From: Viridothelium virens
Taxonomy: Eukaryota > Ascomycota > Dothideomycetes > Trypetheliales > Trypetheliaceae
Direction: 5' to 3'
Length of the DNA stretch: 64,000 nt
Assembly: GCA_010094025.1 (NCBI GenBank)
Contig: ML991811.1
Location: 124,001 to 188,000, forward strand
Position 1 is the stretch's first letter. Each line of letters begins with the position of its first letter. The notes beneath the pieces were generated by a model. That model ran no database searches. It was not told the DNA's origin and saw nothing but the letters and a program-made list of their open reading frames with translations. This document shows, in pieces, positions 1 through 64,000 of the stretch. The translations under genes were made by a program, and so were the position numbers.

Positions 1-1155
1 TGATGCTGAGGCATCAAAACCGCCTGCGCCTGCATCTGCCCCCGACTAGGACTCTGCCCCGGCAGCACTGTCCACATCGCCCCAACCGACCCCACACTCC
101 CCGCCTTCCCGCGCTGCACCAGCTCCGGGCTCTGGCCCGGCGTCTGAGTCTGCTGCGGCGCCAGCGGCATGCCCCCAACCCCACCTCCACCGCCACCGGG
201 TAGAGTCGACGGCGGGTGCATCATGGCGGAGGGTCTGCGGGAGCCCGGGAAGCTGCTGCCGGACGAGGAAGAGGGGATGGAGAGGGTGGCGGAGGAACCC
301 GAGGCGCCGCGGACGGAGCGCGTGGTCCGCGGGGAGAACTCGTCTGAGGTGTCGGGGTCGCAGGCTGAGAGCTCGATGCCGGAGTCGTCGGGGAGGGAGC
401 CGAGCGAGTGGTGGCGGGGGCCGGAGGGTGGGGCTGGGAGGGGCCAGGAGCTGGAGGAGGGGGGGAGGGTGTGGGTGTTGTTGGAGGAGGAGGAGGGGAG
501 AGGGGTGGGCGCGCCGGAGTCGTAGGCGGGGTGCATGTTTGAGGGGAGACCGGTGTCTCTTTGGCGTTTTTCCGCGAGGCGGGCGAGGTGTTGCAGGTTT
601 TTGACGCCTTTTTCCATGCACTGGAGTTGGGTGTTAGTAGATGGAGAGGAAGTGAGGATGATGGGAGGTAGGGATGACGAAATGATCGGCGGGTATTGGG
701 CACGAGCACCTCATGTGTAAAGGGAAACAAGTCCATCCGGAAAGAAACCTAGGAGAGAAGATAGGGAATGGTGATTTGGTGATGAGGCATCTTTGTCTGA
801 CCTTTTGCTCGACAATGGTAAACTTCTCACCAAGTCGATTTGCGAGCATGCCCCACATTTCCCGCCGTACGTCCATATATTGAGTTGCCAGATGCTCCAG
901 CTTCAGCTCGTCCCAGTCCTCATCTCTCCTCCGCTCCATAAGCCTTTCATGGCGTTTGCGGCAGGCGTTGGGAGTCTTGTTTGGAAAATGCTTTGCAGAG
1001 ATTGGTCCCCAATTAGATCCATGAGCTCTCTCTTTCATTAGAATCTCGTCTTCTTCGGCGGTCCATGTCGTAGAAGCAGTCCGAGGTGCGGGACCAATGG
1101 ATGGGGCTCTGCGGGAAGATGGTGTCGCACTCGAAGCCCTGGGCTCCTTCGGCAT
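1..1155 (-). CDS. Myb/SANT-like DNA-binding protein, 3' end outside the window
   Basis: Two exons are visible, complement(<1..620, 802..1155), joined by a 181-nt intron. The joined protein reads VEQK followed by CMEKGVKNLQ, which keeps the frame. Residues about 28-80 form a Myb/SANT repeat (TWTAEEDEILMKER, NWGPISAKHFPNKT, then a CRKRHERLMERRR recognition-helix-like stretch). A second, weaker repeat follows (LATQYMDVRREMWGMLANRLGEKF). Exon 2 is low-complexity: Pro, Ser and Gly rich. Myb/SANT repeats bind DNA, so a nuclear transcription factor is inferred; targets are unknown. I use the ATG at 1155 because the frame upstream of it has only a GTG. The C-terminus is cut by the window edge. The exact Myb subfamily is not recognised. 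Confidence 0.8.
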
Positions 1156-4100
1156 GTTCCAGGATACCGACAGCGGCTCAGATTGAGGCTCAACGAAACA
1201 GTGCACGCTTAGGTGGATGTTGTGCGTGTAATGCGTCTCGACAGGATGGAGTAGGAAAGTTGCACAATAATGTAGAACAAGAAAAATGCAATTTGGCTTA
1301 AGAGGGAAAAAGACAGCGAATCTCTAGATGATTGATGAAGTAAGCAGGCCGATAGGGTCGCGGGTGGAAGCTGACGCCTGGGGACACGAGGGCCAAGAGG
1401 GTAAGAATAGGCATACATGCAAATGTGAGAGAAGCAGAAAGGAAGAAATGACAACAGGAAGGATGCCAGCCGACGTAAGAGAGAGTGGAAATGTGTTGCT
1501 TGCTGCGGATTGAGGATTATGAGTTATGACCAACGTCAACATGCCCTACATATTCTTATAACAGGGCCCATGCCCACGCCGCAGTGGGGACAGACACCGG
1601 CTTGCAAGCGCAGACAAGGTAAACAATGATAGCACGGAAGCGCCCTCAAAACCAAATTGCGGTAGACAAGATTGGCGGCAGCTGGGAGGCAGATCCGTCG
1701 TCTGTCGACGGCAGAGCGGCTCTGAATTAGATACATCTCCTGGAGGTCACTGTACCGCCGATGATGGGATGGGATATGGACCGAGCGCAGACGAAATGAA
1801 GCAAAGGCGCGCATTCGGGCGCTTGTAAGAAGGATCAGAGCGACTGGCAACCGACGCCATAGCTTCGTCGGCGACTGGCAGCAGGAGAGACACGAGCCGG
1901 GCAAAATCTGATTCCCCAGACGGATGCAGCCCGTCGACGGGGCCAGCGGCCTGAAACACGGCCTACAGGAGGGTTTGGGTGGTTTACGCTGCAAGAGGCG
2001 CCTGTTTACTGTATTTTTGGGAGCGGCGCCGGCAGAGGAGAGGAGGCTATTCGCTGGCCAGGCCTGTGCGGCGCCTAAGAAGCTAGAGACACCCAGAAAT
2101 GGCTCCCCTACTCCCCTAGTGCTGCTCTCGTTTGGACTCTGTCGCCGTGCCTGCAGCAGGAACACCAAGATTCATGACCTGGTCGGCCTCGCGCGAGATC
2201 CGCGGGGGAGCTCGTCGTCCTGTTGGCCGAATCGACTGCAGAATGTTGGCCAGGAGGATGACGTTTCGTTTCCAAGCCTCCACCAAAAGACACTCTTGCA
2301 CTCTGGGTAACAAGAGCCTCCATGCAAGATCGTGTCCTTGCCGAATGCGGAGACCCGAGTCCCCAGCAGTCCAGCAATCCAGCAATTGCGCGAGAGCATG
2401 TCGTCTGTCTATCGTCATCAACGACTGTGCGACTGTGCCACTGTGCCTTTTGCAATTTATCTCTTGATGACATGGGCCAAGGCGGAGATTTGTATGTGCC
2501 TCAGTGGCGATCATTCTTGCTCAGCGGTGGGAATCACTTAGTGATCCAGACTGGCATAAGGTACGATACCAGCCACAGTGTCCGGGAAAAGAAGACAGAA
2601 TAGAGGTAATTAGCCGTCTTCCCTCCGCCCATCTGCTTTTGGCGCGCCTACTCGGAAATCTGAGGTTGGCTATTGGTTATAAAAATAACTTGAAACCCCG
2701 ATCCCAAGCGCGCACTGCAAGGAAACCCTTGGAGAAGATCAGGGTCTACGGGGTGACGGAGTGTGTGGTGATGTTGTCATCAGCCTCAGAACCTTTAACC
2801 GCTTCTCCCTAGGTACCTAAGCATCCTCCCCACGCTAGCCATATTTCTAGCCATCTTGTCATTGACGTACTGCTGTACTGCTAATTTCCGATATAGATTC
2901 CGTGGGACACGGTGCCGTGGCCTCACTGCTGTCAGAGCTCACCGATCATCGCCTCCGCATCTCTTCTATCGTGAATTGTTGGAGCGTCTGCGGTTTGGCA
3001 AGAAAAATCAAGTAACATTGCCGAACTCTATGCATAAACGGAGTCGCTACCGAAATTCGAAATCGATCCCTCTTAGTCTCAGACCCGGGTTGATTAGGAC
3101 TTCATGCCTCTCATTGCGGCTCGCTGCGCGGTAACGGGCATGATCCACCCATACCCAGAGCAGTAAAATCTCGAGGACTGTATTGAGTACCTTCTTTAGT
3201 TTACTATACAGCAAAATGCGATATACTCCGCGTTCCTTGGTGTCACTCTCTTCAGCTGTCGGGTCTGTAGAACACGGCGCCCAGAATTTCACACCCTTGA
3301 ATGATATCCATCAAGCCTCAGCCGAGGCCCAGCGCTCTGACGGTTGTACACGACCTAGACCTTCTATGATGTCCCCCAGGATGAGCGGAAATACCACCAT
3401 ACATTGACTCTGAGACTCTATAATTTTCTAAGCGGCTTACGACGATGCAGACCTGAGACGGAGATACCTACTTCTGACATCGCTCACTCTGGTCTATCTA
3501 CTGAACCGAAGTTGCGAGCGTTTCTTGCCTTTGAAGGGCTACTGCAGATAACTTCGCCACCAAATTGAGAAGATACATGCGTTATATTAAGTAGCGCTCG
3601 GACTTACCCTGCTGTTTGTGCTTTCTTCTAACGCCTGATCTTTGCCTCTTTTTGACCCCCCTCTATTCTATGCGATCCTACATGCTACTTGCAGATTTGT
3701 CTCGATACTCGTGAAAAACAATCCTCCAGCTGAAGACTCTACCGCTGGTGGCTTTGCATACCCTATAGAGTGCAAGTAGAATGCGAGATGTCTTAGCAAC
3801 GCATCAGACTGAGCACTGCTTACGTTCACCTCCTTTTCAAAACCTTGCAATTCTGCACCTTGGTTTGTTTTTCTGATGCCGAGCGTACGTGCACGACGCC
3901 CTGGCTACGGTGTCCTGCAAGCGAACATTCCACGATCGACAGCAAGGTAGATCGGGCGTGGAAGAACCCCCATACTCGCAACAGGTGCCGGGATTCACTA
4001 ACTGCTTGCACATCTAACCCTATCATGGGAGCAGAGTTTCCGGGTCGCTTGCTCTTTGCCATGTCGGGCGTAAATGCAGCTTGTTAGATGACGTAGGCGC

Positions 4101-5679
4101 AGCATCTTACATTGCTCCCACTGGTCGCTCTTTACCCGCATGGAAAAGCAAATTCTTACACGGTATACAGAAGTACCTAAGAAGGGCTAGAGAAGTAAAA
4201 ATAAAATAAGGTCTCCACCTTGGTCTCCACCTCGGTCTTGCCGAGTGCAAACGCCTGACGGCTAAGACATCCGGGCGCCTGCGTATAACCTATCAACGGT
4301 TTCCCCAACTGCTAGCCGCATTTCCAAGTTCGCGCATCTATCTCATTGATTTCTCGAAAGTCGTACCAAAGCCCCTATAGCCCGTGCCTAATCGTGGCCC
4401 GAGGACAAGCTATTCAATCAAACAGTCTCCAAAGCTGGGAAACCGTCAAGGCCATTGCAATTACCGAGCTACTCCGGACACGCCGCATAGCTCGAGCTTC
4501 CAAGCTTGGCAAAACCGTGAGCGGTATGGTGGTTAGACGAGTGCTTTCAAGAGCCTATGGCGCGAAGAAGACTGCCGCACGGGCTGTGCTTCGTCCGCAA
4601 TGGCGTGAAGGGGAAGCCAACTCCTTTCGCAGCCGAGATATAGAAAAGGCATTGAAAGGGTGCTTGACGTTTTCCTCTCACTTTTACGTAAGCATTTGTT
4701 TGTCCCACAAAATAGCTATAGTGAAGATGTGCGGCCCGGACGATGGAATCCTGCACCTGCTAGTTTACTTACCGCACATCTGTTCATGCATCTATCCTGA
4801 CATAAAGTCGGCTTTTCACTTTTTTTGCTTCAAAAAGAAGAAGTCATCAGTTCGTAATGCAAAGAGAAATAATCCTTCAAGTGAGAAAAGCAGCATAAGT
4901 ACAGTGTGCCGCCCGGCCCATGGACGCTTTTGCAAGAGGCGTTCGAACCTTGGGTAGTCTACCATGTGATTGCATGAATGCAGAACAAACAAACAAAAAC
5001 AAAAGTGCGAGCTCCCCCCCAATCACCCCAAGTCAATAAAGAAACGCAGGGCGCCGACCTGTCAGGACTGTAATCACAAGAAACGAGAAGAGTGCTGGGC
5101 ATAGACTTTGCAGCCAAGAGGGGTAGTGACGGTGTACGTAGAGCAGTGTCCAAGCGTGGCGCGCAATCTAGAAACCACGACTCCGTTTTGCGGAACTCCA
5201 GCTCTCGTCAACGAAAGCATAGGACCAAAGAAGTACTAAAATGATAACATTTGAAAAGAGTAAATGAAAAATATAAAAAAAAGAAAATGGACAAGGGTAT
5301 ACTAAGAGCGAGTGAGGGATACGTGGAGCAAACGGCCGTGATACCCAATCTCCCCGTGTACCCAAGCAGAATTATAGAAAAGAAGAAAAAGGTTAAAAAG
5401 CCCCTTGGTATCTCCAAACTCCATTTTTTTCCACTTCCCCCAACCCCCCCCAACTAGTCCGAAGCCAGAACGACCCAGATCTCTCCCAACCCGCAACCCA
5501 CAACCCGCAGATGCCAGAAAACCCCCCACACTCGCGCTCCGCAGATCCGCGTCGCGAGAAGAAAGGCCTACCAACTACTGGGGAAAATTGTTGTAAATCC
5601 AAGTTGCTATCCAAGTGCTCGGACCATGACCGCAACGGTTAGGCTCGCCACGCCAGGAAGCCGGTAGAGCAGGGGTATC
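1156..5679. other. 4.5 kb gene-poor interval
   Basis: This lies between the 5' end of the Myb-like gene and the 3' end of the Som1-like gene. Several open frames of 60-210 codons occur on both strands (the longest are 1536-2168 minus and 4346-4957 plus), but none has a recognisable domain, a convincing splice-linked partner or coding-like composition. I see no terminal repeats, transposase, tRNA boxes or clear tandem repeat. The part next to the Myb gene is presumably its promoter and leader. An A-rich patch near 5260-5290 probably lies in the downstream region of the Som1-like gene. Unannotated long non-coding RNA is possible but cannot be shown here. Confidence 0.5.
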
Positions 5680-8373
5680 TTACTCGACCGACCCCGCCTC
5701 CAAGGTATCCGGACCCGGGAAGGTGAAGGACGACGGGTCGAGGTTGAACATGGGCCCATCGGCGCTCTCGGGTTGTTGGAGGAAAGAGTCGAAGTCGAAA
5801 CTGTCCAGGACGTCCGATTCGCCCAGTGGCGCGAAATCGAGATTGAGGTTAGTGAGCTGTGGTAATGATATCGCGTGTCAGTACTTCTGCCTTCACTCGG
5901 TCCTGCGTACTGGCTTTCGGAATGATAGGGAAGGGGAAGGAAAGGGAAGGATGGGAGAAAGAAAGAAAGAGAGGACGTACGTCTGGATTGCCCATATCGC
6001 CGAATGGCGCGCCAGCATTGGCGTCTATTGGTGGAGGCTGAGGAGCTGGAGCACTAGCCGGGGGTTGGCTGGCGTTCGCATTCGGTGGGGGTTGCGGACC
6101 CGCCCCGTTTTTCTGCTGCTGTGGGTTGAAGCTATTCCCGTGCATGGGTGTAATAGGTGTCGGCGGCGTAGGTGTGGGCGGCTCCTGGGACTCGGTTGCT
6201 GGCGTTGTGCCTGCAGCTGCACTGCCCTTCTTGCTCGCGGCCTTCTAAGCGGGTCAGTGATCAGAAAATCGAAACTTCTCTTCCATGATGGGCAAGATGA
6301 CGAACCTTGTTTTCTTTAGCCGCGTTCTTTTTCTTGGGGTTGGCCTTATTGGTCTGAGACGGTGTTGGAGGTGCATTTGTTGACTGTGCAGGAGACGAGG
6401 GTTGCGAGGGTTGGGCGCGATTGGCTTCACCTCCAGCGGGAGGGGCTGGGGGTGGTCCCATGCTACGCTGCTGCGGCGTGCCTATGTTCGGACCTTGCTG
6501 TCCTGGCTGTCCTGGTTGAGGCTGTGGTATCATGTTTGGCGGGCCGCCTCCAGGAAAGCCAATACCGTTCTGCATGTTTGCCTGTCGCTGTCGGGCCTGT
6601 AATTGCATTTGCTGCAGCTGCTCAGGACTCGCCTGTGCTGCAGCGAAATTTGGATTGGAGCTGGGAGGTCGCAACATTTGTCCATTAGGAGCCATTTGCA
6701 TGCTTTCTTGTTGTGCTTTCAGGTGATTGAAGTAGTGTTGAGGCATGCCTTGTGGCATCTGGCTAGGGTCAAAGTTTGCTGCAGGCGAGCCTTGCTGCGG
6801 CATGCTGCCATCAGGTAAAGGCGATTGACCCATCTTTTCTGTGCCACGCTTCACTTGGTCATTTGGATTTGGTGAAGGGCCTGGCCTAGCCTGAGGAGAA
6901 ACTCCTTGTGGGAAGCTTTGCTGCATGCCTTGCCCTGGTCCCCCGGGCCCTGGACCATGAGCGATTGATTGACTGTTGTCCTGTTCCTGACGCGCCATCA
7001 ACAATCGTTTCTTGTTCTGCTGTTCAAGAAGCATTAGCTGCATCTGATAGTCTTGTAAAGCATGGTTGCCTGAGCTGTGGCCTGGTGGACCGCCCATGGT
7101 CTGAGGCATCTGATTGCGTCCGTAGAATTCTGTCAAGTCGGGATTCTGTTGACCGTTCATCGATGCGCCAGGTGCCAAGCCGGCTACGTTTGGCATTGCC
7201 TTTACCATGTTAGATTCTCATAGCCACAACCTCTTGACATTAATTCGCTAGGACTTGGAAAGGCAGCTCTACGCTGCTCAGGATCTTTTTATTTTTGGCG
7301 CCGTTTGTGACAGAAAGACACACTGCATGACAGAGTTGAAGGGATTTGCCAAACTGAAAACGAAAGACCTTTCACGAAGCAAAGATGTGGAAGTAAAAGG
7401 GTGAAGGAAATTGGAAAAATACCTGTCCCTGCATTCCCTGAGGTTGGCCGCGTCCTGCAGGACCCATGGGTCCATTAAAACCGTTGCCCTCCGTTCGTTG
7501 CCGTTTTGGGGAAGGAGCATTATCCAGAGAGCCGCCAGGCGATTGTGGACGATCTTGGCCCATGCCCATTGTAGAGCCTTCCCTTTGCATTTGACCGGAC
7601 TGCTGAAGCATCTGCTGCTGCTTCATATTCTGCATCTGTGACAAATTCTGGCCCCTATATTGCGGTCAAATTAGCTACGGCAGGAACCATGGCGATATTG
7701 ATCGTGCCTCTGCCTCAGAAACAAGGGAGACATACGCGTTACGCTGGTTGGCATTCGCAAAAGCTCTTTGTCGAAGCTCATTCGACATCATATTATTTTG
7801 CATCAGCTTCAACCCCTGCATATTGGGACCCATCATCTGCGGATCCATCTGTCGAAGCATCTGCTGTTGCTGTTGCTGATTGAAACGATGCTTGTTCTGA
7901 GATTTCATCAGCCCTACATCATAGCCCATGTCGGACTTGCTCACATGTGAATGCTGTATGTATGCCTGTGCTGGTCCCTTGATTCTATTGCGCTGGGCAC
8001 TGAAAACGTCCCAAAATTGAGACCACCAGTCAAGGAGAAAAGAGTTATCGTTTCCCGTAGATGGAAGCTTGGGTCGTGGCAAGTCCTCCGGGATTTTGTT
8101 CAAATTGTCTTTTGAATCCTCGTCCATGTTGTCATTCACTCCATTTATATCGCGACGAGGGCTCCGTTTCGTATCAGAATTAGTGGTTTCTAGAAGATTG
8201 TTTACCGCGCGAGCGAGGTCGTAATGACCGTTTTTGAGAAAATAGTCGTATATGTAGGTGTTCAATTGTCGTGCATGGTACGTTGGATCACTGGAGCTGT
8301 TGTTCATCATATTCGGTCCACCGACAGGGCCTCCAACAGGACCCATGCCAGCCATGTTGATCTGCTGAGCCAT
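5680..8373 (-). CDS. SOM1: Som1/SomA (Flo8-type) LisH transcriptional regulator
   Basis: Five exons, complement(5680..5856, 5981..6244, 6306..7199, 7423..7654, 7736..8373), give 734 aa. A LisH motif lies at about residues 33-60 (TYHARQLNTYIYDYFLKNGHY), followed by a conserved WWSQFWDVFSAQRN block and then long Gln/Met/Pro-rich segments. The C-terminal tail is acidic and aromatic (DFDSFLQQPESADGPMFNLD), like an activation domain. This matches the Som1/SomA/Flo8 family, which acts downstream of cAMP-PKA and controls adhesion, development and conidiation in filamentous fungi. The start is the ATG at 8373, because only a GTG exists further upstream in frame. The intron at 5857-5980 contains a strongly purine-rich run on the plus strand. 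Family assignment is confident; the role in this species is inferred from the family. Confidence 0.88.
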
Positions 8374-9470
8374 GGCTAGACTCTTCTGCCTGGTCACCTT
8401 CGACTCTCAGCGCCAATTGCCCGCCAAGCTTGGAGGTCAGGCAGATATCTGGATATTTTGCTAAGGATCCTCACACACGACGGAGCACTTGCCGGTAGGC
8501 GTACGATGATGGCGGAAGCAGCACTTAGGGTGCGTTGGGGGTGCGAGAGGTGCGGGAGTAGAGTCGTTGATGAGTTGCGGTAGCTGAAGAATACGTGAAG
8601 CGTCGCAGCGGGTTTTTCCCAACCCCGCGCAATCGGCGGTCGGAAAAGTAATCGCAACGATTCAACTGGGAGGTCCAGGGAAGATTCGATCAACGAGAGT
8701 GTCGATAAGGATAGCGTTTGCCACGTGAAGGTGTCCAAAAGTCGTCACTGTCGAGCTGGGGCGTTCTCGCGACAGGCGGACGGTGTCGGGACGCGATATG
8801 AAGCGATCGACACTCGCCAAACGCCGAGTCCGGAGGCGGGTGCGACGCGGTGGCGATGGCAAGCAAATTGACGAGCACCAAAAAGCTGCAGCACAGGATA
8901 GTGAAATGCGCCGGCGGAAGCAAAACGACAAAGTAAGTAGATGGAGGAGAGGGAAGTGTGCTTCGAGGGTGGGAGCCGGCTGGCCGCACGAGTCGCTGAT
9001 TTGTGATGGAAGCGGAATGGCCCAGAAGGCGTCACGTGGAAGCCCCAACCTTAAAAAGCTGCTGCTCCTTTGTATGCAGTCTACCTTAGGACCTAAGAAT
9101 ACGACAAGACGGCTTCCGTCGCCCAACTAGGTACACTCACGCACTCGCGCACTCTACGCAGGGTACCCGCGGTGCAGCAGCACGCAGCAGACGAATGCTT
9201 TCCAGCCTGCACTGCTGCTTTGTGATGCGGGGGCCGGCGGCAACGCCATTTCCAGCTGAAGCAGCCATCGTGGCCGTGCTGAGAGGTACAACGTGTGTGT
9301 ACACGTAAAGAGCAGTGTCCCATCTTGGCACCTTGGGTTTGCCCCGCGGCTGTTCCAACAACCGCCAGCAAGCATCATTGGTGCCACATATCGCCACATC
9401 TGCAACCCCCAGGGATTTAGACTTTGTCTTCTATCTATGGTCCTCGAGTCAAATCTCTCACCAGACCAGT
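8374..9470. promoter_or_regulatory. 1.1 kb leader/promoter of the Som1-like gene
   Basis: No supportable gene. The interval separates the Som1-like start from the 3' end of BET3, both on the minus strand, so it should hold the Som1 promoter and 5' UTR. Two CACGTG E-boxes occur, at 8722-8727 and 9033-9038. Long upstream regions are usual for this class of regulator; bHLH binding to these sites is inference. Confidence 0.4.
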
Positions 9471-10297
9471 CTATTCGTCGTCCGGCGGCATTTCATCCTC
9501 AATGTATCTAGTCAGAGTAATTCTCATCTCTGTAGTATCATTTCCCCGTAGGATATCGCTGATGAAATGCGCTTCAACTTGCATATGCACCTGTAGAGAT
9601 CCATCATCATTCAGCAGCTATCCAGAGGCCATGGAAGAGGCTCTTTGAGGTTCCAGCGGCGACGCAACTCACCATTTCAAGCGCCCCCCTTAAGATGCCG
9701 CATAGGATATTAGAATACCAGAGTTCATCCTGTGCACGTCCATCGTCAGGTAATTCCACAAAGTCCGCAAGTGGGTTCTCTTCGAAGATCAGTGAGAACT
9801 GCTTGTTATCGCTCGTCCAGTTGGTGATGACTGGCGTAATATTTAGGAAGATTTTGAACCCAACCTGCTAGATTGTCAGTTGTTTTATTCGACCAAATGC
9901 TGCCGTCCGGCAGCGCTAGACATACCCTCGAAATCATGTCTGCCGTTTCCCGAAAATTGGCACATGATCCTGTGTTGGATTTCGCCAAATAATCTTCGAT
10001 CAGTCTCAGTCCAATATTATAGCCCATCTTGTCAAGCTGTTTGTTGACCTCCACATAGTCGCTGTCATAGTCTTTGCACAACTGCGCGACAATGGTTCCG
10101 TATGTGAGAGTGACGAGTTCGGCGTTGACTTTATCTACTCGGCTCCTGAAGCATGCAACATCAATTGCTGTCCGGTAATGGCGATACGTGGTACTGGACA
10201 TACTTCCATACTCTTCCTTCATAGTCAGCGTCATCCGGTCTCAGGTCGTCGGAGACACTTACTCTTCTCCAATCCGCGCTGCTCGGTTCGAAGACAT
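9471..10297 (-). CDS. BET3: TRAPP complex core subunit BET3
   Basis: Five exons, complement(9471..9590, 9673..9864, 9926..10145, 10204..10212, 10263..10297), encode 191 aa, close to the about 193 aa of yeast Bet3. Conserved blocks are [16 protein letters not shown] at the N-terminus, [57 protein letters not shown] and [17 protein letters not shown]. Cys76 matches the acylated cysteine of the family. Bet3 is a core subunit of the TRAPP tethering complexes, which activate Rab/Ypt1 at the ER-Golgi step. The second exon is only 9 nt; it is needed to recover the invariant E-[IV]-W-K motif. The gene is divergent from the U5-40K gene, 365 bp away. Confidence 0.93.
10204..10212 (-). other. BET3: 9-nt microexon of BET3
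   Basis: The microexon is flanked by a GAAG acceptor and a GTATGT donor. It lies between a 50-nt intron (10213-10262) with a GTAAGT donor and CTGAC branch site, and a 58-nt intron (10146-10203) ending CTTCAG. It supplies the codons around V-W-K in GEEVWKSRVD; without it the EVWK motif shared with yeast (EEIWKN) is lost. Confidence 0.75.
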
Positions 10298-10662
10298 CTG
10301 CCCACCCTGACGGCGCCGATGCGCCGATGGCAATCGTCACGACCAGTCCGATGTTTCTAGATTTCCCAGTGCCAGCGTTAGGGTAGTGTTGAAAGACGTC
10401 AAAAGGATTGAGGAGGGGCAGCCCGCCTAATGCTTGATTGCTGGCAGCTGTTTCGACCTCCGGGGTTCTAAAGGTCCGTGCGAGGTGACCTTACGTAAGG
10501 GTCCTATAACTTCCAATTTCTAAGGTAGCTAGTGAAAGGTTGGACGTCGGAAAACATTTTCGACCACGCGCGCGATTGGCGATCGCGAACTCACTCATAT
10601 ACACTTACCATCTGCCTTTCCTGCAGACTCGAGAAAAGCCAAGGACATCCATAGAAGGCATC
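10298..10662. promoter_or_regulatory. Bidirectional promoter region of BET3 and the U5-40K gene
   Basis: These 365 bp separate two divergent housekeeping genes. A perfect 12-bp palindrome, CCTTACGTAAGG, lies at 10489-10500. Its TTACGTAA core is the type of ACGT palindrome bound by bZIP factors. No other element is convincing by eye. Confidence 0.45.
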
Positions 10663-12050
10663 ATGTCGGCCGAAAAGCGTCCAGCCTCGAACTCTTTTGG
10701 TTCATCCCAAATGGTTAAGCGACAAAAATCGGACACAAACCTCGGCGGAAAAGATGCCGTTGTGGTGGTTAATGGGAATACTCAGAATGGCGCTCTTATC
10801 CAGGCTGTAAGTTCGCTCATCTCTTCAGGTAGCTGAACGGACTACCGTGCTAAAGCTGGGGAAAAGGAAGTGCCTGGCTGATTCGATTGGAAATGGATAG
10901 GTGCCAAGGACGAGTGGACTGCAAGCCCCAGTCATGGAATTGTCAGGTGAATTTAGATATCGACCTCAAATTCAGGGAAATGTTGACAAGAGGCTCAGGT
11001 CATTCTGGTGAGGTCTTTGCCGCAAGATTTGATCCTACCGGCCAGCATATCGCATCTGGTTCTATGGACAGGAACATACGTAGGTCATAATCCTACTCAC
11101 CCCACTACAAACTCGCTGAAACAACAATACAGAGCTCTGGAAAACATACAGTGACTGTGAGAATTACGGTATGCTGAGTGGACACAAGGGCGCGGTCCTA
11201 GACCTTCAATGGTCACGCGACTCCAGGGTCTTATTCTCTGCGTCGGCGGATATGACTTTGGCTAGCTGGGATCTTGAGACTGGAACAAGAATTAAACGAC
11301 ACGAGGGCCACGAGGAAGTCATAAATTGCATGAGTGTGAGCAAACGTGGTGAAGAACTGCTAATAAGCGGGAGTGATGATGGATGCATTGGAGTAGGTCT
11401 TGTGCTGCATGTGAGCTGGATCGCTGTGCTAACCAGCGATGGAAAGATCTGGGACCCCCGACAGAAGCAAGCGCTCGAGTACATTGAAACCGAATTCCCA
11501 GTTACAGCGGTCGCTATTTCGGAAGCAGGCAATGAGCTTTACTCTGGGAGTATCGACAACGATATCAAAGTTTGGGACATTCGCAAGAAGGCTGTCGCAT
11601 ACTCCATGATTGGTCATACCGACACCGTCACGTCCCTTGAAGTTTCGCCCGATTCACAGTTGCTCCTCTCCAATTCGCACGATTCAACAGTTAGGACTTG
11701 GGACATACGACCATTTGCACCACTTGACAGGCACCTCAAAACTTTCGATGGAGCACCCATAGGGTTAGAGAAGAATCTGATACGTGCCAGCTGGGATTCA
11801 AAAGGGCAACGGATCGCAGCGGGCAGCGGGGACCGGACCGCAGTCGTCTGGGATGTAGGGAACGGGAGGCTGTTGTACAAACTACCAGGTCATAAGGGGA
11901 CCGTCAATGATGTGCGGTTCGCTCCCGGCGACGAGCCAATCCGTAAGTTCCCAGCTGGCCATTCAAAGTTTCACGCGCTCACGAGATTTTCCGCCAGTTG
12001 TCTCAGGGTCTTCCGATCGCACCATCATGCTCGGCGAGCTAGGTAGATGA
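10663..12050 (+). CDS. cwf17: U5 snRNP 40 kDa WD40 protein (Cwf17/SNRNP40-like)
   Basis: Six exons, join(10663..10806, 10901..10946, 10999..11079, 11133..11392, 11447..11942, 11998..12050), encode 359 aa, the usual size for the family. After a short basic N-terminus the protein is a seven-bladed WD40 propeller: LSGHSGEVFAARFDPTG, LSGHKGAVLDLQWSRDS, HEGHEEVINCMSVS, TAVAISEAGNELYSGSIDND, IGHTDTVTSLEVSPDS, RIAAGSGDRTAVVWDV and LPGHKGTVNDVRFAPGDEP, ending VSGSSDRTIMLGELGR. The order and spacing match the U5 40K/Prp8-binding protein of the spliceosome. The final blade is completed by a 53-nt last exon. Confidence 0.9.
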
Positions 12051-12112
12051 TTCTCTGGAAATTGTATTACTCTACAAATTCTCATTCTTCCCCCAACAAT
12101 GGAGACCGCAAA

Positions 12113-12613
12113 TCACGAGGCTTCGTACCAAGGGTTGAGCGACGAAGCGAAACAAGGGCGCAATGAAGTTCGGAGCATCTGTGAAAGCAGCACGAGGAGT
12201 GAAGATTGCGCCATTTTCAATGAAGATCGTTGCGCAAGGACGCGATGAATCGGATTATGTAGCACGCCGAGATCTGAGACGGTCCTGGGATAAGGATGCG
12301 CGTCATGGTTCTGGTGCGACTCTGGGGAAACAAGGAGAGGGTGCCATGGAGATAGCAGGAGCATACTCATATTATCGACAATCTTACATTCTCCTGTACT
12401 GAAATCCGTGACGAGTTCCAACTTCGAATCTGAACGAGGCCTAGCGAGGTTTTTAATGACTTTGTTGAGAGCTGCTCGATTCGCCCTGAGACGGTAGGCG
12501 CCTGAGGCTCTGCGGAAAAGCGTGGAAGGCTCCGTGCCACTCGACCTCACCTCTTCGTCCTGACCTCCTACTTCTGCAACCCGCGTTTCAGACGCAGAAG
12601 CCAATCTCGTCAT
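12113..12613 (-). CDS. Uncharacterised small ORF, possible orphan gene
   Basis: An open frame of 166 codons starts at the ATG at 12613 and runs convergent to the U5-40K gene. The N-terminal 80 or so residues look coding (TLFRRASGAYRLRANRAAL, VIKNLARPRSDSKLELVTD); the C-terminal half is less convincing. A GTAAGA donor after FSTGE and a CCCCAG acceptor downstream would give an alternative that stops directly after the junction, leaving a protein of about 80-90 aa. I recognise no domain or homolog. It could also be a chance ORF in the 3' region of its neighbour. Confidence 0.35.
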   Translation of the reverse strand: MTRLASASETRVAEVGGQDEEVRSSGTEPSTLFRRASGAYRLRANRAALNKVIKNLARPRSDSKLELVTDFSTGECKIVDNMSMLLLSPWHPLLVSPESHQNHDAHPYPRTVSDLGVLHNPIHRVLAQRSSLKMAQSSLLVLLSQMLRTSLRPCFASSLNPWYEAS

Positions 12614-13239
12614 CAAAGGCCCCTCGCATGAACGAGTAGTATTGGTTACCAGCTATGGCTAGCTACATCAGCGGATTCTCGTGCTCGCTCTTTCCCCCAC
12701 TAGATGTCTCGTAGACTGTGTTCCCTTAAGACCATCGGCCATACCGACCCCTTGACCTGGGTTTCATAAGTCTCTTTCCTTTTAATATTCGATGGCTCAT
12801 ATACTTTGAATACTTTGCTGGTCCTTGACTTTGCGGACTTTCACTCGTTCAAACTCATCCGCTAATTCCCTTTTTCTTGTCTATTATCTTACTTGCATTT
12901 GTTCGATCGAGACAAATCTAATACGACAGCCAGTCACTACATACCCGAAGGCCGCTGTTCACCGAGTGGTGTGGATCGCATCCCCCAGAGCAGCAGTGAC
13001 AACTCACGTCCACGCCTTCCTTATGGATGAGTTCCGTCCAGGTTGTTTCTGCGGCTCACCATAGCTCTTTCCCTGAAACGCGCAAACGTAAACAACGCCT
13101 TGGAGAAGTGTCTGAAAGGCAATCTACACGCGATCGGGAGTGGGTTATGTTGTAGTGAGTCAGGTTTGTCGCGTTGATGGTTGTTTGGCTTTAGGAAATA
13201 CTAGAGGACATCTTTTACGTATCCTCTTAGTACTACAAC
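12614..13239. other. Intergenic, no gene seen
   Basis: Presumed promoter of the downstream membrane-protein gene and upstream part of the uncertain ORF on the other strand. No repeat or RNA gene is seen. Confidence 0.4.
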
Positions 13240-14666
13240 ATGCCTTCATCTCCGCCCAGGTCACCCTCAATCGAGTCTCCACCTGAGCGAGCGTCGCTCC
13301 GATCCCGCATGGCTTCGATTCAGGACAACGTTCGTTCACTGTTGCGCGCGTCGATCCATAGCATCACGCCCGCAACAGCTTCGTCCCATGGCAGTCCGAA
13401 GCTACGGATCCCTGTACCCAGTCTTCAAAGTCGCTTTCGGTGGCAGTCAAGAGAGAACGATACGACTCAATTGCCTTCGGCACGCAGCAGCGCTCAACCA
13501 AGTGAACCGCATACCGCAGCGATACCGATTCATGAACATGCGCCCATTATAATCCCATCTCCTCCAGAACCAACGTATCTGACGCGAGTCGTCACTCCTC
13601 ACGATTCATACCCGGAGGACAGCACCGAAGAGCGGAGCCATCATAGTCGAACAGCGCTCATCCAAGATCGCACCCGGCAACGGCATCAAAAGGCATGGAA
13701 GCGTCGGCGAGGCGTTGGCGGTAGACACAACCGCTCTTCTAGGAAACGAGACCCCAAGGCGCGAGCATTGAAACAGGCTATTCTTCTCTCCGGCCTTTTA
13801 CTTGTAGCCGTACTGTCCCTCTGTGCGCTCCAACCCCCAGTCTACATTTCTTGTGAATCTTGACACTGACGTGGAAATTTCTGCAGATCTCTCGCTCGCC
13901 CTCACAAATCCCAACCTTGGTCAAGAAATCCACGTCCTCTTCATACTCCTCATCCTCACCATCACCATTTTCTTTGCGCATTCTCTGGTCCGTCTCTGCC
14001 TCTGCACCTCGCGCTCCCGCCGCTCCCGTCGCCATCACCATCATCACCACCACAGCGCCTCTCGCCGTCTCCCAAGCATGACTGGACCCGAGGGATTCCG
14101 TCCTGATACACCAATTCAGGTCCATTTGCAGCGTGATGAAGAGCTGGGGCCTGCGTCAGAATTCGACACGAGTCCAGAAATTCCATCGCCGATTACACCA
14201 CCGGATAACCGGACGTTTGAGGGGCTATTGCAGAAGGAGACAAGTACAAAGATTGAAGGACCGCCACCCGCATATGGGCTGTGGAGAAGCAGTGTGGTAC
14301 GTAACTCATTCTGGCTTTCACCTATCACCTCCTAGATCTCCCAGGGTGAACGAAAGACTAATCTTCTCTTTGCAGAAAGCCGACCCGAATCTTCTTCACT
14401 GGCAACTTAACCCCAATCCAATTCCCAGTCCGAACCCTACGAACCTCCACATCAGCATCAGTGCAGAGTCAAGCCCCGCCATCCCGCAACATGGGACGGG
14501 CTCACACTCGCCGCGTCTGAATCTGCATCCGGGCGTCTCGGATGGTGCGGGCACTGGCAGCGATGTCACACCGGTGCCTAGACCGCCGAGCTATGTAAGC
14601 GAGGACGGGGTGACATATGTCGTTGATGCGATGGGAAGGAGGCCGGAGATGGCACAGCGGGGTTGA
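13240..14666 (+). CDS. Fungal two-helix membrane protein of unknown function
   Basis: Three exons, join(13240..13822, 13887..14296, 14376..14666), encode 427 aa. The N-terminal 180 residues are Ser/Pro/Arg rich and hydrophilic with a very basic segment (KAWKRRRGVGGRHNR). Two close hydrophobic helices follow, AILLSGLLLVAVLSLYLSLAL and IHVLFILLILTITIFFAHSLV, then a Cys/Arg/His-rich patch including a seven-His run, and a Pro-rich tail containing PPPAYGLW and PPSYVSED. The intron at 13823-13886 was chosen because it gives LSLYLSLAL in frame and has a CTGAC branch. PPxY motifs could recruit WW-domain ubiquitin ligases; that is inference. Such proteins are common in ascomycetes but unnamed. Confidence 0.75.
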
Positions 14667-15097
14667 TGAAATCAGCGATTTAGTGACACGTCCGAACTAC
14701 ATGAAATCGGAGGGAAGAGGGGAGTCATGCCGTGTAATTAGCGAGGCGCCGGGCTGGCCAGAGAGAAGAGTTTATTATCCACCAAAAAATTTACGATCGT
14801 GGGATACGACTAGCTAGATTTAGTAGTATTGTTGTGTGGATTAATATATGACAAAGCTCAAATTTCGACAGCCATCTCCCATCCGCGAGCGTGAGAAGTA
14901 TTTGATTTGGAGATTCTGCCAGCTCAGCATGACATATGCTATTAAAGGTAGCCAGTGTCCAACCTCCACGTGGGGAAGAGGTCAACAGGGCATTGAACAG
15001 AAGCTGTCAACCGGTTTCCCCAAGGTCCTATTCTAGCTCTATGCAACCCAGGAGGCCCTCAAGTGAGGTCTTGATTCTCGTGTGATACCTGAAGTCC
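14667..15097. other. Convergent intergenic region
   Basis: Lies between the 3' ends of the membrane-protein gene and the BTB gene. It should hold both 3' UTRs and polyadenylation signals. No gene or repeat is seen. Confidence 0.4.
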
Positions 15098-15721
15098 TCA
15101 CTCAGGCATCTCATATAGTGTCTCCGGTTTTTTTAAAGCCGCCTCTAGAAAGTGAAATTTCCTAATAGACTTTTGCAGAACGTTCATGACATCTTTGAGA
15201 AACTCGCCCGTGAAATCTTCAAGCTCTTGCGCCCACTTGTCCATTGACTCATCTTGGGCTCGAAACTGCGTGCAGACGAACAGCGCGAACAGCTGGCGCA
15301 GTTTACTTTGCGGCGACGAGCTTCTGTAAGCCTGTAGCACCATCGCCGGCTCAATCTTCATCATTTCATTCCTCATGCCAGTCAAGGGGTTAATGTGCCA
15401 GTACAGAGCCTCGATCGCGCAGTTTTGGAGGCCGGGCGAGCCAAGATAATCGCCGATGGACCACGCAGAAATGGCATCACCCACGGTTTTGAGGGTACAG
15501 CTGCCGGTATTGAGCCATTCCACAAATAGCTCGAAGGCTCGGGGATTACATTCGGAAAGCTCGGTACTTGATGTATCACATTTGTCGAAATCTTCCTCGG
15601 GTACGTGCTTGAAATATGTAGAATACCGGACGAGGAGGAGCCAAGGGACTTCATAGAGCTCGGTGGAGGGATCGGTGCCGACAGTCACAGTAATAGTTCC
15701 ACTCTGAATGCTAGAAGGCAT
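15098..15721 (-). CDS. BTB/POZ-like domain protein
   Basis: A single exon of 207 aa with ATG at 15721. The N-terminal part follows the fungal BTB pattern: GTITVTVGTD, then YEVPWLLLVRYSTYFKHVPEED, CNPRAFELFVEWLNTGS and AWSIGDYLGSPGLQNCAIEAL. A helical region continues to the C-terminus (VNVLQK-like segment, KFHFLEAALKKPETLYEMPE). BTB folds mediate dimerisation or link substrates to Cullin-3 ligases. These short, fast-evolving stand-alone BTB proteins form large families in filamentous fungi with mostly unknown roles. No partner domain is fused, and the neighbours give no functional hint. Confidence 0.72.
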   Translation of the reverse strand: MPSSIQSGTITVTVGTDPSTELYEVPWLLLVRYSTYFKHVPEEDFDKCDTSSTELSECNPRAFELFVEWLNTGSCTLKTVGDAISAWSIGDYLGSPGLQNCAIEALYWHINPLTGMRNEMMKIEPAMVLQAYRSSSPQSKLRQLFALFVCTQFRAQDESMDKWAQELEDFTGEFLKDVMNVLQKSIRKFHFLEAALKKPETLYEMPE

Positions 15722-16398
15722 TGGTCAGTGAGTTTTGGTGGAGACGCAGGTACATCTGATTGACATACAGCTCAACGAATTCCTTAGAACTCGTATGTTT
15801 TGTATGGGAAAAAGGGTCTGTAAAGGTACTGTCGCGGCCACATTGGTCATTGCGCGACCTGTCGCCAGGAGTTGTGCTTCGGATCTGTGGGATAAGTTTT
15901 GAAGTGAGATGAAGTAAGAGGAGAATTCTTTGAGAACGCAAAATCCAGTCGCGTGACCTGTTTTGCTGATAAAGGTGATTCCTCACACATTTATTTTGTG
16001 TGTGAGAATCAGAGATGGGACGGGAGATCTGATGACCATCGGCTATGGCTGCTGAAGTTTTAGGAAGGGGCATTCAGGTTCAGGGAGCTCTTCCTCACTT
16101 TCCATGATTTCAAGCCCCTCTAAGATGCACGCCTCAGTAACACTGTCAAACACAACTTCGCTGACCGATGACTTCTTGGGGTCTCAACTCGGATATAATT
16201 TGATAAGGAAATAACTTGTCTCCATGAGAGATAGATTGCATGAAGTTCAGTTCGGCAATGACCGGGCAAGGAGGATGAAATAAGATTTCCTTGGCATGCG
16301 AGAAACAATACTTTACATGAACCGCAATTCTAGCACCAGAAAATGCATTTGATAGTTCCCAAAACCGAGATGTAGGTAGAGCTACCGTGGCTCAACTG
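15722..16398. other. Intergenic, promoter of the BTB gene and 3' region of HRD3
   Basis: About 0.7 kb without a supportable ORF, RNA gene or repeat. Confidence 0.4.
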
Positions 16399-19285
16399 TC
16401 AATGCCCAACGCCACCCACGACCCAATTATTAAAATTCGGATCTTCTGGCGGTGGGAAAAACCCTCCATCCGGCTGCTGTCCAGGAACGGCTGGGGCTAT
16501 CTCCTCTCCAATAACGCCAGCCTGATCCGCAATGACACCCCCTCCCCGCGCTCTCTCATCTGCCTCCCTCCGTCGCCTCTCCTGTCGCTGCTGTCGGTAC
16601 CACACCAACCACGCCAGCAGCCCCATCAGTCCAAGGATAATCAAACTCTCCAAGATGCTCTCATCGATCTCATCGTAGACGTCATCGCCCGGGAGACCGT
16701 CCGGACCGACCGTAGTTTCCCACTCGTTGCCATCGAGAGGGTCGTTGGGATCTCGACCGGCCGCATCGAGAGCTTCGTAGTAAGCAGCGGCATCGGCTTC
16801 GAGGAAATGTTGGACGAAGTCGGTGAAAGAGAACGGTTTTCGAGGCGCTAGAGATGGAAAAATTACAAGGTAAGTAATTCTATTCATTAGGTCTCATGAA
16901 TGCAATACCGAGAAGAACACCGTGAAAGAAACAGGCGGTGTATAACATGATGCCCTTGCTCAAGCCCGAGTCGAATACGCTATCAACAACGAAAATGGTT
17001 AAATTGAAAAGGGAAGGGAAAGGATTACCTGGTTCATCGCGTATAGAATTGACTTTCCCGTGCGTTGCCGTATTCCACGCACTTCGAATCCTCAGCTTGA
17101 ACAGCGCCAAAGTGACAGGTAGATACGCTTCCGTAGGGTTCGTTTCTAGCGCTTGATCGTACATTCGCTTCGCAAGATGAAAGTCTTGCTCGAGTCCAAC
17201 GCCATTCTCGTGCATCCAGCCCATATTCCACATAGCCTGCGCGCTCTGCATCGACTCCGCAGCAGCCTGATAGCATAGGGCGGCCTTTTCGCTATCAGCC
17301 GTTGTACCCAGGCCTTCGAGGTAATAGTCGCCCATCTTCACCATGGAGTCAATGTTCCTTTGCCTAGCCGAGCGTGTCCAATATGTCAATGCTAGGGCTG
17401 CATCTGAGAACGGGGACTTTTTGCGGTTGAAAATATTCAAGGAACGGAGGGACCATCTCGGCTGCGCTTGATCGAGCATGTAAGCTACATTGGCTTGTCC
17501 AATCTCGAAGCCTTGTTCGGCTGCCATGAGATACTCGACGAGGGCAGTTTCCAGATCGCCATCTATGTAGGCATCGTTGGCATCCTGGAAGGCCGAGAGC
17601 AGCATCTCGGCCTTTTCCGCAACAATCTTGTAATAAACCACAGCCTCGTTACATGATCTGTCTCTGCCAACGCCTTGATTGCTAAGCTCGGCAAGATAGT
17701 AGTATGCTTCAATGTGATTATTTCTTGCGGCGTGATCGAAATATTTGGCTGCCGTCGAGACATCTCCTTGGTCCAAAAACAATGCTCCCATTTGCACCTG
17801 AGCGGACGCCAAGTCCGCATCTGCTGCCGCAGCAAAGAAGTCAGCCGCCTTGACAGAATCTTTACTGACGCCCAGGCCATGAAGGTACATCAAGCCCAGT
17901 GAATATTGGCACAAGGCATCGCCATTAGCAATTCCTCTCTGGAACCAGATCTTGGCTTTTGTGAGGTCTTGTTTCGTGCCTTCACCACGCAAGAACATCC
18001 GTCCGATATGTCCAGCGGCTTTGGAAGCAAGTCTATCGACGCCTGGGCCGACATCACTTTTGATTTTGCCATCTCGAGACCAGTATTTCTGGGCTACATC
18101 CATGAAATAGCCTTTCGCAGCCCCATAGTTGCGTTTGAGTGTTCGAGAACCTTCGTAATGCAATCGACCGAGGCTGAACGTTGCTTTGAGGTCACCCTTT
18201 CGGGACATGAGGTCCAGGTATTCGAGCACATCTTCGAAGGCGGCATGAGCATCGGAATTCGGCCCACCCTGTTTCGCATTTGGTCCAGAGCTGCTGACGC
18301 TGGCGCCTTCGCCATATACGCCGCCTTCCTCGTCAGCCAGTCTGTAAGACTCTTTGACCATAGAGTGGCCGCCAGGAGGCCCGGAACGAGAAAACGCTAT
18401 CGCCTTATCTGCGACTTTCTTGTAGTATTTGACGGACTCTTCACAGCTTTTCGTACTCGCGATGCCATTGTTGCGACGGAAGCCCAATGTCATTTGTGAC
18501 CTCGTGTCCCCTCCTTCTGCTGCAAAGGTATGATACAACGTCGCTTTGGCTTGGTCCGTTTCTACGGCGCCCGCGATGCCAGTAGAATACATCAGCCCCA
18601 GCATGTGTTGCGCTGAACTGTTCCCATTCAGATCCGCTAGCTGGCGATATCTTCGAAAGGATTCCTTGTAGTTCCGTGGGTGCGTGTAGTTTCCATAGAA
18701 GTTCATTTCCGCCAACATGTAGATTGCATCAGGGTTATGTTCCCGGGCAGCACCTTCGAGAAGCCTGATAGCCTGTGATAGAGGCTGACTTAATTTTGGC
18801 TGTTGTTCTTGGGTACTGAGAAGATCCGGCTGGGGTGGTTTATTCATGAACAAGAGGAAGAACAGCTCTTTGGCGTAATATGCCGTAGTCCCGAAAACCC
18901 CGGATGGTTTCGTAAATCGCGAAGGACGCGGATGAGACTTTCGGATTTTCCGTAGGATAGTGGTGGCTTCAAAGACTTCGTCACTGCCTAGATCATATTC
19001 ATCAACGCCCTGTTTCAATCTGACCGTTTGCTGTATCGTCTGACCTTTTCGGCGGGAATCGTAAAACGTCTCCTGTACTCTGTAGCCATTGTCCCGTTGA
19101 GAGACAACATCTTCCTTGAGCGGGAGATGGTCATCAACGACCCTATCGCTCGGGCTATCGGCGCGGGAAAGGATAGACAGCAGACAAAAAACCACTGTAT
19201 TTAACCATTAACATGGAATTAGCTGAAACTGATAGAGTGGCTCACAGAAAAGAAGCGGCAGAAGCCGCCACATGCGCCGCATCAT
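16399..19285 (-). CDS. HRD3: HRD3/SEL1L-type ERAD component
   Basis: Three exons, complement(16399..16847, 17029..19194, 19246..19285), encode 884 aa, near the yeast Hrd3 length of 833. A 40-nt first exon supplies the N-terminus of a signal peptide (MMRRMWRLLPLLFLVFCLLS). The lumenal part consists of Sel1-type repeats, for example AQHMLGLMYSTGIAG, CQYSLGLMYLHGLGVSKDS and ALCYQAAAESMQSAQAMWNM. Near residues 800-820 lies a single membrane helix (LESLIILGLMGLLAWLVWY) followed by an Arg-rich cytosolic tail. Hrd3 partners the Hrd1 ubiquitin ligase and passes misfolded ER proteins to it. The 51-nt first intron interrupts the signal peptide. Confidence 0.9.
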
Positions 19286-19723
19286 AATGATTCGGAATTC
19301 GCCGCGCGAGCCGCTCTAGGAGCAAGCATCGCGGGATGGTCAAGAGGCCTTCAGCATGGGATGAAGGAAGTCAGGTTGCGTGGTCGCAGCGTCTTGTGAA
19401 GCCAGCTTTATCCTTGCCCAAAATGTGCAAGCTTGACATGTCGGGGGCAGCCGCACGAACTCCGATCCAATTCATCCCCGACTCCCAGTGACTCCATATG
19501 CACATGCATAGGCTGAATGTTTTTTCTAATTTCACTACCTAAAAGCTAATAACTCTGGAAGAAGAAAAAGGCACTAGGCACCGCATATAGCATGGGCTTG
19601 GTTAATACCCACGTCATTAGTATGGGAACAGACCGTCCATGCATTGTCAATCTTCGTTACTACGGATTCAGCATGCAAACCCCATATAACATGAGCCAAG
19701 TCATTAAGCTGAGTCTCAATCCA
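19286..19723. other. Intergenic, HRD3 promoter
   Basis: About 440 bp between the HRD3 start and the 3' end of the P450 gene on the same strand. I see no gene or repeat. Unfolded-protein-response control of HRD3 would be expected, but no clear element can be named by eye. Confidence 0.35.
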
Positions 19724-21105
19724 CTACATCCTTCGAAGCACTAGGTTCAAGTATGCTTCGCGGTCTGTCTCTAATGGCGCATTCCTGGTTACCGGGTTTG
19801 GTCTCAACTGCCAAGCCGTTCCGACCTCTACGGTAAGTGATGCAACCAAGATTGCGATGGCCCAGATCCCAAACTTTGCCTGAGCAGGACACAGAAATTT
19901 GTCACGACCGAAAGGCATGAAACCTTCGTTCATCTCTGCTTCGTGCCTAACCCAGAGCTGAGGGTGAAATACTGGATCATCCTTCTCGGAGAGTTGCCGA
20001 TTTTTGGGATGCTCCCGCTGGAGACATTCAATATCCGCAGCGACTAGTTCACGTTCTGCTCTACCTTCATATTGAAATTCGCGATAGACGCGACGAGTAG
20101 GAGGATATAGCCGGAGTGCTTCTCTCACAACATCGTATATCGAACCTCCCCATTCTCCGCGATCCTCCAGATTGGTAAATGATGGCTCGGCGAGGAATTT
20201 AGAGAGACGCATGCGCCACAGAACTTTGCGATCCGTGAATTCGCAGAAGGCTACTTCCATGAAGCACCGCAGAACGATGCGCCACAGTGTCTCATATGAG
20301 GGTAGAATCAAGTTGAGCGCGTTCTTCTCCGGGATAGAACATTCGCTGTCAGGACACAAGGCATCGAGAGCCCCATGAAGCTTGAATTGCTGGCTCCAAT
20401 GCTCAAGAGTTGAATTCTTCTTGGAAGAGACCCACAGACGATTGATCTCTCTGGCAACAAAACTTAGGTCGTCGTCGTCGATTGTGGTGACATCGACATC
20501 ATGAATCGCCTGGAGGCTCAAACGCAACGCAAGGACTTGAATGAGCGGAGCGACTTTCACACCCTCCTTGGCCTGATCAAGCCTTTGTTTGACGAAAAAA
20601 CGAGCATCTTCTCCAGCAGAGCGCCATTCCGTATCGAATTGTTTAAGATGTCGGGAAGCGATGCCTTTGAACCTCATGCGGCGCTTGAAGTCCGTTGTTG
20701 TAAAAGCATTGTCGATGCCAAAGACGATCTGAAGGCGCTGGTTTGGATACGCCCGTGACGCCGTCTTCGACATTGTATTTTTCAGCTCTCGATCCCCATC
20801 CTCTACGAATCCTTATATTAACTCTATCGAATTCTGAAGCTCTTTTGCAGGAGATTTGATGTTAGAAGCTTACCTGTTTCTTTTACGAAGACACCATTAG
20901 AGGCAAGTATAGCCTTGCAAGATTCGAGATCGACGTACAATTTTGCCTCCACATCATGTGGCTTCGGCTCGCGCGCGCAGAAGATATAATGAACAACGAA
21001 AGCAATCAGTGAAAATGCTGTCGTGGCTATGAGGACAGAGGCTTTCATCTCTCCCGTAGAGTTCCTTGGTGAAGTAGAGCTGTGCAACGTCACGTTGGAA
21101 TCCAT
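19724..21105 (-). CDS. Orphan cytochrome P450, divergent heme loop
   Basis: Two exons, complement(19724..20787, 20874..21105), encode 431 aa; typical P450s have about 500. A membrane anchor lies near the N-terminus (VLIATTAFSLIAFVVHYIF). The K-helix is EALRLYPPTRRVYREF (ExxR present). The heme-binding loop is FMPFGRDKFLCPAQ, with the cysteine near residue 377. The I-helix region reads ILPSYETLWRIVLR, not the usual AGxDTT. These variants resemble a fungal P450 group with relaxed I-helix and heme-loop motifs, so the enzyme may still be active. No terpene, polyketide or peptide synthase gene is nearby, so the substrate is unknown. The start at 21105 precedes the anchor; upstream in-frame starts are non-ATG. 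Confidence 0.82.
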
Positions 21106-21500
21106 GAACGAAGAGTGTGTGACAAAAGCGCAGCAAAAGGTGACCGCGTAAGGCAAGCTCAAATGAAAAATGGGAAAGATGTCACCGATGCAATGAAGAT
21201 TAGGTGAGACGGGTGATGCTAAATATTATAGGGCAAGGGCAGCGCCTAAGGACATGCAAATTTATGCACGCGTAACCTTTTTAGGTTCTGTATCTGCAGC
21301 CTGAAAATGACAGCTAGATAAAACAGGCGGGCCTGCACATCAAACCATGCGGGTTGCTCGGATACTTGCATGTAGCAAGGTAGATAGTGATAGGTTCAAA
21401 GATGTTACCCTGAGATACCGGTCATACCTCTCCAAGCATTCGGAGAATCTGAGATTCTTTTGTCCCAGGATCAAGAACACGCAAAACAAATAGTATTTCT
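21106..21500. other. Intergenic, P450 promoter and SDH4 3' region
   Basis: About 395 bp, no gene or repeat seen. Confidence 0.35.
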
Positions 21501-22322
21501 CTATGCATGCCATATTCTCTTGATTGCCTCAGTCAAACCCACATCATTGGTCTCAAACTCATAAAGTCCGATCAGCACCACAATCGTTCCCAACCTAAGA
21601 CCCCACATGAACAACGCCCGTGTTCTCGGGACTCGCTTTTGCGGTAGATAATCGATAATGATTGATCTGTAGTAATAAGCTTCAACAAATATTGGGGCGT
21701 AACAGGTGTGACCAGAACATACTCAAATCCAATATGTGAATGTACGACTAGCGCAGCACAAAACAAGCCATCCATGAGCGGATGGAGAGAACCACCAGCA
21801 AAGGGGGCGATCGTAAGTGGTATCAAGGCAGCCGAGATCAATCTGGGATGGTCTCAATATCAAAACTTTTTGACAAGCAATTGGTTGACAAACCGTTCAA
21901 AAGACCAGTGGTAGCTTCCGTGAGCAGCAGATGGGTCCGGGACCGGGGCCGGGTCGTTGGCTGTATGGTATTAACATCGCGATGGGCTTTCGTAGCTTGA
22001 TCATACCTGTGCCTTGGATCTTCTCTACATGCAATTATCAGTCCTGACCAGATTTAAGAAAAAAGTGGGGCGACATACGTGGCAACGGTGGGAGGATTTC
22101 TCGCCTGCCACTGGCATGGAAAGCTGCTACCCTTATAGATCCTCGAAGGTGAACATTTGGTAAAGCGGACTGGATTGGACGTTTGCTCGGAAATGAGGAG
22201 GACATAGGTCTTGCCGAACGGAAAGCTGCTCTAGAGAAGGTAGAGGCATTGGTAGAAAGAAGTCGCTCCGTAGGAATGGCACGGCAGTGCCGTAGCAGCG
22301 ACGGCCGTATGATCGAGGCCAT
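21501..22322 (-). CDS. SDH4: Succinate dehydrogenase membrane anchor subunit (SDH4/CybS)
   Basis: Five exons, complement(21501..21666, 21723..21842, 21894..21960, 22007..22024, 22079..22322), encode 204 aa. The N-terminus is an Arg/Ser-rich mitochondrial targeting sequence (MASIIRPSLLRHCRAIPTER). The mature part carries HGSYHWSFERLISAALIPL, APFAGGSLHP, the conserved HSHIGFE block with its heme/quinone-region histidines, and a third hydrophobic stretch (LFMWGLRLGTIVVLIGLY). SDH4 anchors complex II in the inner membrane and takes part in ubiquinone reduction. Exon 2 is 18 nt. The intron at 21843-21893 uses a weak GTTTGT donor but is required to keep the frame. The gene is head-to-head with the MPP beta gene, 240 bp apart. 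Confidence 0.92.
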
Positions 22323-22562
22323 GGTGGCAGCGGATTGCAAGGCTGTGAACAACGACGAGCTTCCAATGTCCAGGAAGAAGATCTTGGGATTGCGGGATGG
22401 TGAAGTAGATGATGGCCGCGGCATGCCTCGGTTTAGGTCAGCAAGCATTTGATTGGTCAAAGATCCAGCCAAGCTAAGAAATCCAGACGAACAACATCCG
22501 CTATTTCCCCAGCACATTGAAGCTTGCCTTTTTCAACGTACATTCGTTTCTCCACCTTCCCA
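22323..22562. promoter_or_regulatory. Short bidirectional promoter for SDH4 and MPP beta
   Basis: Only 240 bp lie between the two divergent start codons, and both products are imported into mitochondria. Core promoter parts must be shared or overlap. No TATA box or CCAAT element stands out; the interval must also contain both 5' UTRs. Confidence 0.55.
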
Positions 22563-24222
22563 ATGGCTTCGCGGAGGCTCGCGCTTAATCTGCAGCAGAG
22601 CCTGCGCAATCGAGCTGCCTTCAATGCTATAAGACCACGAGTCAGGGGGCTTGCGACCCCCGTAAGTCATGGAGCAAAAACAGAGAGTACCACCCTGAGC
22701 AACGGATTCACGGTACGTTATCCATTCTTTCAGAGGCTCTAGGCATCATCTAATTACAGCAGATTGCCACTGAGCATTCTCCATGGGCGCAAACTTCCAC
22801 CGTGGGTGTCTGGATCGATGCTGGAAGCCGGGCAGAAACAGATAGGACCAATGGGACCGCCCATTTTCTTGAGCATCTTGCGTTCAAGGTAAATAATGGA
22901 CCCCTAAAATAAGTTTTGGCAATACTGAGGCCGTCCAGGGTACCCAGAAACGCAGTCAGAGCCAACTCGAGCTCGAGATAGAAAATATGGGAGGTCACCT
23001 CAATGCTTACACCTCGGTACGTCACGGTTACATTTGAATACAAGAACCTCATGGACGCCTATAGCTAACTCACTCTAGCGCGAGAATACCGTTTATTACG
23101 CGAAATCTTTTAACAACGATGTCCCGGCTACCGTCGATATCCTATCTGACATCCTCCAAAATTCCAAGCTTGAACCATCAGCAATCGAGCGAGAACGAGA
23201 CGTCATTCTAAGGGAACAAGAGGAGGTCGACAAGCAATTGGAAGAAGTGGTTTTTGACCATCTCCATGCTACTGCGTTCCAGGGCCAGCCTCTGGGGCGC
23301 ACTATCCTAGGACCAAAGGAGAACATCCAAAGCATCAACCGGGACGACCTTACAACTTACATCAAAACCAACTACACTGCTGACCGTATGGTTCTTGTTG
23401 GTGCAGGCGGTGTCCCTCACCAGCAACTCGTCGAGCTCGCTGAAAAGTACTTTGCCGGTCTGCCCTCAGCACCACCAAGCGCAGAAGCAGCTCGCGTTGC
23501 CGCTCGTCAGAAGCAACTTCCCGACTTTGTTGGCTCCGAAGTCCGAATTCGAGATGATACGATGTCGACTGCCAACATTGCGATTGCTGTTGAAGGCGTG
23601 AGCTGGAAGGACGATGATTACTTTACCGCCCTCGTTACCCAAGCAATCGTAGGCAATTGGGATCGTGCTATGGGTAACTCCCCATACCTCGGCAGCAAAC
23701 TCAGCACGTTCATCAACAAGTACGGCTTGGCGAACAGCTTCATGAGCTTTTCCACTAGCTACAGTGACACTGGGTATGATTATTGATTCTTCCCATTGGC
23801 CCTTTACGCAGATGTCATCTAACGAGTATAGTCTTTGGGGTATCTACCTCGTCACCGACAACATTACCCGCATCGACGACCTCGTGCATTTTACCCTTCG
23901 CGAATGGTCCCGCCTATCCCAGAACGTCTCGGCTGCCGAAGTCGAGCGTGCTAAAGCTCAGTTGAAGGCTTCTATATTGCTTTCTCTTGACGGCACGACC
24001 GCTGTTGCTGAAGACATCGGCCGTCAAACCATCACGACTGGCAGGAGGATGAGCCCTGAGGATGTGGAGAGGACGGTGAACCGCATCACTGAGAAGGATG
24101 TCATGGATTTCTGCCAGAAGAGACTGTGGGACCAGGACGTTGCAGTCAGCGCCGTTGGCCGGATTGAGGGGCTATTCGACTACAGTAGAATCAGGGGGGA
24201 TATGACCAGAAATGTTTCGTGA
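22563..24222 (+). CDS. MAS1: Mitochondrial processing peptidase beta subunit
   Basis: Five exons, join(22563..22712, 22763..22888, 22939..23016, 23079..23773, 23832..24222), encode 479 aa. The zinc-binding inverted motif HFLEH is intact, followed by the distal acidic residues in [21 protein letters not shown] targeting sequence is present ([20 protein letters not shown]). The catalytic beta subunit of MPP (M16 metalloprotease) removes presequences from imported mitochondrial proteins. The end at 24222 (GDMTRNVS then TGA) fits the family, although a GTGAGT-like sequence overlaps the stop and a further small exon cannot be excluded. Confidence 0.94.
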
Positions 24223-24573
24223 GTATGAGGTCTGTGTTGAGGTATCGGGTCACCATTTTGATTTTGTACAAAACGATAGAGCTCCTGCTGCATGTCGTAA
24301 GCAGGTATGTGTATTCTATTCTCAGCAACTAAATCCAATTGCTCTACTTTCTGTCCTATTCGGGGTCGAATTCTGAGTTCGCCAAAAGCGTGATTGGACA
24401 GAACTAGACATATCGTTGCGCCTAGGGTAGAATGGTCTTCAAGTGTCCATACTGGATGAAAGATGTAAGGCCAGTAAGGAATGTCCTATCGGCGGTTACC
24501 ACTACCTCGACATGACGCTGGCCACACAATCTTAGAAAGGAGAATCATGGAGTTTTATGGAGCGCCGAATCTC
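24223..24573. other. Convergent intergenic region
   Basis: About 350 bp between two 3' ends; nothing recognised. Confidence 0.35.
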
Positions 24574-26636
24574 TTATACCCGAACACAATCTCCATACAC
24601 CTTGAGCATTTGGACGACGACTATGAAGCCCCCCACTGCAGGCGCAAAAATGAAACATGTATAGGAAATGAACATGCAAAGAAGACCAATAGCTCTGAAA
24701 AACGTCATGATCTGTCGTTCTTCTCTTCCGAGTATGTGTTTCGTCCAGAAAAACCTATACTGGAAAATAACAATTGGCACCAGAAGACCGTAGATACCCC
24801 CAACTACGAGCTACGACATTGTCCATGCCCTCTGCGCACGTGTACTATGGTTCTTTTCGAACCCAGATAAAGCTCCGACAATTGCTAATGACACTCCAAC
24901 ATACATGGTGGAAGGGCCGATAGCAGCGAGAGCCGCAGCGTCTACCAATGCTTTTGACTGCAGCAGGTCTGGAATTGATCCGCAATCTTCCTCAGATCCG
25001 CCCCTTGCTCTGGGAGATAATACCTTCCACAATCCTGTGGCTTGCTCGGAACTGACCGTGGGGAGACGACTCTTGGTCAGATGCTTGGGAGGACTAGTGA
25101 AGGCGCTTCTCCAAGATTGCATCCATTTGGAGCTCATTCGATTGGACTGTCGTTCAAAAGGAGAGCAGGCTGGAATCCTGAACATCTTGTTTTTCTCCGA
25201 TGGAATGGGACGAGACGGGAAAAAAAGGGTTGGCAAATGAAGTATCTGCGAAACGGTGAGGGATCTCCGTTTCCGGTAGGGCTCCCCATTTAGCTTTCCC
25301 AATGAGACTTGTTCAGAAGCCACATCCCCTCCGTCGTCGTGTCTTCGTGCCAAGGGGGTAACAGTATCAGACTCGGAGTACGCCTCATCCCGTAGGTGCT
25401 GTCGGAAGCCAACCATATTGTATACCTCTGCCTCGGACGTCGCAGTCAAACACAGCCTCGCGGTATTGCCTATTTCATGGGATAATGGGCATAGATGACC
25501 GATAACTCCATCGAATATCCCACCTCTGCGAATGGCTTCGTCCATTTCTGGGGACCGTACCATATACACATTGGGATAGCTTGGGGACACAAGCTGGCCG
25601 ATAAAGTTGAAAATGGACATGACCAAGTACGGTGCCACAGTTAGGCCGAAAGCGGAGTACCCGTATGTTGAGATTTGACTTCCTCGAGCACGATATAGAG
25701 TGGCCCCTGAACTGAGTGCTTGTACGATCCCGAGAATTGCCTGCGCAGCACTGTAGATACCGGCCATGCTGACCGTTGTTCTCCCGCTACCACTCCCAGG
25801 TTCTGGTGTGGAATTGCGAGTAACAGTTGATCCGCCATTGTTGAGGTCCACGTTTCTTACCTCAGCTATGGCGTCGCTTGGTACAATGGTGAAAGAATAA
25901 CCGGCCGGGAGTTGATACGCACCGTGGACCTCGAATGGTTGAGAAACATACCAGGTCTCCCAGCCCGTGTCTCAAACAGGAAGATGCTCCTTCAGCCATT
26001 GGGGTCTGACACGCACCCATGAAGACGTACTTTCGCAACGCTGTGGAGGATGAAAGCTTGCTTCATTCTCGGGTCTACCAGGACTTTGATCTTCGCGGCT
26101 TTCTTCCTGAGAGGTGTCTTTTTCTGCGTCGTCTTTCTCTAGATTACCAGATCTGCCTCATTTGTGAGTGGAAACAACTTACCTGGACTGCTACAGTCGG
26201 GAATCTCCACACCGTCTATGACATCCCCGTCTGTTGGGCGCCAAGACCTATTTCTTGTGACCATACATACAGCGCCGGCACGTATGGCGCTCCCGATAGC
26301 GTTCGAACCGTACAGCCTCGAACTCCGAACCAAAGAGTTCACTGCGATCAAGACACCAGAGCCAGGGAAAGAAAGCGCGAGGACCTTTCTCAATGTGGAG
26401 ATCAATACCGACTCCCCCGGATAGGAGTTAACAGTAGCACAATGAGCCAGGTAATTTAGAAATAGAAATACGACAATCGATGTAGCTGTAGAATTTGTGC
26501 AAATAACATCAACTTCGCCATGATTGAAAATTTGGTTATTCTTTTCATTAGGAAAAACGTGTATTGATGTTTTATTGAACGGTAGAGAATGAGCTGAAGA
26601 GAGTATTGCCAGGAGGCTTGCTCTTGACAACATCAT
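24574..26636 (-). CDS. Fungal multi-pass membrane protein with in-frame stops, possibly a pseudogene
   Basis: Exon 1 is complement(26183..26636): a signal-like start (MMLSRASLLAILSSAHS), a Cys/Asn-rich ectodomain piece and helices such as IVVFLFLNYLAHCATV. After a 44-nt intron the same frame continues from 26138 to 24574, with helices including YGYSAFGLTVAPYLVMSIFN, VGVSLAIVGALSG, LLVPIVIFQYRFFW and FRAIGLLCMFISYTCFIFA. In total it spans 673 codons, resembling unnamed Pezizomycotina plasma-membrane proteins. Two stops lie in this frame: TGA at 25972-25974 and TAG at 24811-24813. The TGA could sit in a 48-nt phase-0 intron (25930-25977, GTTTGA..TTCGAG with CTCAAC). No good intron removes the TAG. 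The cytosolic loop contains a segment shared with the STAND-like gene (25021-25087). Confidence 0.6.
25021..25087. repeat. 67-bp segment shared with 31379-31445 (copy A)
   Basis: About 59 of 67 bases match 31379-31445 without gaps, in the same orientation. Both copies are read on the minus strand in the same frame, giving HLTKS and VSSEQATG in both proteins. The similarity fades quickly outside these limits; a few matching bases continue on the lower-coordinate side. Confidence 0.8.
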
Positions 26637-28717
26637 GAGCTTGATGAAAACCGAGCTTTCTAGCTGCGAGTAATCAAAACTTTGGTGAACTTTGCGTAAG
26701 ATTGTCGCGATTACAAGGTAAATTAATAACGTCCTCAAGGCTGGAAAAATCAGCAGTAAGGCGTCGGAATAGGTAGCCAATATTCATATTTTTCAGCCTT
26801 TAGCACAGACAAAGCAGTTCTCAACCCAATCAGGGCATGCTCCCTTAGTCGACAAGGCTGAAAATGGAGGAGCTCGTCAATCGATGATCTTTGAGAGGTC
26901 AGTCTGACTCCACCAGCATTCAGCCTGGGTTAAGGACCCATAAGCAGATACAACTCCAGAACAGCCTACGAGGAGTACCTATCAAGGACTTCACCAGCTC
27001 CATTGCTAAACTTACAAGGCTGGGCGTGGTTGCATAGCGACGTTTAGCTTAATGGAATTCACCGGTGGGAAAGAGACACCCAAAAACTTACCCACAGTGA
27101 AGTAGTCAATACTCTACGCATTTCCGAGATTAAGCGCATCAGCAAATCTTCTTCATGGAAAGAAAAAGGAATGCCACGAAATAGGTCTTTCAGAAATAGA
27201 TTTGGCATTAACGACGCGACTGGCAGAATAGTACGCCTGCGTTCCGTGAACCCCAAGCCCAAGCCATTTCCGGCTCAGCTTCGACCACATAGGTACTCCG
27301 CAGGGCTCGTATATCTCAACACTGGGTATCACTTCTAATAGGTATCGTGACGATCATACTACTTGTAACGTGCGATGTTGCAGGGTGGAAGGAAGACTGA
27401 GCAGTACGGGCGCCATTCGAGTTTACGGCGAAAGGCTGGGCGGACAGTGATATCATCTCACCCCATCCGACAGCTCCTTCGTTACACTTCGCCACGAAAT
27501 ATGACGTTCCTGTCCCAGATGTCTAAAGCTATGCGACCAATGCCAGAGCGAGTTTCGAGGATCTTCACTTGGCAGAGCCACTAAGCTTTTTGCTCTGCCA
27601 GCCACATGCTGCGCAGCATGGCCCGTCACGCGCAGCCATGGGTGTCGGAATACAGCGAAGTCAAAAGGGAAGGCTACGACATCCTGCTCACATTGCCATT
27701 ATGCCCAATGATCCTGTCTGCCAACCCGCATGTCTCATCGTCCGAAGTTTGTCACTAGGCATGCAGAGCCAGAAAACAGGGTCCGTTCGGCAAATGTACA
27801 GGGGAGTAGGACATCGGTTCCGTACTCCGTCGAAGCGCGCGATTCCTCGACAAAACTCTCTCCTCCGGGCGCTCATCCGTAGCAGGCTTAGGATGGGTTT
27901 GCTTGCTCTGACATCCCCCACCAACTCCTGAGACGGGGTTGGCTGTTGGGCAACGGCGATCAACAGTCGCAAAGCGTGAGGATAGTGTTTGAGATAAGAG
28001 TGTATATCATTATTCGTTCTGACATGGTGTAACGTTGCCAATCCTCTACCAGTCCCACGAGACATTCTGAAGCCAAATTGCCACCATCATCTGTGTGCCC
28101 TCAGGTCTGCATCGCCTCGTGGCAGTCGCAGGTCTTGACGTCGGCGGGAGAATGGGTGGGCGCGCTATGTCAAGCACCAGGAGCTGAACTGTGGGCAAAG
28201 CAGACCTGTCGCGAAAACTTGCAATGTGACCTATGGCATGGCGAAGGCAGGCGGGTAGCGGTTTGAGAGGGCGGCGACATGGATGTCATAGGATCGGGTT
28301 GAGTGGCGCCAGGACGGAAAGCGTAAGGGTCTCTAGTAAGGGACTTTTGGCGGAGCAATGATCATCGACCCACCATGCCACACTGGGTCTGCCCCGAGCA
28401 CCAAACAGGTCCGCTCTCTCTCTCTCCATTCTCGAGAGTCCACCTTTGATCCCACCGGTCGGCATGATTACCCTCTGCAAATCCCACTCCACCCTTCTTG
28501 TATAACGTTGCTTCTTCTTCTTCTCTGCTGCCTTCATTAGGGCCATTGGAACTACGATACCCTGAACTTGAAGGCCTTTCAATTTGCAACACCATTCACA
28601 GCCGGCCTGTGACGTAGGCGGCCTCGCTACCCGCTGTCGCACCACCAGGACCAAGGGCACACTTAGCTCACAACACCGCCGCCCGCGACACTATCATCAC
28701 CCTTCCTTCCAGCAAAA
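26637..28717. other. 2.1 kb gene-poor interval
   Basis: No supportable gene. Short ORFs (for example 27059-27262 minus and 27569-27931 plus) have no recognisable features. An 11-bp inverted repeat, TTTTCAGCCTT at 26790-26800 and AAGGCTGAAAA at 26854-26864, could form a hairpin with a loop of about 53 nt upstream of the membrane-protein gene. A CTTCTTCTTCTTCT tract near 28509-28522 lies upstream of the next gene. No transposon ends are recognised. Confidence 0.4.
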
Positions 28718-29396
28718 ATGTCATCCCCCATCGAACCGCCTTCGGCAATGCCGACTGTTGCAGAGCCTCTTGCCAGTCCTTCTCCATCGACATCCTCTTC
28801 GGCATCCTCCGTTAATGAAGACGCTCCGTCGAAAAATATGTCAGTGACAGATTCAACAAAACTAGAGCGCCCAAAACTGGGTACTCGAAAATCCTCCGGG
28901 ACGATGGTCATTCCAAGGGACAGCCCTCATGTCGAGATTGAGGAGGAAGAGTACGATGAGAATGATGCTCGGTGCATGAGTCCAAGACGGACCACGGAAG
29001 AAATCGAGAGGCTCGAGAAAGATGCGCATGATTCCCTCATAGAGTAAGCTACCACACTCTGTCAACTCATGCCTTTGATCATGTAGTCACGATTGCTCTG
29101 CCATACTCACCTTCCCTTCCATCGGGCTAACTCCATGTGGTTACTGCAGGCAAGCCAAGATACTGCAAGCCAGTCTGATAGCTATTGTCAACAAAGTCGA
29201 GGCGGTCAAATCAGAACATGAAAAACTTGAGGGTGGAAACAAGTTCTTGCAATCGTGAGTCTTATCGCGTGAAACGGTATACCTTTCTGGTTTCTGACAA
29301 CTGCTATTTAGATATATTGGCGAACTCATGCAAACGACCAAGATCACGTCTACCGGCCCTCCCAAAAGCAAAGGCAAGAGTCGGGGCACCAAATGA
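28718..29396 (+). CDS. SCOC/DUF2205-like short coiled-coil protein
   Basis: Three exons, join(28718..29043, 29150..29254, 29312..29396), encode 171 aa. The first half is Ser/Pro-rich and acidic (VEIEEEEYDENDARCMSP). The conserved part is a coiled coil: RTTEEIERLEKDAHDSLIE, then QAKILQASLIAIVNKVEAV, KSEHEKLEGGNKFLQS and YIGELMQT. This is the pattern of the DUF2205/SCOC family, Golgi-associated coiled-coil proteins that in animals bind Arl GTPases and FEZ1. The function in fungi is little known. The short last exon ends with a Lys/Gly-rich tail. Confidence 0.82.
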
Positions 29397-31261
29397 CTAG
29401 AAACGTACCCCTACAAACGGATCCGCCTTGCGTATTGAATAATTTAATCTTCCCGGTACATAATTTTTCCAGAGGGACACGAAACTCGAATAACCTGCAC
29501 TACCACCAGCCTCGAGCGATTCAGTTCGACTTGATATCCATTATTAGCGAGAGCGATCACGGCGTCCGGAGAATGTTTTTATCCTAATGACTCCCAGAAC
29601 CATCTGGAAATTTTTTACGACCAGTGCCAGGCTAAATACATGGTCCACCTGTGAATTCAATGGTCTCTCAACCTTGACTGCTGTATTTTACAATGGTCTC
29701 CTAAGGAGATGGGGCGTAGAAGGTCTGCGCTGTCTGCAGAGCCTTCTGCACAGCGAAATGGCGAAAGAGGTGCATTTGCATATACCGGCATAGGGAACAG
29801 AAGGGAATTCTCACGAGAAGGCGGCGGGGAAATTCTATCAGCGATTCGGTCTGCTGGATGGTGTCTCGTGCTCTGCATGATTTTGCATTGAGCATGATTC
29901 CCAATTTTTCAATTCAATCTTTCAATGTGTACACGCCTTCACTCATGCTTGAACGTCAATAAGCAAACGGCGTAGCATAGCCTAGCCTCATCCGAAAAGG
30001 ACAAACCAACTATTTCAAAACGTGTCACAAACTTCAACTTGACCCATCCTGATACACATCATAAAGTCGCTTATTGAATCGAGATGACTCTTGAGCTACC
30101 GTGCGATCTCTAGCTACCATCGTTTTCCATGTTGTGGAAATGGTAATTAGGCGGTTGGTATGTATATCCCAACCTCCGAACAACCCGCTTTTAGCACCTT
30201 GCATATCGCTCATCCCCGGTTGACCCACTCTTCTCCACTAGTCATAGCCTAACCCCTTTATTCCTAAAGCTTGCTTCACGGATACCATTTTCGTGCGCAA
30301 TTTCGGCTTCGACCCGATGCTAACATCATTTGCTGAACATGGAGACCGTTACGCAGAATTTGGACCACTAGCACAACCATCACATCTGGCGGGTTTGCTC
30401 GCCAAACCTAAGAACGTTAATAGGTGCACGTTACCCAGGTCGTATCACTTCTTGCCGGACTGAAAGAGGGGGCTACAGTCACGGACCACTGCGCTAAATA
30501 GCTAGGCAGCTACTCAGGTACGAGGCGAGTGCTTCCTGTTGATCACTATTAAGTTTTACTCTGGCGAGTTCTGTTGTTTCATCTACGCCTTACCAAATGG
30601 GAAAGCCGGTGCCGAAGCGTTGATCAATAACCTGCAAACCTGTTGTTGCTGGAAAAAGTACCGTTTCTCCACCGAGGTGTCGAATATGCTGGTGACCTGT
30701 CTTTGTTGCTTTTTGCCGGATCGATGGAGGCGAGAGTGGCAATGCGAAACAAGAAAGCAATTGGTGTTTCGTGCAGGAGGACCTTACATACGCGGGTGTG
30801 TTTGGGAGCTTGTTGGAGAAGAAGATGCTGTATGAGGCGAAGATAGGAGAGACATGAGGAAACAATTGTGAAATCATGTTTTGGGTACAATATGCTATCC
30901 CTCTCTTCTAGTTCTGAACTACTCCGCTTCATTTCCTGTGCGTCCCAGTAAAATATGATGCCAGCATTGCAAGGGATCGAAATGTGTATGGGCCAATAGT
31001 GGTACGAGTAGGTGCTACTGTCTTCGGCCACACATTTTACATTCCATGGGGCAAGTAGCCAAAATGCTTGTGGCAATTATTAATAGAAATACAATCTCTG
31101 GAACCTGATCCTCATGAACTTAAACCCAGTACGTTGTGTTTTCAACGCGCTCCGGTGAATTTTTTTTTACCATGATGCGTAAGGTACGAGGGTGATGACG
31201 TAGGGCGGATTAAGTAGGGGTCAACAGGAAGACGAACTTCTTAAATGGTTCTATCCCAAAC
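29397..31261. other. 1.9 kb gene-poor convergent interval
   Basis: It lies between the 3' ends of the SCOC-like and STAND-like genes. ORFs of 60-150 codons on both strands look like chance. No tRNA, repeat or transposon feature is recognised. The length is unusual for a convergent region in this otherwise compact window. Confidence 0.4.
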
Positions 31262-33395
31262 CTAATCTATCTCCTCGAAACTATCGTCTTCATCGAATAT
31301 CTCTTCGGGTATCTCAACGCTCACAAAATTTTCATCCGCCCTGGGAACATAGTTCAAATGTGTTGCAGCTGACAGAAATACCTTCAGCACTCCTGTGGCT
31401 TGCTCAGAACTGACCATCCGGAGAAGACTCTTGGTCAGATGCTTGATCTCTGCGCCCCAAGTCATATCGTACCAGTCAAGTCCATCTAAGATGATGAAAA
31501 TCGCTTTGTGACACAACTGTAGCTGATTTAGGATGTTACCTATCACTTTCAAATGTGTCGAAAAGGAAAGTTTGCGGAGTCCGGATACGTCGGCAGGATT
31601 CAAGGAGAGATACGGGTAACCGCTTGCATCTTGAGTCCAATCAACTCCGTCCAGACTCAGTATCTGAGCCAGAAGTGCTCTGACCATGGTCAATGGACCA
31701 CTGGAATCGTCAGAGTCCTGAAGTTGTCCGCCACCGTGTAAACCACAGAAAAACTGGAGTACAAGAACCTCGTCGCTTTCGAGTAGCTTTGCTTCTAGAA
31801 GCACTGATAAAAAGGACGCTGGAGTAATAGGCTCGAGTTCGCCATTGCCTTGAATATAGATCATACCCGAGTCACTTGAACTCACCCAATTGCGGAATCC
31901 AGATGTTTCCGCTATCCACTTAGAACGAGTCTGGAACTGCGGCTCTTCATTCAATCCGAAATTTCGAACGTCGCCTCCGTCGCTTATATGGTCATTGCAA
32001 TCAAGCACCAGATCTAACGTGTCTGCCAAGGATTCTGGCGTCCAGGATATCTCACCGATCTGTTTCTTGAGCGCGTCAATCTCCCGATCTGCTCCGTATG
32101 GCGTTAACACAAAATTTACTGTTCTTAGTCGATCTCTTTCCTTACCCTTTTCTTTTGTAGTCTGAAGCAAAGCCTCCTTTAGTCTTTCCACTTCGCTCTG
32201 CCCTTCAAGATCCGTCAGCAGTAAGTCTAATCCCTTCAGTCTCGCATCGGCCACTCACATTTTGCATTCTTTGTCTGGTCGCCTAATATCTCCTGTAACT
32301 TATTCATTATACGTGCTTCCAACGTACTGACTCTTCTAATCATCCCTTGTCCAATTTCTTGCGCCCCTTTCTTCGCATCTTCCACTTGAACACTCAGCTT
32401 CTCTATGCCAGAACGCGAATCTCGGACAATTTCTTTCGTTTCGAGAACAGTTCCATGTACCATTTCTAATCGCCAATGCAGAAACTTGGCCACAGCGGCT
32501 TGAAATAGCGTTCTTGACTTTCTGATGTTGAGGATGTAGCGATCGATGGCTTGGCCATAGTTCTCGTTCTTGAGTAGACTTTCTCGCACATGTCCTGCGA
32601 ATAATTAGGGTTCACGCACAGAGATGCATAGCCGAGAAGGCTTCGAACTTGCAGTTCCTTGCATATACCACTTAACGAACTCTTCAAAAGTGGAGAGAAG
32701 ATCGATATAAAGCTCCTCAACGCGGAACCTCAATTCGTTTTGACCGGGATATATGCTTGAGTATTCCTCACAATTACCGATATCTTCAGGGAGCTCTTCC
32801 ATTACTTCGGCAATCTTCTCGCGAATATCGGAGTGGCGCATCATTGCCTAAGACTGGGTTAGAAGAGTCTCTCCTGTCTACGCATTGTTCGTCATACGGA
32901 AAGTATCAGTGTCAGGCCACCACACAATGTCTTATAGTTGCCATCCGGCAGAAGGCCAACAAAGGACTGGAGAGACTTCCCATTGCTGCCGATCTTCCTG
33001 AACATTGCTCGAATCTTCCCCGAGACCGAGTCTTTCTTCAGATATTTTCCTTCGGCCGATTTCACGATCTCGTCTACCTCGTTCCAGTTGTGCGCACCCT
33101 CAAAGCTGAATTTGCCGATTTCGACTTCACTGCCCTTCCTTTTTTGCAATTCCTTGACGGCTTTGGTAAAACTTGAAGTAGTTCTGGCTAGCTGGAGCTC
33201 ATTTTCTCTCGACAATACCAACGAATCGAAAGGGAGTCTGTGCTGGTCCGGTTCTAGTGGATTTGGAACAAAATGCTGTCTCTCCACGTCAAACGTGACG
33301 TTGGTATTTTTGTAATGATACTGTCGATTCTGCAAATAGTCCACTTCGAGTGGTTGCTCCGATGGCAATGGAATCTCTTGTCGAGAGGCCGACAT
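31262..33395 (-). CDS. STAND-like fungal protein without a P-loop
   Basis: Four exons, complement(31262..32202, 32259..32594, 32649..32847, 32898..33395), encode 657 aa. The N-terminal third resembles the helical domain found in front of fungal NACHT/STAND NTPases (DUF7708-like: HNWNEVDEIVKSAEGKYLKK, FVGLLPDGNYKTLCGG). A coiled-coil stretch with LETKEIVRDSRSGIEKL follows, then a region arranged like the start of an NTPase domain (SKWIAETSGFRNWVSSSDSG, VLVLQFFCGLHGG, IFIILDGLDWYD as a Walker-B-like strand). Where the P-loop should be, the sequence reads QGNGELEPIT, with no GK[ST]. No C-terminal repeats are present. NTP binding is therefore doubtful; a decoy, regulatory or decaying STAND protein is inferred. 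Confidence 0.72.
31379..31445. repeat. 67-bp segment shared with 25021-25087 (copy B)
   Basis: Read on the minus strand it encodes HLTKSLLRMVSSEQATG followed by LKVF in the NTPase-like region of the STAND-like protein. It differs from copy A at about eight positions. A segment like this is at home in STAND proteins, so this is probably the older context. Confidence 0.8.
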
Positions 33396-34280
33396 GGCGA
33401 CCGCCAGCTCTACTTCAACACTACAGATACATTCGCATTCACGAGGTTAGAGACTGTGAGGGATATCTCTCGGCAGGAGATCGGTGAGCCAGCTACGGTT
33501 TGGATTAATGCGACGCAAGGCTGGACTCTCCCATCTCGCTTTTCATGGTCGCATGCGTTCAGCTCGATACTGCATGGGTGGTAGTGCTCCCCTTAGCGTC
33601 ACAGCCTTGCACTACGAACCGCGAAATGCATCCAATCCTCAGCTTGGTCCATTAGTCATACCATCAACGACTCATGACGACCAACTGGAATAGTGGCGGC
33701 CCAAGCGTCGCATTTGGGGCCAAAACCTTCAGCTTGCTCTCTGCCTTTCGGGACGAGAGCTAAACATTGATAAGCCCCTCCCCATTGCGCGGTACCAAAT
33801 TGCAAGTCTAGACGTTCTGCATGGCTTCATTTCCCCAGTTGTAGCAATACACTCCACATGGATGACTTATCGAGTAATACTCGAGGGAATGCGACAGTGG
33901 TTTTTTACCACATCTGGAACGCCAACGAAAGCAACAGCGACCCGTAATTTTTGGTATAGCCATGCACACTCATCCATTAGTGGCTTCGGGATCCGTGCAA
34001 CATGCGTTTCGAAACCCCGGTCAACGGTGCGTCTACACGTTTATTGGATCCTTTCTCGATCTGGCTTGTGTTTAGCGTATCAGCACACGCTGCATTCAGA
34101 ATAATACTCCATGCAATACCGAGGTTGTTGCATACGAGTTCGACTGTGTAATAAATGAGGCTGCAGCCTTATTTGGCCCTCGCACTTCGAGGTTTGTCAC
34201 TAGATCCACTGCATCTCTTCCTATCCGCGAAGCTGCCTACCGTTGACGTTTGTTTCCTTCCTTGATTTCTACTGGCGACC
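33396..34280. promoter_or_regulatory. Divergent intergenic region between the STAND-like and AAA genes
   Basis: An 885-bp region with no supportable gene, expected to hold both promoters. No palindromic or repeated element is obvious. Confidence 0.4.
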
Positions 34281-37200
34281 ATGTCTTCGGACGAAAATTC
34301 AAGAAGTTCCGCAATGAACCTCACGAGCGATGACAGTGTCGATGCAATGACAGGTCTACCCACCTTACTGAGCATCCGGATATAACCTGCTAATGTAAGG
34401 TCTAGAGACGCGGCCGCTCAATGGCGATGGAAAGGAGTCGCGAGAAAAGCCTCAAGAGAAAGAAGTCCCCAGTGATCCAAATTCCCAGCGCCATGACAGT
34501 TCTTCACAAGAAGAGGTTGAAAACATAACCTCTCATCAGATCTTGAAACCTAAAGCGAATGAAGATCCACAGCTCTTGACGAAACCAGAGGATGCACCAT
34601 CGGGAGATGAGAAGTCCGGTAAGGGAGAGCTAAATTATGACAAGGGCGAAAATGACGCGTCAGGAGATGAAGAGTCAGAGCTCGGCGATCTTAGCGATGG
34701 TGACAGCGTGGATGACTTGCATGAAGCGCTCAGAATGAAATTTGAGGACATAGAGTCGAGAAAAAAGCTTGTATCAAAACGAAGTAAACAGCACCGACAA
34801 TACCTCAACATCATGGAAGAAAGGGTCTTGCTTTTGGAGGAGAGATGTGATTGGCTGGATAAACGTGCAAAGAAGCCTGGTTTCGATGGCGATTCGGTGG
34901 ATGACCCCTCTGAAGGAAAGAAAAGGGCCCTTAAAATGACTTTGAACCCCCAATTTTGGGAAGAATTTAAGGAGAGTTCAATGGGTGAAAGTCCGTATGT
35001 CATCGATGTTTTGATGGGGGAGCCGAAGCATCCGGATGCGAATGCCGATGAGCCATGGCGACAAATTTCCTTGCTAAGGTACTTCAATATGGAGGAATTG
35101 CGTGAGCAGGAACAATTATTAAAGGGCCGCTCAGATACCGAGAAGAGATCGGAACTCACCAAAGAAGTCGAAAACATCCGAGGTAATCGCATGCCGGAAC
35201 GGATTCGATTTAATAGCTGTGGCCTACAACACCTTCTTCGGCAGTATTTTCATTCGAGCTCCACTTCACTGAGAGTCTGCATTAATCCAGGGTTGATCAT
35301 GTTACGCCCCTTCAAGGCTTTGACACATTTTGAAGATCAAATCAGAACGCTACAGCAGAATCTGTTCGGGATCCTAGATAGGTTAAAGTTGACCGGGAAT
35401 ACGCAGTCAAGTGCACATACAAATCAGGGCGATGAACATAGAGACGAATCAAAAAGTGAAGAAAGCGAGCGTCATCCAGATCCCAATCTTCCAATAGCTA
35501 TGGGCGAAGAAGAATGGTCCTCCGTCCTTAAAGATCTGGGGCTCTTTCATAGCGACGAATGCTGTAAAATCATTGCTCCAGAGTGGCCAACTGATCAAGA
35601 AGCTAGAAAGACTTTTGAGTGTCTCCTTCAATTCATGGATCTATATCTGAAGCCGGTAACGTCGCAACTCCGAAGGCGTGATGTCACGAAAGTTCGATTC
35701 TCCGATTTGTGGCATCTCTTCAGAGCTGGCGACGAGATCATCACCAGCGAGCCGACGAAGAACCAGGATGTCCTCGCGATGAGGGTGATGAGGACGAACG
35801 GAGGTCGACGCAATATTCATCCAGGAGTCTCACCTTCCTTCGACTCCACTCCTTTGCCGGACCCAGAAGATCGAGTCAGACCGGTGGACAAGATCAACCC
35901 CTTCTGCATTCACGCACATTATCTAGACTTCGACGGAACATCACTGACTCCTGTACGCAGGCGATTCATTATCTATCCCTATGCAGGGGAACGTGCTATC
36001 ACTGAGCTCGATGTGTATCCTATAGAATACGCTCTCAAGGTCGAACCTCAATTGAAGAATACATTGATCAAACGGGGAAGGAACTTCATCAAATATGTGA
36101 TGTCGAGCTCCTTGTCATATTGTGACTGTAAGGGAAAAGAGCTGACCACAAAAGAGGATTTGAACGACAAAGTGATCGTCGATATGAAGGAATACTACAA
36201 GAGTCATGTACCTCCTCGGTTTACTGAACCTGAAGCTTTGGATATGTCCGAGACGAGCGACTGCACTCGCGGACTAGACTGCACACTCGGTGCAGACTGC
36301 TACCATGGTTCAACAGAGTCGTTCATTCAGGACCAGCATACCGACAAAACCGCAATGAAGGACTACCTCAATCAACATCAAATTTTCAAGGAATCGTCTG
36401 AGAAAGCTCAAGGCTCCCCCTCGTACTGGACCGATGATGAGGCTGCTCTTTGTAACTATCGGCTTTTTGCATACAAGCTTCGATCACGGGAGTGGGGTAC
36501 GTATTTCTTGGTGTGTTGGGAATCAGTAGTCTCTGACCAAGGACAGTCGAAACCCACGTTGACAGCCTTCACGACGTGACACTCACTGATGACGGCAAAG
36601 GCTTCGAGCGCCTAGTCCTTCCTGCTGCGCATAAGCATATCATCAAATCGCAGGTCAAGGAGCATTTCAGAAAGAAACAACTGTACACACCAGCTGCACA
36701 AGACGATCTCGACTTAGTGCGCGGGAAAGGACAGGGGCTTATCATTCTATTACACGGTACAACCAGATAATCGTGTAGATATACATGCAACTAACGATGT
36801 CCAGGCGCACCGGGGGTTGGCAAAACCTGTACCGCTGAAACGATTGCGGATCTCGTCTGGAAGCCCTTGTACCCAATCACATGCGGAGACTTAGGAAGTA
36901 CCGCCCGCGAAGTTGAGCAAAATCTCAAGCAGCATTTCACATTAGCTAGCAGATGGGACTGTGTGATGCTCCTGGATGAAGCCGACGTGTTCCTGGCCAA
37001 GCGGAAAACCGAGGATTTGGATCGTAACAGCATCGTCTCCGTCTTTCTCCGGATCATGGAGTACTACAAAGGCCTGCTCTTCTTGACCACAAATCGAATA
37101 GGGACCTTTGATGAAGCATTCATGTCTAGAGTTCATATCTCATTGTTCTGTAGGTTCAATCTTGAGTATGGGTCGCCAACGTGATCACGGCATACTGACG

Positions 37201-37821
37201 TCAGACCACCTAGATAAAAATTTTGACAAGAAAACGACAGTTAAAGTGTGGAAGACGTTCATTGCCCAGACGGAAGAAGTCATCAAAAAGAATAATTGGA
37301 CCCACTTCGAGCTCAAATCAGAAGAGATCAAAAAATTTGCCAAGGAGCACTGGGAAGAGAATCCTGATGCAAGATGGAATGGCAGGCAAATCCGGAATGC
37401 CTTCCACACTGCCATTGCCATGGCGGAGTTTGATGCCCAAGGAGAATCGACGGCTGGGATGATGGGTCCTAACCAACTTCCTTCTAAGGTTGTACTCGGA
37501 CGCGATCAATTTGCAAAGATCGCTTCTACTGTCAGGGATTTCGACCAGTACATGAAGGAAACCATGGGTGCGTCTTATGTGCAAAAGGCGGGAAAGGAAA
37601 GGATCAGAAAGTCTGAACAGCGAGGGGATACCAGATTTGGAGGACAGTCAGACAAAGCGAAGCAGAGTTCCAAGCAGGGTAAGAAGTCAAGGCCTGACTC
37701 GGAAGAGGAATCTTCTGAAACCTCTTCAGAAGAGCGATCCAAGAAGAAGAAATCTTCGGAGCGATCTAAGAAAAGGGCTAAAGAGTATGAAAGTGAGAGC
37801 TCACCTTCTGACTCGGAATGA
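34281..37821 (+). CDS. DUF7025-type AAA+ ATPase
   Basis: Five exons, join(34281..34353, 34400..36496, 36547..36756, 36805..37149, 37205..37821), encode 1113 aa. The N-terminal 150 residues are acidic with a coiled coil. A large DUF7025-like region follows (DLWHLFRAGDEIITSEP, PFCIHAHYLDFDG, RRRFIIYPYAGERAITELDVYP). A single AAA+ module contains Walker A GAPGVGKT (Lys800), Walker B VMLLDEAD (Asp851-Glu852) and a sensor-like LFLTTNRIGTFDEAF with an SRVHISL arginine-finger region. The tail is Ser/Lys/Glu rich. These proteins are numerous in Pezizomycotina and resemble the BCS1/AAA clade; substrates are unknown. The 46-nt first intron was needed to reach the upstream ATG. The Walker A is split by an intron after its first base. 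Confidence 0.87.
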
Positions 37822-39074
37822 TGATTGACCCACTTATGGGTTATTTACTATGCCGTGTTCTAGAATAGATCGGTTGATTGTCCCCGGTTGAGTGATACAG
37901 TAATTTAGAAAATTTACTGTTCGGACGGTGCCACTTGCTCGGCCACTGAAAACAGTCCAACAGATGTGACGCTGTCGATGAAGACATTGCATTCTGCACT
38001 CGAGTGTGTCACGATGTAAGATCGTGACGAATACCCGGACTCAGCCGTGTCCAAGTATGCCTGTTTTTAACCTTTGTAGCCCGTCTGGAATCGTGCTCTT
38101 CGATAAGTAACATAGTGTCAAATGCTCCACCAGATCGATTGAGTCGAAACGTCTTTTTGTGGCAGTCCTCTAGCTCTGTCGATTGAATAATGAATACTTT
38201 GCCATCTCATAGTGTCATTTGACGCTTGGATTTCATGTCCTGAGGCCTGCTGGGTGTGCAAGGATACTACCATATACTACTCTAAGACGTTGATGCACCT
38301 CATTTGGCATTTTCTCGATTGCAAGTTATGTCAATTTCACGAAATAACGTCAATAAGATGAAAGATGTTTCTTTGAAGGGTTGCGGAGAAGCGTCTCGTG
38401 TGTCCCGTGGCTACTCCGCGCACATGCCAAGAGGCCATGAGAGGTATGAGGTCACCTCGCGATCGACTGCTCTAAGTCACGTGACTGGGAACAGAATGTG
38501 TGGGGCAATCCACAGGTTGAATAACACCCATTCTGTCTCCGAGTCGATTGCGCATGTGACAAAGTTAAGCGTCTCTTCATACTACTTATTATAGCTTATA
38601 TAACGATATAATGATTGTACGCGAATTTGTTACTAGATGGATCATAGCACTTAGGATACGATACTGAGCCAGAACACGATACTTTACTGGCAAACTCAAA
38701 ATTGGGGAAGAATTTTTATTTTTTCAGGGAATGTTCATGAATTTAGTGGACTGATGTAAATCTAAAGCGCTACTGCACAAAGTGGATTGGAGGATTGGGA
38801 AGAAAGTCTTTGCAAACCAGGGGCCATAGTCTTATCAATTGCTGCCTTAATTTCCCGCTCCGACCGACTCTCTCTGATATAGCGCAGACCAGCTCCAAAT
38901 GGGGGGGGAAACAGGACAACATGTGGGAGGTAGTGAGACACACGCATTTCAACCAGTAAAGGAAACCACACTGTACGAACGCACTCGCCACGAGAGCGCC
39001 CGCCAGCCCAGCCTAACAGGTTGCATTTGTTTTTTTGCCGTTTTAGAGAATGACTTGGGTGAGAAGCACACCAT
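37822..39074. other. 1.25 kb convergent intergenic region
   Basis: No supportable gene. It carries a perfect 12-bp palindrome, AGTCACGTGACT, at 38475-38486 and an 8-G run at 38901-38908. The part nearest 39074 is the 3' UTR of the 14-3-3 gene. Confidence 0.4.
38475..38486. promoter_or_regulatory. AGTCACGTGACT palindrome (CDEI/E-box-like)
   Basis: A perfect 12-bp palindrome with a GTCACGTGAC core, the type of sequence bound by Cbf1/USF-like bHLH factors. It lies between two converging genes, so a simple promoter role is unlikely. Chance is possible. Confidence 0.35.
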
Positions 39075-40119
39075 CTACTCAGCAGTTTTCGCCTCCTCGC
39101 CAGCAGCGGCACCTTCACTTGATTCGGCTGTCTTCTCAGCAGCAGCAGTGCCTTGCTCACCACCCGTTGGCTCGGCCTCGGATGAAGTCCAGAGGGTCTG
39201 AAAGATGTCAGCAGACGTCGTAGTACGCTTGCAGTATCGCTATATCATACCAGGTTGTCTCTCAAGAGTTGCATGATCAACGTAGAGTCCTTGTAGCTCT
39301 CCTCGCTTAAAGTGTCAAGCTCTGTAGGAAATTAGCCTCTCAAATTCTAGACCAGCCGCGCACTCTACATACCAGCAATGGCATCATCGAATGCCTGCTT
39401 GGCAAGCTGGCAAGCCTGATCCGGGGAGTTGAGGATCTCATAGTAGAACACTGAGAAGTTGAGAGCGAGACCGAGGCGGATGGGATGCGTGGGAGCAAGG
39501 TCGGTGGTCGCAACCTCGGTGGCGGCCTTGTAAGCCTCAAGCGACTTATCGGCAGAAAGTTTGCGCTTATCGCTGAGGGCAAACTCGGCAAGATAACGGT
39601 GGTAATCACCCTTCCTATAGAAGCAATGCGATCAGCATGCCATTGTGACGTGGCCTCTGTGTCGGGGGGGGGGGGGGAAAGCCATACATCTTGTGGTAAA
39701 AGACCTTGGACTCGCCGCTCTGAGCCGATGGGATTAAGTGCTTGTCGAGGACGTCAAGAATGTCCTCACAGATCTTGCCAAGCTCGGCCTCAATCTTCTG
39801 GCGGTATTCCTTGATCAATCCAACCTGAGTCTCGTTGCCCTTGGACTCCTCCTTTTGTTCGATGGAAGTGACGATTCTCCAGGATGCGCGTCGTGCCCCA
39901 ATGACATTCTTGTAGGCGACCGATAAGAGATTTCGTTCCTCAACAGACAGCTCTTGATCCGCAGATGCAACCTGTTTCATGTTCTCCACCATTTCTGTTG
40001 TTGTACGTGATTAGACGCGTCCTCGTGCCTCGGTGGAATTAACCAATCTATTTCATACCTTCATAGCGCTCGGCTTGCTCGGCGAGCTTGGCCAGGTAAA
40101 CGGAGTCTTCGTAACCCAT
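39075..40119 (-). CDS. 14-3-3 protein
   Basis: Five exons, complement(39075..39197, 39251..39321, 39373..39614, 39688..39994, 40059..40119), encode 267 aa. Both family signatures are present: [20 protein letters not shown] and [18 protein letters not shown]. The phosphopeptide-binding residues fall in [18 protein letters not shown] and [14 protein letters not shown]. The tail is Glu/Ala-rich ([20 protein letters not shown]). 14-3-3 dimers bind phosphoserine/threonine motifs and control signalling, cell cycle and enzyme activity. Intron 2 (39615-39687) contains a 14-base G run (C in the transcript). The ortholog is of the Bmh/ArtA type. Confidence 0.96.
39664..39677. repeat. 14-bp G homopolymer in a 14-3-3 intron
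   Basis: In the transcript it is a run of 14 C residues about ten bases inside the 5' end of intron 2. Such runs are length-unstable and error-prone in sequencing. Confidence 0.9.
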
Positions 40120-40591
40120 TTTGACTGTGTCTGAAGAAATAGCAGTCATTAGCATATGCTCCAAAAGTGAGTAGCGATTGAAGTGGTGGGATGGGTTCGG
40201 GTGAATAAAGGTTCCAGAAGGGTTTTTGAAACGGTCGTCCGAACGGCACAACAAAAATAGCACGCGACGCGCGATAAATCAAGAATAGCCGTGGCAGGAA
40301 TGTATAGTGCCTTTAGAAGGTTCTGTGACTGATGAAAAGATGGATCGCCTGCTGTCGCGTGCCATGGCTTGCTAGCAAGCTGCAGGCTTTGTCGCTAATG
40401 GATAAGGAAGGGGCTATAGCGCAATCATGATGCGAAATGCGTGCTCAGGGTATTCGGAGTGACCAGGGTGTAAATTGAGGTATGAGATTCGAGTCGCAGA
40501 TAGGCGCCCGATCGCTGGTCCAAGAGACTCAGGATGCCTGAGTGGAGCAAATACTTGCAGGCAGGAAACAGCGGATTGGGGTTGCGAGTAG

Positions 40592-40918
40592 ATGACGAAA
40601 ACGCAGCCAAGCATGCGGCACTTACTTGTAGGCAGATACGATGGCAGCGAGAATTGGAGGCACCACGATGTGACAAAGCTGCTGGAAGAGAGGAAAGCGA
40701 AAGGGGGGATAGATGATCCGGTTGAGGACTTGGAGTGGGCTGGAGTGGAAGTCGTTGGGTTGTGGTGGAAGCAGGTGGAGGAACGGGCGAGATTGAGAGG
40801 TGAGGCTATGCGCCAATTAGGCGAGCGCATCAACAGACATCACGGCCCAGGATGTGACCGCTACCAGCATTGCAAGACCCACAACACTCTCATTACCACC
40901 ATTACCACCATTACCTGA
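40592..40918 (+). CDS. Weak candidate ORF, 108 aa
   Basis: ATG-initiated frame with a charged, coding-like middle (LLEERKAKGGIDDPVEDLEW, VVGLWWKQVEERARLRGEAM), ending in a low-complexity ITTITTIT tail made by the 9-bp repeat. No domain is recognised. Its location in the divergent promoter of the 14-3-3 gene makes a chance ORF or an upstream transcript equally likely. Confidence 0.2.
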   Translation: MTKTQPSMRHLLVGRYDGSENWRHHDVTKLLEERKAKGGIDDPVEDLEWAGVEVVGLWWKQVEERARLRGEAMRQLGERINRHHGPGCDRYQHCKTHNTLITTITTIT

Positions 40919-41281
40919 GCCTGCTAGCCTCCAAGCCTGGAAATGACGCATCCATTCGACGCCGCACTTGACCCCGACGCTGTCTCTCATTCTGCCATCT
41001 CCCATTTCGACATCGTACGTGTCGTGCAGCATTGCCTACATGCCAGGCCTGAAGAGATGACGTTGCTTGTGGAATTGCATGGAACTAAGCGCTGTACATT
41101 CAGTCTTTGCATCAATGAAGAAGCCTTGACCCGGCCCTGCGTGATAAGCTGTAGACGCATGAACCCCAGTAGCTCTCTATTGGACGTCCCAAATCAATAT
41201 GCCTAGGTAATTAGGAGGCCTTTCAGGCCAGTCCTCGCGTACAACGAGTTTTGAAGGGGCATCTCGGCTTCTCCAAGTCTG

Positions 41282-41297
41282 TACGGAGTACTCCGTA
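41282..41297. promoter_or_regulatory. 16-bp palindrome TACGGAGTACTCCGTA upstream of INH1
   Basis: A perfect palindrome containing CGG-N6-CCG, the architecture bound by Zn2Cys6 dimers. It lies about 185 bp upstream of the INH1 ATG. A related half site, ACTCCGT, follows near 41350. Confidence 0.5.
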
Positions 41298-41482
41298 GTC
41301 CAAGACACCGTACCTTACCTCCCGTGCCTCCTTACCATACGTGCCATACTACTCCGTTTACCTAGACTGGTCCGTGCTTTGACTACCTCCGGAACCGCGG
41401 TCCTCTACAAACGACGTCGATCTCTCGCCAATCCTGCAACTTCCACCAGTCTCAAATCCCTTTCTGTCCACGCACTTCCATC

Positions 41483-41975
41483 ATGACCACTTCTCGTGCA
41501 GTGCTTCGTGCAACTCGGGCTTTCGGCTCCCCACGCATCGCCTCACGCAGCTTTTCTGTTGCTTCCCGGATGATGGCTGAAGGTGATACTGGAGCTCCGC
41601 GATCCGGTGGTGCAGCTTCAAGGTAACCTGAGATTTCCATTGGCTTTTCCGGGAAGTAAGCTGACATCTGAGTCTTGTAGCGATGCCTTTACAAAGCGAG
41701 AGAGTGCCAGTGAAGAAATGTTTATCCGGGACCAGGAGAGACAAAAGTAGGTCTGCCCCGATGCCTTCAAGACTACCTTTCAACAGACGAGGCCGCGACT
41801 GCACTCTCAAAGAAGATTATGTTATCCAACCCAATCGAGTACCAATGCTAATAGTCCTTCGCCACCTAGGCTGGCTTCTCTGAGGGCTAAGATTGGCGAA
41901 CACAAGAAACACCTTGAGGAGCTTGAGAAGCACGTCGACGATCTATCGAAGGAACAAGGTGGAGAGCAGAACTGA
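41483..41975 (+). CDS. INH1: Mitochondrial F1F0-ATPase inhibitor (IF1)
   Basis: Three exons, join(41483..41622, 41681..41746, 41870..41975), encode 103 aa. The N-terminus is a clear mitochondrial presequence (MTTSRAVLRATRAFGSPRIA). The mature inhibitory segment is SDAFTKRESASEEMFIRDQE, followed by a coiled coil (LASLRAKIGEHKKHLEELEK). IF1 binds F1 when the matrix is acidified and blocks ATP hydrolysis. The length fits the family. The second intron acceptor CACCTAG was chosen because it restores RQKLASLRAK. Confidence 0.9.
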
Positions 41976-42267
41976 GTGCTTGCAAGAATGGACATTGAGA
42001 GCATAAGAATACATGTAACTGGAGCAAGTGCGATCGACAAGCTACAAATTGTATGACTCAAAAAGGACGAAATTGTAACTCCACTTTCATCAATTAAGAT
42101 ACCATTTCACATGTTTCTGTCGCCCACGGCATATGGCTGCTACCAAAGTTTTATCGTACACCTTCGATTCACTTCCTCTGTCGCCCGGAACGCCATCGCA
42201 TGCATCTGACACCCATATCCTCGATTCGACGGTATGCACATCGCAGTCTGAGCGACATTACTATTCC

Positions 42268-44496
42268 TTACCGCCTGCTCCCCATCCACGAGCGATAGAA
42301 ATCATCAGCTGTATCAGTACCAATCCCATGATATCCATTCGTGCCCATTCGCTGCGTATCCTTCTGCGCGGCTGCAACCTTAGTCTGAAGCTGCGTAGCG
42401 CTCTGATCAATCTGCTGAAGCGAAAAGAGATGGCTATTCAGAACCCTCACAATCTGCGAAAGCTGTTTCCCCCTCAAGTTAGCAATCTCTTCACCGAAAC
42501 AGGAGGTAAACCGATTGGCCGCAGCCGCACTCACCGGATCGTCTGCCCGACTCGTCCGACTCAACTGCCCACTAACCCCATTGATATCCTCAATCATCGC
42601 CCCCAACTCCCTCCCCATCTCTCCCAACTTGTCATTCAGCCTCTCAGCCAACCTATACGTCTTCTCCCTCTCACCATCCGGACCCCCTTGCCCGACACCA
42701 CCATCGCCACCCTGCCCCACCCCCCCAGACCGTCCCATCATCCCCTCAACCTCCCTCTCATACCGCTCCAACCACGCAGCCAGCTCCTCCTGCTGCCCCT
42801 CCACAGCACTCAGCCGCCTCTCCACCTCCGCCGTGTCGCGCTCCGCCTGAAACGTGCGCGCATACAGCTTCGAGATCTTGTCTGAGTTCTCCACTAGCAT
42901 CGCGTCCCACTCGGCCACCTGCGCGGCTTGGGCCTGGAACTGCTTCTGGTGCTTCGAGAGGTCTGTCGCCCATCGCGTGATGATCTCGTCCATGGACTTG
43001 TTTTTCAGCCGCGAGGAGGCGGGGGGCGCGGGGCCGGTCGTCGAGGCGCCGAGGGAGGCGTCTTTCGGGGCAGTGCCGACGCCGGTGAAGGTTGTTGGGG
43101 CGGTCGAGGCAGTGGGCGCGGCGGTGGTGCTAGTAGCAGTAGTAGTATTAGTCGTGGATGTGGTGGCGGCGGGAGTCGTTGTCGTGTCGTCCTTCTTTTG
43201 GCCGAAGAACGTATTCGTGGGTGCCACGGTGGAGGTCGTAGCTGTGCTGGAGGAGGCAGGAGTGGAAGAGGTTGCGGCGTCGTCCTTCTTTTGTCCTAGA
43301 GGGGAGAAAAAACTAGTGGTGGGCGCTGCTGTAGAGGCTGCTGTACTTGCTGAGGCACTCGTGATGGCGCCGAAGAGATTTGAAGCGGGAGCAGCAGAGG
43401 AGGTGGTGGGCGTGCTAGACGAGGTACTACCGCCAGTGCCGAACAGGTTGGACGTGGGTGCTGAACTTGTAGGCTGTGATGCTGATGTTTGCGAAGGAGC
43501 AGGAGAAGAGCCGAGGAAACCAAAGCCGGGTTTCGCACTTTGATTCTGCTGGGTGCCGCCTAAATTCCCGAAGCCAGGAGTTGACTGACCCGATTGAGTT
43601 TTGTTCAAGCCGCCAAAGAACCCGCCAGTTGGCTGAGAAGATGGGGCTGGTCCACTAGGGGTTGACGCCTGTTGATTTTCTACAGGTTTACTTCCGAACA
43701 AGGTACTCGCAGCAGACGAACCAGTGGATGGCTGTTGGCTGTCTGGAGGTTTTGCTCCAAACAGATTGCTGGTGGTCGAAGGTATCGTGGATGAGCTACC
43801 GCCAAACGGCGTCGACGAACTTGATTGTGTAGTTTCGGGCTGCGTCTTGTTTTGACCGAAAAGAGTACCAGTGCTCTGTTGCGGCTTTCCAAGGCTGCCG
43901 AACACGGAAGTGCTACCGACTGAGCTTGTCGGTGGGGGTCCTGCAGGCGTTGTCGAAGTGTTGGGAGAGAAAAATGCTGATGGCTTTGCGGTTGCTGGAG
44001 TTCCAAAGCTTGAGAAGGGGGATGCGCTGCTTGTTCCTGCTGCGCTCGGCCCTTGGCCTGGTGTAGCAGGTGTCCCTGCTTGATTCATGCCGGTGTTTGA
44101 TGAACTGGTCTGATTGGTATTCTCTTCAGGTTTCTTGCCGAAACTGAATCCAGAGCTGGATGTGTTGTCCGAAGGCTTCTGGCCGAACAGGCTGCCAGTG
44201 TTCCCAGAACCAAACGCAGTCGCGGTCGACCCTGAGCCGAAGATAGATCCTTGAGTATTCGGCGTGGTTGAGCCAAATAAGCTTGGTCCAGATGCTGCTG
44301 GAGTGGTTTGACCAGACCCACCACCGAAGGGACTAGCTGCTGAAGAGGTTGCGGGTTTGTTTTGCGACGAACTTCCAAAGATACTCGTAGGTCCCTGAGC
44401 GGGAGTGCTCGAGCCAAATAATGAGCCACTTGAGCCACTGCTGGTAGCTGGTTGCCCAAAGCTAAAGGTAGGGGTAGATTTTGGAAGGTCGGACAT
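42268..44496 (-). CDS. NSP1: Nucleoporin NSP1
   Basis: A single exon of 742 aa with ATG at 44496 (MSDLPKSTPTFSFGQPATSS). Residues 1 to about 500 are FG repeats, mostly SLFG, FSFG, FG and FFG units in Ser/Thr/Ala/Gln-rich spacers. A Thr/Ala-rich linker leads into the Nsp1-type coiled-coil domain (MDEIITRWATDLSKHQKQF, VAEWDAMLVENSDKISKLY, YHGIGTDTADDFYRSWMG). Nsp1 sits in the central channel with Nup49/Nup57 and in the Nup82 complex, forming part of the permeability barrier. A Gly-rich insert in the coiled coil (near GGVGQGGDGGVGQGG) is unusual. It converges with INH1 (292 bp between stops) and diverges from LAA2. Confidence 0.93.
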   Translation of the reverse strand: MSDLPKSTPTFSFGQPATSSGSSGSLFGSSTPAQGPTSIFGSSSQNKPATSSAASPFGGGSGQTTPAASGPSLFGSTTPNTQGSIFGSGSTATAFGSGNTGSLFGQKPSDNTSSSGFSFGKKPEENTNQTSSSNTGMNQAGTPATPGQGPSAAGTSSASPFSSFGTPATAKPSAFFSPNTSTTPAGPPPTSSVGSTSVFGSLGKPQQSTGTLFGQNKTQPETTQSSSSTPFGGSSSTIPSTTSNLFGAKPPDSQQPSTGSSAASTLFGSKPVENQQASTPSGPAPSSQPTGGFFGGLNKTQSGQSTPGFGNLGGTQQNQSAKPGFGFLGSSPAPSQTSASQPTSSAPTSNLFGTGGSTSSSTPTTSSAAPASNLFGAITSASASTAASTAAPTTSFFSPLGQKKDDAATSSTPASSSTATTSTVAPTNTFFGQKKDDTTTTPAATTSTTNTTTATSTTAAPTASTAPTTFTGVGTAPKDASLGASTTGPAPPASSRLKNKSMDEIITRWATDLSKHQKQFQAQAAQVAEWDAMLVENSDKISKLYARTFQAERDTAEVERRLSAVEGQQEELAAWLERYEREVEGMMGRSGGVGQGGDGGVGQGGPDGEREKTYRLAERLNDKLGEMGRELGAMIEDINGVSGQLSRTSRADDPVSAAAANRFTSCFGEEIANLRGKQLSQIVRVLNSHLFSLQQIDQSATQLQTKVAAAQKDTQRMGTNGYHGIGTDTADDFYRSWMGSRR

Positions 44497-44954
44497 GCTG
44501 GCGCAAGGAATGGAATGCTTGTGAAACTCCCGTGAAGCTGCAGTGCGGATCAGTACATGCGTATACAAAGCGCTTGAAGTAGAAGGTTCGATTAAGAATT
44601 GAGATCAAAGAAAATCGAGGAGGCGAAATGTCCGCCTTGGCTTTGTGGCGTATAAAAGAGCGCGCAGAGTCTCAGACTGCCACTTGATGGCACACGGTAC
44701 ACAGGTTGTTCTCACTCTCATTGCAGTCCGAAAAACACGAAGTCGCGTTCGAGATGCTCGCCTTACCAAATCAGGAAAGCGCGATTCTACGCACCTACGA
44801 CCCTATGTTACTAGTGCTCCCACCGAACCGCCAAATCTCTACTTCTAGCTTCCCACTTCGATCCCAGTCAGACACCTCTACTCCCACCGTCTCATTCTCT
44901 GAGACTCTGGGATACCTGGGAGGTACTCTGTTCGACAGTCCATATTCACCGAAC
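44497..44954. promoter_or_regulatory. Divergent region between NSP1 and LAA2
   Basis: A 458-bp region. The LAA2 reading frame stays open upstream to an in-frame ATG at 44754, so this interval may be partly coding. Confidence 0.4.
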
Positions 44955-46615
44955 ATGGCTGAGCTACAGCCGCCACGCAAAAGTGTGGAATTGGAAGACG
45001 ATGGGGCCCGAGAGCTTGGTAAGCTTCTCACGTGCAAGACAAAACTTTACTTTGAGCTCCACTGAACACATTGTGAATCGCATAGAATCGTCCGAGGGTG
45101 AGGAGCATTTCTCAGATGCTTCAGAAGGCAAGATGAGCAGCGAGACATCACCCGTCCCAATCACTAGAGTGGAAAGAGTGGATGATAAACCAAGCCATGG
45201 TGAAGTTCCGGGCACTGAAGCATACAAGATTAGGACGCAAGATGCCGTTCCCGATGAAGTTGAAGTTGTCCCTGAAGGAACACGTAGTCGAAGTTCTTCT
45301 CGAGTAAGTAGCAGTGGCAAGTCTCGCTCACCCGGTGGAACCTCCATTCCGCGAACGGTGGTCGAAAAGGTGGACGACACACCTAGTCATGGTGAAGTTC
45401 CTGGCACCTATGCGCATGAGCTGCGGAAAGCGGATGCGGAACCTGATGAAATCATCAAATCACCGGAGAAGGAGGGGGCAAGTTTCAAAGGTGTGCACTC
45501 TCTCTATTCGTCGTGTGCTTAAGGCAACCGACTGAATGATGAAGGATCTCCTACCAACTCGATAAACAGATCTCGATCCCCTAGCGAGCCCTTACGCACA
45601 GCGCCGTTAATACCATCCCCTACGATTGAAATTCGAGCAGACGTTGAGGACGATGCTGTAGTAGAAGACAAAGGTGGAGACGACGAAGATGGCTTTGGGG
45701 ACGATTTTGATGAATTTGAAGCAGGAGCCGAACAAGAGGACTTTGGTGAATTTGATGAGGGTTTCGAGCAGCCAAGTTTGGACAGAGGAGACGCGGGTGC
45801 TGATTCTGCTAGCCAATATCCCGTGACTCCCCAGCCCTATCCCTTTGTGAGTCGCCAGCTTCGATACCTAGACAACTACAATTCAGGGCTTCATTTTGCT
45901 TCAGAAAAGTGCTGATTGGTCCTGGATATAGCCAATCCTGAATTACGACGAATTCGAGAACGCCGAAGAGATGCATTCTGCCATGGCGCCTTATCTAGAA
46001 AATATGTTTCCGGATGCACCTATGGCTGAGTCTCGTACCACCACCCTTCCGCCAGCAAACTCCATTTTTACCACTGAAAGGAGCACTGCTCTATGGGCAC
46101 AGCTTGTTGAGCCTCCACCCCTTCAACCTCCCAACTGGATTCGCTCTCGTATTCGTCGAATGTTCCTCGTATCGCTGGGGGTGCCAGTTGACCTGGATGA
46201 AATTTTACCAGCTAGCAAGCAAAAGAAATTGGTATTACCGTCCATTAATCTCTCACCTAGACCATCGAGCGAGCGCGCCAATGGCGCCATTGAAAGGGTG
46301 AAACGACAGAACGATTCTTCCACATCTGTCAATTCAACATCTTCAAAAGCGGAGCGCAAGAGACGGGGGCCACCACCCCCACCTGACTTCGATATCGCTG
46401 CAGCGACGAGACTGAGTTCAACTACAGACGTAGCACTAAAGAATCTCGCTGATGAAGAGCTGAAAGCTCATATGAAACAGCTTCGACAAGTTAATACTCG
46501 GGCGAGCGAAGTTCTTGAGTATTGGCTAAAGAGAAAGGATAGTGCGGTTGGAGATAAAGAAGCGTTCGAAGCCGTTATCGAGAACTTGGTCAAACATGCA
46601 AGAAAGGTCCGATAA
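44955..46615 (+). CDS. LAA2: LAA2/aftiphilin-like AP-1 accessory protein
   Basis: Four exons, join(44955..45018, 45086..45490, 45545..45846, 45932..46615), encode 484 aa. An acidic-aromatic stretch (DGFGDDFDEFEAGAEQEDFG) carries the kind of FxxF motifs that bind AP-1/GGA ear domains. It is followed by DEFENAEEMHSAMAPYLENM and the conserved NWIRSRIRRMFLVSLGVPVD with ASKQKKLVLPS. This matches the DUF5102/Laa2 family, which with Laa1 helps recruit AP-1 to the trans-Golgi. Two imperfect repeats contain PSHGEVPGT near the N-terminus. The frame is open upstream to ATG 44754, which would add 67 residues; I prefer 44955 because of its better-conserved start. Confidence 0.83.
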
Positions 46616-48538
46616 TGAGATGCCAATTCTTACGACAGCGCTATAGACGCGGCATGCATTGCTATATGCCTGTCTAAATATCGGGACAGACTCTCAGATC
46701 TACATCCATCTCGAGGTCGTGGCTCCCACATCAAAGACGATTCTAAAGCAACAACGCTGCAAACTGAAGGATCGCGTCACCTAGGACATACTTATGGCTG
46801 TATTGGACAAGAATGGAGAATCTTGTCATGGAGGGCGACCGACGGTTAAGGTTATATCATGTTCTAATACTGAAAGCTTCGACGCGAACACTCAGCGAAC
46901 CTAGTGGAGGACGGGCCAGGCCGTCGGCTTACCTTGAAGTCTTCACATAGGTTACAAAACACAAGGACTGAGGGGTATGCGGAAAACGCGTACATTGCTT
47001 GCACGGGGGTGTTGTGTAAGCTTTGTGCGAGATTCGATCTTGATATTCAGATAGTGTAAGGCTACACGCGACCAGGCGAAGGGTGGCACTGGACACCGGG
47101 TATAAAGAAGATATTATGATTGACACAGCGCAGGCATTCTGCGGTAACAGATCGCATGGGCATGTAGCGCATTAAAACCATGAGGACCATTCTCACCTAC
47201 GCGGTACCCTTGGTCCATTTCCCCAGATTTTTTGATGGACGGATCGTGCATGCGTTTTGATTAGACTCCGAGGGTGTGACAGGACCCTGAAAGGGCGGCT
47301 TACCGTTTGTGACGCAATCCTCTAATAATATCGTACATAATGCAGCTCGTAGAATAAGATATATTTAATCAAGCGTCCGAAGAGAGAGAGAGAGCGCGCA
47401 TGGCTATAAAATCTCACGAAGTCTAAAAGAATTTCTTGCACCAATCACAGATGCCGATCATCTGTTGAAAGATTTCGAGCCTTCGAAAAGGCCATGTGAC
47501 CCCCCTGTCTGCCCCTGAGTGGAGATCTGATCCTTTGATGAAGGTGTGCAGAGAACAGAAAACGTCGTCATCAGGGTAAAGCTGAAACACGGCTATCGAT
47601 GAAAGGATCGGGCAACAGAAAGAAGTGCCAGGCGTCGTAAGGCGGGATTGTTTTCAAAACGACGATATGATTGGAGGGGGACAACATCCATCGAGCAGTC
47701 AGTCATGTCTAAGCAGTATTGTCACAGGATTCGTCTTGTAGGACGCTGGTGGCGGGCATATCGTTCAGATAGGTCTGCGTCAAGCTAGGCTCACAGCTTG
47801 TGGTGACACGCATCTGCAACTCGTCCGAGGAGTGAGGCGCATCGACCGATCCGGGCCAAATAACTGCAGCGCGGGTGGAATTGGCTGAGGATTGGGAGCG
47901 GGTGTCATCCCACTCATACCTGGCCGCTTCGGTCGCTGCCAAAGGGTCGGCCCCTATTTGGCGCCACGAACTCGAAGACAACCACTTAGCCTATTAGCTG
48001 CTCCTCGTATGGGCCTAAAGGTGGATCCGTCTGCCAGCCCTGACAACGACCCCTATGGCCTCTCCGTCACTTAATTCATCCCAAACCCTCACCAGCCCTA
48101 ACATTCACAATCGATACTGTATCATTTTCCTCAGTGGCTGAAGGCCACAGCTATCCAAGCTAACCGCGCTTTTCTCTCACTGCTACATGTTCCTTAGGTG
48201 TCGGCGAGCCTGCAAGCAATATCCTGGTTCTTCTTCGCTTACCCTCCGATAACACCCCCTCGATCTCCCAAAGCAGAAAGTGTCTCTCGACCTGCACCAG
48301 CCCGAGCTATCAAACCTTCAGACTGCCAAACTGCTACCATTCTCTGAAACTTCTACTTTGCGCTCGCTCTCGACCACTTTGTGCTCCGCCTTCTTCCCGG
48401 GCGTGGGGAGGACCAACCGCTGGCAGACTGGCATCCGCCGCCAAGCAACAATTTCGAAAAGCGCTTTTCAAGCCTCCGCGATACGGATCGAGCCAGATGC
48501 GCATTCTACTCTGGTGAAAGAGGCTCCATTGATCCAAG
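46616..48538. promoter_or_regulatory. 1.9 kb upstream region of NIK1
   Basis: No supportable gene. An AG dinucleotide run occurs near 47381-47394. The minus-strand ORF 47709-47981 lacks an ATG. The region just before 48539 is CT-rich, as in many fungal leaders. It probably includes a long 5' UTR of the kinase gene. Confidence 0.4.
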
Positions 48539-51500
48539 ATGCTGGACGAGGAGACCTCGGCAGCTGTGGCTGGGGTGTTGGCCAATCTTGCTAGGCAATA
48601 CGATCCTATCGAGGATGGCTCCTTTCGCGGTCAGGTTGCGACAAATGGGCTAAAAGGCAACAACATCATACTTCCAGGGACAGATACGGTTGCAAAAAAG
48701 ACATTGGAACAGGAGCTATCGCATTTGGTAGCTAGAATTCAGTATTTAGAAGCTCGCGCAAGCGGTGGCACCGGTAATGTCTTCCCTATGACACCGAACG
48801 AAGCTGGCGTCGCCACACCCTTCCCGTCGGAGTCTCCTGCAAGAGGGCAGCGGACGGCCTCTTCTATTCCCGCACGCCAGAACTCAGGTTCAAACAAGGA
48901 CTCGCGCGCCAATTGGGTCACAAATCTTTTAGCCAGTCGAGAAAGTACGAATGGGGAGGGTCCAGCTCAAACTACTCAGCTCACGAGTGAGCAACTGGGC
49001 TACCTTCGAGACCACGTCAACAAACAAGCCGAACAAATCAAATCACAACGAGAGACCATCGAGAGTGTCAGCACGCAATTAAGCCAACAACAACGGGAGA
49101 CAGCAAGGGCGCTCGGTGGATTGGAACACGGCATGGAAGACATAAGTGCGCTGAAACGTGAGCTTTCGAAATACCAACAGGCCAACGCGGCCTTTGCCAA
49201 GGCGCTCAAGGAGATTGGCACCATTGTGACTAACGTCGCGAATGGAGATCTATCAAAGAAGGTTTTGATACACGCACAAGAGCAGGATCCTCAGATATCA
49301 ATATTCAAAAAGACCATCAACCGAATGGTAGATCAGCTGCAAGAGTTCGCAAGTCAAGTTACACACCTGGCAAAGGAGGTTGGGACAGAAGGTCGACTAG
49401 GTGGACAAGCCGTCCTTCCTGGTGTTGACGGCATATGGGCAGAGCTTACACAAAATGGTTGGTACATCGGTTTAGAATCGCTGCTATCAGCTGATCCGTC
49501 ACAGTAAACATCATGGCCGAAAATCTGACCGATCAAGTGCGAGAAATCGCCGTCGTCACTACCGCAGTAGCACACGGTGACCTTAGCAAGAAGATTAAAA
49601 GGCCTGCGAAGGGCGAAATACTGGAGTTGCAACAGACGATAAACACCATGGTGGATCAGCTCCGCAATTTTGCTACCGAAGTCACAAAAGTGGCGCGCGA
49701 CGTCGGTTCTGAGGGTGTTCTTGGTGGACAAGCACAAATCCAGGGTGTACAAGGCATGTGGAATGACTTAACAGTGAACGTGAATGCGATGGCCATGAAC
49801 CTCACCACGCAAGTCCGCGACATTGCCGATGTGACTACCGCCGTGGCCAGGGGCGATCTAACGCAGAAAGTCAGAGCCCACTGCAAAGGTGAAATCCTGG
49901 AGCTCAAATCGACTGTGAACATTATGGTGGACCAGCTCCGACAATTTGCACAAGAAGTGACGAAACTTGCTAAAGAAGTAGGAACGGATGGGAAGCTTGG
50001 TGGTCAAGCCACGGTCTACGGCGTGGAAGGCACATGGCGAGACTTGACTGAAAATGTCAACGGCATGGCCATGAATCTCACTACACAGGTCCGAGAGATC
50101 GCTCAGGTCACCACTGCGGTCGCCCAGGGAGACTTGAGTAAGAAGGTAGAAGCTGAAGTCCAAGGAGAGATCTTGCAGCTCAAGATCACCATAAACACCA
50201 TGGTTGACAAGCTTGGTACATTTGCTCAAGAAGTCAGTAAGGTCGCTCGAGAAGTAGGAACAGAAGGAACTCTCGGTGGCCAGGCCGAAGTCCTTAATGT
50301 GGAGGGCAAATGGAAAGATCTGACAGACAACGTCAACACCATGGCTGCCAACTTGACGAGTCAGGTTCGGAGCATATCGGAAGTCACACAGGCCATTGCC
50401 GTGGGTGATCTGGGCAAGAGGATTGAGGTGCCAGCTCACGGAGAGATCCTTGTCCTCAAAGATACCATCAACAACATGGTCGAAAGGATAGACAACTGGT
50501 CTCTAGCTGTCAAAGGCGTAGCAAGAGATGTCGGAGTAGAAGGCATTATGGGTGGTCAAGCCGATGTAGATGGCATCGAAGGACGCTGGAAGGAGATAAC
50601 CACAGACGTCAACATCATGGCACAAAATCTCACGTCCCAGGTCCGCGCATTTGGCGACATCACAAACGCGGCAATGGTTGGCGACTTCAGCCAGATGATC
50701 ACGGTGCGAGCATCGGGAGAGATGGATCAGTTGAAGAGGAAGATCAATAAGATGATTGCGGACTTACGAGACAGTATCGAAAAGAACAAAGCCGCAAGGG
50801 ACGCTGCAGAGCTTGCGAGTAAGACCAAATCGGAGTTTCTGGCAAACATGAGCCACGAAATTAGAACGCCGATGAATGGAATTATTGGCATGACCCAGCT
50901 CACGCTTGACACGGAATTGAGTGCCTACCAGAGGGAGATGCTCAACATCGTTCACAACTTGGCTAATAGCTTACTCACGATTATTGATGACATTCTGGAT
51001 ATCTCCAAAATCGAGGCGAACCGAATGGTTATGGAGCAAATACCCTTTTCACTGAGAGGGACCGTCTTCAACGCTCTCAAAACGCTCGCCGTTAAGGCAA
51101 ACGAAAAAATGCTTAACTTAGCTTACGCCGTGGATAGCTCGGTTCCTGATTACGTCATTGGAGACTCTTTCCGGCTGAGACAGATCATCTTGAACCTTGT
51201 AGGAAATGCCATCAAATTCACAGAGCGTGGCGAGGTCAAAATAACAATCGCAGCTGCATCCCAGCAAGATTGTGGTCCCAAAGAGTATGCATTCCAATTC
51301 GCAGTCTCAGACACAGGCATTGGTATCCACGCCGAAAAACTGAACCTCATCTTTGACACCTTTCAACAAGCCGATGGATCTACCACCCGCAAATTTGGTG
51401 GCACGGGTCTTGGTCTTTCAATATCGAAGCGGCTCGTCAGTCTAATGGGTGGTGATATGTGGGTTGCGTCTGAAATTGGCCAGGGCAGCTGTTTCTACTT

Positions 51501-52722
51501 CACATTCAGGGTTCGATTGGGCAACCCCGACCTCAACGCCATTGCACCACAGCTGCGGGCCTACAAAAATCACACAGTCCTCTTTATTGACGAAGGAAAC
51601 ACAGGTTGCACAGAGGAGATCATTGGGAATCTTCAAGAGCTGGAATTAAACCCGTCTGTGTTTGACAGCGAGGAAAATCTACCTCCACCGGAACTGCCCA
51701 GTGCAGCGGGCCACGCCTATGACTGCGTCATTGTTGATTGCAATGAGACTGCGAGGCGATTGCGCAGCATGGAGAAATTCAAATATATCCCAGTTGTGAT
51801 GCTTGCGCCTGTTGTCGAAGTGAGCTTTAAGTCAGCTCTAGAGGACGGCATCTCAAGCTACATGACGGTTCCATGCTTGCCAATCGATCTTGGCAATGCT
51901 ATGATCCCAGCGTTGGAAGGGAGAGCAGTACCGCCAATTTCGAACCACTCGAAGTCTTTCGATATCCTGCTCGTAGAAGACAACACTATCAATCAAAGAT
52001 TGGCAGTGAAGATTCTCGAAAAGTATCATCACCGAACGACGGTGGCAAATAACGGGCTCGAGGCCGTCGAAACGATCATGAAGAAACGGTTCGATGTCGT
52101 CCTCATGGATGTCCAAATGCCTGTCATGGTAAGTTTCTTAACCACGCAATCCCACCTACCATACTCCGTCGCTCACTCACGTATCTCCAGGGCGGGTTCG
52201 AAGCCACCGAAAGAATCCGCGATTGGGAGAGAGACAATCATCTTCCCCGCACGCCCATCATCGCCCTCACGGCGCGCGCCATGCTCGGCGACCGCGAGAA
52301 ATGCATCGAGGCCCAGATGGACGAGTACCTCTCTAAGCCGCTCAAACAGAACCAGCTCATTCAAACGATCCTAAAGTGCGCAACGCTTGGCGGCGCACTC
52401 CTCGAGCGCAATGATCAACGACGAAACATGATCGGAGAGACCCCGGGTGAGAATGACAGTCCGGTGATAATTCACGAGCCAGCAAGTCCGACGAGTCCAT
52501 CGAGTACGATAAGCGGGCGGCCAACGCCGAAGCGGCCAAAGATGGGGGGAAGGGGCGCCACAGATTTAGGACAAGGGGCGGAGGACAGCCCAAGCATCCT
52601 CACAGCGGATCAGGCAGATCCTTTTGAACGGGTGAGTGTTGAACCTCGATGATAGAGTTTTGTGTCATGGCAGTGAAGAACTAACATTGCTGCAGGTCCT
52701 GTATCGCTCGCATAGCAGTTGA
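48539..52722 (+). CDS. NIK1: Group III hybrid histidine kinase (Nik1/Os-1)
   Basis: Four exons, join(48539..49457, 49505..52128, 52191..52631, 52696..52722), encode 1336 aa. After about 200 residues with a coiled coil come five full repeats of about 92 aa, each holding a HAMP unit (for example [14 protein letters not shown] and [19 protein letters not shown]), and a sixth partial repeat. The kinase core has the H-box [12 protein letters not shown] (His757) and ATP-binding motifs ([32 protein letters not shown]). The receiver has LLVEDN, Asp1175 in LMDVQMPVM, and SKP. This cytosolic sensor feeds the HOG osmostress pathway and is the family linked to phenylpyrrole and dicarboximide sensitivity. 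The last 9 codons come from a 27-nt exon; read-through of that intron would end at 52654. Confidence 0.95.
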
Positions 52723-54376
52723 TGAGCGTCGGTAGTGGCTTGGCGATCAAAGTTCCGCCAGCCGATGTGCCGCACGCGTGGTTCCCACCGACGATACTCT
52801 TATCTGCCTCGGGTCGCAATTCTCCCCCTGCTGAGTTCCTCGGATCCGCTGGTCCTTGATGGATATTCCTGTCGATATCCGTCAAGTGCGATTGGATAAA
52901 TTTCTTTTCACGGAAACTAGGAAGCCACGGAAGCCCCCTCTCTTATACCCACATCTGCGGTCATCGTTTTCGGCTTTCTACCTATCATGCTCTTGCAAGT
53001 CACGTGTAGTCCACGCAGACCTTTGCATTTTTCTCAGTCTTTCCAGCAGCGTATCCGGCCATCCTTTGGTGTCCAGGTGAGCAGTCAGTACTCACGGTAG
53101 CCTTGTTGTCAACGGGTTGGTCAGGACGAAAAGATTTAGCGATAAATACCTACATGTTTTGTGGCATACACAGATGTTGTCTCGGATTCGCAATTGTGGG
53201 GGTTCTGTCAAGGCACGGGATTACTTTCCTATCCACTCCTTGTCGCTGTCTCAGTCAAGGTATCTCCGTGAATGGAGACGAGCGGATGGTATCACGAATC
53301 CCCTCTCTGAGTGTACAGATCATTATACTCTGCTCAGCTCTCTCTTCAAGCCGGAATTAGGATTGGGAACGGGACCGGAACGACGGGAATTGGGGTTTGG
53401 AGGGGTGAGGCTGGGCTGAGAGAAAGGGTTTACGTAGCTTAGGGTAGTTGATGCTGCGAATTACTCATAAGCATTGTCAATGCAACACAATTGATAAGGA
53501 GCCACTACTGCGGCCTGTCTTGCTAATGTGATGAATTCTATTCCCTCTTTTCTTTTTCTTGGTGGAGACGGTAGTTCGCATATGCTGGTGGGATCTGCAT
53601 ACTCGATCCGGGCGATTGGGCTCTTGGGCTGAAGGTTTATTTTTTGCCCCCCTCGCCACATTAGTGCAGAGTAACACGGCGCTTGGTTGGTAGCACTGCA
53701 GGACGCCTCCTATGGCAGCGGACAGAACGAAAACGGACAGGAGAGTGGGGGAGGCACCGTCATGGGTCAATCAAGACGGAGATCCTGGGATGTGCATGGT
53801 ACCTGAAGCAGAGCACCAATGCCTTAGACGAGTACTCGGTGAAGTTAGGGAAATGCCGCGGTCTCCAGTTGGATACCGTGGATTCTTGCGCTCTGAGAGT
53901 GAGTCGAAATTGGAATTCGTGCCTCACTGCTCAGGCTAAATGGCGCAACCAGTGAGTAGCTGAGCGTGACGTCGGCCGTGCCACACGCGTTGCTTTGTTT
54001 CGCGTCCTTCGGATCAATCCACATCCAACAGCGCATTTTCGCTGCACTCAACGCCCGGCTGCCTGCTGGACCATGTTGACGACGCAGTTGGTCTTGTATC
54101 CTCGGCGCTGTTAGCAATTTTCCACTCGTCGCGCCTCCTGGGCCCCTCACATGTCTCCTCACTTTTTTCCCTGCCTGTCGAACCCTTGTCCATGTATCCG
54201 CCGGCCTCACTGAGCCTTGTGCTTTTACTTGAGCCTTGCACTTGGTACGACCCAATGGTACCTTTCGCCTCTACGAGTCTATAGCAGGCGCAAAGTTCCT
54301 GCCAGCTGTCGCCGAAGCTGACATTGCCCGCAGCCTTGACGCCACAGGACCTTGATCCGTGTACTACGCCACCAAA
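52723..54376. promoter_or_regulatory. 1.65 kb upstream region of ULS1
   Basis: Lies between two genes on the same strand. Short ORFs on both strands (for example 53845-54255 minus) have no recognisable content. No RNA gene or repeat is seen. Confidence 0.4.
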
Positions 54377-57300
54377 ATGTCCAATCTAACTGTAGCCTCC
54401 TCCTCCGAGGAGATCGAGGACGAAATCATCTTCACGCAGACCCTACTCGATAGCCTCGATCCCGGGAGCGAAACTTTCCTGGAAGAGAAGAAACACTTTC
54501 AGGAAGTGATGCAATATCTCGATGGCCTTTTACAGGCAAAAAGTACAGGAAACAACCAGAGCTTCGCTGAAGAGAGTAGCTCAGCGGGATGGGGCGATCA
54601 ATCAGTCTCCTACCCATATCTTGATGATAGCATTGCGGGTGGCGATAACCAGTTTCCAACTCTTCACGACGACTACTCCATAGATACGACTCGGGCAGGG
54701 CCCACCAATGGCCACCTCAAGCGTCCTCGGGAGCCTTCCTTTGCCGGACCTCCAATGACTTATGAGATGAAGTCACGCCGCACGACACCGGACTTGGCTT
54801 TTGGAACACCTTCATCGGCAGGCTCACTAGAACAGATGGAAGAATTTGATCTACGGAATCGGTCTCTCTTTCCAAAGTCGAGTTCCCAGCAGGCTTTGGA
54901 GCGTCGCAGACTGGCTGAAAGGAACGCGTACGAGCAAGTTGTACAACAGCGAAGAGACAATGAGATGGCGAGGGCGCTAGAAGATGCGAACAGAAATATG
55001 TCAGGTTCACGGTCAGGACCAACTTCTCTGCCATTTTCAACATGGGTTGGACCAAGGCCAACTAGTTCCCATGTCGCCTACGATCAGCTTGCTGGTATGG
55101 GTCCTCCTGCGCCACAAGTAGACAGCTGGAATTCCAGCCAGGACAACAGCTCCCCATCGTCTTCTCCTGTCTCAGTCGAATTCCAGGGAAGTGCTTCTCG
55201 GCCAAATAGATACGATCGGCCTCTGCCCTACCTCCCATCGCCTAATAATGCTACATCGGGCTCATCGAATCGAGACACCGTACAAGGTCCTCCTCCTCTG
55301 AAAGTGGAACCACAAGACTCCAATTCGGCCATTATAGTGAATGGAGGTAGTGCAGAGATAGTCGACCTTACTGGCAACAGCAGTGAGGAAGAAAATACAT
55401 CGGCAGCTTCTGCAAATCCATACCCGATAGGACTGGATACAACCTATGGTGCCACTCAGTATCCACAGCACTACACCTTGGATGACCCTTATGCCGACCT
55501 AAATCAACACCAGAACTATCTGTCAGAGAGGGCGCAAGCTATGCCGGAATCATACACAGACTCGAATGGGAGCTGGTTTCAAGCATACAATACCATCGCG
55601 AATGGGGTTCAGCATTTTGGCCAGGCTGTGGGAGGTCTGGCGAGCTCGCTGAACCCATTTGGGGTACAGTCAAATGGTGTACAAGCAGGTCCAGCTGGGT
55701 ATTCATCATATGGCGACTCGTCAGGGTTCAATGGCTATGGTGGATATGCTAACGGCTATAACAGGGCGGGCCCCAGCAATCCATTAATAGGAGATCCGTT
55801 AGACAACTATCTTCAAAATCCTGCTCGTCATAATTATGATTATCTATACAGTGATCCTACCAAGACTCGTGAAGAAATCAATGATCTACTTCAGAACATT
55901 TCCGCCGACGAGGATCTGCCCCCTGAACTGCGAGGTGATACTCCAGAGCCCATGAAAACCACTCTTATGCCTCATCAACTACTCGGACTCAAATGGCTTA
56001 CGAAAATGGAAGAGAGCAAAAACCAGGGTGGAATCCTCGCGGATGACATGGGCCTGGGGAAGACCATTCAGGCACTTGCTCTCATGGTTACACGTCGGTC
56101 TGAAGACAAGTTGCGCAAGACGACTCTTATTGTTGCTCCCGTCGCACTCCTGCGACAATGGAAGAGAGAGATTGAAGAAAAGATCAAACCGACCCATAGA
56201 CTCAACGTTATGATTTTCCACGGGTCGCAATCCAATATGACGTACAACCGGCTGCGCCAATACGATGTAGTCTTGACTACTTTTGGCAAGTTGGGTACGG
56301 AACTGAAGAGACAGCAGAAGTATGAGTTTCGTCTAACGACTGACCGCGATGCACGCCCAAGGAAAGATGAAGAGGTTTGCTTGATTGGTAATGAATGCAA
56401 GTGGTACCGTGTCATCATCGACGAAGCACAATGTATCAAAAACAAAAACACACAGGTCTCGCAGGCTGCTTGTAAGTTGCATGCCAAGTACAGGCTCTGC
56501 ATGACTGGTACGCCCATGATGAATAATGTCGAAGAATTGTACTCCCTCATACGTTTCCTGCGCATCAAACCGTACTGTCATTGGGAAGATTTTCGCAAAG
56601 ACTTTGCCAAGCCACTGAAGGACTCTTACAAATTTACGAAAGATCAGGCCATGAAGAAGCTCCAGGCCCTTCTCAAAGCCATTCTCCTGCGGCGGACGAA
56701 AACGACCAAGATTGACGGTCAGCCCATTATCAGAATTCCAGAGCGATCAGTTGAAGAGTCCCACGCGGTGTTCAGCGAAGATGAGCTGCAAGTGTATAAG
56801 TCGTTGGAGCAGAACAGTCAACTTACGTTCAACAAATATCTCAGAGCAGGCACGGTAGGCAAGAATTACTCCAACATGCTCACACTGCTTCTGCGTTTAC
56901 GTCAATGTTGCTGCCACCCGCATCTTATGAAGGACTGGAATGTTACGGCAGAGCAAGTCAGCGAGGATCCTGACCGCATGCCGGAATTAGCAAAGAAGCT
57001 GGCTCCAAATGTAGTCCAGCGTATCAAAGACGCTAATGGTAATTTCGAATGTCCGGTCTGCTATGATGCCGTGGAGAATCCGGCGATCTTCTTTCCATGC
57101 GGTCACGACACATGTATGGAATGTTTTGCGAGTCTTTCCGACCCTTCGCGAGCGATCCGTGAAGGAGACGAGAGCGCGTCCGCGAAGTGTCCGGAGTGTC
57201 GCGGACCTATCAAGCGGAGTGACTTGCTAGATTACAAGACTTTCAAGAAAGTCCACATGCCAGAGACACTGGCAGAAGGGGATGGGGATGGAGAGGCTGC

Positions 57301-58296
57301 TGCGGAGGACGATGATTCTGATTCGGATAGTGATGACTCAGATGACGATGCGGATGATGTTGATGATCACGGTAATTTAAAGGACTTTATTGTCGAGGAC
57401 GGTCAAGAAGAGGCCGAAGAGACAGATGATGAAGAGAATGAAGCAGAGTCAAGCACAAAATCGAAACGAAAGGCCGGAAAGCACTCCGGACGGCCAAAGG
57501 ACGTCAAAGGAAAAGGCAAAGCGAAAAGGAAAAATAAGACCCAAACTCTGGCTGAACTGAAGCGACTCGGGATGCGCAACCAAAAGGCCAAGATGAAGTA
57601 CCTCAAGAAGCTCCGCAAGGACTACGTCTCCTCGTCCAAAATCGACCAAACCCTCGACATCCTCACCTCCATCCGCGACAACGACCCTCGCGAAAAGACC
57701 ATCATCTTCAGCCAATGGACCTCGCTCCTCGACCTCCTCGAGATCGCGCTATCAGCCAAACCGCAACTGGGCGCCTTCGCACGGTACGACGGCTCGATGC
57801 ACGCCAACGCGCGTAACGACGCGGTCAACTCCTTCCTCGATGACCCGCGCGTCGGCATCATGCTCGTCTCGCTGAAGGCCGGCAACGCGGGGCTCAACCT
57901 CACGGCCGCCTCGCAGGTCATCATCCTCGACCCCTTCTGGAACCCGTTCATCGAGGAGCAGGCCATCGATCGCGCGCATCGCATCGGGCAGCAGCGTGAG
58001 GTCCGTGTGCATCGCGTGCTCGTGCGCGAGACGGTTGAGGATCGTATTGTCGCGCTGCAGGAGAAGAAGCGCGAGTTGATTACGACGGCGTTGGATGAAG
58101 GGGAGAGTAAGAAGTTGGGACGGTTGTCGACGGGGGAGTTGGCGTATTTGTTTGTAAGTTGCGCAATCTTTTTGTGTTTCATCTATCTTCGCCCTCCTTT
58201 TGTCGATCTGTTGGGTTTGGAGGGGCCAACACATCTTGAGATGAAGAGTGCTAATGATTGTAATAGGGCGTTTCGCACAATCCGAACGGAAATTAG
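54377..58296 (+). CDS. ULS1: SNF2/RING translocase, Uls1/Ris1-like
   Basis: Two exons, join(54377..58153, 58267..58296), encode 1268 aa. The N-terminal 500 residues are disordered, with a SUMO-interacting motif EIVDLT near residue 328 followed by acidic residues. The SNF2 core has ADDMGLGKTIQAL (Lys562), VIIDEAQCIKN, LCMTGTPMMNN and LLRRTKTTK. A C3HC4 RING (about 892-950: CPVCYDAVENPA, CGHDTCMECF, CPECRG) is inserted between the lobes, followed by an acidic run (DSDSDDSDDDADDVDD) and Lys-rich linker. Helicase motifs V-VI are LKAGNAGLNLTAA and DRAHRIGQQREV. Such proteins are SUMO-directed translocases acting at chromatin. The start is the ATG at 54377. The last exon adds GVSHNPNGN. Confidence 0.92.
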
Positions 58297-58712
58297 TTTG
58301 TCGCACAAGGACTCGGAGGCAGAACATAGGACCTTTCTTTACGTATCTACGGGAGGCTACCTTGTCCTTATTCTTTCTTTTAGAGTTCGGCGGAATATGT
58401 GATACCCCTTTGTGTATACTAGGGATGGGCGAAAGGATGTGGGACCTTTGCTTCATATGCTTACATGAAGGGTTCGAGAGGGCGTAGAGCGGAGCGGTTA
58501 CCTTATTGACGGTACCGTACAGTGCAAAAATAGGGCACATACTTGCTGGAACAAATAGAGTGAAGCTGCAAAGCATAGCTGGTCGAAGAGTATTCATATC
58601 TCTTGAATCGATTTCCTAAGATTATAGCTTCCATTATTGCTGTAGGCACATGTCTTCCGAGCGACCCACTACCCTGCGGTCTGCACAAACTCAGGGAATA
58701 TAACTGCGAGAA
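58297..58712. other. Convergent intergenic region
   Basis: About 415 bp between the ULS1 and aldolase 3' ends, nothing recognised. Confidence 0.35.
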
Positions 58713-59735
58713 TTAGTATCCGCCAGAACGGTCAGTAAGATCCTTCACCCTTGCAGTTTTGCCTTGCGCCTCCTTGACTATTGCTACCCCACTGCTGGCA
58801 CCAATCCTCGTTGCCCCAGCGGTTACCATAGCCAGAGCATCCTCCCAGGTCCTTATTCCACCGCTCGCTTTTACTGTCGTCACCCGTCCCTTTGCCTCCC
58901 GCTGATCTAAGAACCCCACCACGCTCCTCATCAGCCGTACATCCTCAGTTGTCGCACCATGTCCCTTGAAACCTGTGCTGGTTTTGACAAAATTGAACTC
59001 TGCAGCATGTGCAAGCGCACATGCGGCTATGATTTGATGCCTGTCCAACTGACTTGTTTCGATGATGAGCTTCAGGACCGCCCTAGAGCCTGCCTCCTCC
59101 CTCAGTTCTCTCAGTTCCGAGTATGCTGATGAGTATTGCGGGACGTCCGAGAGGAGAAGCGGGTAATTGAGCACAATATCTAATTCAGAGGCGCCGGCTT
59201 GGAGCGCGGATCGGGCTTCAGCGACTTTTGAAGCTGTGGGGTGGGTGCCTTCATGGAACCCGATTACGCATGCAACCCCTACGCTTGTGTCTTTCAGGGC
59301 AGCAACGCAGCGAGCGACATGGTCGAGACGAACGCATACTGTCTGGAGATAGACTATCAGTTATGTGAATGAAGCATCAATAATTTAGTGTAGAAGAGGT
59401 AGGTTGCAGAGTAACTGAAAGAAAGGGCAGAGAACATAGGCTTTCCTAGAGTAGAGATAGTGAGAGATTCAGACCCAACCGCTCACCTTGAAGCTATACT
59501 CTTTCGCTTCCTCACCCAGTTGATCGATCTGTGAAAGCGTCGCATCTGTTTTGAGCTGAGTATGGTCAATAAAACTGTTTATAGAGTCTGCGAGTATAGC
59601 GTCGTGTCCGGTCGAGGATGCATCAGAAGATCGATCCTGTGATTCTTTGATCGTGCTTATACCTTCCTCGATGCCGGAGATAAAGGTGACCCAATCGTCA
59701 TTGGAAAGAGTGCTGAAGTTCCTAGGATTCGACAT
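58713..59735 (-). CDS. Deoxyribose-phosphate aldolase
   Basis: Two exons, complement(58713..59342, 59487..59735), encode 292 aa. The TIM-barrel motifs of the DeoC family are present: FIDHTQLKTDAT, VCVRLDHVARCV, VACVIGFHEGTHPTASK, ELDIVLNYPLLL, LIIETSQLDRHQI, FVKTSTGFKGHGAT (Schiff-base lysine in KTSTG), VKASGGIRT and RIGASSGVAI. The enzyme cleaves 2-deoxyribose 5-phosphate to glyceraldehyde 3-phosphate and acetaldehyde in deoxynucleoside breakdown. The N-terminal extension of about 50 residues shows no organelle signal. The common Asn of the usual NxG segment reads as DIVLN; the catalytic layout is otherwise intact. Confidence 0.93.
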
Positions 59736-60995
59736 TTTTGGAGGTCGGAGATCCTTCGGCCACCACCACACTAGAGTACGGCAGTCCAAGTGAATTCTAG
59801 GGTCATCACCTCGAGCACACGTGCACGACCAGATGGTTTTATGACTGAAGAGTTTCTTCTTCGAAATTTTCTTGTCAGGTCTCTCGGTATTTAAAGCAGT
59901 TGAAACGTTCCACTTCCCTCCTCCTAACCGACATTGCGAGTACGTTTGTGTGAGGCGAACAAGGCTGGCGGCTATCAGTTAGGCCAAGATTCAAAAGAAT
60001 TGCCCTTTACACAAACTCGATAATCCTGGCAGTTGAGGGCCCGTTCAGCCAGTTCTGCTGTGGTATTCAGGGGCTGCCTTATCTTCTAAATCGACAAGGG
60101 AATGATGTGTTCAATCCACGCAAACCTCGCCCAGTCATTCTTTCAGTATCGAGCTCTCCACGCTCAATGAAGACCAAGGCATCTTCGATTGCTCTAATGG
60201 TGCCATCCTGGCGAAGTACATAGCTAAATGTGAGCGAAATTTCTACCGCCTCAGCAATCGTTGCTTAGACTGGACGCAGTAGAAATGGTTCAAACGCAGC
60301 AGAGATTGCTACGTTCGTCCCCATTTTCCTTGTCGTGCTTTTATTTGGCCCCAATAGTAGCTATCTCATTTCTTTCAGTTCATTTGAAGAGACTGGAGGG
60401 AGAATTCAAAGAGCAGCTATAGCCAACCACTAGGGAGGGTGTCCAATTATTACATGCTTACGGACAATTGCCTCACTCACAGCAACTTGCAGATACACAG
60501 AAGTATGAACTGAAATGAGATGGGCGTAAGAGGTATATGAGATCCTACGAAGCGAAATTTCCGGTTCAAAGGCACCCGGATTGGGGCATCGATACTCTTG
60601 ACCACGATGTTGGGAGAAGCCCAGATCTTCGGCGTCATTGTTTCGATAACACACGAAGAAAATTGTACAAAGCTATCTATTTGCCAAAGGATGTGAATGC
60701 GGTGATTTAACTGAGCCCATGTATAGGTTTCGAATCAGAAAGACTCAGATCAGACCAGAGCCTCTAATTTGGCTGACCCTACAAATTAGGGATCCGAGGT
60801 ATGTGCAAGGCGACATTGCCCTTGGATAGACCTTCCACTCGAAGATCAAGTATTTACGCAGCTCGCCACGATGCCTTGGCGGAACTCATCGAAGGGAGTT
60901 GAGTCAAGTACCAACGAGTTTAGGTAAATATTACTACTTTTCATTTGTCTGAAATCAGGCTAGTCATATGTATTCCACCGTTTTGTCTCGTTCGA
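59736..60995. other. 1.26 kb intergenic region
   Basis: Promoter of the aldolase gene and 3' region of the fasciclin gene. No gene, RNA gene or repeat is supportable. Confidence 0.4.
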
Positions 60996-62492
60996 TTAGG
61001 GTGAACCCAACTCATGCCGCTGCGTGAGTTCCATTTCTGTTGAAGGCTGTATAGGGTCCAACTGCGGAAATTCGTGCAGCCCATTATCCCCTAGCTCCGG
61101 CGTTATTTTGACCTCTTCTGTACCGAGAATTTTGTCATTATCAGCCCGTCTTCTTCTCTGATTTTTCAAGTAGTAGAGCAGAATCGCTCCGATAATGGCT
61201 AGACCAGCAACGGCGACACCCACACCGATGCCAACCTTGCCGCCACCTGAGAGACCGCTAGAGGATGAAGGGGTTGGATTTGCAGGAGCAGCCGTGTTGG
61301 TTGAGGGCTTCGATATATTGCCTACTGTTGCGTTTCCTGTCGTTATAAGAGATGGGCGTGAAATATTGTATGGTTGTAGGATGCTATTTGTTAAGCGCTC
61401 CGGATCAGTAAAGTTAAACAATTTCAGACGAAGGGGCTTAAGGAAATGATGCTCACTCGTCAATGACGTGCATAGCGCCGTTGGCAATTATATAGTCCTT
61501 GCCGGTAACTTTCGCTTGGTTCAACCAAATATCACCCGTCTCATCTACGGTTACCAGAATCTTGATACCTGCCTTTGTAGTTAGGCTTGTTCCATTCTGG
61601 AAGTGATGACTGAAAATAAGGTTTTCTATGATATGGTAGTTGAAGAGCATGTTTAACGTCGTCGAGTTCGAATAGGCATTGTTAAAGTCGGTTCGATCAG
61701 ATGTGGCTATGGCAATATCACTGTTCGGGGCAAGTATGGTAATGTTAGGTTGACTCTTAACTTCTTCGGCAATGCTAAAATTGTCGGTGGCGAGAAGGTC
61801 GATAAAGACGTCAAGGTGCGCGGCAGTCGCTTCTGTTAATATGTCCGAAGGAATCTCAAGGACATTATCAATAATATGAACGATACCATTCGTGCAGACA
61901 ATGTCCTATTCATGTTAGCCAATGATTGTAACCCAATCGACTTAACTTCATCAGCATGTCCGCAGGGCTCTCAGGTCTATCACCGCCAAGGTTTTGCTCT
62001 TGTGACGTTCAAAATATAAATATAAAAAGTTCCTACCGGAATTTCAATGTGCGACTCGCTTTTATTTCCTGATATAAACACAGGTCTCGTGTCTTTGTTG
62101 ACTTCGACATATTGACCGTATTGTCCCCAGCTTCCACTCGTGACGTTGGTGTATGCTGTATCATTCAAGGCTGTCGCAACGAACACCGGCAGGGAAGGGC
62201 CAAAGGCAGCAGATGGGAAAGTGACAGCAAGTAAATGGTATTTTAGGGTGGCCCCGATGGTAGAATTTGAGGGCGACGATGTGTTCAGCCATGTAGAGAT
62301 TGCATCACCTGACGGAGCAAGGAAAGTAAAGCCTTGTGAATTATTGAATTGCTCTGAGACTTGAGGATAGCTTGCGATGAGAGAAGAAACTTGGCTTAAG
62401 CTAGGATAACTAGAGAGTACATCGATAATATTCTGTGCCTTCGTAGAGGTAATGGATACGACGAAGGCGACAAAGAGTTGAATCAATACCAT
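60996..62492 (-). CDS. Secreted/membrane protein with two fasciclin (FAS1) domains
   Basis: Three exons, complement(60996..61383, 61457..61905, 62037..62492), encode 430 aa. A signal peptide (MVLIQLFVAFVVSITSTKAQ) precedes FAS1 domain 1 (FTFLAPSGDAISTWL, LKYHLLAVTF), then FAS1 domain 2 (DIVCTNGIVHIIDNVLEIPS, ITILAPNSDIAI, LFNYHIIENL, ANGAMHVIDD). A Ser/Pro/Thr stalk leads to one membrane helix (IGVGVAVAGLAIIGAILLYY) with a stop-transfer NQRRRR and an 80-residue cytosolic tail. Many N-glycosylation sequons occur. Such FAS1 proteins act in cell-wall or surface adhesion in fungi; the tail suggests possible signalling, which is inference. Confidence 0.88.
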
Positions 62493-63635
62493 CGTGGCAC
62501 AACGTGATGAAGAAGGGTGGAGAGACCCTAGGGACGCCTGGGTCTTAGAAAAAGGGCAGCTGCTGCTCCGACAAGTCTCGTTAGATATCCTATTGGATGG
62601 GATTGCATATCCCTCTAAGCTTGAAGAAGGCAGCTGAGAAGGTGGTAGACACTTTTTGCCTAAAGGATTTCAAACCCAACTGAACCAGACTGCTGAGCAC
62701 TCTTCCAAAAAGATCTTACACGAACTACTCCACACAGATTGTGTGCAAGCAAAGTTCATCCGGGACTCTAAACTAGAACCTCCCGCTTTAGCAAACCGTA
62801 AGACGAGATGATGAAGCACTGCCTGACCATTCAACAGAGACAAACCTTTTCCTTCGATAATAGCGCCCCTTTCTATCGGATACGTCAATAGTGCCAACTT
62901 CTCCCGAGTACAGAGCGAGTTCAATTTAGTCCTAGGGCGGGTAGGGGAAATGGAAGGGTTCTTTCTGAATGGTGTATAAGCGAGGAAGGGAAAGCCAACC
63001 TTTGGGTTAAAGTACCTTATGCATAGCATGACGCCAAGATCCTGCCGCAGCGGTGATTGCGACGCGGGACGGCTCGAAACGGGATGGCAATACCGCAAGA
63101 AGCACTGCGTAACCTACCCTACCCAGGTAATTATCGAATACTTGAATTAGACCAGGGCGAGTCATATTCTCGATCATGCTACTTTCCAATTTCGAATCAT
63201 GACTGAGAGGCGCAATGGTTACATTATGACTAGAACCAAAATAGAGCAGGAATCCAAGCTAAATCCCTATTACTTCCACCTTCTATTACTGGCAAAATAC
63301 TACTAAAATAATCTTTTAGCTTAGTACCATGGTATAGAATAATTGGTAAACAAATATGTTATACATCTAGTATCTAAGTCAAGTGGAGTATTGCCTTTCA
63401 TGTGTCTATTACCGGATCTCCACATTTCTAGTCTCTCCATGCCCTATTAAATTCCTCTAGAAAGCCAAGCTATCCAACCCAATTACCACTCTTGCTAATA
63501 TGAAAGTCAAAATTATCTTCCGCAAATCACCACTGAATAAATCTCGCCAAAAGCCCAAATAGCAGAAACACATTCACGTCTGAGCCGCTTCATTACTCCC
63601 CACCGAACACCACCCTTTCTTCCGCCGTCTCCCTC
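62493..63635. other. 1.1 kb intergenic region with an AT-rich half
   Basis: Promoter of the fasciclin gene and 3' region of the right-end gene. The part from about 63230 to 63560 is clearly AT-rich with many TA steps, unlike its surroundings. The ORF at 62670-63098 (minus) has no recognisable domain. Confidence 0.4.
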
Positions 63636-64000
63636 TCAAACCCACCCACCCTTCTCCTCCACCTCCCTCTTCACCCTCCTCACCTCCTCAATCCCCTTCA
63701 CCATGTCCTCCTCCGCCTGCCCCACCCTCGCCTTCACCCTCCGCATCTCCCCCCGATTACGCTCCAGATCGTCCTCCTGGTGCCCCAGCGCCTGCACCAG
63801 CCGCTGGCGCTCCGGCAGCGCCGCGCTCGTCTTCTCGTAGTACTTCGCCTTCGCCTGCGGATGCAGCAGCTTATCGACATTCGGGACGCGTAGCGGGGCG
63901 GTGAGGGGCGGATGTGGGAGCTGCGGAAGGGGAGGCGGGTCCTTGAGATGAGGGTGCTGGTGCTGTTGCTGACGCAGCGAGCGGGTGTGCTTGCGTGGCG
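63636..64000 (-). CDS. C-terminal end of a coiled-coil protein, 5' part outside the window
   Basis: An open frame enters from the right edge and stops at 63636-63638. It reads a Gln/His/Pro-rich stretch (PRKHTRSLRQQQHQHPHLKD, PPLPQLPHPPL) and then a well-conserved-looking helical part (RVPNVDKLLHPQAKAKYYEK, LPERQRLVQALGHQEDDLER, MRRVKARVGQAEEDM). GC-rich third positions and heptad-like spacing support real coding. The family is not recognised from this fragment. Confidence 0.6.
   Translation of the reverse strand, partial: PRKHTRSLRQQQHQHPHLKDPPPLPQLPHPPLTAPLRVPNVDKLLHPQAKAKYYEKTSAALPERQRLVQALGHQEDDLERNRGEMRRVKARVGQAEEDMVKGIEEVRRVKREVEEKGGWV

Follow-up and report, generated by a model that had tools for sequence, protein, structure and literature searches.

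Genes at the locus

The window, which is the whole 64-kb stretch of DNA that was analysed, corresponds to C41:124001-188000 in a genome assembly of 30,719,852 bases (30.7 Mb) and 175 contigs. A gene for a membrane protein and a gene for a STAND-like protein are neighbours on its minus strand, and the two genes have one 69-bp segment in common (Table 1). No RNA families and no tRNAs were found in the window.

Table 1. Positions of the two genes, the shared segment, the flanking repeat and a second short pair. Positions are those of the window, except for the last line.
Feature	Position	Strand	Remarks
STAND-like ORF	31262..32254	-	NPHP3_N 30.6 bits (cut-off 24.8); canonical P-loop GxxxxGK[ST] absent
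Upstream ORFs 32236-32589 and 32892-33395, STAND-like gene (probable 5' exons)	32236..33395	-	
69-bp copy in STAND-like ORF, probable donor	31377..31445	-	just past Walker-B-like stretch; same stretch in paralog L006
Upstream block of membrane-protein gene, frame differs from central ORF	26142..26780	-	homology to P0001 residues 45-156 at 26537-26217
Central membrane-protein ORF with the segment, 346 codons listed, 386 stop to stop, ends TAG	24811..25851	-	37% identity, query residues 23-122, to C92 paralog
Same frame continued past TAG	24577..24810	-	family homology, two hydrophobic stretches
69-bp copy in membrane-protein ORF, probable recipient	25019..25087	-	61/69 to 31377-31445; sole partner in assembly
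CTCCCA, left copy of 6-bp direct repeat, insert edge	25086..25091	-	possible target-site duplication; weak
CTCCCA, right copy of 6-bp direct repeat	25011..25016	-	
Second pair, 96 bp, coding piece of membrane-gene paralog	L012:1512-1607 (C92:45531-45626) / L009:1670-1765 (C92:5298-5393)		inverted

The shared segment and its copy number

The two copies were aligned without gap and are identical at 61 of 69 bases (88%, or about 12% diverged). The initial annotation had described a match of 59 of 67 bases at 25021-25087 and 31379-31445, with strand and frame in common. This match is confirmed as a part of the full one, and both copies are indeed in one reading frame, that of the local long ORF. 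The residues common to the two copies are HLTKSxLxxVSSEQATG, in which four positions separate HLTKS and VSSEQATG. The pair was the sole repeat family of at least 25 nt reported in the window with a 14-base seed. The copies are only about 6.4 kb apart, and this closeness is partly an effect of ascertainment, as the pair was spotted within one window only.

A search of the whole genome, as had been proposed, was run with a 91-base query and gave two places in the 30.7 Mb, the query itself and its partner (E 2.8e-18); this search skips very common words and its place counts are lower bounds. Queries of 2,134 bases from the STAND-like region and of 2,206 bases from the membrane gene each found, besides themselves, only the 69 bp of the partner. 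The same tool does detect repeats, and gave 13 places for a dispersed repeat on C41. The segment is similar in length to dispersed short repeats of the MITE or introner kind, but two places against 13 make it no dispersed repeat. Chance match is rejected by the E value, and duplication by the assembly is unlikely with 88% identity and unrelated flanks. Repeat-induced point mutation was also considered as the source of the differences between the copies and rejected, as only three of eight are transitions.

The STAND-like gene

The ORF 31262-32254 scored above the cut-off of the Pfam NPHP3_N profile, and no Pfam family reached its cut-off in the two ORFs upstream. The canonical P-loop is absent from this ORF, so we call it STAND-like and not an active STAND NTPase; the motif is present in another NPHP3_N protein of the same genome (L008). 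The ORF retains DGLD, which we take to be a Walker-B-like motif, and ends soon after it. The profile match and DGLD resemble fungal NLR/STAND proteins with NPHP3_N or NACHT domains, whereas the missing P-loop and the short remainder differ from them. Some fungal NLR candidates are described as having noncanonical P-loops, according to excerpts of PMC4986451.

A STAND paralog, L006 on contig C85, showed 44% identity over residues 245-327. It carries KSMLRSVNSTGASGVVKV at the place homologous to the segment, and over the homologous stretch the STAND copy reads EIKHLTKSLLRMVSSEQATGVLKV and L006 reads KVRRFMKSMLRSVNSTGASGVVKV. Five residues distinguish the two copies of the window. L006 has the STAND residue at two of them and a residue of its own at the other three, and nowhere that of the membrane copy. 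This stretch and the residue agreement make the STAND gene the likely source, and the suggestion that the segment is native to this gene is thus borne out at the protein level. As in templated insertions, the source appears to persist in its native context, with ORF 31262-32254 still open and the stretch kept in L006. A short coding piece of the STAND-like gene has likely been transferred to the neighbouring membrane gene.

L006 adjoins an ORF with a HET domain on the other strand and slightly overlaps it in the ORF listing; HET is given as a fungal domain in excerpts of PMC4986451. The HET and NPHP3_N genes and the size of the assembly suggest that the genome is fungal. Upstream of L006, beside the HET-domain ORF, near-repeated short ORF texts were observed at L006:1138-1570.

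The membrane-protein gene

The segment forms residues 255-278 of the listed central ORF, between hydrophobic stretches at residues 67-85 and 307-325. Pfam gave no match for this ORF or for its paralog P0001 on C92. P0001 is a single open frame of 863 codons with seven hydrophobic stretches in a Kyte-Doolittle scan. In the window, the central frame reads through from 25971 to 24814, between in-frame stops at 25974 and 24813, and family homology continues past the latter stop to the end of the family. Introns of about 40-120 nt that carry canonical fungal signals were sought in 24500-26900 by a simple regular-expression scan, and none was found. The two stops and the frame break, compared with the single ORF of the paralog, suggest that the membrane gene is probably dead in this assembly, although sequencing errors or unusual introns might also explain them.

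For the loop, the best match of the paralog was that of P0001 residues 558-629 with 25248-25057, which extends into the segment and is non-significant (E 0.24). If this match were real, some of the sequence at the site of the segment would go back to the ancestor of the membrane family.

Boundaries of the segment

The ends of the segment are sharp. Directly outside the 69 bp, 0 of 10 and 1 of 10 bases are identical, and over 100 bases the identity is 30% and 23% on the two sides. In four comparisons of the 1.5-kb flanks, the observed score was reached by 11, 56, 15 and 86 of 100 single-base shuffles. So the ends are abrupt, as in templated insertions, and source and target have no homology in the flanks. 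The piece is indeed common to two otherwise unrelated neighbour genes, as first described.

A second short pair

During a protein search with the membrane paralog, a second pair was met unlooked for, in which a coding piece of the paralog recurs elsewhere on C92. It has 83 of 96 identical bases (86%), is inverted, lies 40.2 kb apart on C92 and occurs at two places in the assembly (a lower bound). Of the 10 bases next to it on each side, 4 are identical, and over 50 bases the identity is 10% and 24%. Among the differences, 12 of 13 are transitions. No flanking 6-bp repeat was present, only 3-4 bp (P 0.77 or more).

Origin of the segment

We consider it probable that an old templated insertion gave rise to the 69-bp stretch, and that a break in the membrane locus was patched by a short copy from the STAND-like gene 6.4 kb away. 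This reading is drawn from the occurrence at two places only, the sharp ends, the native STAND context and the second pair of the same make-up. A break or a stalled fork would have arisen in the membrane-protein locus, and a short piece of the STAND-like gene would have been copied in by microhomology-primed template switching or by fragment capture. End-joining would then have closed the patched locus, and the copies would later have diverged by about 12%, the membrane copy without visible constraint. The direction, insertion rather than replacement, the DNA template and the repair pathway are all four what we infer. The initial annotation had left the choice between templated insertion and conversion: the former is supported by the sharp ends and the two places, but strict conversion, which has homology of donor and acceptor around the tract, is not supported, as flank homology is absent.

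Excerpts of three papers report comparable insertions, at induced breaks in yeast (PMC11724301) and Magnaporthe oryzae (PMC9684475) or as human polymorphisms (PMC5110952). In M. oryzae, genomic DNA including coding sequences was inserted at Cas12a breaks, with microhomology of 2-3 bp at three of four junctions (PMC9684475, in excerpts). In yeast, templated insertions from distant loci are increased in mutants (PMC11724301, in excerpts), and the human polymorphisms (TSIPs) form two classes by junction features (PMC5110952, in excerpts). The present segment is like these in being a copy from elsewhere in the genome, with sharp ends, no flank homology and a retained source. It differs in that it would be an old natural case, read from sequence, which is 12% diverged, 69 bp long and in frame in a neighbour ORF. 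The M. oryzae events were far larger, with deletions of 3-11 kb and donor DNA, and the short yeast events were foldback duplications of mostly 5-34 bp (excerpts of PMC9684475 and PMC11724301, respectively). Some points count against templated insertion. The non-significant loop match of the paralog runs into the segment, the 6-bp repeat at the edges is only weakly better than chance and has no counterpart at the second pair, and insertions at such joints are rare in yeast, according to excerpts of a review (PMC9779921).

The template might also have been RNA. A retroelement could have reverse-transcribed a fragment of the STAND transcript and inserted it with duplication of a 6-bp target site; we regard this as unlikely. 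CTCCCA is found at both edges of the segment, the two copies starting 75 bp apart, and class 1 human insertions carry duplications of 5 bp or more from the recipient site (PMC5110952, in excerpts). At random sites of the window, a repeat of at least 6 bases had P of 0.03, 0.09 and 0.17 for zones of 8, 12 and 16 bases; it is weakly better than chance, non-significant for the wider zones, and a hint at most. Against the RNA template, the sequence has no poly(A) tract at the insert, and such a template explains neither the partner 6 kb away nor the second pair within one contig.

We think it very unlikely that the piece was inserted into a living gene and its 23 new residues took on a function in the loop, with the stops being strain-specific, unrecognised introns or sequencing errors. 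In its favour, 69 bp is divisible by three, the segment sits in an open frame of 386 codons, and the two stops are the only ones between those at 26160 and 24576. However, the family paralog is a single ORF with neither these stops nor the frame break, and the scan above gave no canonical introns. Seven of the eight base differences between the copies fall in five residue-changing codons and one is synonymous. Among the possible single changes 142 are nonsynonymous and 50 synonymous, and seven or more nonsynonymous of eight is expected without constraint (P = 0.34). The membrane copy thus shows no sign of constraint in a test that is weak, since it has only eight changes to go by and two codons hold four of these. 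A shared strand and frame would also arise by chance in one of six cases, by simple reasoning. The stops at 25974 and 24813, the upstream block in another frame, the lack of visible constraint and this prior leave the idea of a route to new protein parts unsupported.

It is highly improbable that the STAND gene was once duplicated in tandem over a greater length, next to or inside the membrane gene, and that deletion or decay beyond recognition left only 69 bp of the duplicate. STAND genes are frequently duplicated in general, and the neighbour loci share their orientation. Against this, identity is 88% inside the segment and at background immediately outside. Comparison of the two 2.5-kb regions was otherwise empty in tblastx (next best E 0.28) and in word-4 blastn (next best E 2.7), and the recipient frame stays open to either side of the segment and leads into blocks of membrane-family homology. 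The sharp ends and the absent flank homology therefore argue against a relic of a large duplication as they do against classical gene conversion.

Under the templated-insertion reading, the 69-bp segment is likely a single scar of repair, left in a gene that is itself probably dead. If a relative with the empty site exists, the segment would be a clear-cut natural relic of the transfer, by repair, of a coding piece from one gene to an unrelated neighbour, in what is probably a filamentous fungus.

Recurrence and other repeats of the contig

Four stretches of 2.1-2.7 kb (9,541 bases) searched against the assembly gave two short pairs, independent of each other and each confined to a single contig; the finding itself had led to the choice of three of these stretches, and two pairs in 9,541 bases are no rate. 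No short pair was found for the control stretch 34543-37042. The simple two-copy pairs found are 6.4 and 40.2 kb apart, each on one contig, and the second pair hints at a recurrent process. It might mean that this genome repeatedly copies coding pieces of 60-100 bp within a chromosome and that local break repair is a standing source of modules, sometimes in frame, which seems to us rather unlikely.

C41 was compared with itself over 264,000 of 294,510 bases (E up to 1e-4), and 24 pairs were obtained. Thirteen belong to one tandem array, six to a repeat at 63, 234 and 256 kb, two to an internal repeat and one to a dispersed repeat; the remaining two are a 71% pair and the 69-bp pair itself. The latter is the sole simple two-copy pair of its length in the 264,000 bases, the 71% pair of 213 columns aside. 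The pair 26365/55158 (61 bp, 95%) was considered as a third case and rejected, being part of the dispersed repeat with 13 places.

Several of these repeats can be described further. The dispersed repeat, at least about 93 bp long, is found at L019:2335-2455 (C41:26335-26455), and the tandem array, which is diverged, is also in L019, at C41 about 27.5-28.8 kb. The copies at C41:63542-63723, 234354-234535 and 256412-256507 (L022, L033 and L035) match in both orientations, like a palindromic short mobile element. In the window, 49504-50567 (C41 173.5-174.6 kb) has internal direct repeats, about 65% identical, at offsets of 276 and 552 bases. The 71% pair, C41:247299-247503 and 38483-38276 (L034 and L020), is inverted and contains gaps over its 213 columns.
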